Below are positions 1 through 64,000 of a stretch of DNA of 64,000 nt, in pieces (position 1 is the stretch's first letter; the number at the start of each line of letters is the position of its first letter). The notes under the pieces were generated by a model that was given only the letters and a program-made list of their open reading frames with translations, searched no databases and was not told the DNA's origin. Source of the DNA: an uncultured Alphaproteobacteria bacterium (GTDB lineage: Bacteria; Pseudomonadota; Alphaproteobacteria; Rhodobacterales; Rhodobacteraceae); assembly GCA_902533625.1 (NCBI GenBank), contig CACAMI010000002.1:1-64000 (forward strand), read 5' to 3'. The position numbers and the translations under genes are program-made.

Positions 1-2009
1 TTATCCTTTGCTGTTTTTATTGATTCAATAGAGCTCAATAAATTTCCATCTTCTAAAGCGACAATAGAGTCACGGTAAAGTTGTCTAATTAATACGGCCT
101 TCCAGTTATTCCACGCTTGTGGACCAACCCCTCTAATATCACATACAGTAAGTACAGTAAGTAAATTCAATCTGTTCTTACTTTGAACAATATTAACAAA
201 CTCTTTGACTGTTTTGGGATCTGAAATATCTCTCTTCTGGGCAACATCCGACATCAGTAAATGATTTTTCACCAGCCAAACAATTAATTCAGTTTCTGCT
301 GCATCTAAACCCAGTCTTTTAGAAACTTTACTAGCTATCCGAGAACCAGCTATTGAGTGATCTTCTGGTAGGCCTTTCCCAATATCGTGGAGAAGTAATG
401 CAAGATATATTACTTTTCTATTTACCCCTTTTTCAAGTATTTCGGAAGCGATTGGTAGATCTTCAGTGAGTTTTTTATTTTCGATAAGAGCTAGATTGAT
501 AATACATTGGATTGTATGTTCATCAACGGTATATGAATGATACATATTAAATTGCATCATCGCGACTATGCGTCCAAATTCAGGAATAAAAGCTCCTAAA
601 AAACCTACTTCATTCATCCGACGAAGGGCGCGTTCAGGGTTATTGTAGTCGAGTAAAAGTTCTAAGAAAATTTTTACAGTTTCGGGGTCTTTTCTATATT
701 TTTCATTCACACATGCAAGATTTCCAGCAACTAATCTTAAAGCATCAGGATGAATTAACATTTCAATTTCTAATCCATGCTTAAAAAGAAGGATAAGATT
801 TTTCGGATCCTTTAAGAATGTTTTGGGATCAGAGATATTAAGCCTTCCGTGCTCAAAAATAAAACCTTTTGGAGCATTCTCCTGGGCAAATTTAAACGCA
901 TTCCTAATAGAGTTTCTTATGTTGGGTTTATTTAAAACATGCCTAGCTTCCATTGCTGTCAAAAATATCCTAGTTAGCTCTCCAACTTGCTTTGCGCGTA
1001 AAAAATATGTTTGCATAAAAAGTTCAACGCTTTCTCTTCCTCCTTTCTTTCTAAAGTTTAATAAATTAGAAATTTCAACCTGATAATTAAAATAAAGTAT
1101 TTCCTCGTTTCTTCCTGCAATTAAATGAAGCAAGCATCGAACAATCCATAAGAATTCTTCGGCTTGCTTAAAAGCTTTGAATTCACTGTTAGTAAAAACG
1201 TCATATTTTATCAACTCCTCAGGAGTTTCTGCCTTATAAATATATTTTAAAATCCAATATAAGGTTTGGAGATCGCGCAATCCACCTTTGCCTTCTTTTA
1301 CATTCGGTTCAACGACATATCTTGCTTCACCATTTTTTGCATGCCTTATCTGCCGTTCTTTCAATTTCGCTTCAATAAATTCTGCTCCTGAGTTTTGGAA
1401 GAGGTTGCTCCAAAGCCTTTTCTTTAATTCTTTTGAAAGTTCAAAATCGCCAATTAAGTGCCTGTGTTCAAGTAACGCAGTACGGATGGTAAAATCTTTC
1501 CTTCCAAGAGCTAAACACTCTTCAATAGAGCGAACAGCGTATCCAATCTTTAACTTCATATCCCATAAAGCATAAAGAACAGTTTCAATTACTCGTTGGT
1601 ATTCTATAGAACTTTTTTTAGGTAATAAAAAAAGTAGATCAATGTCAGAATAAGGTGCCATTTCGGCTCTTCCATAGCCTCCAACTGCCATTATGGTTAT
1701 TAATATAGGCTCCTTTTTAAATTTTTGTCTGTATTCACTTTTTGCAATTTCTGTGGCAAGGTTTATTACATCATCAGTTATTTTGGTATACGTTTTTAAT
1801 ACCTTTCTAACTAGCTTAGGGTTTTCAAAAAATTTTGATTCCATGGAGAACCTAGCATCATCATAAGCGTCTCTGATTACTTTTAATGCAGCTTTCCTGG
1901 GTTTGTCACAAACATTTTTTGAACCTAAAACGTTAGTAATTTTGGATTTTAATTTAGGAAGATCCAATTTAGGGAAGATGATTTCTTTTTTGGGTGCATT
2001 ATTCGCCAT
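1..2009 (-). CDS. glnD: Protein-PII uridylyltransferase GlnD (3' end runs off window start)
   Basis: Minus-strand ORF open to the left edge, starting at ATG 2009 (MANNAPKKEIIFPKLDLPKLK...). It contains the nucleotidyltransferase motif MAVGGYGRAEMAPYSDIDLLFLLP, typical of GlnD. Confidence 0.92.
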   Translation of the reverse strand, partial: MANNAPKKEIIFPKLDLPKLKSKITNVLGSKNVCDKPRKAALKVIRDAYDDARFSMESKFFENPKLVRKVLKTYTKITDDVINLATEIAKSEYRQKFKKEPILITIMAVGGYGRAEMAPYSDIDLLFLLPKKSSIEYQRVIETVLYALWDMKLKIGYAVRSIEECLALGRKDFTIRTALLEHRHLIGDFELSKELKKRLWSNLFQNSGAEFIEAKLKERQIRHAKNGEARYVVEPNVKEGKGGLRDLQTLYWILKYIYKAETPEELIKYDVFTNSEFKAFKQAEEFLWIVRCLLHLIAGRNEEILYFNYQVEISNLLNFRKKGGRESVELFMQTYFLRAKQVGELTRIFLTAMEARHVLNKPNIRNSIRNAFKFAQENAPKGFIFEHGRLNISDPKTFLKDPKNLILLFKHGLEIEMLIHPDALRLVAGNLACVNEKYRKDPETVKIFLELLLDYNNPERALRRMNEVGFLGAFIPEFGRIVAMMQFNMYHSYTVDEHTIQCIINLALIENKKLTEDLPIASEILEKGVNRKVIYLALLLHDIGKGLPEDHSIAGSRIASKVSKRLGLDAAETELIVWLVKNHLLMSDVAQKRDISDPKTVKEFVNIVQSKNRLNLLTVLTVCDIRGVGPQAWNNWKAVLIRQLYRDSIVALEDGNLLSSIESIKTAKD

Positions 2010-2033
2010 TTTTAAGTGATTGTTCTCATAATA

Positions 2034-3263
2034 TTAATAGAATGTTTCTGTAGGGTTTTTTATAATTTTAACTCTTCCAGCCTGACTTTCACCAATACCC
2101 AATAATCTTTCCAGGGAGCCATTTGGAAGTAAACGGAAAGCTCCTAAGACACCTAAGAATCCAGAAGAGTTTGTCAAAGCTGAAATTGTAAATGGGTCGG
2201 TAATATAAGTTTCTTTAGAATTTTTTATCAAGGCTCCAATAGCGGCAATAGTATCGTAAGCAATTGCCGATTCCAGTGATGGCTTTGAACCATATAATGA
2301 GTGGTATCGCTTGAGAAATTCGTTGATCCTTTTTTTATTTATTAAAGGAAACCAGGCATTTTTTAAGGCAGGTTCCGTTAAAAGATTACTTTTTGTTGAC
2401 CATCTAGACAATCCAATGACTTGAATTCTTGAGCCTTTACTTTCAGCCATTAATTCTTTAAGAGAAGCTAATACAAAGACCATATTTTGATCTGGCGTCC
2501 CTAATATTATTACTGCTTCCTTACGAGAGTCGGAGTGAAATTTTTCAATAATACTTTTCACTTCTGTAAGATATTTTGAAGTATCTGATACCCTCACATA
2601 TTTTAATATAGTGCCATTTTTTCTCATAATCAGCCTTTTCAAGTCAGCTAATTCTATATCATCTTCTTGATTAATGCCTTCTAAGACTAAAAAATTATCG
2701 TAACCTTCATTTATTGAATATTCTAAAACTTGATCAGCTAGGTTTATCTTCCCAATTCCCATATTAAAAATATTGCGGCCTAAAGTTTTCTCGTGTGCTG
2801 AAAAACTTAATAACTTTTTTCCTGAAACTTTTAAAATAGTTGCTAGTGAAAGTGCTTCCGCATTATCTAGAGTTCCTATGGCAATTTGAATATTATCATT
2901 TACAGCTTCTTCGGCTTTTTTTTGGATTGTTTCTAGAGTGCCATCTGTTTCATATAAAATTATTTCTAAAGGCATGGGGCGTAGGTCTTCAGCGGCTAAT
3001 TTAGCAGAATTATAATAATTTTTAGCCTTATCCACCACAATTTGATTTTTATGCTTAGTAGGCAGAAATAAACCAATCCGTATTGCTTGGGTTATCTCTA
3101 TTTCTAGTTTATTATTATTGGCAGGCTGAGTATTACAAGCAGAAGTCATTATTAAAATTATCAAAAGACCAAAAAAAGCAGTTAACCTTCGTCTAATATA
3201 TTCGACGTGGAAAGGGTCAAGATTTTGCCTCTTCTTGCAGTATACTTTCCAGGTTGTTTTCAT
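2034..3263 (-). CDS. Penicillin-binding protein activator / LpoA-like periplasmic lipoprotein
   Basis: ORF 2034..3347. The likely start is the internal ATG at 3263 (MKTTWK). Hydrophobic segment LTAFFGLLIILIMTSAC, then a periplasmic-binding-protein-like fold (IRIGLFLPTKHKN...). It is divergent from rsmI, as in many alphaproteobacteria. Confidence 0.7.
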   Translation of the reverse strand: MKTTWKVYCKKRQNLDPFHVEYIRRRLTAFFGLLIILIMTSACNTQPANNNKLEIEITQAIRIGLFLPTKHKNQIVVDKAKNYYNSAKLAAEDLRPMPLEIILYETDGTLETIQKKAEEAVNDNIQIAIGTLDNAEALSLATILKVSGKKLLSFSAHEKTLGRNIFNMGIGKINLADQVLEYSINEGYDNFLVLEGINQEDDIELADLKRLIMRKNGTILKYVRVSDTSKYLTEVKSIIEKFHSDSRKEAVIILGTPDQNMVFVLASLKELMAESKGSRIQVIGLSRWSTKSNLLTEPALKNAWFPLINKKRINEFLKRYHSLYGSKPSLESAIAYDTIAAIGALIKNSKETYITDPFTISALTNSSGFLGVLGAFRLLPNGSLERLLGIGESQAGRVKIIKNPTETFY

Positions 3264-3340
3264 TTTATCAGTTGGGTGCCACTTTTTATCTATATGAAAG
3301 ACTAAACTATGTTTAAAGGAAAGTAAAAATTCTATAAAAT

Positions 3341-4207
3341 GTGTCAATGGAAACGAATCTAAAAGCTGGATTATATTTGCTCTCGACGCCTATAGGTAAT
3401 AGAGGTGACATAACAATACGGACACTGGAAATTTTAAAGGAATGTGATCTGATTGTGTCAGAAGATACTCGTGTGGCAAGGAAGTTATTATCAATGTATC
3501 AGATTTCTCTAGATGGAAGAAATCTTGTTTCTTATTCAGATAATAGTAATTCTTATGCGCGTAGAAAAATAGTTGAATCAATTCATAATAGTAAATCTGT
3601 TGCTCTAATTTCTGATGCAGGGTCACCGCTAATTTCTGACCCTGGTTATAAATTGGTTTGTGAGGTCATAAGCAGTGGAGCTGATGTGCATAGCATACCG
3701 GGACCAAGTTCAGTAATATCCGCTCTTTCCTTGTCTGGTTTGCCGTGTGATAAATTTTATTTTCATGGGTTTTTGTCCAGCAGAGAGAAGAAAATACTAG
3801 AAGAATTAGAGAGACTTAGGGATTATTCCTGCACAGCAATAGTTTTTGAGTCATCAAGACGTTTAATTAAGACTCTAAAATATATCGGGAGAACATTTGG
3901 TCAGAAGCACTTGGTGTCAGTTTGTCGTGAGATGACAAAAAAATTCGAAGAGATCCGAAGAGGCACTGTAGAGGAGTTATTAGAAGAGTTTGACAGTAGA
4001 GAAAAAGTGAAGGGAGAGGTGGTCTTGGTTATTGGAGCGAAAACTTTCCATAAAATGGATAGTGTTCAGATAGACAAGTACTTGCATTATGAACTTCAGA
4101 CAAGAAGTGTTAAAGATACTGTTGAAATCCTTTCTAAGACACTATCTCTTTCAAAGAGAGTACTTTATGATCGGGCTTTAGTAATTAAAAATAAATTAAA
4201 AAAATAA
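3341..4207 (+). CDS. rsmI: 16S rRNA (cytidine(1402)-2'-O)-methyltransferase RsmI
   Basis: LYLLSTPIGNRGDITIRTLEILKECDLIVSEDTRVARKLL...ALISDAGSPLISDPGYKLV...PGPSSVISALSLSGLP. GTG start at 3341 or ATG at 3347. Confidence 0.95.
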   Translation: MSMETNLKAGLYLLSTPIGNRGDITIRTLEILKECDLIVSEDTRVARKLLSMYQISLDGRNLVSYSDNSNSYARRKIVESIHNSKSVALISDAGSPLISDPGYKLVCEVISSGADVHSIPGPSSVISALSLSGLPCDKFYFHGFLSSREKKILEELERLRDYSCTAIVFESSRRLIKTLKYIGRTFGQKHLVSVCREMTKKFEEIRRGTVEELLEEFDSREKVKGEVVLVIGAKTFHKMDSVQIDKYLHYELQTRSVKDTVEILSKTLSLSKRVLYDRALVIKNKLKK

Positions 4208-4224
4208 GTGTGTAGGTTAAATTA

Positions 4225-5181
4225 ATGTCATTAAGAATTGCATTTCAAATGGATCCATTAAGTGAAGTGGATATTAACGCTGATACTACTTTTCGATTGA
4301 TAGAAGAGGCACAAAAAAGAGGTCATTCAAATTATGTCTACAATCCGGAGACCTTAAAATTTGATCAGGGTGCAATTAAGGCATCTGGTTCACTGGTTAA
4401 GGTAGACAGAGAGGCCGATACCGTGGTTTGCTTAGAAGAGCAAACAGAATTATTACTAAATAGTTTCGACATAATTTGGCTAAGGCAAGATCCGCCCTTC
4501 GATATGCTTTATATTACTACCACGCATATTCTAGATTTGATTTCTCCAAATGTATTAGTAGTTAATAACCCATTTTGGGTAAGAAATTTTCCAGAAAAGT
4601 TACTAGTTTTGCAATTTCCCAAATTAATACCTCCAACGCTGATTTCGAGAGATTTGGATGCCATGAAAAAATTTCACAATGATATCGGCGAAATAATAGT
4701 TAAGCCACTTTATGGAAATGGTGGGGAGGGAATATTTAAGCTAAGTAAAGGGGACCCAAACCTATCAGTAATTTTTGAGCTATTCATTAAGAACTCTAGA
4801 GAGCCTCTGATATGTCAAAAATATTTACCTCAAGTTAAGAGCGGTGATAAGCGAATAATTTTAATTGATGGTGAGCCAGTTGGAGCAATTAATAGGGTGC
4901 CAAAACTGGGGGAAGTCAGATCAAATATGCATGTAGGAGGTACTCCTGAGAAAAGTGTCATTTCGACATCTGATCTCGAAATTTGCAAAGAGATAGGCCC
5001 TACTCTTAAGGAAAATGGGCAATTTCTTGTTGGAATTGATGTTATAGGAAACAATTTAACCGAAATAAATCTTACCTCCCCAACAGGAATCCAAGAAATA
5101 GAGCGTTTCGATGGTGTTAATATGGCTGGAACAATGTGGAAATTATTGGAAAAAAAGGTAGTAAGTGGGAAAAAAAATTAA
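4225..5181 (+). CDS. gshB: Glutathione synthase
   Basis: LRIAFQMDPLSEVDINADTTFRLIEEAQKRGH...IIVKPLYGNGGEGIFKL...DVIGNNLTEINLTSPTGIQEIERFDG; typical GshB. Confidence 0.95.
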   Translation: MSLRIAFQMDPLSEVDINADTTFRLIEEAQKRGHSNYVYNPETLKFDQGAIKASGSLVKVDREADTVVCLEEQTELLLNSFDIIWLRQDPPFDMLYITTTHILDLISPNVLVVNNPFWVRNFPEKLLVLQFPKLIPPTLISRDLDAMKKFHNDIGEIIVKPLYGNGGEGIFKLSKGDPNLSVIFELFIKNSREPLICQKYLPQVKSGDKRIILIDGEPVGAINRVPKLGEVRSNMHVGGTPEKSVISTSDLEICKEIGPTLKENGQFLVGIDVIGNNLTEINLTSPTGIQEIERFDGVNMAGTMWKLLEKKVVSGKKN

Positions 5182-5782
5182 AGGCTATGTTTTTGATATA
5201 GGAAACGTTTTAGTGAGTTGGTCGCCTTCCAATATTACAAAAAAGTATTTTGATGGGAGCACTTCAAATAGTCATAACTTAAATCAGGTAACCGAGGAGA
5301 TGAATTTAAGGATAGATAAGGGTGAACCTTTTCAGGAGGTCATAAAAGAGTATATAAATAAGTACCCTAAATTTGAGGAAGTATTATTAGATTGGAGAGA
5401 TAATTGGATACAGATGTTTCAACCTAAAATTACCGGCACATGGTTAGTGCTTGAGGAACTCAAGCAAATGGGCAGTCCAGTTTATGCTTTGTCAAATTTC
5501 GGGAAGGAGACTTTTGAACTTGCATGCCATTTTTACCCAGAACTTAAATCTTTTAATTTTTGCTTTATTTCTGGTTATCTTGGATTAGTGAAACCAAATG
5601 AAAAGATTTATGAGATTGTGGAAGAAAAATCCGGCTTTCGGTCTGGTGAATTATTTTTTGTAGATGATCGAATTGACAATTGCAGAGTAGCGTCAGAACG
5701 AGGATGGATAGCTCATAGGTTCACAAACCCTCAAAGACTCAGGGACCATTTGAATTCTTTAGGAATAAGGTTGAAAAGCTAA
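5165..5782 (+). CDS. HAD-family hydrolase (haloacid dehalogenase-like)
   Basis: HAD motif I VFDIGNVLVSW, motif II ALSNFGKET, motif IV FFVDDRIDN. Overlaps the gshB 3' end; GTG start. Confidence 0.85.
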   Translation: MGKKIKGYVFDIGNVLVSWSPSNITKKYFDGSTSNSHNLNQVTEEMNLRIDKGEPFQEVIKEYINKYPKFEEVLLDWRDNWIQMFQPKITGTWLVLEELKQMGSPVYALSNFGKETFELACHFYPELKSFNFCFISGYLGLVKPNEKIYEIVEEKSGFRSGELFFVDDRIDNCRVASERGWIAHRFTNPQRLRDHLNSLGIRLKS

Positions 5783-5813
5783 GGTTACTTCGATACACCT
5801 TTAAAAAAATAAT

Positions 5814-6467
5814 TTGGGATTCATCGTGACTTTTAGAGCAGGGATATATCTGGCAGTTTTATCGATGGCGGCAATAGTTATATTGTCTAACATTTTAGTG
5901 CATTTTTTGCTAGGTGAATGGCTTACATATGCTGCTTTCACATATCCTTTCGCTTTTTTAATTACTGATCTGTCTAACAGATTATATGGATCTAAGGTTG
6001 CACGATTAATCGTTTTAATAGGATTTTTTACAGGTATTTTGGGTTCCTTAATAGGAACACAAATTTATGGAGAGTTTGGGCCACTTGTAACTTTAAGAGT
6101 TGCGATTGCTTCAGGTGCTGCATTTTTGCTTTCTCAATTACTGGATATTAAGTTATTTTCTTTATTTTTTTCCAAAACCCAGTGGTGGAGGGCACCCTTA
6201 TTTTCTTCTATTATAGGCGGCTCTATTGATACATTGCTATTTTTTTCCGTTGCATTTGATTCAAACTTTTCATTTTTGGAACCTTCAAATGATGTATCAT
6301 GGGCAAATACTACTAGTCCGCTTCTCGGTTGGGGCCCAGAAGTGCCGTTCTGGTTGAGTCTATCAGTTGCTGATTTCATTATTAAGTTAGGGATAGTTTT
6401 TGTTTCACTAGTGCCATTCAGGTTAATCCTGAACAAGGTCGTGTATACTGAAAATGTAAAAGTATAG
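5814..6467 (+). CDS. Queuosine precursor (VUT family) transporter, YhhQ-like
   Basis: Multi-TM protein with AAFTYPFAFLITDLSNRLYGSKVAR, the YhhQ/VUT signature. Start is ambiguous (TTG 5814 or GTG 5826). Confidence 0.8.
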   Translation: MGFIVTFRAGIYLAVLSMAAIVILSNILVHFLLGEWLTYAAFTYPFAFLITDLSNRLYGSKVARLIVLIGFFTGILGSLIGTQIYGEFGPLVTLRVAIASGAAFLLSQLLDIKLFSLFFSKTQWWRAPLFSSIIGGSIDTLLFFSVAFDSNFSFLEPSNDVSWANTTSPLLGWGPEVPFWLSLSVADFIIKLGIVFVSLVPFRLILNKVVYTENVKV

Positions 6468-6473
6468 CTTACT

Positions 6474-6956
6474 TTAACTCCTTTCTTTCAAAAGTCTGGC
6501 CTTTTGTTTTTTCCAGTCTCTTGCTTTCTCTACTTCGCGTTTGTCTGGAGCTCGTTTTCCTTTGGCTAATCCCAAAAGAAGTTTTACTCGACCTTTCTTA
6601 TTAAAATACATTTTTAAGGGAACTAAGGTCATACCATCCCTGCCAATCGCCTGCCACAACCTTGAAAGTTCCTTCTTACTGACAAGGAGTTTCCTAGGTT
6701 TTTTTTCTTCATGTGTGAACGTCTTTGCATGGGAATAATTTGGAATGAAACTATTTATCAACCAAAGTTCTCCATGCTCAACTGAAGCATAACTTTCACT
6801 TATGCTGCTTTTGCCACCTCTTAAAGATTTCACTTCTGAACCTTCGAGTACAATCCCACATTCTATATTATCTTCAATAAAAAAATTATACCTAGCTTTT
6901 CGGTTTTCTATTGTTGGGGAAGATACAGAATTTTGGTGTTTCTTGGGCATATCCAA
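6474..6956 (-). CDS. smpB: SsrA-binding protein SmpB
   Basis: [42 protein letters not shown]...[15 protein letters not shown]; canonical SmpB. Confidence 0.96.
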
Positions 6957-7829
6957 TTATATAATGCCAGCAAACCTCAAGGCATCATCCATTAATTTTT
7001 CAGTTTCTTTGTCAACTGTAACGAGAGGAGATCTTACTTCATTATTTACAAGACCAAGTTTTGAAAGTGAATATTTGATTGGGCAAGGATTTGGTTCCAA
7101 AAATGCTGCCCTATGAAGTTTTATCAGCTTGTCTTGCATTTCTAGGGCCTGTTTATAATCACCTTTAAGCATCACGTTTTGAAAATCAGCAGAAAGTTTT
7201 GGCGCAACATTTGCTATCACTGATATACAACCTACGCCGCCATGCGCATTGAATCCGAGAGCAATCTCATCATTTCCAGAAAGCTGTATAAAATCCTTCC
7301 CGCAAGAAATTCTAGTGTCAGAAACTCTACCTACGTCACCCGTCGCATCCTTTACGCCAACGATTCTGGGCATTTTTGAAAGTGTAGCCATTGTTTCAAG
7401 GGACATATCAATAACTGAGCGGCCAGGTATATTGTATATGATAATAGGGAGGTTGCAGGAATCGTGTAGCAGCTGGTAATGGTTAATCAGACCTTTTTGG
7501 TTTGGTTTATTATAATAAGGTGTGACAACCAAGGCGCCATCGGCGCCAATTTTTTCTGCAAATCTCATTAGATCAGTTGATTCTGCAGTGTTATTGGATC
7601 CCGCTCCAGCTATAACTGGTATCCGACCTGCACTTGTTTTCACTACGGATTCCACAACAATTTTATGCTCTTCGTGTGAAAGGGTCGGGCTCTCTCCAGT
7701 TGTCCCTACAGCAACTAGTCCATGACTTCCTTCAGATATATGCCACTCTACCAGCTTTTCTAAGGTTTCTAGATCCACTTTGTTATCTTTGAATGGGGTT
7801 ATTAATGCTGGGATAGATCCTTTAAACAT
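6957..7829 (-). CDS. dapA: 4-hydroxy-tetrahydrodipicolinate synthase
   Basis: [31 protein letters not shown]...[19 protein letters not shown]...[15 protein letters not shown]...[10 protein letters not shown]; canonical DapA. Confidence 0.97.
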
Positions 7830-7904
7830 TCTTGCTACAGCTCCAAAATAAATGATATATTCTACATAACCTATTCCTTTTATCCAAATCTTTTGAATGA
7901 TTAA

Positions 7905-9956
7905 ATGTTTTTTTTGACGAAATTTTTTTTAGCTCTAGTTCTGATTGCCTGTAACCACACGAAAAGCAAAAAAATAAACGAAATGATTAGTATTAAAGCT
8001 ATACTATTTTTGTTCATTTCAACGCTAACTTTGGATGCTGCAAATATCAAAATTGATTCAAAAAAACTGTCTGATGCTATGGTATATTCTGATGCTGGTA
8101 TGTGGAATAATTCTTTTGATCTTGTTGAAGGAATACCTGATGATTCGGTTCAAGATTTAATACAGTGGCTGAAGTTGCGAGAAGGGGAGGGATCAAAATT
8201 AGACTACATTAATTTTATAAAAGAAAACCCTCATTGGCCAGGAATGCGTTTATTGAGGCTAAAGGCTGAAAGAAGAATTTATGAGGATTATAGGAAAAAA
8301 AGAATTAATATAGACGAAAGTATTTTGGTGCTTTTCCCTGAAAACCGACCTCAAACAGGTGAGGGATTATTCTTATTTGCTGAAATCATTTCCCGAATTG
8401 GAGAAACTGAAGAGACATTACAGTCTTTATTCGAGCAATGGCTTATTGTTGAATTTTCCGATGTTAGCTTTAAGGAGTTCACAGAAAAATTTTTGAAAAA
8501 ATATGATCTAAAATATTCTAAAAGAGTTGAGGAACTCTTGTGGAATAGAAAAACTTCATCCGTTGAACAGCTACTTAAAATTAGCAAATACAAAATGTCT
8601 AATACAGATATAGTTCGATTGAAACTTCAAAAGCAGGAAAAAAACGTGACGAAATATTTGTCTAATTTAACTATAAAAGAAGCAAACCATCCTGGCGTTA
8701 TTTTTGATAGATTCAGATATAGAATAAGTAAGAATTTTTTGGATTCAGCAAGTGAATATATTTTAGCTAACTCTAAGCAAGGTTTAGGAATTCTTGGCAG
8801 AGCTAATAAATGGTCCCATTATAGATCCCGACTGGTGAAGCACAATTTAGCGAAGTCAAAAACTCTGGATGCATATGAGATAGCAAGGAACCATTATTTG
8901 CAACAAACGGAAAGAAAATATTATCAGTTAGAGTGGATGGCAGGGTTTATAGCTTACTATTATCTCAATAAATATGAGCTGGCTCTTTCACATTTTCAGA
9001 ACTCATATCAAGTGGCTGGCTCTTCAGAGTCTAAAGCCAAAGTAAAGTATTTTCTTGGTAAAACTTTTGAAGCGATGAATAGGGATGAAGAATCAAAATC
9101 TGCTTTTTTAGAGGCATCTGAATATATTGATACTATTCATGGCCAAGTATCTTATGAAATCTTAAATACAGGAGATGATGTACTTTTGGTAATTGAGCCT
9201 AAAGATCCTCCTATTTTTGGTCCTATTTTAACACTGGATACGGTTAGATTGGGATTATTATTGAGCTATGCAAGTAGGACAGTTTTGGGTGACTGGTTCT
9301 TTCAAAATTCAGCTAAATTTCTAAACGCTCAGGAAAAAGCTGATTTGATAAAATCATTAAATAGCACTGGTCATCATATGTCAGTAATCTCAATAGTTAG
9401 TAAGTCGAAAACCTTAAGAGAAAATGCTGTTAATGAAAATTATCCTATACCAAGTTTTTGGGATGTTTCAGATAGTACTATAGAGCCTTTATATTTAGCA
9501 ATAGCTAGAGAAGAGAGTAAATTCTATATAGGTTCAAGAAGCTCTACAGGTGCTGAAGGGTTAATGCAATTGATGCCAAAAACTGCTGAGATGATGGCAA
9601 TTGAGTTGGGTTTGCCCTATTTGCCCAGCCGTTTAAGGGTGGATTGGAAATATAATGTGAAACTTGGTGCCAATTATATAAAAAAACTGATGAAGAGATA
9701 TGATTATAGTCTTCCTCTGGCTCTAGCAGGTTATAATGCAGGACCAGGTCGCGTAAATGAATGGTTGAAGATATATGGGGATCCAAGAGAAAATGAAATT
9801 GATATGTTGAACTGGATTCAATGCATCCCTTTTGATGAGACCAGAGGTTATGTTTCAAGAGTACTGGCGGCAATAACTATGTATGAAGGAATACTAAGGG
9901 GAGGAAGTCTCAAGCTTGACTCCCTTGACCAAGAATTTTTGTATAGTGCAGACTAG
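7905..9956 (+). CDS. slt: Soluble lytic murein transglycosylase
   Basis: C-terminal SLT domain: [34 protein letters not shown]...[38 protein letters not shown]. Alternative internal start at 7983. Confidence 0.93.
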
Positions 9957-10831
9957 CCGGTCGGACTTTGGCTTAATTCTTTCAAGTACATTAATATGCC
10001 ACTGGAAATTATGACTGCCGTTCCTACGACCGTTAATAAATCTATGCTTTCGGAAAATAGTAGAATGCCAAAGAGTGTTGCAAATACAACTTGAAAATAT
10101 GCAAAAGGTTGAACTTTAGAGGCCTCGGATATTTCAAGTGTTTTAATTAACAGGAAATGACCCAGAATTGCGATAAAGCAAAGCATTGCTAGCCATAAAA
10201 TATCAAAACCTTTAATAGGCTCCCAGTAAAATGGTATTAACGTTGTCATGAAAATCGCCCCTACTATTCCTACCCAGAATAAACTTGTTTCGGTTGAGTC
10301 TTCATCAGAAACATAACGTGTTATAACGGTGTAGAATGCAAAAAGAAATGCTGAAAGTAAGGGTATAAAGTATTCGATGGAGAAAGATGTAGTACCGGGT
10401 CGTAATATGATTATTGTACCTACAAACCCAAAAAAAACTGAAATAGATCTAAAGACGCCAATCTTTTCATGTAGAATGGGCACAGATAAAACACATACCA
10501 TCAAAGGATAACATGAGAAAAAGGCATGACTTTTTGCTAGGCCGAGCTGAGTAAAAGAAAATACCATTACACAGACTTCCATTGCCAATAATAGGCCTCT
10601 TAAAATTTGCAAGTAAAGGTGTCTTGTTTTTAGAGCTTTCTTCATCTTTTCTGGATATCGCAAACAAACTAAAAGAATGCAAAAAGAAAAGAAAAGATAT
10701 CTAATAGCTACTACAACTATTACATTGTACTCAGATGCCAAAAGTCTGGAAAAGCTATCTTGCGTCGCAAAAGTTAGAGTAGTTAGGAGCATTAAAGGAA
10801 TGCCGAGTTTTAAGTTATTTTCTTTTGACAT
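9953..10831 (-). CDS. DMT-family (EamA) transporter
   Basis: About ten hydrophobic segments in two EamA-like repeats; MLLTTLTFATQDSFSRLLASEYN...HEKIGVFRSISVFFGFVGTIIILRPG. Confidence 0.85.
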   Translation of the reverse strand: MSKENNLKLGIPLMLLTTLTFATQDSFSRLLASEYNVIVVVAIRYLFFSFCILLVCLRYPEKMKKALKTRHLYLQILRGLLLAMEVCVMVFSFTQLGLAKSHAFFSCYPLMVCVLSVPILHEKIGVFRSISVFFGFVGTIIILRPGTTSFSIEYFIPLLSAFLFAFYTVITRYVSDEDSTETSLFWVGIVGAIFMTTLIPFYWEPIKGFDILWLAMLCFIAILGHFLLIKTLEISEASKVQPFAYFQVVFATLFGILLFSESIDLLTVVGTAVIISSGILMYLKELSQSPTG

Positions 10832-11060
10832 TCTTATTGAGTTTCATATGTTTAATTCCTTGTTTCAAAGAAATTTAATTGGGAGAAAGAAATCTTTTAT
10901 GACTTTTCTACATGAAATAATTTTTTAACCAAGATTTTATTCATATATTCGCGAGTTGTGTAAAAAAGAAATTGTTTTGGGTTGCATTATGTGTAAATAA
11001 CAAGCTTTTATGCGTTTAGTGTATTATAAATTATGACCTTAATTTTTCTGGGCAAATGAA

Positions 11061-14000
11061 TTGAAATTCAACAATTTAAGATTAAACGGGTTTAAGAGTT
11101 TTGTGGATAAAACTGAGTTGCCCATTATGAGTGGCCTAACAGGAATAGTCGGCCCTAATGGGTGTGGTAAATCAAATGTTGTTGATGCTATCCAGTGGGT
11201 TATGGGGGAAAGTCGTCCAACCTCAATGAGAGGGGGAGGTATGGAGGACATTATTTTTGCTGGAGCCGGCACACGTCCAGCAAAGAGTTATGCAGAAGTA
11301 GCTTTAACTTTAGATAATTCAGATTTCTCAGCTCCAGAGGATTTCAATAGAGAAAAAAGAATTGAAATTGTGCGAAGGGTTGCAAGAGATCTCGGCTCAA
11401 ATTTTAAGGTAAACGGGAAAGAGTTTAGAGCACGAGACGTGCAAATTTTGTTTGCCGATGTTTCGTCTGGATCTCAGTCAAACTCTTTAGTAAAACAAGG
11501 GCAGGTTACCGAGTTAATTAATGCAAAGCCGAGAGATCGGAGGAGAATTTTAGAAGAGGCAGCAGGAATTTCCGGTTTATACCAGAGACGGCATGAGGCA
11601 GAATTAAAATTGAATAGTACGGAGCTTAACTTATCTAGAGTTTCAGATGTTATCGACCAGCTGGAAATTCAAATAAAAGCGCTCGAAAGGCAGGCAAGGC
11701 AAGCAAAAAGATATAAGGACCTAGGTTTAAAAATTAGAGAGCTAGAGGCATTGCTTTCCTATTTAAAGTTTAAGGAGGCAGAGGAGGCGGTGGGTAAGTC
11801 GAACCAAGAGCTTTCTAGGATTACTGGTGAATTGGCAAAAAGTGTCGTTTTAGCTTCTTCAGCTTCTCAGAAAAGAATAAAATCAGAAGATGATATTAAA
11901 CCTTTACGGACCGCGGAAGCTAGTTTTGCAGGAGAACTGGCTAAGCGTAATGCCCAACTTTCAACTCTCGATGAACAGGAGCAAAGCTCTCTGGCATCAA
12001 TAAAATCCAAGGAAGAAAGTATTAGGCAGCTAAAAATGAATGAAGAAAGAGAGGAAAGTCTTCTAAAGGATGCTGTTAGGGAAAAGCAAAGGTTAGAAGA
12101 GGAAAAGAAAAAGTTAGAAAACGCTACCATTGATGTTGGAAAAGAAGAAGTATTGCGAAGTCTTGTAGAAAGATTGGAATTAGATCTAAGGACTGATGAA
12201 AAAGATCTTGAAGCTTTGGGTGAAGAGTTCGCCCGATTACAGGAAAGACTCAATGCTTTTGATAATAGAGAAAGTCAGACAAAGGAACGCTCGGAGAAAC
12301 TTCGATTTGACTTACAAGAGCTGAAATCAAGTCTTGATGAAAATATTGAAACTAGAAAAAATGTAGAAAGGAGTCTGGAAGATACAAATCAAGAAATTTC
12401 AAAGGCGCGTGAAAAGTTTAAGGCCATTAGTGAGCGGCTTCAGTTTAATGAATTGGAGAGTCATAAGGCTACAGAAACTGTAAAAAATTTAAGGGATAAG
12501 ATATCTGAACTAGAGGGCGACCAGTCTTTCTTGAATGCAGAATGTTTAGGGCTTAGAAATTCTGTAAAAGAGAATATAAGAAGTGACGGTCAGTTGGTTG
12601 ACCGACTTCAAATAAAACAGGAATATATAAAGGCTCTTTCTTCCATTCTGGACGAAGAATTAGAATATCCTGAAATAAGAAACGACGGAGAGTCTGGATG
12701 GAAATTAATGGATCCTTTAGAAAATGAGATCCTATTGCCAGAAGGTATAAAAAGTTTTGCCGATTTGATAGATGCGCCTGAGATTCTAAGAGTTAAATTA
12801 AAATCTATCGGGTTAGTTGAAAATGAACTTGGAAATAGCCTGCAGAAATCCTTAAAAATGGGTCAAGTCCTTGTCAGTCGAGAGGGAAATTTCTGGAGAT
12901 GGGATGGATTCGTAAAATATAATCAGACTTCCAAGTCCAGTCCTGAAGTAAATTTGGATCGCAAGAATAAGCTTAAAATATCAGAAGAAAAACTCGAAGC
13001 GGTGAATTCTGCCATACACACTCTTAATCAGGAATATGAGATATCTAATGAAAATTTGACTCGATCATCTGCACAGAAAATGCAATCACAAAACGATTTT
13101 TCAAAGTTAAGTAATGAGATTGATGATATGCTTCTTTTAATTAGCAAAAAGGAGGCAGAATTAAGCAATTTAGGGGAAAAAAATAAGGTTCTGAAGGAGA
13201 GTATATCTATAAAAGAGAAGGATCTTGAATTAGTTGGTGAGGTCGGAAATGATTTACCTTTGAGACAGACATTAGTTTCTGAACTTGAAAGCATAAGAGT
13301 TCGGTATGAGGAAAAGAGAGAAAAAGTAGAAACCTTAAGGGTAGAGTTTGGAGAAAAGAAAACTGATTTTGACCAAAGTAATCTTAAACGAATATCACAA
13401 GAAGAAAGAGTTGCAGAAGTTGCTATCGAATATAGTGGCTGGGTAGATAGACTTTCTGAAGCTGAGGGTAGAAAAGTAGAGTTAATTAAGAGGGAAGAAA
13501 ATTTAGCTAAGGAGCTCTTGGATGCGAGGAAAAAACCTGATGAAATTAAGGATAAAAAGCGATCCTTGATTGAAAGTATTTCTGAAATAAGGGGGACCCA
13601 TGCTGATGCTTCAAATAAGTTGTATGAGGCAGAACAAAATTTAAAGGTCTGCTTTGAGCAGGAAAAAAATTTAGAAGGAGAAGTTTCAAACCAGAGAGAG
13701 AAAAGGGCCACAATAGAGGCAAATAGCCAAAATATTAAGGATAAGTTAAGACAGATGGAAACCGAAATAGATGAAAATCTCGGTCTTACCTCTGATAAGC
13801 TCAGAGAACAAATTGGCTCCAACTTTGATACGCTTCCTTCTATAGAGGCTATAGAAGAGGATATTTTTTCACTTAAGAGGAAAAGGGAAAGTCTTGGGGC
13901 TGTAAACCTTAGAGCGGATGAGGATTCTACTGAATTGCTGGATCAATTTTCTTCTTTAAAGGTTGAGAGGGATGATTTGTCTGGGGCATTATCGAAACTG

Positions 14001-14522
14001 TCGTCTGGCATTGCAGATTTAAATAAAGAGGGAAGAGAAAGGTTGAAAAATGCTTTTGAGGAGGTGAACGCAAATTTTAAAGTACTTTTTAAAGATTTGT
14101 TTGGTGGTGGTGAAGCAATGCTTACCTTGGTTGAAAGTGCAGATCCTTTAGAAGCTGGGTTAGAAATTTTTTGTCAGCCGCCAGGAAAGAAGTTGGCAGC
14201 GATATCTCTTCTTTCTGGAGGGGAGCAAACACTAACAGCTTTATCTCTAATTTTTGCAGTATTTATGGCTAATCCAAGTCCTATTTGTATTCTTGATGAA
14301 GTTGATGCTCCGCTTGATGATTCCAATACTGTTAAATTTTGTAACCTTCTTGCCGAAATGGTTAAAAAAACAGATACAAAATTCTTGGTAGTCACCCATA
14401 ATGCAATCACTATGTCAAAAATGAATAGACTTATGGGTGTCACAATGGTTGAAAAGGGTGTTAGCCAGTTGGTTAGCGTTTCTCTTAAGGATGCTGAAGA
14501 AATGGTGTTAAATAATTCTTAA
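11061..14522 (+). CDS. smc: Chromosome segregation protein SMC
   Basis: Walker A GIVGPNGCGKSNVVDAIQWVMGE, long coiled coils, hinge, signature LLSGGEQTLTALSLIFAVF, Walker B PICILDEVDAPLDD. Confidence 0.97.
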   Translation: MKFNNLRLNGFKSFVDKTELPIMSGLTGIVGPNGCGKSNVVDAIQWVMGESRPTSMRGGGMEDIIFAGAGTRPAKSYAEVALTLDNSDFSAPEDFNREKRIEIVRRVARDLGSNFKVNGKEFRARDVQILFADVSSGSQSNSLVKQGQVTELINAKPRDRRRILEEAAGISGLYQRRHEAELKLNSTELNLSRVSDVIDQLEIQIKALERQARQAKRYKDLGLKIRELEALLSYLKFKEAEEAVGKSNQELSRITGELAKSVVLASSASQKRIKSEDDIKPLRTAEASFAGELAKRNAQLSTLDEQEQSSLASIKSKEESIRQLKMNEEREESLLKDAVREKQRLEEEKKKLENATIDVGKEEVLRSLVERLELDLRTDEKDLEALGEEFARLQERLNAFDNRESQTKERSEKLRFDLQELKSSLDENIETRKNVERSLEDTNQEISKAREKFKAISERLQFNELESHKATETVKNLRDKISELEGDQSFLNAECLGLRNSVKENIRSDGQLVDRLQIKQEYIKALSSILDEELEYPEIRNDGESGWKLMDPLENEILLPEGIKSFADLIDAPEILRVKLKSIGLVENELGNSLQKSLKMGQVLVSREGNFWRWDGFVKYNQTSKSSPEVNLDRKNKLKISEEKLEAVNSAIHTLNQEYEISNENLTRSSAQKMQSQNDFSKLSNEIDDMLLLISKKEAELSNLGEKNKVLKESISIKEKDLELVGEVGNDLPLRQTLVSELESIRVRYEEKREKVETLRVEFGEKKTDFDQSNLKRISQEERVAEVAIEYSGWVDRLSEAEGRKVELIKREENLAKELLDARKKPDEIKDKKRSLIESISEIRGTHADASNKLYEAEQNLKVCFEQEKNLEGEVSNQREKRATIEANSQNIKDKLRQMETEIDENLGLTSDKLREQIGSNFDTLPSIEAIEEDIFSLKRKRESLGAVNLRADEDSTELLDQFSSLKVERDDLSGALSKLSSGIADLNKEGRERLKNAFEEVNANFKVLFKDLFGGGEAMLTLVESADPLEAGLEIFCQPPGKKLAAISLLSGGEQTLTALSLIFAVFMANPSPICILDEVDAPLDDSNTVKFCNLLAEMVKKTDTKFLVVTHNAITMSKMNRLMGVTMVEKGVSQLVSVSLKDAEEMVLNNS

Positions 14523-14536
14523 TTAGGAATTAAAAT

Positions 14537-15379
14537 ATGGATGAAGATAATTTACTGGTTTCAACTAAATGGCTAAAAAATCATCTGGAAGCTCCAGATA
14601 TTAAAATACTAGATGCAAGTTGGTATCTCCCAAAAGAGAATAGAAAACCAGAAATTGAATTTGATAATTGCCACATTCCGGGAGCAATGTTTTTTGATAT
14701 AGATGAGGTTTGTGATCTAGATAGTGATTTGCCTCATATGCTTCCAAGTCCTGAAAAATTTGCTTCACGAGTAAAGGCCCTTGGTATTGGAGATGGGCAC
14801 AGGGTAATTGTTTATGATGGGGATGGGTTATTCTCAGCAGCAAGGGTGTGGTGGATGTTTAGAGTTTTCGGATTTGCAGACATTTCAGTTCTAGATGGTG
14901 GATTGCCTAAGTGGAAAGAAGAAGGATTTCAAGTTAGCAATAGAACGAAATCGATTCAGAATTATCATTTCACTGCGCGCAAAAATTCTTTAATGATTTC
15001 CAATTTAAAAGATGTTTTGGAAGCTTCACTTAAAGGTACAGCCCAAATCATAGATGCAAGAGCAGCTGACAGATTTTTGGGGACGGCTCCTGAGCCAAGG
15101 CCCGGATTGCAAAGTGGGCACATACCCGGTGCAATTAATATATGCTTTTCGGAATTACTAAATGAAGACAGGACTTTAAAAGCGAATTTGGACTTAAAGA
15201 ATATCTTTGATAGTTCTGGTATTGATCTAGATAAACACATAATTACCTCTTGTGGTTCTGGAGTAACTGCTGCCATTTTAAACCTTGCTTTGGAAAAATT
15301 GGGGGCAAAAAAAGTTTCCCTTTACGATGGGTCTTGGTGTGAATGGGGTAGTAAGAAAAACCTTGATGTAGAAAAATAG
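14537..15379 (+). CDS. sseA: Thiosulfate / 3-mercaptopyruvate sulfurtransferase (rhodanese tandem)
   Basis: Two rhodanese domains; LVSTKWLKNHLEAPDIKILDASWYLP, HIPGAMFFDID, active-site loop TSCGSGVTAA. Confidence 0.9.
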   Translation: MDEDNLLVSTKWLKNHLEAPDIKILDASWYLPKENRKPEIEFDNCHIPGAMFFDIDEVCDLDSDLPHMLPSPEKFASRVKALGIGDGHRVIVYDGDGLFSAARVWWMFRVFGFADISVLDGGLPKWKEEGFQVSNRTKSIQNYHFTARKNSLMISNLKDVLEASLKGTAQIIDARAADRFLGTAPEPRPGLQSGHIPGAINICFSELLNEDRTLKANLDLKNIFDSSGIDLDKHIITSCGSGVTAAILNLALEKLGAKKVSLYDGSWCEWGSKKNLDVEK

Positions 15380-15381
15380 CA

Positions 15382-15951
15382 ATGAAAATATCTGCAGGTC
15401 AAAAGGTAGGGTATTATGTTTCGTATCTTTCAATGGATTCAGCACCAAATTTTGACTGGCCATTATTCAATGAACTCCATGAAATTGAAGTCAAAGAAAG
15501 TCCAGAAATTTCCGTAGAGGCTTTTCTTTCATTATATGAAAAAGTAGGAAAAAATTATGAATGGACTGATCAGTTTCTAAAGGGCAAAGAGGAAGTCGAG
15601 TCATTTCTAGAGCATGATAGTGTCAAAGTTTTCCAGTTATACTTTGATAGATCTTTAGCAGGATTTTTTGTTTTAGATTTTCGAATTAATAAAATTTGTG
15701 ATTTGTCCTACTTTGGTCTTATTCCAGATTATCTAGGTAATGGACTCGGCTCTTATATGATAAAATATGCAATCCTTACTGCATGGAATAGAGATATAAG
15801 AAAAATGCTTGTGAATACGAACACTCTTGACCATGAAAGGGCACTAACACTTTATAAAAAATATGGCTTTCAAATCATAAGGGTTGAAAAACATACGCGT
15901 ATTCTTTTTAATGACAGGGAAGCCACTGAAGGAATTTCCCTTGCCAAATAA
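15382..15951 (+). CDS. GNAT-family N-acetyltransferase
   Basis: ISYFGLIPDYLGNGLGSYMIKYAILTAW-like acetyl-CoA-binding segment and LVNTNTLDHERALTLYKKYGF. Confidence 0.8.
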   Translation: MKISAGQKVGYYVSYLSMDSAPNFDWPLFNELHEIEVKESPEISVEAFLSLYEKVGKNYEWTDQFLKGKEEVESFLEHDSVKVFQLYFDRSLAGFFVLDFRINKICDLSYFGLIPDYLGNGLGSYMIKYAILTAWNRDIRKMLVNTNTLDHERALTLYKKYGFQIIRVEKHTRILFNDREATEGISLAK

Positions 15952-15959
15952 GAGATTGG

Positions 15960-17147
15960 GTGAAAATGTTAGAATTATTAAAAGAACAACCTGCTGATAA
16001 TATTATTGCCTTGATGGGGCAATTTGCTAATGATAATCGGGAAACAAAGGTTGATTTAGGTGTGGGTGTCTACAAAAATCAATCTGGAGTGACACCTATA
16101 ATGGGTGCTGTAAAGAAGGCTCAGGCGCTTCTGCTGGAAAGTCAGGTTTCCAAAAGTTATGTTGGCTTGCTAGGAAATTTAGACTTTGTTCAGTCAATGA
16201 AGAATCTAATACTTTCTGATTCCTTGCGGTCTGAGAATTTTGTGGGAGCCCAGGCGCCAGGAGGCACTGGCTCTCTTCACCAAATGTTTTTGCTTTTGAG
16301 AGCAGCTAATCCAAATATAACAGTTTGGATTTCAAGTCCAACTTGGCCGAACCATCCCTCAATGCTACGACATTTGGGAATAGAATTTAGGTATTATAGA
16401 TATTTTTCTGAAGAGACTGGCAGTATTGATTTTGACGGCATGATGAGTGATCTTGCAGAGGCAAAATGTAATGACGTTATTTTGCTTCATGGATGTTGCC
16501 ATAACCCGACAGGGGCAAACCTAAGTGTTGGTGAGTGGGATTCCATTTCTCAGCTATGTCTAAAGAATGAAATCATACCTTTGGTTGATTTAGCTTATCA
16601 GGGTTTTGGAGACGGGCTTGAAGAAGACGTTTTAGGGCTAAGAAGAATGGCAGGATTAGTTCCAGAATTAATCATAGCTGCTTCCTGTTCTAAAAATTTT
16701 GGCTTGTATCGTGATCGTGTAGGAGTTGCACTCTATCTAAATGAAAATAAGAAAGTACTGTCTTTAACTTCGGATAACCTTAAATCGGTTAATAGGTTGA
16801 CTTATTCTTTTCCTCCGGACTGGGGGGCGACTGTTGTAAGCACAATCTTAAATGACTCAGGTTTGAGAGCAGATTGGAATGAAGAGGTTCAGGATATAAG
16901 GTCTTCTATTACTCATTTGCGCTTAGGTTTGCGCGATGCATTGAAGAGGGCAACAAATAGCGATAGGTTTGCATTTCTAGGTGAGCATAAAGGAATGTTT
17001 TCTAGGCTGGGGTTAACGAAAGGCCAGGTGGACTTACTGAGGAAGGACCATGCAATTTATATGGTAGGCGATAGTAGAATAAATATAGCTGGCCTAAATG
17101 AGAAAAGTGTAAATGTTCTTGCAAATGCGGTTGCAAAAATTTTATAG
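15960..17147 (+). CDS. Aromatic amino acid / aspartate class I aminotransferase
   Basis: LVDLGVGVYKNQSGVTPIM-like N-terminus, HGCCHNPTGANLS, PLVDLAYQGFGDGLEED, AASCSKNFGLYRDRVG (PLP lysine); TyrB/AspC type. Confidence 0.92.
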   Translation: MKMLELLKEQPADNIIALMGQFANDNRETKVDLGVGVYKNQSGVTPIMGAVKKAQALLLESQVSKSYVGLLGNLDFVQSMKNLILSDSLRSENFVGAQAPGGTGSLHQMFLLLRAANPNITVWISSPTWPNHPSMLRHLGIEFRYYRYFSEETGSIDFDGMMSDLAEAKCNDVILLHGCCHNPTGANLSVGEWDSISQLCLKNEIIPLVDLAYQGFGDGLEEDVLGLRRMAGLVPELIIAASCSKNFGLYRDRVGVALYLNENKKVLSLTSDNLKSVNRLTYSFPPDWGATVVSTILNDSGLRADWNEEVQDIRSSITHLRLGLRDALKRATNSDRFAFLGEHKGMFSRLGLTKGQVDLLRKDHAIYMVGDSRINIAGLNEKSVNVLANAVAKIL

Positions 17148-17173
17148 AATTAATTTATAAATAGGAAAAAAAG

Positions 17174-19114
17174 ATGTCTGGAAAAACTTATTTGCCATCA
17201 GAAGAATTTAGCAATAATGCAGTTTTGCAAGAGAATGAGTTTAACTCCATGCATGGTCAGTTTAATGAAGATCCGGAAGAGTTTTGGAGACAGCAAGGGC
17301 ATAGATTAAACTGGATAAAAGGTTATTCAAAAGTTAAGAACGTAGATTTTTCTTTCCCTCACGTATCAATAAAGTGGTTTGAGGACGGAGTTTTGAATAT
17401 TTGTGAAAACTGTGTAGATCGCCACCTTGAAGCTAAAGGTAACGATACAGCAATAATTTGGGAAGGAGATGAGCCAACAGACAGTAAGTTTATAACATAT
17501 AATGAACTTCATAAGAATGTTTCCAAGTTAGCCAATTCCTATAAGGCTTTAGGCGTAAGGAAAGGTGATAGGATCATTATTTATATGCCTATGATACCAG
17601 AAGCAGCATATGCGATGCTAGCTTCAGCTAGGATAGGTGCAATTCATTCGGTTGTTTTTGCAGGCTTTAGCCCAGATGCTCTGTCTGCACGAATTCAAGA
17701 CTGCGAAGCTTCTTTAGTCATTACAGCTGATGAAGCTCCGAGAGGAGGAAAGGTAACACCTCTTAAGTTGAATGTAGATCAAGCATTAAAAGATTTAAAG
17801 GGTGTAAAAACAATTGTTGTTCCTCGCACGGGTGGTAGTGTACCAATGCTTAGTGGAAGAGATTATCGATACGAGAATCTTATGAAAAGCAGTTCTGAAA
17901 GCTGTGCTGTTGAGCCAATGCAAGCAGAGGATCCCCTTTTTATTCTTTATACTTCAGGATCAACCGGGAAACCAAAAGGGGTGCAACATTCTTCTGCAGG
18001 TTATTTGCTTTATGCATCCATGACCCACAAGTATATCTTTGACTATAAAGATGGTGACATATATTGGTGTACTGCAGATGTTGGGTGGGTTACAGGCCAT
18101 AGCTACATTGTTTATGGACCTTTATCTAATGGCGCAACAACAGTGATGTTTGAGGGAGTTCCAACATATCCAGATGCATCACGATTTTGGCAAATATGTG
18201 AAAAGTATAAGGTTTCTCAGTTTTATACTGCACCTACAGCTATTAGGGCGTTAATGGGACTTGGTGATAAATTCGTAGACAGATCGGATTTATCAAAATT
18301 AAGGTTGCTTGGATCTGTGGGGGAGCCTATTAATCCAGAAGCTTGGGAATGGTATAATAGGGTTGTAGGTAAGGGTAATTGTCCAATTGTGGATACTTGG
18401 TGGCAAACAGAAACAGGTGGAATATTAATTTCGCCTATCCCTGGTATTACTACAACTAAACCTGGATCTGCAACATTACCTTTTTTTGGAATAAAACCTG
18501 TCATTATCGACCCAAAGACAGGTCAGGAAATTAAAGAGGCAGAATGTGAAGGCGTATTAGCTATAAAAGATAGTTGGCCGGGACAAATGAGGACAGTATA
18601 TAAAGATCATGAAAGGTTCGTTGATACTTACTTTAAAGATTATCCTGGATATTATTTTACTGGTGACGGCTGTCGGAGGGATAAAGATGGGTACTATTGG
18701 ATTACTGGTAGGGTAGACGATGTTCTTAATGTTTCTGGCCATCGGATGGGAACAGCAGAAGTTGAAAGTGCGTTAGTGGCACATTCTTCAGTTTCGGAAA
18801 GTGCTGTGGTTGGGTTTCCACATAAAATTAAAGGTCAAGGTATTTATGCCTTTGTAACATTGATGAGTGGTAAGGAGCCCTCAGATGAATTGAAAGATGA
18901 ATTAAAAAATTGGGTCAGTAAGGAAATCGGAGCAATAGCAAAGCCTGAGGTCATTCAATGGGCGCCAGGACTGCCGAAGACACGTTCTGGTAAGATAATG
19001 AGGAGAATTTTAAGGAAGATAGCAGAAAATCAATTTGATGAACTCGGTGACACTTCGACTTTAGCTGATCCTTCTGTAGTAGAGAGTTTGATACAGAATA
19101 GATTGAGTTCTTAA
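17174..19114 (+). CDS. acs: Acetate/propionate--CoA ligase
   Basis: AMP-binding motif [90 protein letters not shown]. Confidence 0.95.
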
Positions 19115-19140
19115 TTAAAATTATTTGGCGTGGGGTATTT

Positions 19141-19518
19141 ATGATATTTAGAATAATATTTCTTTCAATTTTTTTGGTTGGATTTGCATCTTGTAATTCG
19201 TCTGCACCAGTTCAAACAACAAATATGTCGAATATTATTGAGGATATTCCGATTGAGGGAGTAGCTGAGGATAATATTGAATTAATAGCTTTGAAGTTAG
19301 CTCCTAAGCCTAAATTGGGGCAACCAGAGCATGAATGTTTGGCAGAAACATTTTTATTTTTGATTGGCCAACCTAAAAGTGCGATTGCGGCAATTGAATA
19401 CCCATATAATACAAGGCTTTTTTATTTAGGTGAGGAGAAAGCTGAGGGGTTTGTTGCAAATAGATTGAATTTAATTTTAGATAATTCTGAAAAAATTGTT
19501 CAAGTCTATTGTGGTTAA
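19141..19518 (+). CDS. Small secreted lipoprotein resembling peptidase inhibitor I78 family
   Basis: Signal plus lipobox (FLVGFASC). The C-terminal half ECLAETFLFLIGQPKSAI...TRLFYLGEEKAEGFVANRLNLILDNSEKIVQVYCG matches the I78 pattern as I know it (GQP, RLNI.LD..G.I..V.CG). Confidence 0.65.
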   Translation: MIFRIIFLSIFLVGFASCNSSAPVQTTNMSNIIEDIPIEGVAEDNIELIALKLAPKPKLGQPEHECLAETFLFLIGQPKSAIAAIEYPYNTRLFYLGEEKAEGFVANRLNLILDNSEKIVQVYCG

Positions 19519-19530
19519 TTGCTACATATC

Positions 19531-22377
19531 TCAGGCGGCCTCAGGTGTTATTATGTGTCTTATAAGTGAGACCGGATGTGCTTTAAGGCTTAGTTTTAAA
19601 GATTTATAATCTTCTATAAGTTCTTCGCCTAGGGTCATTTCTGGTAGTTTTGCATCATTATTTCCATATATTTTCATATTCTTTTGAAATAGTGGAAGAT
19701 CATTATTTTTTAAAAATTTAAGTTTCCAACTGGCCTCCCTTCTACTCAAATTTAAAACCGCGAAACAATCTGCTTTTGCAAGCAAATTTAAAACCGAGAG
19801 TGGAACAGTTTTTAATTCTAATAGGTCATTTATACTCTCATATTTATATTTCCTTTTAGAAATGATGATCTCAGCATATTTTTTTGAAAATTGTTTAATT
19901 TGCCTGAAACCCAACTGCAAATCAAGTTTGCCAGTAATCTTATTTTTTATTACCTTATTATCCCAAACGCTATTATTTATGCATGGTTGGTGAATGCTTA
20001 CCCCATGTTCTTTTGCATCTCTAATTATCTGTGACGGAGCATAAAATCCCATTGGTTGTGAATTTAAAATTGCACAAGTAAAGATAGCTGGATAATGGAA
20101 TTTTATCCATGCAGATGCATATACAAGAAAAGCAAAACTTGCAGCATGACTTTCTGGAAACCCATATTCTCCGAAACCTTCAATCTGATTGAAGCAATTT
20201 TTACTAAATTCTAAGTTGTATCCATTTTGAGTCATTCCTCTTATAAATCTCTTTCTAAATTTACTGATCTCTCCTGTCTTTTTAAAGGTTGCTAAGCTTC
20301 TTCGTAATCTATCAGCTTCCTCAGCCGTAAAATTTGCTCCTATAATGGCAATTTGCATGGCTTGTTCCTGGAACAGAGGTATGCCAAGGGTTTTGCCAAG
20401 TACATTTCCAAGCTTTCCTTCTGGAAGGACAGATTTTTCTTTTCCTGACCTCCTTCTTAAATAAGGATGTATCATTTTTCCCTGGATAGGTCCTGGCCTC
20501 ACTATTGCAGTTTGAATAACCAAGTCATAAAAACATTTTGGTTTAAGACGAGGCAAGAAATTCATTTGTGCTCTGCTTTCTACTTGAAAAACACCTATGC
20601 TATCTGCGTTGCATAACATTTCGTATACTTTCAAATCTTCTTGGGGAACTGTATATAAGGTATATTCATGCTTTGCCGTTTCTTTTATTAACTCAAATGC
20701 TTTTCGAATACATGTAAGCATCCCTAACGCTAGAATATCAACTTTCAATATACCTAATGTATCGATATCCTCCTTATCCCAAGATATCATTGTGCGACCT
20801 TTGATTGCAGTGTTTTCTATTGGTACTAAGGTATTTAGTTTTTCTTCTGTTATGACAAATCCGCCTGTGTGTTGGCCAAGGTGACGGGGAAATCCAATAA
20901 TTTCAGTTATTAGATCAATGGATTTTAAAATTTGTATATCTGCATTTTTAATATCATTATTTTCTTTTCTAAGATCTATTGTGCTTAAATTATTAAAGTA
21001 TGTTGAAATATATGATTTTTGAATTTCTGAAAGCCCCATTGCTTTCCCCACATCCCTAACAGCAAGCTTTTTTCTATAATGGATTACAGTTGCACAAATG
21101 CCAGCTCGATCCCTTCCATATTTATTATATATATATTCTATTATTTCTTCTCTTCTTTCATGTTCAAAATCTATATCAATGTCTGGGGGCTCATTTCTGG
21201 CTTCAGAAACGAATCTTTCAAAAACCATTGATCCAACTTCTGGACTTACAGAGGTTATACCTAAGGCATAGCAAACAATAGAATTTGCTGCTGATCCTCT
21301 GCCCTGGCACAAAATTTTCTTTTTTTGAGCAAACTTCACTAAATCATATACTGTTAGAAAATATGGCTCATAAGAAAGGTTCTCTATTAAGGTTAATTCT
21401 TTTTTTGATTGTTTAGAAACTTGTTTAGGAATTTCATTTGGGTATCTCTTTTTTAAACCCTTTTTTGTTAACCTTTTGAGGCGATTTATAGGTGTTTCAT
21501 TTTGGAAAATTTCTGATGGATAGTTATATTTTATTTCATCTAACGAGAAATTACACTGTCTGCCTACGTAGTTAGCATTTTGTATGGCCTTAGAGTGGTG
21601 ATAAAATATTTTATTAATTTCTTCTGGGCTTTTTAAACAAAGTTCAGAATTTTTAAGGGCCTCATATTCAATCTCATGAATTATTTTTTTCAACCTTATA
21701 CATGTTAAAATATCTGCCAGTTCGCGCCTAGTACTATCGTGCATTATTGGATTGGAGGAGGCTATCGGTTGAAGGTTCAATTTTTTGCCTATCTCTATTA
21801 CTTCGTTGAAGTAAAATTTATCCATATCATCATATTTAGGGGATAAAACAATATATCCATTTTTGTATTGGTTTGAGAAAAATTTTGCATCTTTTAACCA
21901 AATTTTCTTGTAAAATGATGTGGTTAAATTTCTCGGTGGGTGCAGCAATAGAGTTAAGTTTTTAGAGAGAGTTACTATTTCTTTCATGCTGATATTACAT
22001 TCACCTTTTTTTGAATATTTGTATCCTTTAGATAGTAAGGAGCAGAGCTCAGCCCAGCCATTTTTATTAACTGGCAATGCAGTTATAAGAATTCCTGAAT
22101 TTGTTTTTAAGCATGATCCCGGAATAAGTTTGGGAACAGAATTTTTCTCATCTTTATTGTGAATCATTCTGGACGAAATAGGCTGATTTTCTGATAGGGT
22201 ATTTTTTATTTTTACTAGTTCTTTATGACCTCTAACAACTCCTGCTACTGAATTCACATCTGTAATCGCAATCGATTTTAGGTTCAGCTCAAATGCTCTT
22301 TTTACATATTCCTCAGGGTGGCTAGCTCCAGTGAGAAATGTGAAGTTTGTTGTTGTACATAATTCACTAAATGCCAT
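19531..22377 (-). CDS. dnaE2: Error-prone DNA polymerase DnaE2 (C-terminally short)
   Basis: FAELxxxTNFTFLxGASHPEE-type N-terminus (PHP domain), GRGSAANSIVCYALGIT, catalytic PDIDIDFEHERREEIIEYIY, EEADRLRRSLATFKKTG, ends LSLKAHPVSLIRHIITPEAA*. Confidence 0.93.
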   Translation of the reverse strand: MAFSELCTTTNFTFLTGASHPEEYVKRAFELNLKSIAITDVNSVAGVVRGHKELVKIKNTLSENQPISSRMIHNKDEKNSVPKLIPGSCLKTNSGILITALPVNKNGWAELCSLLSKGYKYSKKGECNISMKEIVTLSKNLTLLLHPPRNLTTSFYKKIWLKDAKFFSNQYKNGYIVLSPKYDDMDKFYFNEVIEIGKKLNLQPIASSNPIMHDSTRRELADILTCIRLKKIIHEIEYEALKNSELCLKSPEEINKIFYHHSKAIQNANYVGRQCNFSLDEIKYNYPSEIFQNETPINRLKRLTKKGLKKRYPNEIPKQVSKQSKKELTLIENLSYEPYFLTVYDLVKFAQKKKILCQGRGSAANSIVCYALGITSVSPEVGSMVFERFVSEARNEPPDIDIDFEHERREEIIEYIYNKYGRDRAGICATVIHYRKKLAVRDVGKAMGLSEIQKSYISTYFNNLSTIDLRKENNDIKNADIQILKSIDLITEIIGFPRHLGQHTGGFVITEEKLNTLVPIENTAIKGRTMISWDKEDIDTLGILKVDILALGMLTCIRKAFELIKETAKHEYTLYTVPQEDLKVYEMLCNADSIGVFQVESRAQMNFLPRLKPKCFYDLVIQTAIVRPGPIQGKMIHPYLRRRSGKEKSVLPEGKLGNVLGKTLGIPLFQEQAMQIAIIGANFTAEEADRLRRSLATFKKTGEISKFRKRFIRGMTQNGYNLEFSKNCFNQIEGFGEYGFPESHAASFAFLVYASAWIKFHYPAIFTCAILNSQPMGFYAPSQIIRDAKEHGVSIHQPCINNSVWDNKVIKNKITGKLDLQLGFRQIKQFSKKYAEIIISKRKYKYESINDLLELKTVPLSVLNLLAKADCFAVLNLSRREASWKLKFLKNNDLPLFQKNMKIYGNNDAKLPEMTLGEELIEDYKSLKLSLKAHPVSLIRHIITPEAA

Positions 22378-22379
22378 CC

Positions 22380-23267
22380 TTAAATTTTTGGTGGCTTAAG
22401 CTTAAATATTATATATTTATTATAAGTCATGAATAGTTGAGAAGTTCTGCCTTTATTAAATAATCGACTTTCCAAGTCTTTCCTACGCCTTTCTTTTAAA
22501 AAGAGCTTGTAGGACATCTTCAGTAGATAAAATAGTATATTTTTCTTTTCTTTTAATGATTTTGATAATCGTATTATTATTTCTCCAAAGGCATTAAATG
22601 TTTTCTGCTCTAGGTCTATTGAGGGTGCTACAGATTGTGTTATGTCCTTTCTATTTATTATTTTTAATGAAAATTTTACTAATTTTTCTTCCATTTCAGT
22701 TATACTGTGACCACCTCCAGGCTGACGGGTTTTAGATTTTTTGAAAGCTTCTGACCTAAAGCAATCAGATATCAATATTATACCTGTTTTGTTTAGAAGG
22801 GCAGACGCTTTTGGTAAAGAAATATCCATAGGTATGTATTGGAAGCTTTCAGAAAACAAACAGACGTCGTATAATTTTTTATTTTTGGGGATATAATCTT
22901 CAAAAATTGTCTGATATATATCTGCATTTCCTTTGGTAGTTTCTTTTGCTTCCTTTGCAAGCTCTTCACTTGGCACTATTATATCTACTTCGTGCCCTTT
23001 ATCTAAGAGTTTTTTTGCTGTTTCTCCTCCTCCTCCTCCAATATCAAGTATTTTCATGCTTTTCTTTTTAGGAAGATAATTGAACAAATTTTTAGTGTAA
23101 GCTTCCTGCGCTAAGCATAAATTTCCCATGGTAACCTCTAAGCCATCCCATATGCCATAGTGCAAGTTAGATTTTCCAGTTATTAATTTTGATAATATTA
23201 ATGCTATGTCCAGTCCTATAGACTGGGAAACATTTTGATCAGTATGAATTTGTTTAACGTTTTTCAT
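22380..23267 (-). CDS. Class I SAM-dependent methyltransferase, embedded in the mutagenesis cassette
   Basis: SAM motif I MKILDIGGGGGETAKKLLDKG, upstream LHYGIWDGLEVTMGNLCLAQEAYTKNL (tocopherol/UbiE-like MT lead-in), YDVCLFSESFQYIP and GIILISDCFRSEAFKK. The stop is 2 nt from the dnaE2 ATG. Confidence 0.8.
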   Translation of the reverse strand: MKNVKQIHTDQNVSQSIGLDIALILSKLITGKSNLHYGIWDGLEVTMGNLCLAQEAYTKNLFNYLPKKKSMKILDIGGGGGETAKKLLDKGHEVDIIVPSEELAKEAKETTKGNADIYQTIFEDYIPKNKKLYDVCLFSESFQYIPMDISLPKASALLNKTGIILISDCFRSEAFKKSKTRQPGGGHSITEMEEKLVKFSLKIINRKDITQSVAPSIDLEQKTFNAFGEIIIRLSKSLKEKKNILFYLLKMSYKLFLKERRRKDLESRLFNKGRTSQLFMTYNKYIIFKLKPPKI

Positions 23268-23323
23268 TATATTAATTCTTAAATAGAGAAAGGATAATAT
23301 AGAACCTAGTTTTCATTCTTATA

Positions 23324-24982
23324 CTAGCAAAAATTTCCATGTATGTACCATTGATTTGAGAGTTTTCCATTCTTTAATTCAAAAATCCAAAACTTTTCAC
23401 CTTCTAAAAGTTCTATGGTCCAATAATCTCTTGTATGTAGTTCCCAGGTTGAGTTATGACACCACCATTCTGGAGCTATTATATCTGGGCCAAAAGCTGC
23501 AGATATATGTTTCTTCACTCCACTTAATATACAGGTTTTGGGTAATGGGCTATTTTTAAACTTTTCAACTTCAATCTTTTTTGGCGAAAATAAATATATT
23601 GGGCGTAAGGTTGATCTCGATTTCTCCCACGATCTATTGCTAACTTTAGTATCAATTGGTACTATGGAAGCAACTTTCTCAGGTATATGAGTATTTTTTA
23701 GATAAATTTTTCGGATATTATTATATCCAATACGTAGTGAAATTTTTGATATTAATTCCACATATTTTTCATTTGAATTAATGTTCTTTATTCCTTTAAG
23801 AGGTATGGAAAAATACTTCATATCAGATTGGAGTGGATTACTTTTTTTTGATTCTTTTATTGATAAAGTTAATTCTCTTACGTCTGAAAAAAATTGAATG
23901 CTATCAACTTTAATTTTTAGCAATGAGATTATAAAATCGACTTCTTTCGTTGCTGTTTTCAGCATTAAATTTATTTCCTTCTTTTTCAATTTTGATGAAA
24001 TAAAGGTAACTGCAATTTCTTTTATTAAAGTATCAGTTTCTCCTAGTCTTCTAAGGGCTATTTTAATGATATTTTCAAGTTCTAATACTAACCTATTTTT
24101 TGAGATAACTGGTTGAATGAAATCCTTACAATAAATCGGGTTATATTTTTCCTCCAAAGGTGAAATAGGCTCATTTCTAACTCCTAGAGTTCTGTCTAAT
24201 TTATTGAGGAAGTCTTTGCCAAAGTATTCTAAAAGTTCGTAGCGCCTTAATTTGGATAGATGAGAAATGTTTTTGAGACCTAAAAAATATAGTTCATTTA
24301 ATTCTTTATTTTTGAGGTCAAGTATATTGACAGGCAATTCTGATATGAAAGATTCTGCTTTTTCTCCCAAGATTTGGGGGGAGTAACCCTCTCTAGTATA
24401 CTTTACTGTACTGGATCTAATTTTTGAATTGAAGCGAGTAGCTTTTGCTTCATGGTTTAGATAATTTCCTGGCAATACCTCATGGCTTTTTTCTATTGAT
24501 TTGTGGTAGTTCTTTTTAAAAATGGCTGCCAATATAGCTGCCGATGGAGAGCTTCCTATGCCAACATTAGAGGTGAAACCCATCTTTTTTACTTCTAATA
24601 TTATTTTTTTTGCTAAGTGCTCTTCTCCACCAAATAAATGGCTACAGCCAGTTATATTAAGAAGTAGGGACTTTTCTTTTTTTGTTGAAATCCAGGGAGA
24701 GAATTTTTTGAGTCTTTTAATAAAACTTTTTATTAAAAAGTTCTCATCACGTGAATTTCTTTTCGTAATGGTGCATTCGCTTTGGATATTAACAGCGTCA
24801 ATTAATGGCATATCTGGGTGAATGCCTAAATATGCCGCTGATTTATTTACACAGTGTACGTAATCTACACCAGATTTTGTATATGAAACTATTACTGGCC
24901 CTTCTGAAAAGATCTTTCTTTGGACAACAACATTTTCTGCATTCATGAATGGGAAGAATATAAATAAGAAACGTCTTTTCAT
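23324..24982 (-). CDS. imuB: ImuB-like Y-family DNA polymerase (catalytically degenerate)
   Basis: MKRRFLFIFFPFMNAENVV, SLLLNITGCSHLFGGEEHLAKKI (ImuB LLLDITGCAHLFGGE motif), C-terminus RDYWTIELLEGEKFWIFELKNGKLSNQWYIHGNFC (ImuB RDYY...WFLHGLFA). Confidence 0.9.
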   Translation of the reverse strand: MKRRFLFIFFPFMNAENVVVQRKIFSEGPVIVSYTKSGVDYVHCVNKSAAYLGIHPDMPLIDAVNIQSECTITKRNSRDENFLIKSFIKRLKKFSPWISTKKEKSLLLNITGCSHLFGGEEHLAKKIILEVKKMGFTSNVGIGSSPSAAILAAIFKKNYHKSIEKSHEVLPGNYLNHEAKATRFNSKIRSSTVKYTREGYSPQILGEKAESFISELPVNILDLKNKELNELYFLGLKNISHLSKLRRYELLEYFGKDFLNKLDRTLGVRNEPISPLEEKYNPIYCKDFIQPVISKNRLVLELENIIKIALRRLGETDTLIKEIAVTFISSKLKKKEINLMLKTATKEVDFIISLLKIKVDSIQFFSDVRELTLSIKESKKSNPLQSDMKYFSIPLKGIKNINSNEKYVELISKISLRIGYNNIRKIYLKNTHIPEKVASIVPIDTKVSNRSWEKSRSTLRPIYLFSPKKIEVEKFKNSPLPKTCILSGVKKHISAAFGPDIIAPEWWCHNSTWELHTRDYWTIELLEGEKFWIFELKNGKLSNQWYIHGNFC

Positions 24983-24998
24983 TGAGGGATATAATTTT

Positions 24999-25013
24999 GT
25001 TCATGTTTTGTTC
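24999..25013 (-). promoter_or_regulatory. Predicted LexA (SOS) box GAAC-N7-GAAC upstream of imuB
   Basis: Plus strand gttcatgttttgttc; minus strand GAACAAAACATGAAC. Perfect match to the alphaproteobacterial LexA consensus GAACN7GAAC, 17-31 nt upstream of the imuB ATG in the 83-nt irr/imuB gap. Confidence 0.8.
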
Positions 25014-25065
25014 TTTTAAAATTAAACTATACAAGAGTCGAGTCATATTTTTTAGGGAAAGCAAA

Positions 25066-25512
25066 TTATTCTATTTCTTTGCTCAGTCTAATAATTATGT
25101 CTACCTTAGAAATTTTTGATCCTTTTGGAGCCTGTGGTAAATTTTTTATTTGAAAGTTATCTATTTTTGCATCAGTAAGCTCACCTGTATCTTCCCAAAA
25201 GAAATGGGGGTGATCATCTACTCTAGTACAAAAAAATTTTCTATTGGCATCAACTATGACTTCGCTTAAAAGTCCAGCACTACAGAAGCAATGCAAAGTA
25301 TTATAGACAGTAGCAAGAGACACATTTATATCACCCGCTCTGCACAAATCAAATAACTGTTCTGCGGTTATATGTTTGTGTTTACCATTTCCAACTAGGT
25401 ATTCAGCTATCTTAACTCTTTGCTTTGTTGGTTTAACGCTCGCTTTACTTAGCCATTGATTGGCTAACTTGTTTGGGTCAACATTTTTATTTTCAAATTT
25501 ATTAAGCATCAA
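25066..25512 (-). CDS. irr: Fur-family transcriptional regulator, Irr-like
   Basis: VKPTKQRVKIAEYLVGNGKHKHITAEQLFDLCRAGDINVSLATVYNTLHCFCSAGLLSEV...DDHPHFFWEDTGEL. Divergent from fabA-fabB-fabI, the syntenic context of irr in alphaproteobacteria. Confidence 0.8.
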   Translation of the reverse strand: MMLNKFENKNVDPNKLANQWLSKASVKPTKQRVKIAEYLVGNGKHKHITAEQLFDLCRAGDINVSLATVYNTLHCFCSAGLLSEVIVDANRKFFCTRVDDHPHFFWEDTGELTDAKIDNFQIKNLPQAPKGSKISKVDIIIRLSKEIE

Positions 25513-25671
25513 ATAACATCAAATTTTTTTAGATTTGTATTTTGCATGCATTAAGTCTAGTATTGCCGTGCAACGAAATCGATTTAAACGTAGAAGCATC
25601 TTCTTCCTAAATATAAAACCTACTAACATATATATACAAGAAAAAGCTGTTTTGGTAAATAGGGAAACAAA

Positions 25672-26178
25672 ATGACTGATCGACCATCGAAGATAGACTA
25701 TGATGGCTTAATAAGTTGTGCGAAAGGAGAGATGTTTGGGCCAGGAAATCCACAGTTGCCAATGCCTCCTATGCTCATGTTTGATAGGATAATAGAAATT
25801 TCAGATAGTGCTGGAAAAGCTTCAAAAGGACATGTTATCGCTGAATTTCAAATACAACCCTCACATTGGTTTTTTGAGTGTCATTTTCAAGGCGATCCAG
25901 TAATGCCAGGATGTCTTGGTTTAGACGCTTTGTGGCAGTTGACAGGTTTTAACCTAGGTTGGCGTGGAATGGTAGGTAAAGGAAGGGCTCTTGGAGTTGG
26001 AGAGGTAAAGTTCTCAGGCATGGTCACTCCAAAAACGTCCCTTGTGACTTATCTTGTAGAATTTACACGAGTAATTGATAGAAGGCTTAAAATGGGTATA
26101 GCTGACGGTTCTATGCTTGCAGATGGAAAAGAGATTTATAAAGTATCTGATATGCGGGTTGGGCTATTTAGTGAATAA
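25672..26178 (+). CDS. fabA: 3-hydroxydecanoyl-ACP dehydratase/isomerase FabA
   Basis: [65 protein letters not shown]; canonical FabA. Confidence 0.96.
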
Positions 26179-26205
26179 AGCAAAGAACAAGTTAGGAATA
26201 TTCGA

Positions 26206-27432
26206 ATGCGTCGCGTAGTAATAACAGGTATAGGAATTGTATCCTCAATAGGGGAAAATAAAGCAGAGGTTTTAAACTCACTAAAACTCGGGAAGTCGGG
26301 GATAACTTTCTCTGACGATTATGCTGAAAATGGATTTAGATCTCAAGTACATGGTAACCCAAAAATTTCTCTTTCGGATCATATAGATAAAAGACAATTA
26401 AGATTTATGGGTGATGGTGCAGCTTATAATTATATTGCCATGGCACAAGCCATTGGCGACAGTGGTTTGGAGGAAAAAGAGGTTTCCAATGAAAGAACTG
26501 GTTTAATTGTTGGCTCTGGTGGGCCATCTACTAAAAATCTTTTTAATGCGCATACGATTGTTAAAGAAAAAGGTTCACCAAAAAGAATGGGACCTTTCAT
26601 GGTAACGCGCGGAATGTCCTCAACTAACTCAGCATGCTTGGCAACACCTTTTAAAATCAAAGGTGTTAATTATTCAATTACTTCCGCATGCTCAACTTCA
26701 GCTCATTGTATAGGAAACGCATCGGAATTAATTCAATATGGAAAACAAGATATAATTTTTGCTGGCGGTGGCGAAGAGTTGGATTGGACTCTTTCCTGCT
26801 TGTTTGATGCTATGAATGCAATGTCTAGTAAATACAATGATAATCCAGAAGTAGCTTCTCGAGCCTTTGACTCTGATAGAGATGGTTTTGTTATAGCTGG
26901 AGGTGGAGGAGTAGTGGTACTTGAGGAATTAGAGCATGCTAAGTCTAGGGGTGCAAAAATTTATGCCGAAGTAGTGGGTTATGGAGCAACATCAGATGGG
27001 TTCGATATGGTGGCTCCATCGGGAGAAGGAGCAGAGCGGGCTATGAGGTTAGCTATTTCATCCTGTAATAATAGAACGGTTGATTATATTAATGCTCATG
27101 GGACATCTACGCCAGCTGGAGATGTGACGGAAGTAGAGGCCGTTAGAAAGGTATTTTCAGAGACTAAATTCCCCCTAATAAGCTCCACAAAATCACTTAC
27201 AGGCCATAGTCTTGGAGCAGCTGGTGTACACGAGGCAATTTATTCAATACTAATGATTGAGAATAATTTTATTGCGGGTAGTGCAAATGTTGCCAACCTT
27301 GATCCTGAACTCAGGGATAATGAAATAGCTACAAAATTAGTTGAAAATATAGAACTGGACACAGTATTATCAAATAGCTTTGGGTTTGGAGGAACAAACG
27401 CATCTTTAGCAATTGGTAGATATTTGGGATAG
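26206..27432 (+). CDS. fabB: Beta-ketoacyl-ACP synthase I FabB
   Basis: [26 protein letters not shown]...[25 protein letters not shown]...[18 protein letters not shown]...[21 protein letters not shown]. Confidence 0.96.
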
Positions 27433-27445
27433 ATTTGCAGAAGCG

Positions 27446-28234
27446 ATGACGAATTTATTGGCGGGAAAAAAAGGGTTAGTAATTGGTGTTGCGAATGATA
27501 AATCAATTGCTTGGGGAATTGCAAAAGTTTTGGCTGAAAATGGAGCCTCTTTAGCATTTACATATCAGGGTGATAGCTTTGGAAAAAGGGTTATTCCTCT
27601 AGCTGAAAGTTTAGGGTCAAATTTGGTATTTAATGTAGACGTCCAGAATTCTGAATCTTTAGACTTAGTATTTTCAAAAATACAAAATGAATGGGGCAGT
27701 ATGGATTTTTTGGTTCATGCAGTAGCATTTTCTGAAAAGAGCGAGCTTTCTGGAAGGCTTATTAATACATCAAGGGATAATTTCATAAAATCCATGGAAA
27801 TATCCTGTTATAGCCTGATCGATTTATCTAGGCGTAGCTCAGAATTAATGGTGAAGGGTGGTACAATAATTACTTTATCTTATCTTGGCAGTCAGCGTGT
27901 TACTCCAAATTATAATGTGATGGGATTAGCAAAAGCAGCATTGGAATCTTCGGTTCGGTATTTATCGAGTGATTTGGGAAGTCAAGGGATTAGAGTGAAT
28001 GGAATCAGTCCGGGTCCAATGAAAACTTTAGCAGGTGCTGCCATAGGTGGCGCCCGAAAGGTTTATAGGTTTGCAGAAGAAAATAGCCCATTGCAAACGA
28101 ATGCTTCACTGGAATCTGTAGGAGGTACCGCTCTTTATTTGATAAGTGATTATGGGAAGCATACAACGGGAGAAATAATTTTTGTAGATGGCGGATACCA
28201 TGTAATGGGTATGGCTAGACCTGAAAACATATGA
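27446..28234 (+). CDS. fabI: Enoyl-ACP reductase FabI
   Basis: LLAGKKGLVIGVANDKSIAWGIAKVLAENGASLAFTYQGD...LGSQRVTPNYNVMGLAKAALESSVRYLSSDLG. Start refined to ATG 27446, after the fabB stop. Confidence 0.96.
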   Translation: MTNLLAGKKGLVIGVANDKSIAWGIAKVLAENGASLAFTYQGDSFGKRVIPLAESLGSNLVFNVDVQNSESLDLVFSKIQNEWGSMDFLVHAVAFSEKSELSGRLINTSRDNFIKSMEISCYSLIDLSRRSSELMVKGGTIITLSYLGSQRVTPNYNVMGLAKAALESSVRYLSSDLGSQGIRVNGISPGPMKTLAGAAIGGARKVYRFAEENSPLQTNASLESVGGTALYLISDYGKHTTGEIIFVDGGYHVMGMARPENI

Positions 28235-28257
28235 GCAGAAAAATTTGAGGCTGATTA

Positions 28258-29235
28258 TTGACTGATTTTGCGATGATAAAAGAGGCACAAAGAAGGCTAG
28301 AAAAGCATTCAAATTATACACCTCTTCTTAATTCACCTTTTTTAGATAAGATTGCTGGTAAAAGAATTCACTTGAAGGCCGAATGCCTTCAAAAGACAGG
28401 AAGTTTCAAGTTTAGAGGAGCCTGGTCATTTATATCAAATCTGACTGAGGAAGAGAGAAAAGGTGGGGTGATTGCTTTCTCTTCTGGCAATCATGCTCAA
28501 GGTGTTTCGGCCGCAGCTAAGGCTTTTGGTTCCCCTTGTATAATTGTTATGCCTAAAGATGCACCAGAAGTTAAGATTAATAACACACGCAATTATGGAG
28601 CAGAAGTTGTCCTTTATGACCGAAATAAAGAAGTCAGAGAAGATATTGGATTAGATATTGCCAAAAAAAAGAATCTTAAACTAATTCACCCATATGAAGA
28701 ATCACTAGTAATTGCAGGACAAGGCACAACAGGTTTAGAGATTGCGCAGCAAGTCCAATATAAAGGCATAACTAATGCGGATGTTTTAGTATGCTGCGGT
28801 GGTGGGGGTTTAATTTCAGGAATAGCGCTAGCTTTGAGTGAATTGAACCAGAATTTAAAAACGAGGCCAGTAGAACCTGAAAATTTTGATGATACAAAAA
28901 AATCCTTAGAGCAGGGTAAAATAGTAACTAATAAAAACGTTAGCGGATCTATTTGTGATGCAATTTTGACCCCTCAGCCGGGAGAAAATACCTTTAAAAT
29001 TATTAAGAAATTATGCAAAGCAGGATTAGTAGTGAGTGAAGAGCAAGTTTTAAAGGCGATTGCTTTAGCATTTCTTCACTTAAAAGTAATATTGGAACCA
29101 GGTGGTGCTGTTGCCTTAGCTGCTGCATTATTTCTGCCCCAACTTATCGAAACCGAACAGGTGATTGTAGTGGGAACCGGTGGAAATATAGACAGAGAAA
29201 TATTTAGGAAAGCATTAACTTTCTTGGATGTTTGA
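28258..29235 (+). CDS. Threonine/serine dehydratase-family PLP enzyme (ammonia-lyase / racemase type)
   Basis: NYTPLLNSPFLDKIAGKRIHLKAECLQKTGSFKFRGAWSFI (PLP Lys), AFSSGNHAQGVSAAAKAFG, CCGGGGLISGIALAL. TTG start at 28258 or ATG at 28273. Confidence 0.88.
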   Translation: MTDFAMIKEAQRRLEKHSNYTPLLNSPFLDKIAGKRIHLKAECLQKTGSFKFRGAWSFISNLTEEERKGGVIAFSSGNHAQGVSAAAKAFGSPCIIVMPKDAPEVKINNTRNYGAEVVLYDRNKEVREDIGLDIAKKKNLKLIHPYEESLVIAGQGTTGLEIAQQVQYKGITNADVLVCCGGGGLISGIALALSELNQNLKTRPVEPENFDDTKKSLEQGKIVTNKNVSGSICDAILTPQPGENTFKIIKKLCKAGLVVSEEQVLKAIALAFLHLKVILEPGGAVALAAALFLPQLIETEQVIVVGTGGNIDREIFRKALTFLDV

Positions 29236-29830
29236 TCGTTATAGTCAAAAACTGGTTTACCCAGCTCTTAATTTATTGGGAGTGTTTCTTTTAAGAATAG
29301 GGTTAACTCCAAACCTCGTTTCGTGGAGTGGAATTTTTTTTGGAGTGAGTGCGGCAGTCTCAATTTACTACTCATTCATGCTATTAGGTCTTCTTTTTAT
29401 TCTTATTAATAGAATTTGTGATGGTTTGGATGGCCAAATGGCTCGTGAAACTGAAGTATCGGATTATGGAGGGTTTTTAGATATCGTTTTTGATTTCTTT
29501 TTTTATGCTATTATACCTTTAAGCTTTGGTCTTCAAAAAGAAGAAAATTTAATACCTGCCTTATTCCTGTTGGCATCATTTTTAATAAATGGTTCTAGCT
29601 TCTTAGCATATGCAGCAATTAAAGCTTCAAATACCAAAAATCAAAGAAACACAGAAAAGTCATTCCATTACTCTGACGGCTTAATAGAGGGCTCGGAAAC
29701 AATATTGTTTTTTATATTATTCTGCCTATTCCCTGAAAAATTCTCTCTATTTTGCTATATTTTTTGCTTCTTAACATGTTTAACCTTTTTGCAAAGGTTA
29801 GTTAAAGCTAAAGCTGAATTTAAAGGATAA
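29228..29830 (+). CDS. CDP-alcohol phosphatidyltransferase family protein
   Basis: CDP-alcohol transferase motif DGLDGQMARETEVSDYGGFLDIVFD; TM segments; IGLTPNLVSWSGI. Confidence 0.87.
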   Translation: MFDRYSQKLVYPALNLLGVFLLRIGLTPNLVSWSGIFFGVSAAVSIYYSFMLLGLLFILINRICDGLDGQMARETEVSDYGGFLDIVFDFFFYAIIPLSFGLQKEENLIPALFLLASFLINGSSFLAYAAIKASNTKNQRNTEKSFHYSDGLIEGSETILFFILFCLFPEKFSLFCYIFCFLTCLTFLQRLVKAKAEFKG

Positions 29831-29841
29831 AATACTATAAT

Positions 29842-32328
29842 TTAGCCATCAACTCTTATATTGGCATTCAATGGGTCGTATGGGCTATCTTCAACTATTT
29901 CACATTTCCATAAAGAGTTAAGGATTTTTACCTTTAACTTTGTTCCAATATCAGCATATTTTTTATTAACATACCCCATTCCAATACTTTTATTAAAAAC
30001 AACAGAAAACCCACCTGAGGTAAGGCGGCCAATTTTCTTAGAATCATTATATATTGCTTCTCTACCCCAAGGATCAGCATCTTTAGGTCCATCTATTAGA
30101 AGCGTTACGCAAGTAACGTCTGAATCTCTCTCAACTCCATCTTTTCCCAAGAAGTTTTTGCTCAAGTCTACAAATCTGGAAACTCCAGATTCAAAAGGTG
30201 TAGCATCTCGCCCTAATTCAGTTCCAAAAGCCCTATAGGATTTCTCTAATCTTAACCAATTTTGTGCCCTGGCGCCTACCAATTTAAGGTTAAAGGTATC
30301 TCCAGAATTTTTTATAAGATCAAATAAATAGTTTTGCATTTCTATTGGATGATGAAGTTCCCAACCTAGCTCTCCTGTATAAGCGACTCTAACTGCCATA
30401 ATTGGACACATTCCAATTTCTATATTTCTATAGGATAACCAAGGGAAATTTTTATTACTGAGTGTGGTCTCCACATTGGGACTCTTAATTATTGATTTTA
30501 AAAGATCTCTAGACTTTGGCCCAGCAATAGCAAATACACCCCATTGATTGGTTACGTCATGAATATTAATGTGACCGAAATCTTTCTCCTTTTCTTGGGC
30601 ATGCTTTTTCATGTAGTCATAGTCATAAAGTGTCCAGCCTCCAGCAGATACTAGATAGAATTCTTCGTCGGACAACGTAATTATTGTGAATTCACTACGA
30701 ACCGTTCCCGTTACTGTCAAAGCATAAGATAGATTAATACGGCCAACATTAGGTAGCTTATTAGAGGTAAACCAGTCTAAAAATCGTTTAGCTCCAGGTC
30801 CAGAAACTTTATGTTTTGAGAAGGCTGTCACATCAAGCATCCCAACAGATCGTCGTATTGATTGTGCTTCTTCAAAACTATATTTCCACCAACCACCTTT
30901 CCTAAAGCTTCTTGAATCTAGATCATTAAAATTTTTTTCAGCAAAGTAATTAGGTCTTTCCCATCCGTTGACCTGTCCAAAATGAGCCCCTAGTTCCTTC
31001 ATTCTATCATAACATGGCGCCGTTCTCAAAGGACGACAGGCTGGCCTTTCTTCATCCGGATGATGAAGAACATAAACATGTTCATATGCTTCTTCATTTT
31101 TTCCAATTGTATATTCCGTAGTTATCCAATTTCCAAACCTTTTGGGATCAAGGCTTGACATGTCGATTTCAGCTTCTCCTTCAGTCATCATTTGTGCTAG
31201 GTAATGGCCAGTACCTCCAGCAGCTGTTATACCAAAGCTAAAACCTTCTGCCAGCCACATATTATGAAGACCTGGTGCAGGTCCTAGTAAAGGATTTCCA
31301 TCAGGAGTATAACAAATTGGGCCATTATAATCGTCTTTCAAACCAACATTTTCCGAGGAAGGCAATCTATGGATCATTGATAAATATTCAGTCTCAATTC
31401 TATCTAGATCTAGAGGAAATAAATCAGCTCTAAAAGATTCAGGGACATCATAAGGGAATCTAGCAGGAGCATTTTTTTCGTAAGGTCCTAAAATCCAGCC
31501 ACCTCGCTCCTCCCTTACGTACCATTTTGCATCTGCATCTCTTAAGACGGGATGTTCTGGGTTATTTTCTCTAAATTTAACCAGTTCTGGATCTGGTTCT
31601 GTAACAATATATTGATGTTCTACAGGTATAGCCGTTGTTTTTATTCCTAAAAGTCGCGCAGTCCTTTGAGCGTGATTTCCAGTAGCTGTAATTACGTGTT
31701 CAGCTCTTATCTCGAATGGCTCCTCGCTTTCCACTAAGTTGCCTCCTTTTTCAACCATATTGCAGCAGCCTAAAATCCATTCACTTCCAGTCCATTCATA
31801 TTTATTAACTTGGACTCTTCTATGAATATCGGCTCCATGTATACGAGCACCTTTTGCCATGGCTTGGGTAACGTCAGCAGGGTTTATATACCCGTCTGTT
31901 GGGTGATAAATTGCTCCTTCAAGATCTTCTGTTCTAAGTAAAGGCCACCTGTTCTTCATCTCACTGGGGCTTAGCCATTCATATGGTATGCCGACGGTTT
32001 CAGCCGTTGATGCATAAAGCATGTATTCGTCCATTCTCTCTTTAGTTTGTGCCATCCTGAGATTCCCAACAATCGTAAAACCAGGATTTAATCCCGTCTC
32101 AGACTCTAATTCTTTATAAAACTTTACTGAATAATCATGTATGTGACTGGTGGCATAAGACATATTAAAAAGAGGAAGTAATCCTGCGGCATGCCACGTA
32201 GATCCGGAAGTTAGCTCATCTCTTTCTAACAGGGCCACATTTTTCCAACCAGCTTTAGCCAAATGATAAACTATACCAGCACCGACTGCACCTCCGCCAA
32301 CGACTACTGCTCTATAATGACTTTTCAT
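29842..32328 (-). CDS. FAD-dependent oxidoreductase with GcvT domain (dimethylglycine/sarcosine dehydrogenase-like)
   Basis: YRAVVVGGGAVGAGIVYHLAKAGWKNVALLERDELTSGSTWHAAGL; C-terminal GcvT-like AVRVAYTGELGWELHHPIEMQNYLFDLI...LRLEKSYRAFGTEL. Confidence 0.88.
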   Translation of the reverse strand: MKSHYRAVVVGGGAVGAGIVYHLAKAGWKNVALLERDELTSGSTWHAAGLLPLFNMSYATSHIHDYSVKFYKELESETGLNPGFTIVGNLRMAQTKERMDEYMLYASTAETVGIPYEWLSPSEMKNRWPLLRTEDLEGAIYHPTDGYINPADVTQAMAKGARIHGADIHRRVQVNKYEWTGSEWILGCCNMVEKGGNLVESEEPFEIRAEHVITATGNHAQRTARLLGIKTTAIPVEHQYIVTEPDPELVKFRENNPEHPVLRDADAKWYVREERGGWILGPYEKNAPARFPYDVPESFRADLFPLDLDRIETEYLSMIHRLPSSENVGLKDDYNGPICYTPDGNPLLGPAPGLHNMWLAEGFSFGITAAGGTGHYLAQMMTEGEAEIDMSSLDPKRFGNWITTEYTIGKNEEAYEHVYVLHHPDEERPACRPLRTAPCYDRMKELGAHFGQVNGWERPNYFAEKNFNDLDSRSFRKGGWWKYSFEEAQSIRRSVGMLDVTAFSKHKVSGPGAKRFLDWFTSNKLPNVGRINLSYALTVTGTVRSEFTIITLSDEEFYLVSAGGWTLYDYDYMKKHAQEKEKDFGHINIHDVTNQWGVFAIAGPKSRDLLKSIIKSPNVETTLSNKNFPWLSYRNIEIGMCPIMAVRVAYTGELGWELHHPIEMQNYLFDLIKNSGDTFNLKLVGARAQNWLRLEKSYRAFGTELGRDATPFESGVSRFVDLSKNFLGKDGVERDSDVTCVTLLIDGPKDADPWGREAIYNDSKKIGRLTSGGFSVVFNKSIGMGYVNKKYADIGTKLKVKILNSLWKCEIVEDSPYDPLNANIRVDG

Positions 32329-32484
32329 TAATTTCTCCTAAAACGAAAATTTTAATTTTTCTATCAACGGTATATTATTTTATCAATTGGGCAAGATTTA
32401 ACCCATTCTAAAGTTAAACAAAATTTATTTATTCTCCCAATTGCTATTATTTAAATCATCAGCTAACTATATGCGAATTTATAA

Positions 32485-33825
32485 GTGATGGTTGGTTTGC
32501 TGGAAGAGAAAAAGAAAGTTTATTTAAAAACCTATGGTTGTCAGATGAATGTTTATGACAGCGATAGAATTATTGAACAATTAGCTCAAAAAGGATTTGA
32601 GGCTACTCCTAGAGAATTTGATGCGGATTTAATTGTACTAAATACATGTCATATAAGGGAAAAAGCCGCTGAGAAGGTATATTCTGAGCTTGGGAAATAT
32701 AGTAATTTAAAAAGCAAGAATCCAAAATTAAAGATTGGTGTGGCGGGCTGTGTCGCTCAAGCCGAAGGAAATGAAATTATAAAAAGGCAGCCACTGGTAG
32801 ACTTTGTTGTAGGACCGCAAACTTACCACACAATTCCTACCCTTCTTGAAAAGCTTACTAACGGGCAAAAGGTTGTAGATATTGAGTTTTCTACCCAAGA
32901 AAAGTTTGAGAATCTCAAATTAACAGAGGGAAAGGAATATAAGCCGTCACAATTTCTAACTGTTCAGGAGGGCTGTGATAAATTTTGTTCCTTTTGCGTG
33001 GTGCCTTACACAAGAGGTGTTGAAGTCTCTAGGCCCCTTAGTGAAATTTTAAGCGAGGCTAAAACCTTAACTGAGTATGGGGCTATCGAAATCACTCTTT
33101 TAGGGCAAAATGTCAACGCTTATAATGGGTTGGATGACTCAAAAAAGAGGAGGGATCTTTCTTACCTGATACATAAATTGTCTGAGATTGACGGTTTAAA
33201 AAGAATAAGATTTGTTACTTCTCATCCAGTTGATATGACAGATAGCTTGATACAAACATTTAGATCTAATGAGAAATTAATGCCTTACCTTCATTTGCCC
33301 ATTCAGAGTGGCAGTGACGAGATTTTAAAAAAAATGAATAGGCGTCACAATGTGTCTGACTATTTAAATATTATAAAAAAGGTTAGGGAGGCAAGGCCAG
33401 ATATAGCTGTATCTGGTGATTTTATCGTGGGATTTCCAGGAGAATCGGATCGCGACTTCGAAAGAACACTGGAAGTATGCCACAATGTTGGTTACGCAAG
33501 TGCATTTAGTTTTAAATATTCTCCAAGGCCAGGCACTACTGCTTTTGAAAAAAAGGAAGTGCCGGAATACATAAAAAAAGAACGGCTGACTGTCCTTCAG
33601 GATGTCATTAGGCAGCATCAGTCCTCTTTCCAGAAAAATTTGGTGGGTAAAACACTGCCCGTTTTAGTAGAAAAAAAAGGAAGAATTGAAGGTCAGGTTA
33701 TCGGAAAATCTCCATATCTCCAACCAGTTTTCTTTTCTGCTGCAAGTGCTTTGATAGGGAAAATAGTAGATATTAATATTACTAGATCTGAGTCAAATTC
33801 ATTATCAGGAAACTTTTGTGAATAA
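32485..33825 (+). CDS. miaB: tRNA-2-methylthio-N6-dimethylallyladenosine synthase MiaB
   Basis: VYLKTYGCQMNVYDSDRI, radical SAM CxxxCxxC: QEGCDKFCSFCVVPYTRGVEVSRP; MNRRHN; TRAM region at end. Confidence 0.96.
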   Translation: MMVGLLEEKKKVYLKTYGCQMNVYDSDRIIEQLAQKGFEATPREFDADLIVLNTCHIREKAAEKVYSELGKYSNLKSKNPKLKIGVAGCVAQAEGNEIIKRQPLVDFVVGPQTYHTIPTLLEKLTNGQKVVDIEFSTQEKFENLKLTEGKEYKPSQFLTVQEGCDKFCSFCVVPYTRGVEVSRPLSEILSEAKTLTEYGAIEITLLGQNVNAYNGLDDSKKRRDLSYLIHKLSEIDGLKRIRFVTSHPVDMTDSLIQTFRSNEKLMPYLHLPIQSGSDEILKKMNRRHNVSDYLNIIKKVREARPDIAVSGDFIVGFPGESDRDFERTLEVCHNVGYASAFSFKYSPRPGTTAFEKKEVPEYIKKERLTVLQDVIRQHQSSFQKNLVGKTLPVLVEKKGRIEGQVIGKSPYLQPVFFSAASALIGKIVDINITRSESNSLSGNFCE

Positions 33826-33886
33826 AGTAAAAGTGATAAAGCTATTGAAATCTTCTTATTAATTTCTATTATAGTTATATCTTAAT

Positions 33887-34948
33887 GTGTATGGACACTT
33901 TATAAATTTGATAACAGAAAAATTAGCCCCTACGCCCCACCAAAATATTAGTACAGATGAAACTTTGGAGTTCAAGGTTGAGGATAATGACATTCTTGCA
34001 AAACTTTGTGGGCCACTAGAATCTCATATTGCACATTTAGAGATTGCATTCGATACACAACTAACTCGGCGTGGGAATACTATTTTTATTTCTAATGCTA
34101 CAAAGCAAAAAACTATTATAAATGAAATATTAAAGTTTTTACATTGTGAGATCGTGAGTGGGAAAAGAATCGAAATTTCTGATGTTGATATTGCAATAAA
34201 ATATTTTTCAAGCAATGGATTTCAAAGGAGCAAAAAAGGCTTGCATGGGGACTTATTAAATGGAAAAGATGCAGATAAAGAATTTGCAAAAAGTGTAGTA
34301 ATTTTAACGAAAAATAAGCCTTTGATACCTAAAACTGACCTGCAAAAATTTTATCTTAAACTTTTGCTAAGTAAAGAAGTTATTTTCGGTATTGGTCCAG
34401 CTGGAACTGGTAAAACATACCTCTCCATCGCAGCGGGTGTGTCGCAATTTCTAAAGGGTAAAGTGGAAAGAATTATTTTGACTAGGCCAGCAGTTGAGGC
34501 GGGAGAACACTTAGGATTTTTGCCTGGAGATATTAAAGATAAAGTGGATCCTTATATGCAGCCATTATATGATTCATTATATGATTTTCTGCCTAGTAGC
34601 CAAGTGGCAAAAATGATAGATTCTGGGAAAATTCAAGTAATTCCGTTGGCTTTTATGAGGGGGAGAACCTTAGCTAATTCTTTTATAATCTTAGATGAAG
34701 CTCAAAATACAACTAAAATCCAAATGAAAATGTTTTTGACCCGGTTGGGGCAGAATTCTCAAATGGTTATAACAGGGGATTTGACTCAAATAGATTTGGG
34801 AAAACCTTCAGAAAGCGGACTATTGCAGGCCTTTAAAGTATTAAGGAAACTACCAGGTATAGGTTTTGCTATCTTTGAGTCCTCTGATATTGTTAGGCAT
34901 GCATTGGTTGAAAAGATAGTGCTAGCTTATAATGAAAAAAAATTATAA
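33887..34948 (+). CDS. phoH: PhoH-family ATPase (YbeZ)
   Basis: VIFGIGPAGTGKTYLSIAAGVSQFLKGKVERIILTRPAVEAGEHLGFLPGDIKDKVDPYMQPLYDSL...SFIILDEAQNTT. Confidence 0.95.
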   Translation: MYGHFINLITEKLAPTPHQNISTDETLEFKVEDNDILAKLCGPLESHIAHLEIAFDTQLTRRGNTIFISNATKQKTIINEILKFLHCEIVSGKRIEISDVDIAIKYFSSNGFQRSKKGLHGDLLNGKDADKEFAKSVVILTKNKPLIPKTDLQKFYLKLLLSKEVIFGIGPAGTGKTYLSIAAGVSQFLKGKVERIILTRPAVEAGEHLGFLPGDIKDKVDPYMQPLYDSLYDFLPSSQVAKMIDSGKIQVIPLAFMRGRTLANSFIILDEAQNTTKIQMKMFLTRLGQNSQMVITGDLTQIDLGKPSESGLLQAFKVLRKLPGIGFAIFESSDIVRHALVEKIVLAYNEKKL

Positions 34949-35498
34949 ATCAGCTGTGAAACTAAGGAGCAAATATGTTAAGACTTCTATCCGTTTTGAA
35001 AAAGAGAGATGGTACGAGGTCGATTTAAAAAAAATTTTTGAATCAAGCCTTTTGTTGGCTTTAGAAGAATTAAATTATCCAGTAAATTTTTATAGTGCTT
35101 CAATCTTTGCCTGTGGATTAGATACGATCAAGAATTTGAATAGAGAATTTTTAAAAAGGGATAAGTCTACAAATGTACTCTCTTGGCCTCAATTAATATA
35201 TGAGAAAAAATCAGGGTCTGACTTCCCAAATATACCAGAGGAGTTTTTTGGTAGTAGAAGAGAGATTTTCTTAGGAGACATAGCTATATCATATGATTAT
35301 TGTAAAGATGAATCCGTAAGGTTGGGGGTCCAATTTTTTGAACATTGTTATAGATTGGCAACACATTCAATACTTCATCTATTGGGATTTGATCATCAGG
35401 AAGGTAAAGATGCAAAAATAATGGAGGGATTAGAGATGAATTTGCTTTCGCGAATTTTCTCAGATTGTTCTCACAATAGAAATGTCAGATTTAATTAA
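34932..35498 (+). CDS. ybeY: rRNA maturation RNase YbeY
   Basis: NLNREFLKRDKSTNVLSWP...FLGDIAISYDYC...FEHCYRLATHSILHLLGFDH (HxxxHxxGxDH metal site). Confidence 0.95.
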   Translation: MKKNYKSAVKLRSKYVKTSIRFEKERWYEVDLKKIFESSLLLALEELNYPVNFYSASIFACGLDTIKNLNREFLKRDKSTNVLSWPQLIYEKKSGSDFPNIPEEFFGSRREIFLGDIAISYDYCKDESVRLGVQFFEHCYRLATHSILHLLGFDHQEGKDAKIMEGLEMNLLSRIFSDCSHNRNVRFN

Positions 35499-35513
35499 AG
35501 GTAATGTGTAAAA

Positions 35514-36362
35514 TTGATAATTAATAAATTAAAATTTCATGAAATAATCAGGCTATTTAGAGTAGGAAAAAAAACTAAAGATAGCCTTGTAAAAAGACAT
35601 TTAGCACCGAGAAAAGTTGTATCTAGCTTTGATAATATTGGAGACATGGGTGTTAACGTGAAAAACTTGAGAGATTTGATGTTAGCAGACATAGCTATAC
35701 CAAAATCTGACATAACCGCCATATCCGAGAAAACATCCAAAAATAAATTAGCTAATATCTTTAATGAAACTACTTTTACAAGAATACCTGTTTATAATGA
35801 TACTTTAGATAATCCTATAGGATTGGTTCATTTTAAAGATTTTGCACTGCGGCATGGTTTTGGAGGCGCTAAGACTTTTTCAATTAAAAAGATTCTTCGC
35901 CCTTTAATTTATGCACCACCGTCAATGCGGTTGGATAAACTTCTGCAGAAAATGCAAAATGAGCGCATTTTTATGGCTTTGGTTATTGATGAATATGGTG
36001 GCGTGGACGGCATGGTGACAATAGAGGATTTATTAGAACAAATAGTTGGGGAGATATTTGATGAGCATGATGAAGAAGAAGCTCTAAAATGTATAGAACA
36101 AAAACCAGGAGTTTTCCTCGTTGATTCTAGGCTTGAATTGCAAAACTTTTTGTCTCAGACTGGTGTTAACCTGTTGCATGGGGAAACCTCTGATGAGTAT
36201 GATACCATAGGTGGGTTGGTTTTTCATCTTATAGATAGGATTCCTATCAGAGGAGAGATAGTGCATGATAAAAATGGAAATGAGTATACAGTAGTTGAGG
36301 CAGATTTGCGTAGGATTAAAAAAATTCGTGTTGCTGTGAAAATGCAAATTAAAAAAGACTAA
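35514..36362 (+). CDS. corC: CBS-domain hemolysin/CorC family protein
   Basis: VKNLRDLMLADIAIPKSDITAI...FTRIPVYNDTLDNPIGLVHFKDF...MALVIDEYGGVDGMVTIEDLLEQIVGEIFDEHDEEE. Confidence 0.9.
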   Translation: MIINKLKFHEIIRLFRVGKKTKDSLVKRHLAPRKVVSSFDNIGDMGVNVKNLRDLMLADIAIPKSDITAISEKTSKNKLANIFNETTFTRIPVYNDTLDNPIGLVHFKDFALRHGFGGAKTFSIKKILRPLIYAPPSMRLDKLLQKMQNERIFMALVIDEYGGVDGMVTIEDLLEQIVGEIFDEHDEEEALKCIEQKPGVFLVDSRLELQNFLSQTGVNLLHGETSDEYDTIGGLVFHLIDRIPIRGEIVHDKNGNEYTVVEADLRRIKKIRVAVKMQIKKD

Positions 36363-36378
36363 ATTCGATATATTCTTA

Positions 36379-37884
36379 ATGTTTTTTAGTAATAAAGAAG
36401 AAAAAAATAAAAAAAAATTAATAAAGCATCTTTTTCTGTTCTTAATCGTTGGTTGTTGGCTGGCACTTAGCCAGGCTCCGTTTTCTTTCACATATTTGGG
36501 ACTTCTAGCTTTGCCTACCATGGCTTTTTTTTGGTTAAAATTTTCGGAATCTTCTCTGAAATCAGGCCTGGTTGGTGGAGTTTTCGGATTAGGGTATTTT
36601 TCTATTACGATGCTTTGGATAATGGAGCCATTCTTTGTTGGTGATGCAAAATACCTTCCTTGGTTGGCGCCTTTTGCACTTTTTTTAGTTTCTATTTATT
36701 TATCTTTTTTTTGGGCCGTTGCATTTTACCTGGCAACTTTTTTTGGGGGTAAGAGTAGATTTAAGAAGATCTTAAATTTAATTTTTTTTCTCACACTCGG
36801 AGAGTTAGGGCGATCTTTATTATTCGGCGGCTTTCCTTGGGGACTGATATCACATTCGCTAATTGACACACCATTTGCTCAGCTAGCCTCAGTTTTCGGT
36901 CCTTATTTTCTAGTGTTTTTCGTATATTTATTTTGTTTTTCAATGGTTATTTCAAAAAGTTCATTCTTTTATAGCTTAGTCATGATTCTATTACTTTATT
37001 TCACAAGTTTTTCAATGATTGGCTATCAACTAAAACCTTCAGAAGGGCTTCACAATGTAAAACTTATCCAGCCTAATATAGAGCAAAAAGAAAAGTGGAA
37101 TGAGGAGAGGTTTGATGAATTTTATAATCGTTACATTGCCCTTGGCACAAAAATGCCTACAGGCGATATTGTAATATTACCCGAAACCGTTCTAGCTACA
37201 AATTCCAAAGAAATTCAAAGTCTTGCGCAGAAACTTAGCCGAGATTTAAATAATAACGTAATAATCGGTGTCCGGAGGCTGAATAATAAGGAAAGAAAGC
37301 TGTATAATTCTATTTTGTTTATTAATAATGCAGGTGCAATTACTAGTATTTATGATAAACAGCATTTAGTTCCTTTCGGAGAATATTTCCCATTTTTAAA
37401 TTTATTCATTTCAGAAAAGGAGCAAAAAATTTATGGGTTTTCTAAAGGTAATGCGGCTGAAGAGATTGATTTCTTGGACATGCCAACTGTCCTGCCGGCT
37501 ATATGCTATGAAATTATATTTAGTGTGGAAATTGGTGAAAGATTTCAAAATGCTGAATGGATATTAAATCTAACTAATGATGCTTGGTTTGGTCATTTTA
37601 GTGGTCCCCAGCAACATCTAAATCAGGCTAAAATGAGAGCTATAGAGTTAGGCATACCAATTATTCGTGTTGCAAACACAGGAATAACGGCAGTTATTCT
37701 GTCAGATGGATCATTATCTGACATTTTACCTTTAAATAAAATAGGCTCCTTAAATGTGACCTTGCCTGCAAGAACATCAAAAACAATATACTCAATTTTT
37801 GGCCCTCGCAATTGGCTGCTATTATTAATTGCGGTAAGCTTTTTCTGTTTAATTGCTATAAATTACAAAAAATTTAATATCTAG
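36379..37884 (+). CDS. lnt: Apolipoprotein N-acyltransferase
   Basis: Multi-TM N-terminus and CN-hydrolase domain: [52 protein letters not shown]. Confidence 0.94.
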
Positions 37885-37957
37885 GCAAAACTACCTTTAC
37901 AAACTAACATATTTTTTGTTCATCATTGTATACTTAAGTATTTTAGAGAGGTATTTC

Positions 37958-39124
37958 ATGGCAGGCAGTTTTTATTTTACTTCGGAATCGGTTTCGGAAG
38001 GACACCCAGATAAGCTTTGTGATCGCGTCTCCGACGCCATATTAGATAGTTTCCTAAGCGAAGAAGAGAGTGCCAGAGTGGCATGTGAGACTTTTGCTAC
38101 AACAAACAGACTTGTAGTTGGAGGTGAAGTAGGAGTTTCTGATGAAATTAAACTTGAGAAACTCATGTCATCTATGGAAGGTATAGCTAGAATGTGTGTA
38201 AAAGACATAGGATATGCACAGGATGGGTTTCATTGGCAGAAACTAATTTTTGACAACCTGTTACACAAACAGTCTGTGGACATTGCTCAAGGAGTAGACC
38301 GTGATGGTGCAGGTGATCAAGGAATTATGTTTGGATATGCTGTTAATGAGAATGACAAGTTTATGCCTGCTGCACTTCACTATTCTCATGCTATTTTGAA
38401 GCGATTATCTGAGGTGAGAAAAAATGGCTCAGAGCCGCAATTAGGTCCTGATTCAAAATCTCAGCTGACCTTAAAATATGAAAATGGTAAACCTGTTTCG
38501 GCTAGGTCAATTGTATTATCTACCCAACATTTAGATGAAAAACTTTCATCTCAGGATGTAAGAAATATTGTTGAGCCTTACATTCGAGAAATCTTACCAG
38601 AGGAATGGATTGGTCAAGAAACAGAGTGGCATATTAATCCAACGGGAAAGTTCGTAATTGGCGGCCCAGATGGTGACGCAGGCTTGACAGGGAGGAAGAT
38701 CATTGTTGATACATACGGAGGAGCTGCTCCACATGGTGGTGGAGCATTTTCTGGAAAGGATCCAACTAAGGTCGATAGATCCGCAGCTTATGCGGCTAGG
38801 TACCTTGCAAAGAATGTAGTAGCAGCGGGGCTTGCGGAAAAATGCTGTATCCAGTTATCCTATGCCATAGGAATTGATAGGCCTCTATCAATATTTGCTG
38901 AAACTTATGGAACAGGAACAGTCTCACGTGAATTAATTGAAAAGGCAATAAGTGAATCTATGGATCTTTCTCCTAAAGGAATAATAGATCATTTAAGGTT
39001 GAGAAGGCCAATTTATTCTAGAACAGCAGCTTATGGACATTTCGGAAGGGATCCTGAATCTGACGGTGGCTTTAGTTGGGAGAAGTTGGATTTAATTGAC
39101 GAAATTAAATCAAATTCAAGGTAA
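37958..39124 (+). CDS. metK: S-adenosylmethionine synthetase
   Basis: [29 protein letters not shown]...[12 protein letters not shown]...[38 protein letters not shown]. Start refined to ATG 37958. Confidence 0.97.
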
Positions 39125-39156
39125 ATTAATGGCATATCTTTTCTGAATTTTTCACT

Positions 39157-39849
39157 ATGTATGGTAGAACTAAAGGCCGAAGATTAAGTAAAAAACAAAA
39201 ATTATTTTTAAGAAATCATGGTAAGGATTTGATTTTTGATGATGGAAAAATGGAGGAATTTCTTCACGAAACCTTTAGACCTGAAGAAAATATTTTTGAT
39301 AACAAAAAAGTTTATCTTGAAATAGGTTTTGGATCAGGAGAGCATTTAGGTCATAAGGCCGAAAGACATAAGGAATCAAAATTCATAGGATGCGATTACT
39401 ATCTTAACGGCATAGCTTCCGCTGTAATAAAAATTACTGAAAAAGAGCTCAGTAATGTCAGGTTATTCAATGGGGACGCGATTAAACTTTTGAATAAAAT
39501 ACCAAATAAGAGCCTTTATGAAGTATACTTGCTATATCCAGATCCTTGGCCAAAATTTAGACACCTAAAACGTAGATTTATTAGTGATCAAAATTTGCGC
39601 CTATTGGCTTCTAAGTTAATTGATGGTGGAGCACTTAAGGTTGTAACGGATTCAGATATATATTTTACACATATAAAGTCTGTAGTATTGACTCAAAAAA
39701 TTTCTAAAATTTTTTCTTTTAAAGGGCCGGATTTTTCTCAACCTTGGAAAGATTGGTATTCAACAAAATATGAGGAAAAGGCTAAAAAAGCTGGACGACG
39801 GTCTTATTACATGGTTTTAAAGAAGATTATTGTAAATTCACACATTTGA
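39157..39849 (+). CDS. trmB: tRNA (guanine-N7-)-methyltransferase TrmB
   Basis: VYLEIGFGSGEHLGHKAERHKESKFIGCDYYLNGIASAV...VYLLYPDPWPKFRHLKRRFIS. Confidence 0.94.
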   Translation: MYGRTKGRRLSKKQKLFLRNHGKDLIFDDGKMEEFLHETFRPEENIFDNKKVYLEIGFGSGEHLGHKAERHKESKFIGCDYYLNGIASAVIKITEKELSNVRLFNGDAIKLLNKIPNKSLYEVYLLYPDPWPKFRHLKRRFISDQNLRLLASKLIDGGALKVVTDSDIYFTHIKSVVLTQKISKIFSFKGPDFSQPWKDWYSTKYEEKAKKAGRRSYYMVLKKIIVNSHI

Positions 39850-39871
39850 AATTGGTTTCGTAAAATCAGGG

Positions 39872-41191
39872 ATGAATATCAGGCAAAGAAATAAACCACA
39901 TGAACCGCTTTCTGGTAAAATCAGTATTCCAGGAGATAAATCAATTTCCCATAGAGCAATAATTTTTAGCTCGATGGCTATAGGGGTTTCAAGGATTGAC
40001 GGTCTCTTGGAGTCAGATGACATAATTTCTACAATTAGCTGCATGAAGAAATTAGGCGCTCGAATTTCGAAAAGAAAAGACGGAATCTGGGAGGTTTCTG
40101 GAGTTGGGGTAGGAGGTTTTTCTGAGCCTGAAAATATTATTGATCTTGGCAATTCTGGCACATCTGCACGTTTAATATCTGGTGCGGTATGCACCTCTCC
40201 AATTAAATGTTTTTTTACTGGAGATGATAGTTTAAGGAAAAGGCCAATGGATAGAATAATTGACCCGCTAACAAACTTTGGAGCAGATTTTGTTGCAAGG
40301 GAAAAATCTCTTCTGCCAATTTGCATATTAGGAGCTAATGATCCTGTAGGAATAGATTTTACTGGCAAAGTTGCATCTGCTCAAGTTAAGTCCGCTATAC
40401 TGATAGCTGGATTAAATGCTATAGGCGAAACTCGATATATTGAAAGTGTTCATACCAGAGATCATACGGAAAGAATGCTTTCAACTTTCGGTGCGGAAGT
40501 AGAAATAAGCCAGTTAACTGACTCAAAGTGTATTAACATAAAGGGTTTAGCTCAGTTAGGTTCTCAAGAGATTTCTATTCCGGGAGACCCTTCCTCAGCA
40601 GCTTTTCCAATGTGTGCAGCATTAATGGTCAATGGGTCAGAAATAACAATACCTAATATATGCCAAAATCCAACAAGAATAGGCTTGCAAGAGACATTAT
40701 GTGAAATGGGCGCGGATATATCTGTTGAAAATAAGCGGATTTATGGTGGAGAGCCTGTTGCGGATTTGTCAGTTCGTTTTGGCCCTCTGAGAGGTGTAAG
40801 TGTTCCACCTGAAAGAGCTCCATCAATGATTGATGAATACCCTATTCTAGCTATTCTAGCCTCTACGGCTGAAGGGAAGACTGTTATGAAGGGTATTAAA
40901 GAGTTAAGAGTAAAGGAGAGTGATAGAATAAAGGCGGTATCTGATGGTTTAAGGCAAAATGGAATAGAAATTGAAGAGACTGAAGATTCGTTAACAGTTT
41001 TTGGAAAACCAGGCTTAATATCCGGGGGTTCTTTGGTTAAAACTTACTATGATCATCGGATTGCAATGTCGTTTTTGTGTTTGGATTTAGTAGCTAAAGA
41101 GCCTGTAAGAGTTGATAGTTTGAGTTCAATTAATACAAGTTTTAAAGAGTTTCTTAGCTCTATGAAAAAAATTGGAGCAAAATTTGATTAA
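39872..41191 (+). CDS. aroA: 3-phosphoshikimate 1-carboxyvinyltransferase
   Basis: LSGKISIPGDKSISHRAIIFSSMA...LGNSGTSARLISG...ELRVKESDRIKAVSDGL...YYDHRIAMSFL. Confidence 0.96.
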   Translation: MNIRQRNKPHEPLSGKISIPGDKSISHRAIIFSSMAIGVSRIDGLLESDDIISTISCMKKLGARISKRKDGIWEVSGVGVGGFSEPENIIDLGNSGTSARLISGAVCTSPIKCFFTGDDSLRKRPMDRIIDPLTNFGADFVAREKSLLPICILGANDPVGIDFTGKVASAQVKSAILIAGLNAIGETRYIESVHTRDHTERMLSTFGAEVEISQLTDSKCINIKGLAQLGSQEISIPGDPSSAAFPMCAALMVNGSEITIPNICQNPTRIGLQETLCEMGADISVENKRIYGGEPVADLSVRFGPLRGVSVPPERAPSMIDEYPILAILASTAEGKTVMKGIKELRVKESDRIKAVSDGLRQNGIEIEETEDSLTVFGKPGLISGGSLVKTYYDHRIAMSFLCLDLVAKEPVRVDSLSSINTSFKEFLSSMKKIGAKFD

Positions 41192-41206
41192 AATTTGTAG
41201 TGTTAA

Positions 41207-41836
41207 ATGGGTTTAGTTTTAGCTGTCGATGGACCAGGCGGTGCCGGGAAAGGAACAGTCTGCCACATAGCGTCAAAAATACTAGGATATCCTTATTTAG
41301 ATACCGGTCTACTTTATAGGGCGGTTGCGTTAAAATTAGTTGCTAAAAATGTTACAAAACTAGAAAGCCACGCAATAGAATTTGCAGGGACCTTGAAACT
41401 AGAAGATTTGAATAAAGTTGGCTTAAGAGATCCTGAAGTATCTAATTTATCTAGTAAGATAGCAATAATACCTGGGGTACGAGAAAGGCTTTTAAGTTTT
41501 CAAATTGAATTTTCAAGGGACCCTAGGGGAGCTATTCTAGATGGTAGGGATATAGGTGCGAGGGTTTGCCCAAATGCTGACATAAAATTTTATATTACGG
41601 CATCTTTAGAAGTTAGAGCAAAAAGGAGGTGGATTGAAACTATTAAGTTAAACCCTTCTGAAACACTAAGTAAAGTTAAAGCTGATTTGATGAAAAGAGA
41701 TATCAGAGATCGAAGTCGTTCTTTAGCTCCTTTAATAAAAGCTGAAGATGCGCTCTTGATAGATACGTCAGAATTGACTATAGACGCGTCAGTAAAACTT
41801 TTTATCGACGCCGTGAATGAAAAATTAAATAATTAG
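41207..41836 (+). CDS. cmk: Cytidylate kinase
   Basis: VLAVDGPGGAGKGTVCHIASKILGYPYLDTGLLYRAVAL...ILDGRDIGARVCPNADIKFYITAS. Confidence 0.95.
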   Translation: MGLVLAVDGPGGAGKGTVCHIASKILGYPYLDTGLLYRAVALKLVAKNVTKLESHAIEFAGTLKLEDLNKVGLRDPEVSNLSSKIAIIPGVRERLLSFQIEFSRDPRGAILDGRDIGARVCPNADIKFYITASLEVRAKRRWIETIKLNPSETLSKVKADLMKRDIRDRSRSLAPLIKAEDALLIDTSELTIDASVKLFIDAVNEKLNN

Positions 41837-41870
41837 ATAGGTTAATAAAAAATAAAAATTTAAACAGACC

Positions 41871-41885
41871 TGGGGTAGAACCCCA
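41871..41885 (+). promoter_or_regulatory. Perfect hairpin in the cmk-rpsA gap (candidate rpsA leader element)
   Basis: TGGGGT-AGA-ACCCCA: 6-bp perfect stem with a 3-nt loop, 25 nt before the likely rpsA ATG, in otherwise AT-rich spacer. Confidence 0.45.
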
Positions 41886-41910
41886 TGGCCAGAAATTGAA
41901 AGAAATTAAT

Positions 41911-43590
41911 ATGAGCACAAATGTATCGATGGCGGAATTTGAAGCCCTTTTAAATGAAAGTTTAGAACTTGAGACTCCTAAGGAGGGTAATGTTGTAAAG
42001 GGGAAAGTGATAGCCGTGGAAGCAGGGCAAGCTATAATTGACATTGGTTATAAAATGGAAGGAAGAATAGATCTAAAAGAATTTTCTCTAGCTGGACAAG
42101 ATCCAGAATTGGGTGAAGGAGATACCGTTGAGGTGTTTCTTGAGAGAGTTGAAAATTCCAAGGGCGAAGCGGTTTTGAGTAGGGAAAAGGCAAGGCGTGA
42201 AGAAGCTTGGGATAAGTTAGAAAAGGCGGCAAAAACAGAGGAAAAAGTGCAAGGGATAATATTTGGGAGAGTTAAAGGAGGGTTCACAGTTGATCTTGAT
42301 GGTGCAATAGCCTTTTTGCCAGGGAGCCAGGTCGATGTAAGGCCAATTAGAGACGCTTCGTCATTAATGAATGTAGTTCAGCCTTTTCAGGTTCTGAAAA
42401 TGGATCGGCGAAGAGGGAATATAGTTGTTTCAAGGAGAGCCATTTTAGAAGAGTCAAGAGCTGAGCAAAGGGCTGAAGTGGTCGGCAATCTCGCTGAAGG
42501 TAAAATTGTTGAGGGTATAATTAAGAATATCACTGACTATGGTGCTTTTGTTGACTTAGGGGGAGTAGATGGACTCTTACACGTAACCGATATGGCATGG
42601 AAAAGAATAAGTCATCCCTCAGAGAAATTATCAATAGGTGATAATGTAAAGGTGCAGGTCATTAAAATAAATCAGGATACACAGAGAATAAGTTTAGGTA
42701 TGAAACAATTGGAGGAAGACCCATGGACAAATATTCATGATAGGTTTGCTATTGGCACTAAGCATAATGGGGTAGTAACCAATATCACTGATTATGGTGC
42801 TTTTGTGGAATTAGATGCAGGTGTTGAGGGGTTGGTTCACGTTTCGGAAATGTCTTGGACGAAGAAGAATGCGCATCCAGGGAAAATTGTATCAACTAGT
42901 CAAGAAGTTCAAGTTACAGTACTTGAAATTGACACAGAAAAAAGACGTGTCAGTTTAGGACTAAAACAGACCACAGGAAATCCTTGGGAAAACTTTGCTT
43001 CTAGTAATCCGGTTGGAACTAAACTAAAGGGTGAAATTAAGAATATAACAGAGTTTGGTTTATTTATTGGTCTCGACGGAGATATTGACGGTATGGTCCA
43101 TCTTTCAGACATATCTTGGGATAAGTCTGGTGAAGAGGCAATTAAGGACTTTACCAAAGGTCAAACTGTTGAGGCTAAGGTGATAGATATTGATGTTGAG
43201 AAGGAAAGGGTTTCACTTTCTGTAAAAGATTTAGCAGATGATCCTTTTACCAAAGTTGTAAAGTCTTTAAAGCGAGGTTCAATCGTAACAGCTATAGTTA
43301 CAGCTGTTCAGGAAAATGGAATAGAAGTTGAGCATGAGGGGCTGAAATCTTTTATCAGAAAGGGAGATTTATCTAGGGACAGGTCGGAGCAGAGGTCAGA
43401 AAGATTTGCCGTAGGTAATAAATTAGATGCTAGAGTAACAAATATTGAAAAGAATAATCGTAAAATCTCACTATCAATAAAGGCTCTTGAAATAGCCGAG
43501 GAGAAAGAGGCTGTTCAGCAATATGGATCATCAGATGCTGGGGCTTCTTTGGGTGATATATTAGGAGCTGCTTTAAAAAACAAAGAATGA
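41911..43590 (+). CDS. rpsA: 30S ribosomal protein S1
   Basis: Repeated S1 RNA-binding domains (GIIKNITDYGAFVDLGGVDGLLHVTDMAWKRISHPSE; GVVTNITDYGAFVELDAGVEGLVHVSEMSWTKK). Downstream of cmk. Confidence 0.97.
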   Translation: MSTNVSMAEFEALLNESLELETPKEGNVVKGKVIAVEAGQAIIDIGYKMEGRIDLKEFSLAGQDPELGEGDTVEVFLERVENSKGEAVLSREKARREEAWDKLEKAAKTEEKVQGIIFGRVKGGFTVDLDGAIAFLPGSQVDVRPIRDASSLMNVVQPFQVLKMDRRRGNIVVSRRAILEESRAEQRAEVVGNLAEGKIVEGIIKNITDYGAFVDLGGVDGLLHVTDMAWKRISHPSEKLSIGDNVKVQVIKINQDTQRISLGMKQLEEDPWTNIHDRFAIGTKHNGVVTNITDYGAFVELDAGVEGLVHVSEMSWTKKNAHPGKIVSTSQEVQVTVLEIDTEKRRVSLGLKQTTGNPWENFASSNPVGTKLKGEIKNITEFGLFIGLDGDIDGMVHLSDISWDKSGEEAIKDFTKGQTVEAKVIDIDVEKERVSLSVKDLADDPFTKVVKSLKRGSIVTAIVTAVQENGIEVEHEGLKSFIRKGDLSRDRSEQRSERFAVGNKLDARVTNIEKNNRKISLSIKALEIAEEKEAVQQYGSSDAGASLGDILGAALKNKE

Positions 43591-43829
43591 TGAGTATTAA
43601 ATATTTTGAAAATTCATTTTGATCAAAAAATTTCGAATCACTAATGTTAAACTGAAAAGAAATTGGGTCCGGAAACTTACAACTTTTTATAGGAAAACTC
43701 TTTGTGCCAATATTTTTTGTTTAAATTCCTAAAAAAAAGTCATTTTTATAACTAATTTTCTGAAGATAATATGTTGATCTATTTCAATATTTTGAAAAAG
43801 ATGTTTAACTTTCAGTAGATTGAGAGAGA

Positions 43830-44114
43830 GTGCAAATGATCAAGTCAGAGTTAGTTCAAAAAATAGCTGAGAAAAATTCACATTTGTCGCATCGCGAAGT
43901 TGAAAGATTGGTATCTGCAATTTTTGATGAGATAACAAATACATTATCTGCTGGTGGCAGAGTTGAGTTGAGAGGTTTTGGAGCTTTTTCGGTTAAATCT
44001 AGGCCAGGACGAGTGGGAAGAAACCCTCGTACTGGGCAGAAAGTTGAAATTTCTGAGAAGAATGTGCCATATTTTAAGACTGGTAAGTTGCTAAAGGAGC
44101 GTTTAAATAAATAG
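43830..44114 (+). CDS. ihfB: Integration host factor subunit beta
   Basis: [75 protein letters not shown] at 43836. Confidence 0.95.
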
Positions 44115-44128
44115 GTCTGGAGAGAGTA

Positions 44129-44464
44129 TTGCGAATATTTCGTGGGTCTATATATCTTCTTTTCTTAGTTATTCTTATAATATTTTGTTTGGATAATAGA
44201 GAGTTAGTTGATTTAAAGTTGGGATGGAATGTGTTTCCTGATAAAGGAACTATATTAATCCAGTTGCCTGTATTCTTAGTTGTTTTATCGGCTATTGCGA
44301 TTGGATTTATTTTGGGATCTCTTTCAGAATTTTTTAGAGGGTACAAGTTCAGAATTGACCATAGAAAATCAATTAAAGATTTATCAAAAATTTCAAGTGA
44401 ATTGAAAGAGATGAAAAGTCAAGAAAAATCCCAAAAAGAAGAACTATTGTCTCTTATAAAATAG
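44129..44464 (+). CDS. lapA: LapA-domain (DUF1049) membrane protein
   Basis: Short two-TM protein with a cytoplasmic helix: IYLLFLVILIIFCLDNRELVDLKLG...PVFLVVLSAIAIGFILGSLSEFFRG. Located between ihfB and trpF as in many alphaproteobacteria. Confidence 0.8.
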   Translation: MRIFRGSIYLLFLVILIIFCLDNRELVDLKLGWNVFPDKGTILIQLPVFLVVLSAIAIGFILGSLSEFFRGYKFRIDHRKSIKDLSKISSELKEMKSQEKSQKEELLSLIK

Positions 44465-44471
44465 TGATCGC

Positions 44472-45110
44472 ATGACAGAAATTAAAATATGCGGATTAAC
44501 TTGTGAGGACGATATAAAAACTGTCAATGAGCTAGAAGTAGAATACGCTGGCTTTGTTTTTGTTAAAAAATCAAAAAGATATATAACTCCTGAGGTTTCT
44601 AAGCACCTTGTATCAGGATTGAACCGAAAGATTAAGAGTGTCGCTTTATTTGTAGATGCATATCTTGAAGATATTGAAGTTGTGCTGAATCACGTTAACT
44701 TTGATTATATTCAACTTCATGGCCATGAAAGCGTCGAAAAAATTAAAGACTTAAGTTTTCGACTTGGTAAACCCATTATTAAATCAATAGGTGTTTCCGA
44801 TTCACTGGATATGACCACGACATCTAGGTACTACTCAGTAGTTGATAAGCTTTTGTTTGATGCAAAGCCAAAAATACCGGCAAATCTTCCAGGAGGGAAC
44901 GGCGAAGCCTTCAGCTGGGAAATTCTAAAGAATATCCAATTTCCCATTCCCTGGATTTTAGCTGGTGGTCTTGATAGTAATAACATTTCGGATGCTCTTA
45001 AGCTGTTGTCTCCAGATTGTGTAGACGTTTCTTCTGGTGTAGAAGAGAATGTGGGTAAAAAGAATTTCAGAAAAGTATCTGCGTTCGTGGATGAGGTTAG
45101 GAGTAAATGA
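44472..45110 (+). CDS. trpF: Phosphoribosylanthranilate isomerase
   Basis: [40 protein letters not shown]...[11 protein letters not shown]...[17 protein letters not shown]. Confidence 0.94.
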
Positions 45111-45111
45111 G

Positions 45112-46338
45112 ATGACTTATGAAAAATTTAATTCCTTCAAAAATGGTCCAAATGAAGAGGGGAAATTTGGCCAATATGGAGGACGCTTTGTTTCGGAAAC
45201 TCTTATGCCACTAATTTTGCAATTAGAAAAAGAATATAACATTGCAAAGGAAAGTGACTCTTTTTGGGAAGAGATGAATGAGCTATGGAAAAATTATGTT
45301 GGCAGGCCTAGCCCTTTATATTTTGCTGAAAGAATAACTGGTTTTTTTGGGGGTGCTAAGATTTATTTTAAGAGAGATGAATTAAACCATACCGGAGCAC
45401 ACAAAATAAATAATGTTTTGGGACAGATAATTTTAGCCAGAAGAATGGGTAAAAGCAGAATTATTGCTGAAACAGGTGCTGGCCAACATGGGGTTGCTAC
45501 GGCAACGGTATGTGCAAAATTTGGTCTAAAATGTGTTGTTTTTATGGGAAAAACAGATGTAGAACGTCAGGCACCAAACGTTTTTAGAATGAAATTATTG
45601 GGAGCTGAAGTAGTTCCTGTTACTTCAGGAAGAGCTACCTTAAAGGACGCTATGAATGAAGCTTTAAGAGACTGGGTCACAAATGTGAGAGATACGTTTT
45701 ATTGTATAGGTACCGTTGCTGGACCACACCCTTATCCAAAAATGGTTAGAGATTTTCAATCAATAATAGGTAAGGAGACAAAGGATCAAATTGTTAAAAT
45801 AGAAGGTAGATTGCCTGACAAGCTAATTGCTTGCATCGGTGGTGGATCAAATGCTATGGGTTTGTTTCATCCATTTTTAGATGATGAATCTGTTGATATT
45901 ATCGGTGTTGAGGCTGGAGGAAAAGGGATAGATGATAATATGGAACATGCCGCATCCTTAACTGGAGGTAGACCAGGTGTGCTACATGGTAATAAAACTT
46001 ACCTTTTGCAAGACGATCATGGCCAAATTATTGAGGGGCACTCTATATCTGCTGGCCTAGATTATCCTGGTATAGGACCTGAACATTCCTTCCTAAATGA
46101 TGCAAAAAGGGTAAAATACGTAGCAGTTACTGATACTGAGGCTTTGGAGGCTTTTCAATTTTGTAGCCAGTTAGAAGGAATTATTCCTGCTTTAGAGCCT
46201 AGCCATGCCTTAGCATATACAAAGAAAATAGCTGGAAAACTATCTTCTGAAGAAATTATAGTTATGAACATGTGTGGAAGAGGAGATAAGGATATTTTTA
46301 CCGTTGCAGACGCTTTAGGAATGAATATTTTATCATAA
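45112..46338 (+). CDS. trpB: Tryptophan synthase beta chain
   Basis: [17 protein letters not shown]...[30 protein letters not shown] (PLP Lys)...[17 protein letters not shown]. Start refined to ATG 45112. Confidence 0.97.
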
Positions 46339-46905
46339 AATATTTTTAGATTGTATATTAATACCATTAATTATAAATGACTCATCATAAATTAAATCGG
46401 TAATATTTGACATTGCATAATCTAAAATATTTGGTATTTGGGATTCTTCACCAGTTGTGAATCCAGACAGAACATAATTAGCTACAGATTTTTTGTTGTT
46501 TGGTCTGCCGATACCTATTCTTAAACGGCTATATTCTTGCCCAACTAAATTACTAACAGATCTTAAGCCATTGTGACCACCATGTCCACCTCCAATTTTT
46601 TTTTTAAGGATGCCCCAGCTTAAGTTTAAGTCATCATGAAAAATGAGTATATCTTTACAGTTAATCTTGAAAAATTTTGATGCGCTTAATACCCCTTTTC
46701 CTGATTCATTCATAAAAGTACTAGGTTTGATTAATATTACTTGTTCGTCCGCAATTGGACCCTTTGAATATTGATAGTTAGTTGAGTTGGTCCATAGGGG
46801 GAACGCATATTTTTCATGTAAATAATCAACAAGCCTGAAGCCAATGTTGTGTCTATTACTTGAGTAGTTATTTCCTGGGTTACCTAGGCCTACGAGCAAC
46901 TTCAT
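46333..46905 (-). CDS. pth: Peptidyl-tRNA hydrolase
   Basis: [29 protein letters not shown]...[13 protein letters not shown]...[14 protein letters not shown]...[13 protein letters not shown]. Confidence 0.96.
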
Positions 46906-46937
46906 GATTTCGTCGTCCTAATGATGAACCTGGTAGA

Positions 46938-47600
46938 TTAATTTGGCTCATTATTTTCGGTTTCAACATCAACTTCATTACCTTCTTCAGCTTCAGTTTC
47001 CGGTGAATCTTCCTCATCTTCAGCTGATTTTAGTCCACTCGGACTTTGGATGTTCGCAATAACAAAATCTCTCCCCTGAATGGTTGTCTCTGCACCTTCA
47101 GGTAAATTTATGTTTGAGATATTAATTGTATCTCCTAATTCAAAGTCATTGAGGTCGACCTCCAATTCAGACGGTATTTCGGTTGCATTCACGATAAGTT
47201 CAACTTCAGGTCTTACTACCGTAAGGACTCCCCCTCTTTTTATGCCAGGTGACGTTGTTTGATTTTTAAATTCTACGGGGATAAATAAGTTGATTCTAGA
47301 TGTTTCTGAGAGCCTTAAAAAGTCAACATGAGTTGGCAAATTTCTTAGTGTGTCTTTTTGCACATCTCTACAAATCACCTTTTCTGATTTGTCTCCTAAT
47401 TTAAGTTCAATTAATGTTGATTTAAATTTTCCAGCTTTTAGAAGTTTAAATAGTTCATTAAACTTGACTGTCAGTGCTTGAGGAGATGCTCCAGCCCCAT
47501 ATATTATTCCTGGTACAAGCTGCTGCCTTCGAGCAGCCCGTGCTGCACCTTTTCCCACATTTGGACGAACTGAGGCCTCAAGGTTTATCATATCAGACAT
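46938..47600 (-). CDS. rplY: 50S ribosomal protein L25/general stress protein Ctc
   Basis: LEASVRPNVGKGAARAARRQQLVPGIIYGAGASPQALTV...VICRDVQKDTLRNLPTHVDFLRL; acidic C-terminal tail. Confidence 0.95.
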   Translation of the reverse strand: MSDMINLEASVRPNVGKGAARAARRQQLVPGIIYGAGASPQALTVKFNELFKLLKAGKFKSTLIELKLGDKSEKVICRDVQKDTLRNLPTHVDFLRLSETSRINLFIPVEFKNQTTSPGIKRGGVLTVVRPEVELIVNATEIPSELEVDLNDFELGDTINISNINLPEGAETTIQGRDFVIANIQSPSGLKSAEDEEDSPETEAEEGNEVDVETENNEPN

Positions 47601-47678
47601 AACTTTTCTCCCTGCATAAATTAGTCAAAACAAATCTCATATAGGGCGGTTTATAGGGATATTATAGATAAAAGTAAA

Positions 47679-48494
47679 TTACATTTTTTTATAGAAGCTA
47701 TTACCTATTTTTGCTCCGTTGGACAGAGATTTTATAAATTCTAAGATATTTTCATCTGGTTCCTTTTTTTCAATTTTTTCTATGATTGCAGAACCAACCA
47801 CTACACCATCTGCTATACCAGATACTGCTGCTGCATCTTCTGGGTTCTTAATGCCAAAACCAACGCAAATAGGCAAATTCGTCAATTTACGGATCCTATT
47901 AATCTCGGGGTCAAGTTTTTTAGGATCTACTCTGCCAGCTCCAGTGGTTCCAGTTATTGAAACATGGTAAACAAATCCTGAGCTATTATCTAAAATTTTA
48001 GGGAGCCTGGATTCATCACTTGTTGGGGTGCTCAATCGTATAAAGTCTATCCCATTTTTTTGAGCAGGAATACATAGTTCTCTATCTTCTTCTGGAGGCA
48101 AGTCTACAATTATTAGTCCATCTACACCCGAGGATTTAGCTTTCTTTAGGAAATTTTCTACTCCAAAAGAATAAATCGGATTGTAGTATCCCATAAGAAT
48201 TACTGGAGTTTCGCTATTAATTTTTCGAAATTTTTTTACTAATTCTAAGATACTTTTTAGAGTTGTGCCCATTTGCAATGATCTATTTCCAGCTCTTTGG
48301 ATGGATGGTCCATCAGCCATTGGATCTGTAAACGGAATGCCTAGCTCAATAATATCCACGCCATATTTTGGAAAATCTACCATTAAATCATATGTTTTAT
48401 CTAAATTAGGATCTCCTGCCATGATAAAAGAAATAAATGCCTTTTGATTGGTATTTTTCAAGTCTCCAAAAGTTTTTGCAATTCTTTTAACCAT
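47679..48494 (-). CDS. trpA: Tryptophan synthase alpha chain
   Basis: FISFIMAGDPNLDKTYDLMVDFPKYGVDIIELGIPFTDPMADGPSIQRAGNRSL...VILMGYYNPIYSFG...VGFGIKNPEDAA. Confidence 0.96.
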   Translation of the reverse strand: MVKRIAKTFGDLKNTNQKAFISFIMAGDPNLDKTYDLMVDFPKYGVDIIELGIPFTDPMADGPSIQRAGNRSLQMGTTLKSILELVKKFRKINSETPVILMGYYNPIYSFGVENFLKKAKSSGVDGLIIVDLPPEEDRELCIPAQKNGIDFIRLSTPTSDESRLPKILDNSSGFVYHVSITGTTGAGRVDPKKLDPEINRIRKLTNLPICVGFGIKNPEDAAAVSGIADGVVVGSAIIEKIEKKEPDENILEFIKSLSNGAKIGNSFYKKM

Positions 48495-48611
48495 TTTATA
48501 AATTTGCGAGAGCTATAATCTCGCGGCCTTTCATTTCAATCTTTTTTACTATATCAATCTTTGGAATGCTAACAAAGATAATAGAAATAAAAGTTTTTTT
48601 CAGGAAAGTCT

Positions 48612-49712
48612 ATGGGTTTTAAAACGGGTATAGTAGGGCTCCCTAATGTTGGGAAATCAACTTTATTTAACGCCCTTACGAGAACTGCAATTGCTCAGGC
48701 AGAAAATTTTCCCTTTTGTACAATAGAGCCAAATGTTGGTGAAGTCGCAGTACCTGACGAGAGGTTGCAAAAATTGGCACGAATAGCAGATTCAAAAGCG
48801 ATAATTCCAGCAAAGATGTCTTTTTGTGATATTGCTGGCTTAGTTAAAGGCGCTTCAGAAGGAGAAGGTTTAGGGAATAAGTTTTTAGCAAATATAAGAG
48901 AATGTGATGCGATTATTCATGTTCTTCGTTGCTTTGATGATACCGATGTAACTCATGTTTCAGGTTCCGTTGACCCTATAAGAGACTTCGAGATAATTAA
49001 CACAGAATTAATTCTTGCTGATTTACAAAGTGTTGACAAGCAATTAGTTGGCTTAACAAAAAAAATTAAAAGTGGTGATAAGTCGCTTCTCAAATTATAT
49101 GATGTATTAATGAAAGCTAAGGGTGGATTAGAGAGGGGTGAGGCCATCATATCTACAAATAGAACTGAAGAAGATCAGTTGCTGCTGAGTGATTTTCAAT
49201 TTTTGACACTAAAGCCAGTATTATATGTCTGCAATGTAGATGAGGCTTCTGCCGCAACAGGAAACAGTTATTCTCAGAAAGTAAAGGATCATGTGATGGA
49301 AGAAAATTCAACTTCCATAAACATTTCAGCCTCAATAGAGGAAGAGATTAGTCAAATTGCGAACCAGGAAGAACAAGATTTTTTCCTAAAGGAACTGGGA
49401 TTAAACAGAACAGGATTAGATAGACTAATTATAGAAGGTTATAAATTGTTAGACTTATTAACTTTTTTTACTGTTGGTCCTAAGGAGGCTCGCGCTTGGA
49501 CTGTAAGAACAGGTACTACTGCACCAAAAGCAGGATCTGTAATTCATACAGATTTTGAGAAGGGTTTTATAAGAGCTGAAGTCATTCGTTGCAGTGAATA
49601 TCTTGAGTTTTTGGGGGAGCAGAGAGCAAAAGAAGAAGGGAAATTACGTTCGGAGGGGAAGGGCTATTTAGTGGAAGATGGAGATATAATAAAATTTCTT
49701 TTTAATGTTTAA
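48612..49712 (+). CDS. ychF: Redox-regulated ATPase / ribosome-binding GTPase YchF
   Basis: GFKTGIVGLPNVGKSTLFNALTRTAIAQAENFPFCTIEPNVGEVAVPDERL...FCDIAGLVKGASEGEGLGNKFLANIRE. Confidence 0.97.
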   Translation: MGFKTGIVGLPNVGKSTLFNALTRTAIAQAENFPFCTIEPNVGEVAVPDERLQKLARIADSKAIIPAKMSFCDIAGLVKGASEGEGLGNKFLANIRECDAIIHVLRCFDDTDVTHVSGSVDPIRDFEIINTELILADLQSVDKQLVGLTKKIKSGDKSLLKLYDVLMKAKGGLERGEAIISTNRTEEDQLLLSDFQFLTLKPVLYVCNVDEASAATGNSYSQKVKDHVMEENSTSINISASIEEEISQIANQEEQDFFLKELGLNRTGLDRLIIEGYKLLDLLTFFTVGPKEARAWTVRTGTTAPKAGSVIHTDFEKGFIRAEVIRCSEYLEFLGEQRAKEEGKLRSEGKGYLVEDGDIIKFLFNV

Positions 49713-49717
49713 AAAGG

Positions 49718-50506
49718 TTATATTTTTTTTTGGAAAGGACAAGAATCATAATCTACTTTTTCAAGGTAAAGGCCTTCCGGTGGTGCTACGGGTCCACATG
49801 CTTTCCTATCCTTCAATTCTAATATTTCTTTCATTTTTTTAACATTCCAACTTTTATTGCCTATCTTGAAAAGTGATCCTACTATGCTTCTTACCTGATT
49901 ATGCAGAAAGCTCCTAGCTTCTATCCTTATAGAGATAACTTCTTCATCAGCATTAAACATGTGACCTAAAGTCGAATTAATTTCTATCTTATCAATAGTT
50001 TTCACAGAGCTTTTAGCTTGGCATATTGAAGATCTAAAGGTTTGAAAATCATGTGTTCCAATTAAATAGTCGGATGCCTCCTGCATTTTCGGAATATCTA
50101 ATGTATTTTTTATATTCCAGAATCTATATTTATTAAATATTTGCGGCACATTTCGTACCAAAAAGAGATAATTGTAATACCTTTTCCTGGCAGAGAACCT
50201 GGCGTGGAAATTTTCACTGACTTCCGCCGCTTTTGTTATAGCGATAGGGTAGGGTTTAACATGATAGCTTAGCGCATGAATAAGAGATTTCGATTCCCAG
50301 TTATATTTAAGTTCAGAATGTCCTACTTGTCCTAAGGCATGTACGCCTGAATCAGTTCTACCCGCACCAGTTATCCCTTGAGAGCTCTGGTCCAATTTTA
50401 ATAGAGCAGTATTAATTACTCCTTGGACTGTCAGTTGTTCTTTTTGGATCTGCCAACCCTTGAAAGAAGACCCATCATATTCAATTTTAAAAGCGTATCG
50501 TGGCAT
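49718..50506 (-). CDS. truA: tRNA pseudouridine(38-40) synthase TruA
   Basis: YAFKIEYDGSSFKGWQIQKEQLTVQGVINTAL...ITGAGRTDSGVHALGQVGH...ARSFLHNQVRSIVGSL. Confidence 0.95.
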   Translation of the reverse strand: MPRYAFKIEYDGSSFKGWQIQKEQLTVQGVINTALLKLDQSSQGITGAGRTDSGVHALGQVGHSELKYNWESKSLIHALSYHVKPYPIAITKAAEVSENFHARFSARKRYYNYLFLVRNVPQIFNKYRFWNIKNTLDIPKMQEASDYLIGTHDFQTFRSSICQAKSSVKTIDKIEINSTLGHMFNADEEVISIRIEARSFLHNQVRSIVGSLFKIGNKSWNVKKMKEILELKDRKACGPVAPPEGLYLEKVDYDSCPFQKKI

Positions 50507-50676
50507 AAGTACCTACTATTAATTACATCATATTTTTAGATCGTTCCAATATTTGAGAATTTGGTGATTGTACCATAATCAAAATATACTATTATGGCAG
50601 AGATTTTAATACCGAATAATTTAGATAAGTTTCAGAGAAAATAGCTTACCTTTACGTTTTATTTGGGCAATAGAGG

Positions 50677-53574
50677 GTGATCATGGATCCAGATAAAAAA
50701 GTTGATTATAAGGAAACATTGTTTCTTCCTAAAACTGACTTTCCGATGAGGGCTGGACTTCCAGCAAGAGAACCGCAATGGCTGGACCGTTGGGAAAAAT
50801 TAAAAATCTATTCTAAATTAAGGGCAAAAGTAGGGGGTCGTGAAAAATTTATACTACATGATGGCCCTCCTTACGCAAATGGCAACCTTCATATAGGACA
50901 TGCTCTGAACAAAATTTTGAAGGATATTGTTACTAGAAGCCAGCAGATGCTTGGAAAAGATGCTAGCTATATACCGGGCTGGGACTGCCATGGCCTACCA
51001 ATTGAGTGGAAGATCGAGGAGCGGTATAGATCTTCTGGAAAGAGTAAGGATGAAATTTCAACAATTGAGCTTAGGAAAGAGTGTCGAAAATTTGCAAGCG
51101 AGTGGGTACAAATTCAGAAAGATGAATTTAAAAGGCTAGGGGTAATTGGGGATTGGGAAAATCCTTATTTGACCATGGATTATTATTCAGAAGCTATAAT
51201 AGCTGAAGAATTTATGAAATTCATAACCAACGGTTCTCTATATCAGGGTTCCAAGCCGGTAATGTGGTCGCCAGTAGAACAGACTGCTTTGGCTGAAGCC
51301 GAAGTGGAATACCATGATATAAAAAGTTATATGATTTGGGTAAAATTCAAGACTAATATTGATGAGTTTATGGGTGCTAGTATAGTAATTTGGACTACGA
51401 CCCCATGGACTATACCTTCGAATAAAGCCGTGGCCTATGGGAAAAACATTTCTTACGGTCTATATGAAGTTTTGTCTATTGAAGATGAAAGCCTCTTAAA
51501 ACCCGGAGAAAAAATAGTAATAGCTGATGATCTATATGATTATAACCTAAAAAATGGAAAAGTAACTGAGCTATTAAGATTGAAGTCAATTAATAATGAA
51601 ACTTTATCAAAGATTTCATTGGAACATCCTCTACGAAACTTACCTGGTTCTGACGGTTATTGGAATTATGAGGTGCCAATGGTTGAGGCAGATTTTGTAA
51701 CTACAGATTCTGGAACTGGCTTTGTGCACATGGCCCCCAGCCATGGACTTGACGATTATGAAGTTTTTGTAAAATTGGGTTGGACTGAAAAGATGACTAA
51801 CAATGTCACAGAAGATAGTAGTTTTGCTAACCATGTTCCAGTCTTTCGTTCAATGAGAATTATTAATGACAAGGGCAAGGAAGGTGAAGCAAATAAAGAA
51901 ATAATAAATAGATTAATTGAGAATGGAAACTTAATGTCATCAGGTAGATTTATTCACAGTTATCCACATAGCTGGAGATCTAAATCCCCAATTATTTTTA
52001 GAAATACACCTCAATGGTTTGTAAATATAGATAAGAAGCTTGATGATAATATGGATGAGCAAGGTAATACTATTAGGGAAAGGGCACTAAATTCTATCGA
52101 AAAGTTGGTTACATGGACTCCAAATACAGGTAAAAATCGACTATTTTCTATGATAAAGGAGAGACCAGATTGGGTTTTATCCCGCCAGAGGGTATGGGGT
52201 GTCCCTTTGACTTGCTTCGTAGGAAAAAGTGAAGATGGGAGCTTAACTGTACTTCAGGATAAGCAAGTAAATGAAAATATAATTAAAGCATTCAAAGAAG
52301 AGGGAGCTGACTGCTGGTTTGATGACGCGGCTAAGGAAAGGTTTTTAGGGGCAAAATATGATCATAATGAGTGGCAAAAAGTAAATGATATTTTGGATGT
52401 TTGGTTCGATAGTGGTTCAACGCATGCATTTGTTTTAAGAGACCGTGACGATAGTATGTGGCCAGCTGACCTTTATCTTGAAGGCACTGATCAGCATAGA
52501 GGGTGGTTTCATTCATCAATGCTTCAAAGTTGTGGTACTAAGGGGCAGGCTCCATACAAAGGGGTTTTAACGCACGGATTTACCTTAGATGAAAAAGGTA
52601 TGAAAATGTCAAAATCTCAAAATAATATTACCAGCCCGGAAAAGGTAATAAAGCAGTATGGTGCTGATATACTAAGATTATGGGTAGCACAGTCTGATTA
52701 TTCTGTAGATCAACGGATTGGGCAAGAAATCCTAAAGGGTGTATCTGATAGTTATCGAAAGCTTAGAAATACACTTCGATTTATTTTAGGTAATCTAGAT
52801 GGGTTTAATGAAAAAGAAAAAGTAAAATATGATCAATTGCCAGAAATTGAACAGTGGGTGCTAAATCGGATAATTGATTTAGATAAAAGAATTAGAGTTG
52901 GTTATGAGGGATATGCTTTTCAGTCTGTTGCCCAACAAATTTTTCAATTTTGCTCATCAGACTTATCTGCTTTTTATTTTGATATTAGGAAAGATTCACT
53001 ATATTGCAGTGCTCCAGATGATAAAATTCGGCGGTCATCTAGAACAGTGCTAGACATATTATTTTATTATATTTCCTCTTGGATAGCTCCCATATTGGTC
53101 TTCACAGCTGAGGAAGTATGGCTCTCTCGATTTTCTGGAAGTAATGATTCAATTCACTTAACAGATTTCCCATACCCAGAAAAGGTGTGGAAAGCGGACT
53201 GTATTGAGGAGAGATGGAATTTGATTAGAGACCTTAGGAAAGTGGTTAGTGGCGCTATAGAGATCAGTAGGCAAGAGAAATTGATTGGTGCTAGCTTAGA
53301 GGCTCATCCTTATATATACGTAAATTCTAAGGAAAAGGTATCTATGTTGAATGGAGTGGATTTAGCCGAAATATGCATATCTTCTGGTGCTACTTTGATT
53401 TTGGACACAGGTCCTGAGAATGCTTTTTCGATTAAGGATATTCCAGATATAAAGGTTGTTTGCAAGCCAGCAAAAGGGGAAAAATGTTTGCGTTGTTGGA
53501 AAATTCTTCCTGAAGTTGAACAGTCTTTTGAGAAAAAAGTTTGTCAGAGGTGCAGCAATGTTCTCATGTCATAA
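50677..53574 (+). CDS. ileS: Isoleucine--tRNA ligase
   Basis: HDGPPYANGNLHIGHALNKILKDIV (HIGH), DEKGMKMSKSQNN (KMSKS), C-terminal zinc motif CLRCWKILPEVEQSFEKKVCQRC. Confidence 0.97.
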   Translation: MIMDPDKKVDYKETLFLPKTDFPMRAGLPAREPQWLDRWEKLKIYSKLRAKVGGREKFILHDGPPYANGNLHIGHALNKILKDIVTRSQQMLGKDASYIPGWDCHGLPIEWKIEERYRSSGKSKDEISTIELRKECRKFASEWVQIQKDEFKRLGVIGDWENPYLTMDYYSEAIIAEEFMKFITNGSLYQGSKPVMWSPVEQTALAEAEVEYHDIKSYMIWVKFKTNIDEFMGASIVIWTTTPWTIPSNKAVAYGKNISYGLYEVLSIEDESLLKPGEKIVIADDLYDYNLKNGKVTELLRLKSINNETLSKISLEHPLRNLPGSDGYWNYEVPMVEADFVTTDSGTGFVHMAPSHGLDDYEVFVKLGWTEKMTNNVTEDSSFANHVPVFRSMRIINDKGKEGEANKEIINRLIENGNLMSSGRFIHSYPHSWRSKSPIIFRNTPQWFVNIDKKLDDNMDEQGNTIRERALNSIEKLVTWTPNTGKNRLFSMIKERPDWVLSRQRVWGVPLTCFVGKSEDGSLTVLQDKQVNENIIKAFKEEGADCWFDDAAKERFLGAKYDHNEWQKVNDILDVWFDSGSTHAFVLRDRDDSMWPADLYLEGTDQHRGWFHSSMLQSCGTKGQAPYKGVLTHGFTLDEKGMKMSKSQNNITSPEKVIKQYGADILRLWVAQSDYSVDQRIGQEILKGVSDSYRKLRNTLRFILGNLDGFNEKEKVKYDQLPEIEQWVLNRIIDLDKRIRVGYEGYAFQSVAQQIFQFCSSDLSAFYFDIRKDSLYCSAPDDKIRRSSRTVLDILFYYISSWIAPILVFTAEEVWLSRFSGSNDSIHLTDFPYPEKVWKADCIEERWNLIRDLRKVVSGAIEISRQEKLIGASLEAHPYIYVNSKEKVSMLNGVDLAEICISSGATLILDTGPENAFSIKDIPDIKVVCKPAKGEKCLRCWKILPEVEQSFEKKVCQRCSNVLMS

Positions 53575-54520
53575 GTTTTCTCGGTCTATGAGCTTTGTTA
53601 TAGGTTTCTAAAAGTGTCTTTGTTGTTACGGCTGTATAAATCTGGGTGCTTGATAATGAAGAATGTCCTAATAGCTTTTGTATGATACGTAAATTTGCTC
53701 CATTTTCAAGTAAATGAGAAGCAAATGAGTGTCTAAGGGCATGTGGAGTGACGGATTCCGGTAAGCCTACTTCTAACCTAACTTGGGCAACTAGGTTTTG
53801 GATAATTCTTGGAGAAAGTTTGCCCCCATTTTCTCCAATGAACAAACTATCTGTCTTGCTAATTATTTCCCTGCTTTTTTTTAAATAGTCGTCAATTGTT
53901 TCTCTCACCAATGGAAGTATAGGAATTTGCCTTTCCTTGCCACCTTTTCCGCTAGCAATGAGAAACTCATCTAAAACAGAAAAATTTTTTTTCAGGGACA
54001 AGGCTTCTGAAATTCTTAGACCGCATCCGTACATCAACATTATTACCGCTAAATTTCGGGCATTAACCCATGGTTTAGAAGTGTGCTGAGTTACAGATTT
54101 CAAGAATTCTTCTATCTTATCTTGAGAAATAGGTCTTGGTAGTGGTTTTGTAATTTTTGGGGGTTTGATTAAAGAAATACTAGAATTTTCAATATTGAAG
54201 TTCTTTTCTAACCAAGAGAAAAAATTTTTTAGTCCAGATAACGACCTTGCTAATGATTGAGGTCTTAAACCTTGGCTTCTCTCATAAGCGAGCCAAGATC
54301 TAAAATGGGTAATTGAAAAATTTTTCATGTCTGATGGAGTTAATGACTTAGCTGTGTGATCTTTGGAAAAACGCAAAAATCTTTCAACATCTCTTCTATA
54401 ACTATCAACTGTGTTTTCACTGTTGCCGCCTATGCTAAGTAAATAACTACGCCAGGCTTCAATCATTTCCGCAAGTAAAAAAGATGTTCCAGGTTGCGCC
54501 ATTAATTTGCTAGGAATCAC
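53564..54520 (-). CDS. xerC: Tyrosine recombinase XerC
   Basis: Integrase residues YGCGLRISEAL, TPHALRHSFASHLLENGANLRIIQKLLGHSSLSSTQIYTAV. Downstream of a DUF484 gene, as in many proteobacteria. Overlaps the ileS 3' end by 11 nt. Confidence 0.93.
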   Translation of the reverse strand: MIPSKLMAQPGTSFLLAEMIEAWRSYLLSIGGNSENTVDSYRRDVERFLRFSKDHTAKSLTPSDMKNFSITHFRSWLAYERSQGLRPQSLARSLSGLKNFFSWLEKNFNIENSSISLIKPPKITKPLPRPISQDKIEEFLKSVTQHTSKPWVNARNLAVIMLMYGCGLRISEALSLKKNFSVLDEFLIASGKGGKERQIPILPLVRETIDDYLKKSREIISKTDSLFIGENGGKLSPRIIQNLVAQVRLEVGLPESVTPHALRHSFASHLLENGANLRIIQKLLGHSSLSSTQIYTAVTTKTLLETYNKAHRPRKLMT

Positions 54521-55217
54521 TCTTAAGCATTATATTATTAAGGTGCCTTTCGAGTACTCCTCCAAAAAAGCTTAAAAGATCGGTAGCTTGGTTGGGGTTA
54601 AAATAATCAGGGTCTTTTGAGCCCATTGTTAATAATACAAGATCTTTGCTATCGGACAGTGAAATAGCAATTACTGCTTCTGATAGTATCATAGTATTAT
54701 CAGCATTATTAAGAAAACTTTCATTTGATTTTATTTTTCTTAAGAGTACATTTTTTAGAGGAATTGCTCCGGGTTCAAGGTTGAAATATTTGTAACATTC
54801 ACCTTCTTTCATTAAATGAAGGCATTTGTGGTCGGGCCAGTTCTCACTTAAAGGCTCAATACTATCAAAGCATAGAAAAATACTTGCTAATTTAAATATT
54901 GGTTTAATTTCAGAATTTAAAATCTCCAGAAAATCTACCAAATTGTTAACTTGTAATATTTTTAGTACGGCCCTATTTATAGATTTTACAGTAGAAATAT
55001 TGTCATGTGCTGCGGCTACAACATTCCTGTGAGTTTTTTCCAAGTTACTATATTTTTCTTCCAACCTTTCAGAGAAGATACTCCTTAAATCTACAACATT
55101 TTTTCCTGTTTTCTTTGGAATAGATGACAGTAGACTATTAAGTATATCTATATCATTCAAGATAAAATTGGGGTTTTCTATTAAGAAATTCTTAAGTTTT
55201 TCGATGTCATTTTCCAT
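54510..55217 (-). CDS. DUF484 family protein
   Basis: N-terminal FLIENPNFILNDIDILNSL and GAF-like C-terminal half. Located immediately upstream of xerC, the usual DUF484 context. Confidence 0.82.
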   Translation of the reverse strand: MENDIEKLKNFLIENPNFILNDIDILNSLLSSIPKKTGKNVVDLRSIFSERLEEKYSNLEKTHRNVVAAAHDNISTVKSINRAVLKILQVNNLVDFLEILNSEIKPIFKLASIFLCFDSIEPLSENWPDHKCLHLMKEGECYKYFNLEPGAIPLKNVLLRKIKSNESFLNNADNTMILSEAVIAISLSDSKDLVLLTMGSKDPDYFNPNQATDLLSFFGGVLERHLNNIMLKSDS

Positions 55218-55225
55218 TAAAATAT

Positions 55226-55876
55226 TTATATTTTTTGGTTGCTTTTTTCCCAGTCTGATAAGAAAATTTCTAAACCCTTGTCCGTTAAAGGATGGCTCAC
55301 GAGTTCTCTCAATATTGCAGGTGGGGCTGTTACTGCTTCAGCTCCAGCTATGGCACAATTTTTAATATGTTCTAATGATCTTATGCTTGCTGCCAAGATT
55401 TTTGTTCTAAAAGAGTAATTATCGTATATAGTTCTTATTTCTTTAATTAAACCTACTCCATCTATTTTTGTATCATCAAGTCTTCCTACAAATGGACTAA
55501 CAAATTCTGCACCGGCTTTTGCTGCAAGAATAGCCTGATTGGCCGTAAAGCAAAGGGTCATATTAACTTTGATTCCAGAGTTTGCTAAATCTCGGCATAC
55601 TTTAAGGCCATTCCAAGTCATAGGCAATTTAACTACTACGTTTTCAGAAATAACTCTTAATTTTTCAGCCTCTGCTCGCATTTGATCTATAGAAGATGAA
55701 GAAACCTCAAGACTTACTGGACCTTCTATCAACTCACAGATATCTTTGGCAATCGATTGAAAGTTTCTTCCTGCTTTTAAGATTAAACTTGGATTTGTTG
55801 TTACTCCATCCGCAAGGCCAAGGTTCTTCAGCTTAGTAATCTCTTCAATATTAGCACTATCGACAAAAAATTTCAT
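55226..55876 (-). CDS. Transaldolase / fructose-6-phosphate aldolase family
   Basis: [36 protein letters not shown]...[15 protein letters not shown]...[32 protein letters not shown]. Confidence 0.93.
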
Positions 55877-55973
55877 ATAATTTTCCAGGACTATCTTAAT
55901 TTTTTATATATTGTTTCTTTATATTAAATAAGTACAAATTTTAAAAGACAGAAATTATTTTGGATTTTATAAG

Positions 55974-58190
55974 TTGGAGGAAGAAATTTTTTTTTCTGGA
56001 GGCTCGATAGTTTCAGTTTTGACGACTGAGCCGATTGATAAGCTTCTGGATTATTTGGTGCCTAGTGAGGGAGTTTATGTTGGTACATTTGTTGAGGTCG
56101 AGTTGGGTAAAAGGGTTGTGGAAGGTCTTGTGTGGGGTGCTAGAACTTCCTCTTTAAACCATAAAAAATTAAAGACCTTGAGAATTTTAAATTCGAAATT
56201 TAGTATTGACCCTAATACAAAAAGATTTCTAACGCGTATGGCTGAGTATAATTTAACCTCCTTAAATTCAATTTTTAGGTTAACTGGTTGGAAAAATTTT
56301 CTAAAAAATGAGCAAAAAACTTCTTACAGTTATCAATTGAATAATCATTTAAATGGAAGTAACGCCCTCAAAATATCTCCTAAGGGTAAAAAGTTAATTG
56401 AGTTAGTTTCCTCTCTTGATCGTCCTCCAGAATTTAAAACACTTAAGCAAATAGGTGAGTTCTTTGGTGTCTCCATCTCTGTAGTTAAAGGCCTTGAAAA
56501 AAAGGGCTTTGTTAAGAGGGTTGCGGTAGAAAATCAAAATAAAGAATTACCACAAACTTTGAATTATCGAACCAATCTAAATTTGGAGCAACAGATAGCC
56601 TCAGATCAAATAGAACAAACAGTAGCCGGTAACCATTTTAGTGTTACCTTACTGAGAGGGGTAACGGGTTCAGGGAAAACTGAAGTGTTTCTTAGTGTAG
56701 CTTCAAAATTTATTTCAGAGGCTAGACAAGTTCTAATTTTGGTTCCTGAAATTGGATTGTCATCAGGATTAGTATCTAGAATTTTTAAAATACTTGGTAT
56801 TACTCCTGTAGAATGGAATTCTGGCGTAAGCAACTCAAAGAAAAGAGAAATATTTTATTCTTTAATTTCTGGAGATGGGCGAGTTCAAATCATAGTTGGC
56901 GCAAGGTCTGCACTTTTTTTGCCTTTCAAAAACTTAGGATTGATAATTATTGATGAAGAGCATGATACTTCTTTTAAGCAGCAAGATGGTGTTAGGTTTA
57001 ATGCGAGAGATATGGCAGTTCTAAGAGGTTATTGTGAAAATTTGCATATAATTCTCAGTTCTGCGACGCCTAGTCTCGAAACTATACTAAATTGTAAAAC
57101 TGGAAAGTATAAAAGGGTTGACCTAAAAAAAAGATTTCGTGAAGGGTCCAAGGTGGTCACTAAAGTAATTGATATGAAAAATGAAGATATTGATAGAGAT
57201 AAAAGCCTATCTCCTCAGTTGATTAATTTAATAAACTGTAACTTAAAAAGGGGCGAGCAAGTCCTTTTATTTCTTAATAGACGAGGTTATGCTCCTTTGG
57301 TGGTATGTAAAAATTGCGGAGGTCAATTGGGTTGCAAATTTTGTGACTCAAAACTGGTGGAGCATAGGTACTTATCTAGAAGAGTTTGTCATCAATGTGG
57401 ATATGAATTTCCCATTAGTGATTATTGTGCAAGCTGTGGAGAAACTGATCAATTTAATCTTTTAGGGGCTGGTGTGGAGCGCCTTATGGAGGAGTGTATT
57501 GCAACTTTTCCAGGAAAGGCAATAAAAATAGTTTCTTCTGACTTAACAGATTCCAAGACTGCTTTGGAAGAGGAAATTTTGCAAATAGAAAAAGGTGAAA
57601 TTGATATAATAATAGGTACCCAAATTATAACAAAAGGTCATAATTTTCCGTTTCTTTCATTAGTGGGTATAGTTGATGGAGATTTAGGATTGTATGGTGC
57701 AGATCTTAGAGGTGCCGAAAAAACATTTCAAATTATACAACAGGTTTCAGGAAGGGTTGGAAGGTTTGGGAAACAGGGGGTAGTAGCAATCCAAACTTGG
57801 AGACCCGAAAATGATATTATTAGGTCAGTTTTAAAGGACGATGACGAAGGATTTTGGGAGCAAGAGCTGGTTAATAGGGAAGAAGCCAATGCTCCACCTT
57901 ACAGTAAATTTATCGGTATAATACTAGAAGGACATAACAAGGCTTCACTGTTCGCGTCAGGGCAGAACATTTCAAGAGAATTTAAAAGTTTAACTAAATT
58001 TGGATTAAAAATATTTGGACCAGCTTTAGCTCCAATATCTAAAATAAAAAATAGAATAAGAGTAAGATTACTTATACAATGTCCAAAGGGTCTTTTGAAT
58101 GTGAATAATTTTTGGGCAACTTTGCAAGGCGCCAAAGTCCCTAAAAGCCAGAAAATGATAATAGATGTTGATCCTCAAAACTTTTTGTAA
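55974..58190 (+). CDS. priA: Primosomal protein N' (PriA helicase)
   Basis: LLRGVTGSGKTEVFLSVASKFI, IIIDEEHDTSFKQQDGVRFNARDMAVLRG, zinc cysteines CKNCGGQLGCKFCDSKL...CHQCGYEFPISDYCASCG. The start is unusual (TTG at 55974). Confidence 0.95.
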   Translation: MEEEIFFSGGSIVSVLTTEPIDKLLDYLVPSEGVYVGTFVEVELGKRVVEGLVWGARTSSLNHKKLKTLRILNSKFSIDPNTKRFLTRMAEYNLTSLNSIFRLTGWKNFLKNEQKTSYSYQLNNHLNGSNALKISPKGKKLIELVSSLDRPPEFKTLKQIGEFFGVSISVVKGLEKKGFVKRVAVENQNKELPQTLNYRTNLNLEQQIASDQIEQTVAGNHFSVTLLRGVTGSGKTEVFLSVASKFISEARQVLILVPEIGLSSGLVSRIFKILGITPVEWNSGVSNSKKREIFYSLISGDGRVQIIVGARSALFLPFKNLGLIIIDEEHDTSFKQQDGVRFNARDMAVLRGYCENLHIILSSATPSLETILNCKTGKYKRVDLKKRFREGSKVVTKVIDMKNEDIDRDKSLSPQLINLINCNLKRGEQVLLFLNRRGYAPLVVCKNCGGQLGCKFCDSKLVEHRYLSRRVCHQCGYEFPISDYCASCGETDQFNLLGAGVERLMEECIATFPGKAIKIVSSDLTDSKTALEEEILQIEKGEIDIIIGTQIITKGHNFPFLSLVGIVDGDLGLYGADLRGAEKTFQIIQQVSGRVGRFGKQGVVAIQTWRPENDIIRSVLKDDDEGFWEQELVNREEANAPPYSKFIGIILEGHNKASLFASGQNISREFKSLTKFGLKIFGPALAPISKIKNRIRVRLLIQCPKGLLNVNNFWATLQGAKVPKSQKMIIDVDPQNFL

Positions 58191-58341
58191 CGGCATTTAT
58201 TTCGATTGGCAAAGTTGCATATGGGGCCATTATGAATTATTGAAAGGACCATAAAATAAATGAGTTCTTTCGCGTTTCGAATAGCTTGAATGAAGAAATA
58301 AAAATAGGTTTAATCAGTGTGCTGAAAAAAGGACATCCAGT

Positions 58342-59235
58342 ATGATAGAAAAAGTTGCGCTTATAGGGCTTGGACTTATGGCATCATCAGTTGCGCGAGG
58401 GTTAATTAATAACAAAGAAAGTGTAAAGGTTATTGGTTATGATATCTCACCTGAAGTAAGGAAAATAGCAAGTGAGATCAAAATTTTTGAAGTGGTGGAT
58501 GATCTCGAGTCAGCTGTAAAGGATTCTGATTTGACAATTATTTGTACTCCTGTAGGAGCAATTCGATCTGTAGTATCTAAGATTTCCAAATATCTTAAGA
58601 AAGGATCAATTCTTTCCGATGTTGGTTCCGTTAAGAAGGCAGTAGTTGAAGCTGTTTTTCCCCTAGTTCCTAAAGGAGTATATTTTGTACCTGCTCACCC
58701 TCTTGCTGGTACAGAAGAATCTGGACCAAATTCTGGTTTTCCTGAATTATTTAAAGATAGGTGGTGTATACTTACGCCTTTAGAAAATACTCCTCAAGAA
58801 AAGATAAAGATAGTTAAAGATTTTTGGGAAAATTTGGGTTCAAAGGTTACGGAAATGACGCCAGAGCATCATGATCTCGTTTTGGCTGTAACATCTCATG
58901 CTCCTCATTTAATTGCCTATACCATGGTAGGCGTCGCAGATGATCTGGCTCAAGTAACTAACTCGGAAGTAATTAATTTTTCTGCCGCTGGATTTAGAGA
59001 CTTTACTAGAATAGCAGCTTCAGATCCAACAATGTGGAGGGATGTCTTTCTAAATAACAAAGAAGCTGCCTTGGAAGTATTAGGAAGATTCTCAGAAGAG
59101 CTGTTTGCTTTAAATAGGGCTATCCGTCAAGGGGATGGGGATTTTCTTTTTGATTATTTTACTAGGACTAGATCTATAAGAAGAGGCATTATTGAGGCAG
59201 GGCAGGATACTAAGGCGCCTAATTTTGGAAGGTAA
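58342..59235 (+). CDS. tyrC: Prephenate/arogenate (cyclohexadienyl) dehydrogenase
   Basis: KVALIGLGLMASSVARGLINNKESVKVIGYD...LSDVGSVKKAVVEA...FVPAHPLAGTEESGPNSG...VTSHAPHLIAYTMV. Confidence 0.9.
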   Translation: MIEKVALIGLGLMASSVARGLINNKESVKVIGYDISPEVRKIASEIKIFEVVDDLESAVKDSDLTIICTPVGAIRSVVSKISKYLKKGSILSDVGSVKKAVVEAVFPLVPKGVYFVPAHPLAGTEESGPNSGFPELFKDRWCILTPLENTPQEKIKIVKDFWENLGSKVTEMTPEHHDLVLAVTSHAPHLIAYTMVGVADDLAQVTNSEVINFSAAGFRDFTRIAASDPTMWRDVFLNNKEAALEVLGRFSEELFALNRAIRQGDGDFLFDYFTRTRSIRRGIIEAGQDTKAPNFGR

Positions 59236-59422
59236 AAACTAGATTCCAAGCCAAAATTGTAGTTTACGTGAAATAGTGATAGATTTAAACTTACCCGAAA
59301 GAGATTAATTAATGACATTGTTGTTTTATGTAAGCTAAATATATAAGTATTCATTTGATAATAAGCTAGTATGGGCTCAAATTTGAAAAAAGTTAACCAG
59401 CACCCTAATTGGAACAGTAGTT

Positions 59423-60634
59423 GTGAATGAAATAATAACTGAGCGTAATAAAAAAGCTTTTACTCAACCAATTCAGCAGACTTTTATAATGATTTTTATA
59501 TTAGTTCTTGTTGGTATAACTGGGACATTATTATTTCCATCTGTTGGCTCCATTTTTTTTGGGGCCCCACTATTAAATGGCGCGATTATCCTTATCTTTT
59601 GTTTAGGTATTTTCACAAGTTTTAATCAAATTTACCAAGTTTATAGGGCTAGTGAGTGGATAGAAGGTTTTGCAAGGAATACTCCTGGAGTCACAGATAG
59701 GATACCTAGGTTGCTTGCAACACTCGCAAGCATAAATGGTTTAGCTAGTGAGGAAAAGAGTCTGAATAGTATTTCAGCAAGGTCAATACTTGATTCTGTT
59801 GGTTCCAGATTAGATGAATCTAGAGATATTACGAGATATATTACTAGTTTGCTTGTACTTACTGGTTTGCTTGGAACTTTTTATGGATTAGCTACTACGG
59901 TTCCTGCAGTTGTTGATACAATAAGGTCACTAGCTCCTCAAGACAATCAATCTCCAATGGATGCTTTTAACGGATTGATGACTGGGTTGGAGAGCCAGTT
60001 AGGCGGTATGGGTACAGCTTTTTCTACCTCTCTTTTGGGTTTGGCGGGTAGCTTAATAGTCGGCCTTCTAGAGCTATTTTCAGGCCATGGTCAAAATCGT
60101 TTCTATATGGAGTTAGAGGATTGGCTATCCGCAAGGACGGAGATTGGTGTAGGGTCATCGGTGGGAAATTCTTATGCAGATGCGGTAAGTGCTACCGTAT
60201 CTAACAACTCCATGGAGAGGCTCACGAAATTAGTTGAAAAGCTAGCTTACGAATCCCAAAAATCTGAAGAAAGAAGATTTGCGGTAGAGGAACAGGTAAG
60301 TGAATTGGCTAAGATACTGGATCGAATTGCCCAAATTTCACCTAGTTCATCAGGGATGGCAGCTTCTACAAAAGCAGCGTTCAACTTTGAAAAGTTAGAT
60401 AATATAGATGATACCCAAAAGCAGCTACTTAATCTTTTTATTCAAAGTGCTAACGACACTAGTTTAAGTTACACCGAAAATAATCAAAAATTGCAACGTT
60501 TAGAAAGAGAGATTGTTCAATTTAGAGATGACGTAAGGACAGGCCGATTGGAAATAAAAGATTGGCTTGAGAATCTTTTCAAAGAATCCGTTGATAATTC
60601 AGTTAAAGCTAAATCAAAGAGGCGGCCTGGTTAA
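59423..60634 (+). CDS. MotA/TolQ/ExbB-type proton channel protein
   Basis: Several TM segments; LLVLTGLLGTFYGLATTVPAVVDTI and LGGMGTAFSTSLLGLAGSLIVGLLEL match the conserved TM3/TM4 core; cytoplasmic C-terminal tail. Confidence 0.82.
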   Translation: MNEIITERNKKAFTQPIQQTFIMIFILVLVGITGTLLFPSVGSIFFGAPLLNGAIILIFCLGIFTSFNQIYQVYRASEWIEGFARNTPGVTDRIPRLLATLASINGLASEEKSLNSISARSILDSVGSRLDESRDITRYITSLLVLTGLLGTFYGLATTVPAVVDTIRSLAPQDNQSPMDAFNGLMTGLESQLGGMGTAFSTSLLGLAGSLIVGLLELFSGHGQNRFYMELEDWLSARTEIGVGSSVGNSYADAVSATVSNNSMERLTKLVEKLAYESQKSEERRFAVEEQVSELAKILDRIAQISPSSSGMAASTKAAFNFEKLDNIDDTQKQLLNLFIQSANDTSLSYTENNQKLQRLEREIVQFRDDVRTGRLEIKDWLENLFKESVDNSVKAKSKRRPG

Positions 60635-62571
60635 TGTCGATAATGCGTCGAGGAAATATCCGAGTCGTAAATAACACATGGCCAGGTTTTGTTGACGCAA
60701 TGGCTGCTTTGTTATTGGTTCTAACCTTTGTACTCTCAATATTTATGGTAGTTCAGTCAGTTCTTAGAGATACCATAGTAAGCCAGGATAAGGTGCTAAG
60801 TAATCTTTATATTCAAATATCTGATCTCCACAATATTTTAGAGGAAACTGAAGGTAAGCTTATTATATCAGAGATTGAGTCTGAAGACCGTCGAGTAACG
60901 ATTGCTACTTTAAATAAATCTGTTCAGGCTGCTATGCAAAGAATCTCTAACTTTGAAGAAATGGTTGACAAATTAGTAGCTGAAAAACTTTCGTTATCTA
61001 AGTCTTTAGAGGTGCAGACGTCTGATTTAGCGAAAAAGGTGACTAAGTTAGAGAGTGCAGAGGAGAAAATCTTAGGTCTGGCTACAAAGATCGATATATT
61101 AAACTTGGAAAAGAGTGAATTAGAAAATTTATTGGATTTTCTTAAGTCGGATTTAATTAAAAATCAAAATTTATTAATGAGAGCTAATACCAAAATTACT
61201 TCCTTTGAGGAACAGGTGGCTAGCTTAATCGCGCAAAAAACTGGTTTAAGAAATTATGTTTCAGAATTAGAAAAAGAAGGCGAAAAAAATATTACAAGGA
61301 ATGAGGCAGCAAGGTTAGCTTTGGCTTCTGCTAGGAGTGAAATTGATTACGAAAAAGAAAATGCTAGGTTAGCTGCAGCAAGAGCGGAAGCATTAGAGAT
61401 CGAGGTTAAAAAATTTAAAGAAAAGAACCTATCTTCTGAAAGGCAATTAGAGGACATAAGGATTAAGCTTAATGAAGGTGATCTTGCGTTATATGCTGCT
61501 CAGGAAGATCTAATGGAAGTTGAGTTTCAAAAAAATATCTTAGGTACTAAGCTCAAGGATACTGTTAAAGCTTTGTCAGAACTTGAAAGACAAATGCTTG
61601 CTGAGAAGATTGTGATATCCCGATTGAGGGAAAGCCTTGAGGAAGAAAAAGAAGAGACGAGTTTGTTGGCATTGAGTTTAGCTGGTGAGAGAGAAAGGGC
61701 GATTGAGCTATTATCCACTCTTGCTTTGATTAGGGAAGAAAAAGGTTCATTGGAAGAAAAATCCAACCAATTAGACATTGAGAAAAGAGATTTAGAAGAA
61801 TTATTAGCGTTTCGAGAAGTATTGATAAGAGAGATGGAGATTGATTTGATAGAGGCGCAGAAAATTTCTTCTATCAGCAGTACTAGAATCTTGGAGCTAG
61901 AAAGAGATGCTAAAGGCTTGGGGGTACGTTTAGCTGAGTTGCAAACTTTACTTGATGAATCAAGCAAAATCGATATGGCAAAAAATGTTCAGATAGAACT
62001 TCTAGGACAAAACCTTAATGCGGCCTTAGCTCGAGCGGCCACAGAACAAAAGTTAAGGGCAGATATGGAGGAAGCTGAGCGAAAAAGAATAGAAGACGAG
62101 GCGATTGATCTTAGAAACTATAGGTCTGAATTTTTTGGAGAAATGAAGAAAATCATTAAAGATCTCGAGGGAATACAAATTGTTGGAGACAGGTTTTTGT
62201 TCTCCTCAGAGGTTCTTTTTACTTCAGCATCAGCAGAACTAGGGTTGAATGGAAAAAGGCAAATTCAGGCAGTGGCTGAGCAACTAAAGAAGGTTACAGA
62301 AAAAATTCCAACGGATATAAAATGGATTCTAAGAGTTGATGGTCATACAGATTCTCTTCCTCTTATTTCAATTAATCAATATAAAGATAATTGGGAGTTG
62401 AGCCAAGCAAGAGCTTTAGCAGTGGTCAAGTTCCTAATAGAGGAGGTAGATTTTCCCCCAGATAAGTTAGCGGCCACAGGTTTTGGTTCTTATCAGCCAA
62501 TAAATCTTAATAGAAGTCCCGAGGCTTTCAGTCAGAATCGTAGAATAGAGTTAAAGATAACTGAAAAATAG
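60634..62571 (+). CDS. MotB/OmpA-like peptidoglycan-binding protein with long coiled coil
   Basis: Single N-terminal TM with conserved Asp (PGFVDAMAALLLVLTFVLSIFMVVQ), very long heptad-rich region, C-terminal OmpA domain (LRVDGHTDSLPL...NWELSQARALAVVKFLIEE...NRRIELKI). Confidence 0.87.
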   Translation: MSIMRRGNIRVVNNTWPGFVDAMAALLLVLTFVLSIFMVVQSVLRDTIVSQDKVLSNLYIQISDLHNILEETEGKLIISEIESEDRRVTIATLNKSVQAAMQRISNFEEMVDKLVAEKLSLSKSLEVQTSDLAKKVTKLESAEEKILGLATKIDILNLEKSELENLLDFLKSDLIKNQNLLMRANTKITSFEEQVASLIAQKTGLRNYVSELEKEGEKNITRNEAARLALASARSEIDYEKENARLAAARAEALEIEVKKFKEKNLSSERQLEDIRIKLNEGDLALYAAQEDLMEVEFQKNILGTKLKDTVKALSELERQMLAEKIVISRLRESLEEEKEETSLLALSLAGERERAIELLSTLALIREEKGSLEEKSNQLDIEKRDLEELLAFREVLIREMEIDLIEAQKISSISSTRILELERDAKGLGVRLAELQTLLDESSKIDMAKNVQIELLGQNLNAALARAATEQKLRADMEEAERKRIEDEAIDLRNYRSEFFGEMKKIIKDLEGIQIVGDRFLFSSEVLFTSASAELGLNGKRQIQAVAEQLKKVTEKIPTDIKWILRVDGHTDSLPLISINQYKDNWELSQARALAVVKFLIEEVDFPPDKLAATGFGSYQPINLNRSPEAFSQNRRIELKITEK

Positions 62572-62586
62572 CCATCAACTTTTGAT

Positions 62587-64000
62587 TTAATTTGCTGGAA
62601 GCAATCTAGGTCTTTTATTTCCAATCCTTGGATTTTCGAGACTAGAGATTTTTAGATCAATCTTATTTTCTTTAATTAAAACTTTTACCATTCCACCCTT
62701 TGATAGTTTTCCGAAGAGTAAATCATCTGCGAGTGGTTTTTTTATTTCCTCTTGAATTAACCTAGATAAAGGCCGAGCTCCCATTTTTGAATCATAACCT
62801 TTTTCTGCTAGCCATTCAGCTGCCTTCCTACTAAGTTCTATGCTGACATTTCTATCTAATAGTTGAGCTTCAAGCTGTAGGATAAATTTATCAACCACCT
62901 GAAGAATTACAGATTTAGGCAATGGGTTGAATTTAATAGTGGCATCTAGACGATTTCGAAATTCTGGAGAAAAAAGTCTTTCGATTGCAGAAGTGTCTTC
63001 ATCTTCCCGCTCGTTACGCGTGAAACCTATTGCTTCTTTAGCTTGCTCCATTGCTCCTGCGTTAGTAGTCATAATGATAACTACATTTTGGAAATTGACA
63101 GATTTTCCATTATGATCAGTGAGTTTTCCATGATCCATTACTTGTAGCAATATATTGTAGACATCTGGATGTGCTTTTTCAATTTCATCCAGTAATAAAA
63201 CACAATATGGTTTCTGATCAACACCATCAGTTAGCAACCCTCCCTGATCGAAACCTACATAACCTGGAGGTGCGCCAATTAATCGACTTACTGCGTGCTT
63301 TTCCATATATTCAGACATATCAAATCTTAAAAGTTCAACTTCTAAGTTGTCTGCTAGTTGTCTCGCTACTTCAGTTTTGCCAACTCCAGTGGGTCCAGAA
63401 AATAGATAGTTTCCGATCGGTTTACCATGATCCCGAAGACCAGCCCTAGAAAGTTTTATTGCAGATGATAGTGCGTTAATAGCTGAATCTTGTCCAAATA
63501 CTACCCTTTTTAGAGATTTTTCAAGATCCATTAAAAGGCTTGCATCATCTTTGGATATAGTTTTCGGAGGAATTCTCGCGATATTGGCTACTATATTCTC
63601 TATCTCTTTTATTCCAATAGTCTTTTTTTTCTTATTTTCTGGGAAAAGGGCCTGAGCCGCTCCAGCTTCATCTATTACATCAATTGCTTTATCCGGCAAT
63701 TTTCGATCATTTATATACTTTACAGATAAATCGACTGCTGCCTTTATGGCCTCATTAGTAAATCTAATAGCGTGATGTTTTTCAAAGTAAGTTTTTAGCC
63801 CACCCAGAATCTTTATTGCGTCGTCAGGGCTGGGCTCATTTACATCGATCTTTTGAAAGCGCCTAGCCAATGCCCTATCTTTTTCAAAATGCTGCCTGTA
63901 TTCTTTATATGTTGTAGATCCCATGCATCTAAGATTACCTTTTTGGAGTGCTGGTTTCAGTAAATTAGAAGCATCCATTGCGCCTCCTGAAGTAGCCCCA
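62587..64000 (-). CDS. clpA: ATP-dependent Clp protease ATP-binding subunit ClpA (N-terminus beyond window)
   Basis: Open to the right edge (GATSGGAMDASNLLKPALQKGNLRCMGSTTYKEYRQHFEKDRALARRFQKIDV). Second AAA Walker A NYLFSGPTGVGKTEVARQLA, and CVLLLDEIEKAHPDVYNILLQVMDHG. Confidence 0.95.
   Translation of the reverse strand, partial: GATSGGAMDASNLLKPALQKGNLRCMGSTTYKEYRQHFEKDRALARRFQKIDVNEPSPDDAIKILGGLKTYFEKHHAIRFTNEAIKAAVDLSVKYINDRKLPDKAIDVIDEAGAAQALFPENKKKKTIGIKEIENIVANIARIPPKTISKDDASLLMDLEKSLKRVVFGQDSAINALSSAIKLSRAGLRDHGKPIGNYLFSGPTGVGKTEVARQLADNLEVELLRFDMSEYMEKHAVSRLIGAPPGYVGFDQGGLLTDGVDQKPYCVLLLDEIEKAHPDVYNILLQVMDHGKLTDHNGKSVNFQNVVIIMTTNAGAMEQAKEAIGFTRNEREDEDTSAIERLFSPEFRNRLDATIKFNPLPKSVILQVVDKFILQLEAQLLDRNVSIELSRKAAEWLAEKGYDSKMGARPLSRLIQEEIKKPLADDLLFGKLSKGGMVKVLIKENKIDLKISSLENPRIGNKRPRLLPAN

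Follow-up and report, generated by a model that had tools for sequence, protein, structure and literature searches.

The closest described counterpart of the locus analysed here is the imuA-imuB-dnaE2 SOS cassette, in which the three genes are contiguous (PMC3323433, PMC6511836, PMC12926913). GTTC-N7-GTTC is the LexA motif of alphaproteobacteria, and the imu cassette is under LexA control (PMC3323433). The window, by which we mean the whole 64,000-nucleotide stretch of Rhodobacteraceae DNA that was analysed, shares with this cassette homologues of imuB and dnaE2 behind a GAAC-N7-GAAC box, and its genome also carries an imuA homologue under an identical 15-mer. It differs in that imuA lies elsewhere, a class I SAM methyltransferase gene stands between imuB and dnaE2, and the DnaE2 protein lacks the C-terminal OB fold. 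None of the literature hits inspected described a methyltransferase within an imu cassette.

The three genes follow one another on the minus strand of the window in the order imuB, methyltransferase, dnaE2. The imuB gene (24982-23324) codes for a 552-aa ImuB-type inactive homologue of Y-family polymerases, recognized by its Pfam IMS match (6e-10) and its syntenic homologues. After an AT-rich gap of 56 nt comes the methyltransferase gene (23267-22380), whose 295-aa product is a SAM-dependent enzyme of the small-molecule type with a helical extension at its C-terminus. The dnaE2 gene (22377-19531) encodes a 948-aa error-prone C-family polymerase, which scores 1108 bits against the NCBIfam error-prone polymerase model NF004225 (cut-off 939). 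A sequence-only reading had described an 888-nt class I SAM methyltransferase ORF at 22380-23267, on the same strand as imuB and dnaE2 and between them, with a TAA-GG-ATG junction to dnaE2. Its coordinates and spacing were right: stop and start codons are separated by the two nucleotides GG at 22378..22379 on the minus strand (junction TAAGGATGG). The ORF is intact and single-copy in the host genome (1.85 Mb, 75% complete). Upstream of imuB lies irr (25066-25512, minus strand), a Fur-family iron regulator gene (NF045678), followed divergently by fabA-fabB-fabI; on the other side, a 125-aa ORF and acs run convergently towards dnaE2. This lipoprotein-like ORF (window 19141-19518, plus strand), located after acs, has no Pfam match and its synteny is kept in relatives.

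A putative LexA box, GAACAAAACATGAAC (24999-25013, minus strand), with the alphaproteobacterial sequence motif GAAC-N7-GAAC (equivalent to GTTC-N7-GTTC), is located 16 nt ahead of the ATG of imuB. The motif match alone is weak, since 1.1 perfect GTTC-N7-GTTC sites are expected per window by chance. The extended motif GAACAAANNNTGAAY has only two occurrences genome-wide, upstream of imuB and upstream of the imuA homologue; the two boxes consist of the same 15 bases, and the box upstream of imuB is conserved among relatives. No second LexA box was found between imuB and dnaE2, either in the window or in the same-genus relative L086, and no terminator-like site was found on the minus strand within imuB-methyltransferase-dnaE2. 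The single box before imuB and the lack of a terminator-like site make it most likely that the three genes belong together, probably as a single SOS operon. In L086, the methyltransferase and dnaE2 genes overlap by 11 nt, which together with the 2-nt gap of the window supports the coupling to dnaE2 suggested by the sequence-only reading. From this arrangement we infer co-transcription, SOS induction and translational coupling of the methyltransferase and dnaE2.

The arrangement differs in other lineages. A dnaE2-proximal LexA box is present in L087, L088, L090, L102 and L150, in all six of the six same-strand rppH-methyltransferase-dnaE2 loci, and, between methyltransferase and dnaE2, in most irr-acs loci outside the window genus and the L096 group, where it is also gone. 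The methyltransferase gene is outside the dnaE2 SOS unit in such loci, because the box stands between the two genes. The tight coupling of methyltransferase and dnaE2 would be a late, lineage-specific state, since in the window genus the intervening box has disappeared and the genes are 2 nt apart or overlap by 11 nt. A LexA box belonging to the methyltransferase itself was considered and rejected, as none is conserved upstream of the gene in rppH contexts. The box at loci where the methyltransferase is divergent from uvrB was likewise rejected as its own; it belongs to uvrB and is also present where the methyltransferase is missing. At these loci (L094, L092 and others), Rhodobacteraceae conserve the sequence GAACAAAAACNGATC upstream of uvrB, whether a divergent methyltransferase is present or not, and it is likely a LexA site whose second half is degenerate.

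The imuA homologue (210 aa) is encoded on another contig (C6:3918-4550, minus strand; locus L199, genome G000), outside the window cluster, with the same LexA 15-mer 13 nt upstream. The imuA and imuB/dnaE2 loci thus look like a dispersed imu cassette sharing a single operator sequence. The sequence-only reading assumed that imuB and dnaE2 are normally adjacent. This fails for many roseobacter-type relatives: among 199 Rhodobacteraceae genomes compared, many with a DnaE2 of the window type carry imuB at a distance from dnaE2 or on another contig, and imuB stands there without imuA. Contiguous imuA-imuB-dnaE2 with a longer, OB-fold-bearing DnaE2 is found in other family members such as G198, and a Pfam comparison confirmed that the C-terminal OB fold (PF01336) is present in the 1156-aa DnaE2 of G198 and absent from that of the window. 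In the DnaE2 tree, a quick tree with long-branch warnings, the dnaE2 genes of the rppH locus are scattered, whether or not the methyltransferase accompanies them. In locus L183 (G045), imuB is divergent from gpmI-ctpA-rppH, so that this one cluster is flanked by imuB in some relatives and by dnaE2 in others.

The enzyme has a class I SAM core whose motif I (DxGxGxG) reads LDIGGGGGETA, with D75, G77, G79 and G81 invariant, an N-terminal HYG.W motif and an above-cut-off match to Pfam Methyltransf_23 (2.6e-7). A profile built from 28 orthologues gave AtmM (2.8e-14), RebM (9.8e-13), TleD and MitM as best matches. The AlphaFold model (mean pLDDT 91.3) resembles BezA, TleD, SpnF, RebM, AtmM and mycolic acid cyclopropane synthases (TM about 0.6, 13-20% identity), and the profile and fold similarity to the RebM/AtmM-type class covers most of the chain. 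The matched enzymes, among them AtmM, RebM, TleD, BezA, SpnF and the cyclopropane synthases, have small organic molecules, prenyl chains or lipids as substrates. The window enzyme shares the HYG.W motif and the class I core with the RebM/AtmM/TleD/BezA type and differs from it in its low identity, in a conserved rhodobacteral C-terminal region and in having no biosynthetic cluster around it. No NCBIfam equivalog reached its cut-off (UbiG 29.5 versus 102.95, CmoM 25.1 versus 366 and BioC 22.4 versus 184.95 bits). The possibility of a nucleic-acid methyltransferase was rejected: there was no significant match to tRNA, rRNA or DNA methyltransferase families, with CmoM and RsmA far below their cut-offs. 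Judged by this fold class (TM about 0.6, 13-20% identity), the substrate may be a small molecule of lipid, prenyl or sugar-like nature.

Orthologues of the methyltransferase (39-72% identity) are present in about 30 of the 199 family genomes, and most genomes with dnaE2 or imuB do without it. At 18 of these 30, it ends the Rhodobacteraceae gpmI-envC-ctpA-rppH cluster, without dnaE2 in 13 cases and, in five, with dnaE2 as the next gene downstream but no imuB; the window lineage differs in having the methyltransferase and dnaE2 at the irr-acs locus together with imuB. The imuB-methyltransferase-dnaE2 arrangement accounts for four orthologues, a position divergent from uvrB for three, a position before prmA-(X)-ruvCAB for three (one visible only as far as prmA) and other positions for two. 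The sequence-only reading had proposed tabulating the gene relative to imuB and dnaE2; it is indeed beside them in some relatives, but adjoins neither in 21 of the roughly 30 family genomes that carry it. Simple insertion of the methyltransferase into an imuB-dnaE2 pair does not explain the order, because the gene also adjoins dnaE2 where imuB is not nearby. A family of about 160 aa without Pfam match (L034:8542-9030 and relatives) often has its gene between rppH and either the methyltransferase or dnaE2.

A second sample of 80 methyltransferase loci from the GTDB collection comprised imuB-methyltransferase(-dnaE2) (17), irr-methyltransferase-acs (3), rppH-methyltransferase-dnaE2 on the same strand (6) or with dnaE2 convergent (1), rppH without dnaE2 (16), divergent uvrB with a box between (29), prmA (2) and unassigned loci (6). 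The methyltransferase tree, in which several rows are compositionally skewed and long-branched, has the rppH contexts close to its base and the irr-acs and uvrB contexts as nested clades, so that the rppH position looks like the oldest home of the gene. A profile search of 289 alphaproteobacterial genomes found strong orthologues in Rhodobacteraceae only, plus two remote relatives, and this confinement to one family led us to reject a class-wide conserved function. No pathway was shared by the genes around remote relatives (L173-L176, L062, L065), and a function read from these neighbours was likewise rejected.

The decisive comparison came from the irr-acs locus, as a natural deletion of imuB and dnaE2. 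In L093, L097 and L118, the order at the same site is irr-methyltransferase-acs, without imuB, dnaE2 or the LexA box, and irr is the direct neighbour of the methyltransferase. Neither dnaE2, imuB nor imuA was found elsewhere in these genomes, whose assemblies are incomplete but contain the syntenic locus in full; in G199, the one weak polymerase match resembles the replicative DnaE1. Loss of imuB and dnaE2 in these lineages seems the simplest reading, because the three loci nest (100/96) inside the clade of imuB-methyltransferase-dnaE2 (21 rows, support 100/100). The methyltransferase has remained under purifying selection there, with dN/dS of 0.09-0.11 against 0.07-0.14 elsewhere, which argues that its job needs neither ImuB nor DnaE2. 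In L091:6340-11730, frameshifts interrupt both imuB and dnaE2 around an open methyltransferase, owing to decay or to assembly error.

Because relatives that lost both mutagenesis genes keep the enzyme, it is most likely a bystander brought under DNA-damage control. The sequence-only reading had offered two guesses: a passenger now under SOS control, which agrees with the one box, none inside the unit and the 2-nt gap, and an accessory of the translesion synthesis complex, which the comparison does not support. If the enzyme served the ImuB-DnaE2 mutasome as an accessory factor, say by modifying a mutasome protein or damaged DNA, this would account for the tight spacing to dnaE2 within an SOS operon and for the recurrence of this adjacency at two loci. 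We nevertheless regard it as very improbable, given that the gene persists under selection where imuB and dnaE2 are lost, is widespread apart from both, is missing from most genomes that have them and belongs to a small-molecule fold class. A part in translesion synthesis is thus unlikely, and we infer that the enzyme has none. It is also rather doubtful that the methyltransferase lies outside the SOS unit, with its own promoter in the 56-nt gap and a position due to chance synteny. Relatives without imuB and dnaE2 must express it without SOS, and the gap is AT-rich, but no terminator-like site follows imuB, and the genes share a strand and short gaps up to the 2-nt junction with a dnaE2 that has no box of its own here.

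A functional link might be read from the repeated neighbourhood of methyltransferase and dnaE2 (two loci) and from the positions next to uvrB and ruv, which speaks against a mere passenger. The enzyme might aid the damage response apart from the polymerase, through lipid, envelope or metabolite methylation, with adjacency to LexA-controlled genes being selected. Three kinds of DNA-repair neighbours fit this proposal: dnaE2/imuB, divergent uvrB (29 of 80 loci, box between) and prmA-ruvCAB. Against it, the uvrB box is found without a neighbouring methyltransferase, the box follows the methyltransferase in rppH-methyltransferase-dnaE2 loci, the irr-acs locus has no box upstream of the gene once imuB is lost, and the uvrB and prmA contexts are each confined to one part of the tree; we hold it to be unlikely. 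That small-molecule methylation was recruited because it aids survival, explaining the repeated adjacency to imuB, dnaE2 and uvrB, seems to us hardly more than a slight chance. We consider it probable that the methyltransferase is a small-molecule passenger, read together with imuB and dnaE2 as one LexA-repressed operon.

The probable history of the passenger starts with a rhodobacteral small-molecule methyltransferase that closes the gpmI-envC-ctpA-rppH cluster; in several lineages it already stands there upstream of dnaE2, from which a LexA box belonging to dnaE2 separates it. In the window's marine lineage, methyltransferase and dnaE2 lie at the irr-acs locus, beside imuB, and in the window genus the separate dnaE2 box is gone, leaving the two genes nearly touching. 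A single LexA-repressed operon is the most likely outcome because that separate box is gone and the genes nearly touch; dnaE2 translation would be coupled to the methyltransferase, and DNA damage, through LexA cleavage, would co-induce the latter.

The comparison cautions against reading a DNA-repair function into tight gene spacing in an SOS operon, which is weak evidence for it. For the marine Rhodobacteraceae, it appears to show an SOS mutagenesis cassette coming apart and being rebuilt: imuA, imuB and dnaE2 were dispersed, dnaE2 was paired with an unrelated metabolic gene, and imuB then joined the pair. In streamlined relatives, imuB and dnaE2 seem to have been lost, and the passenger methyltransferase stays.
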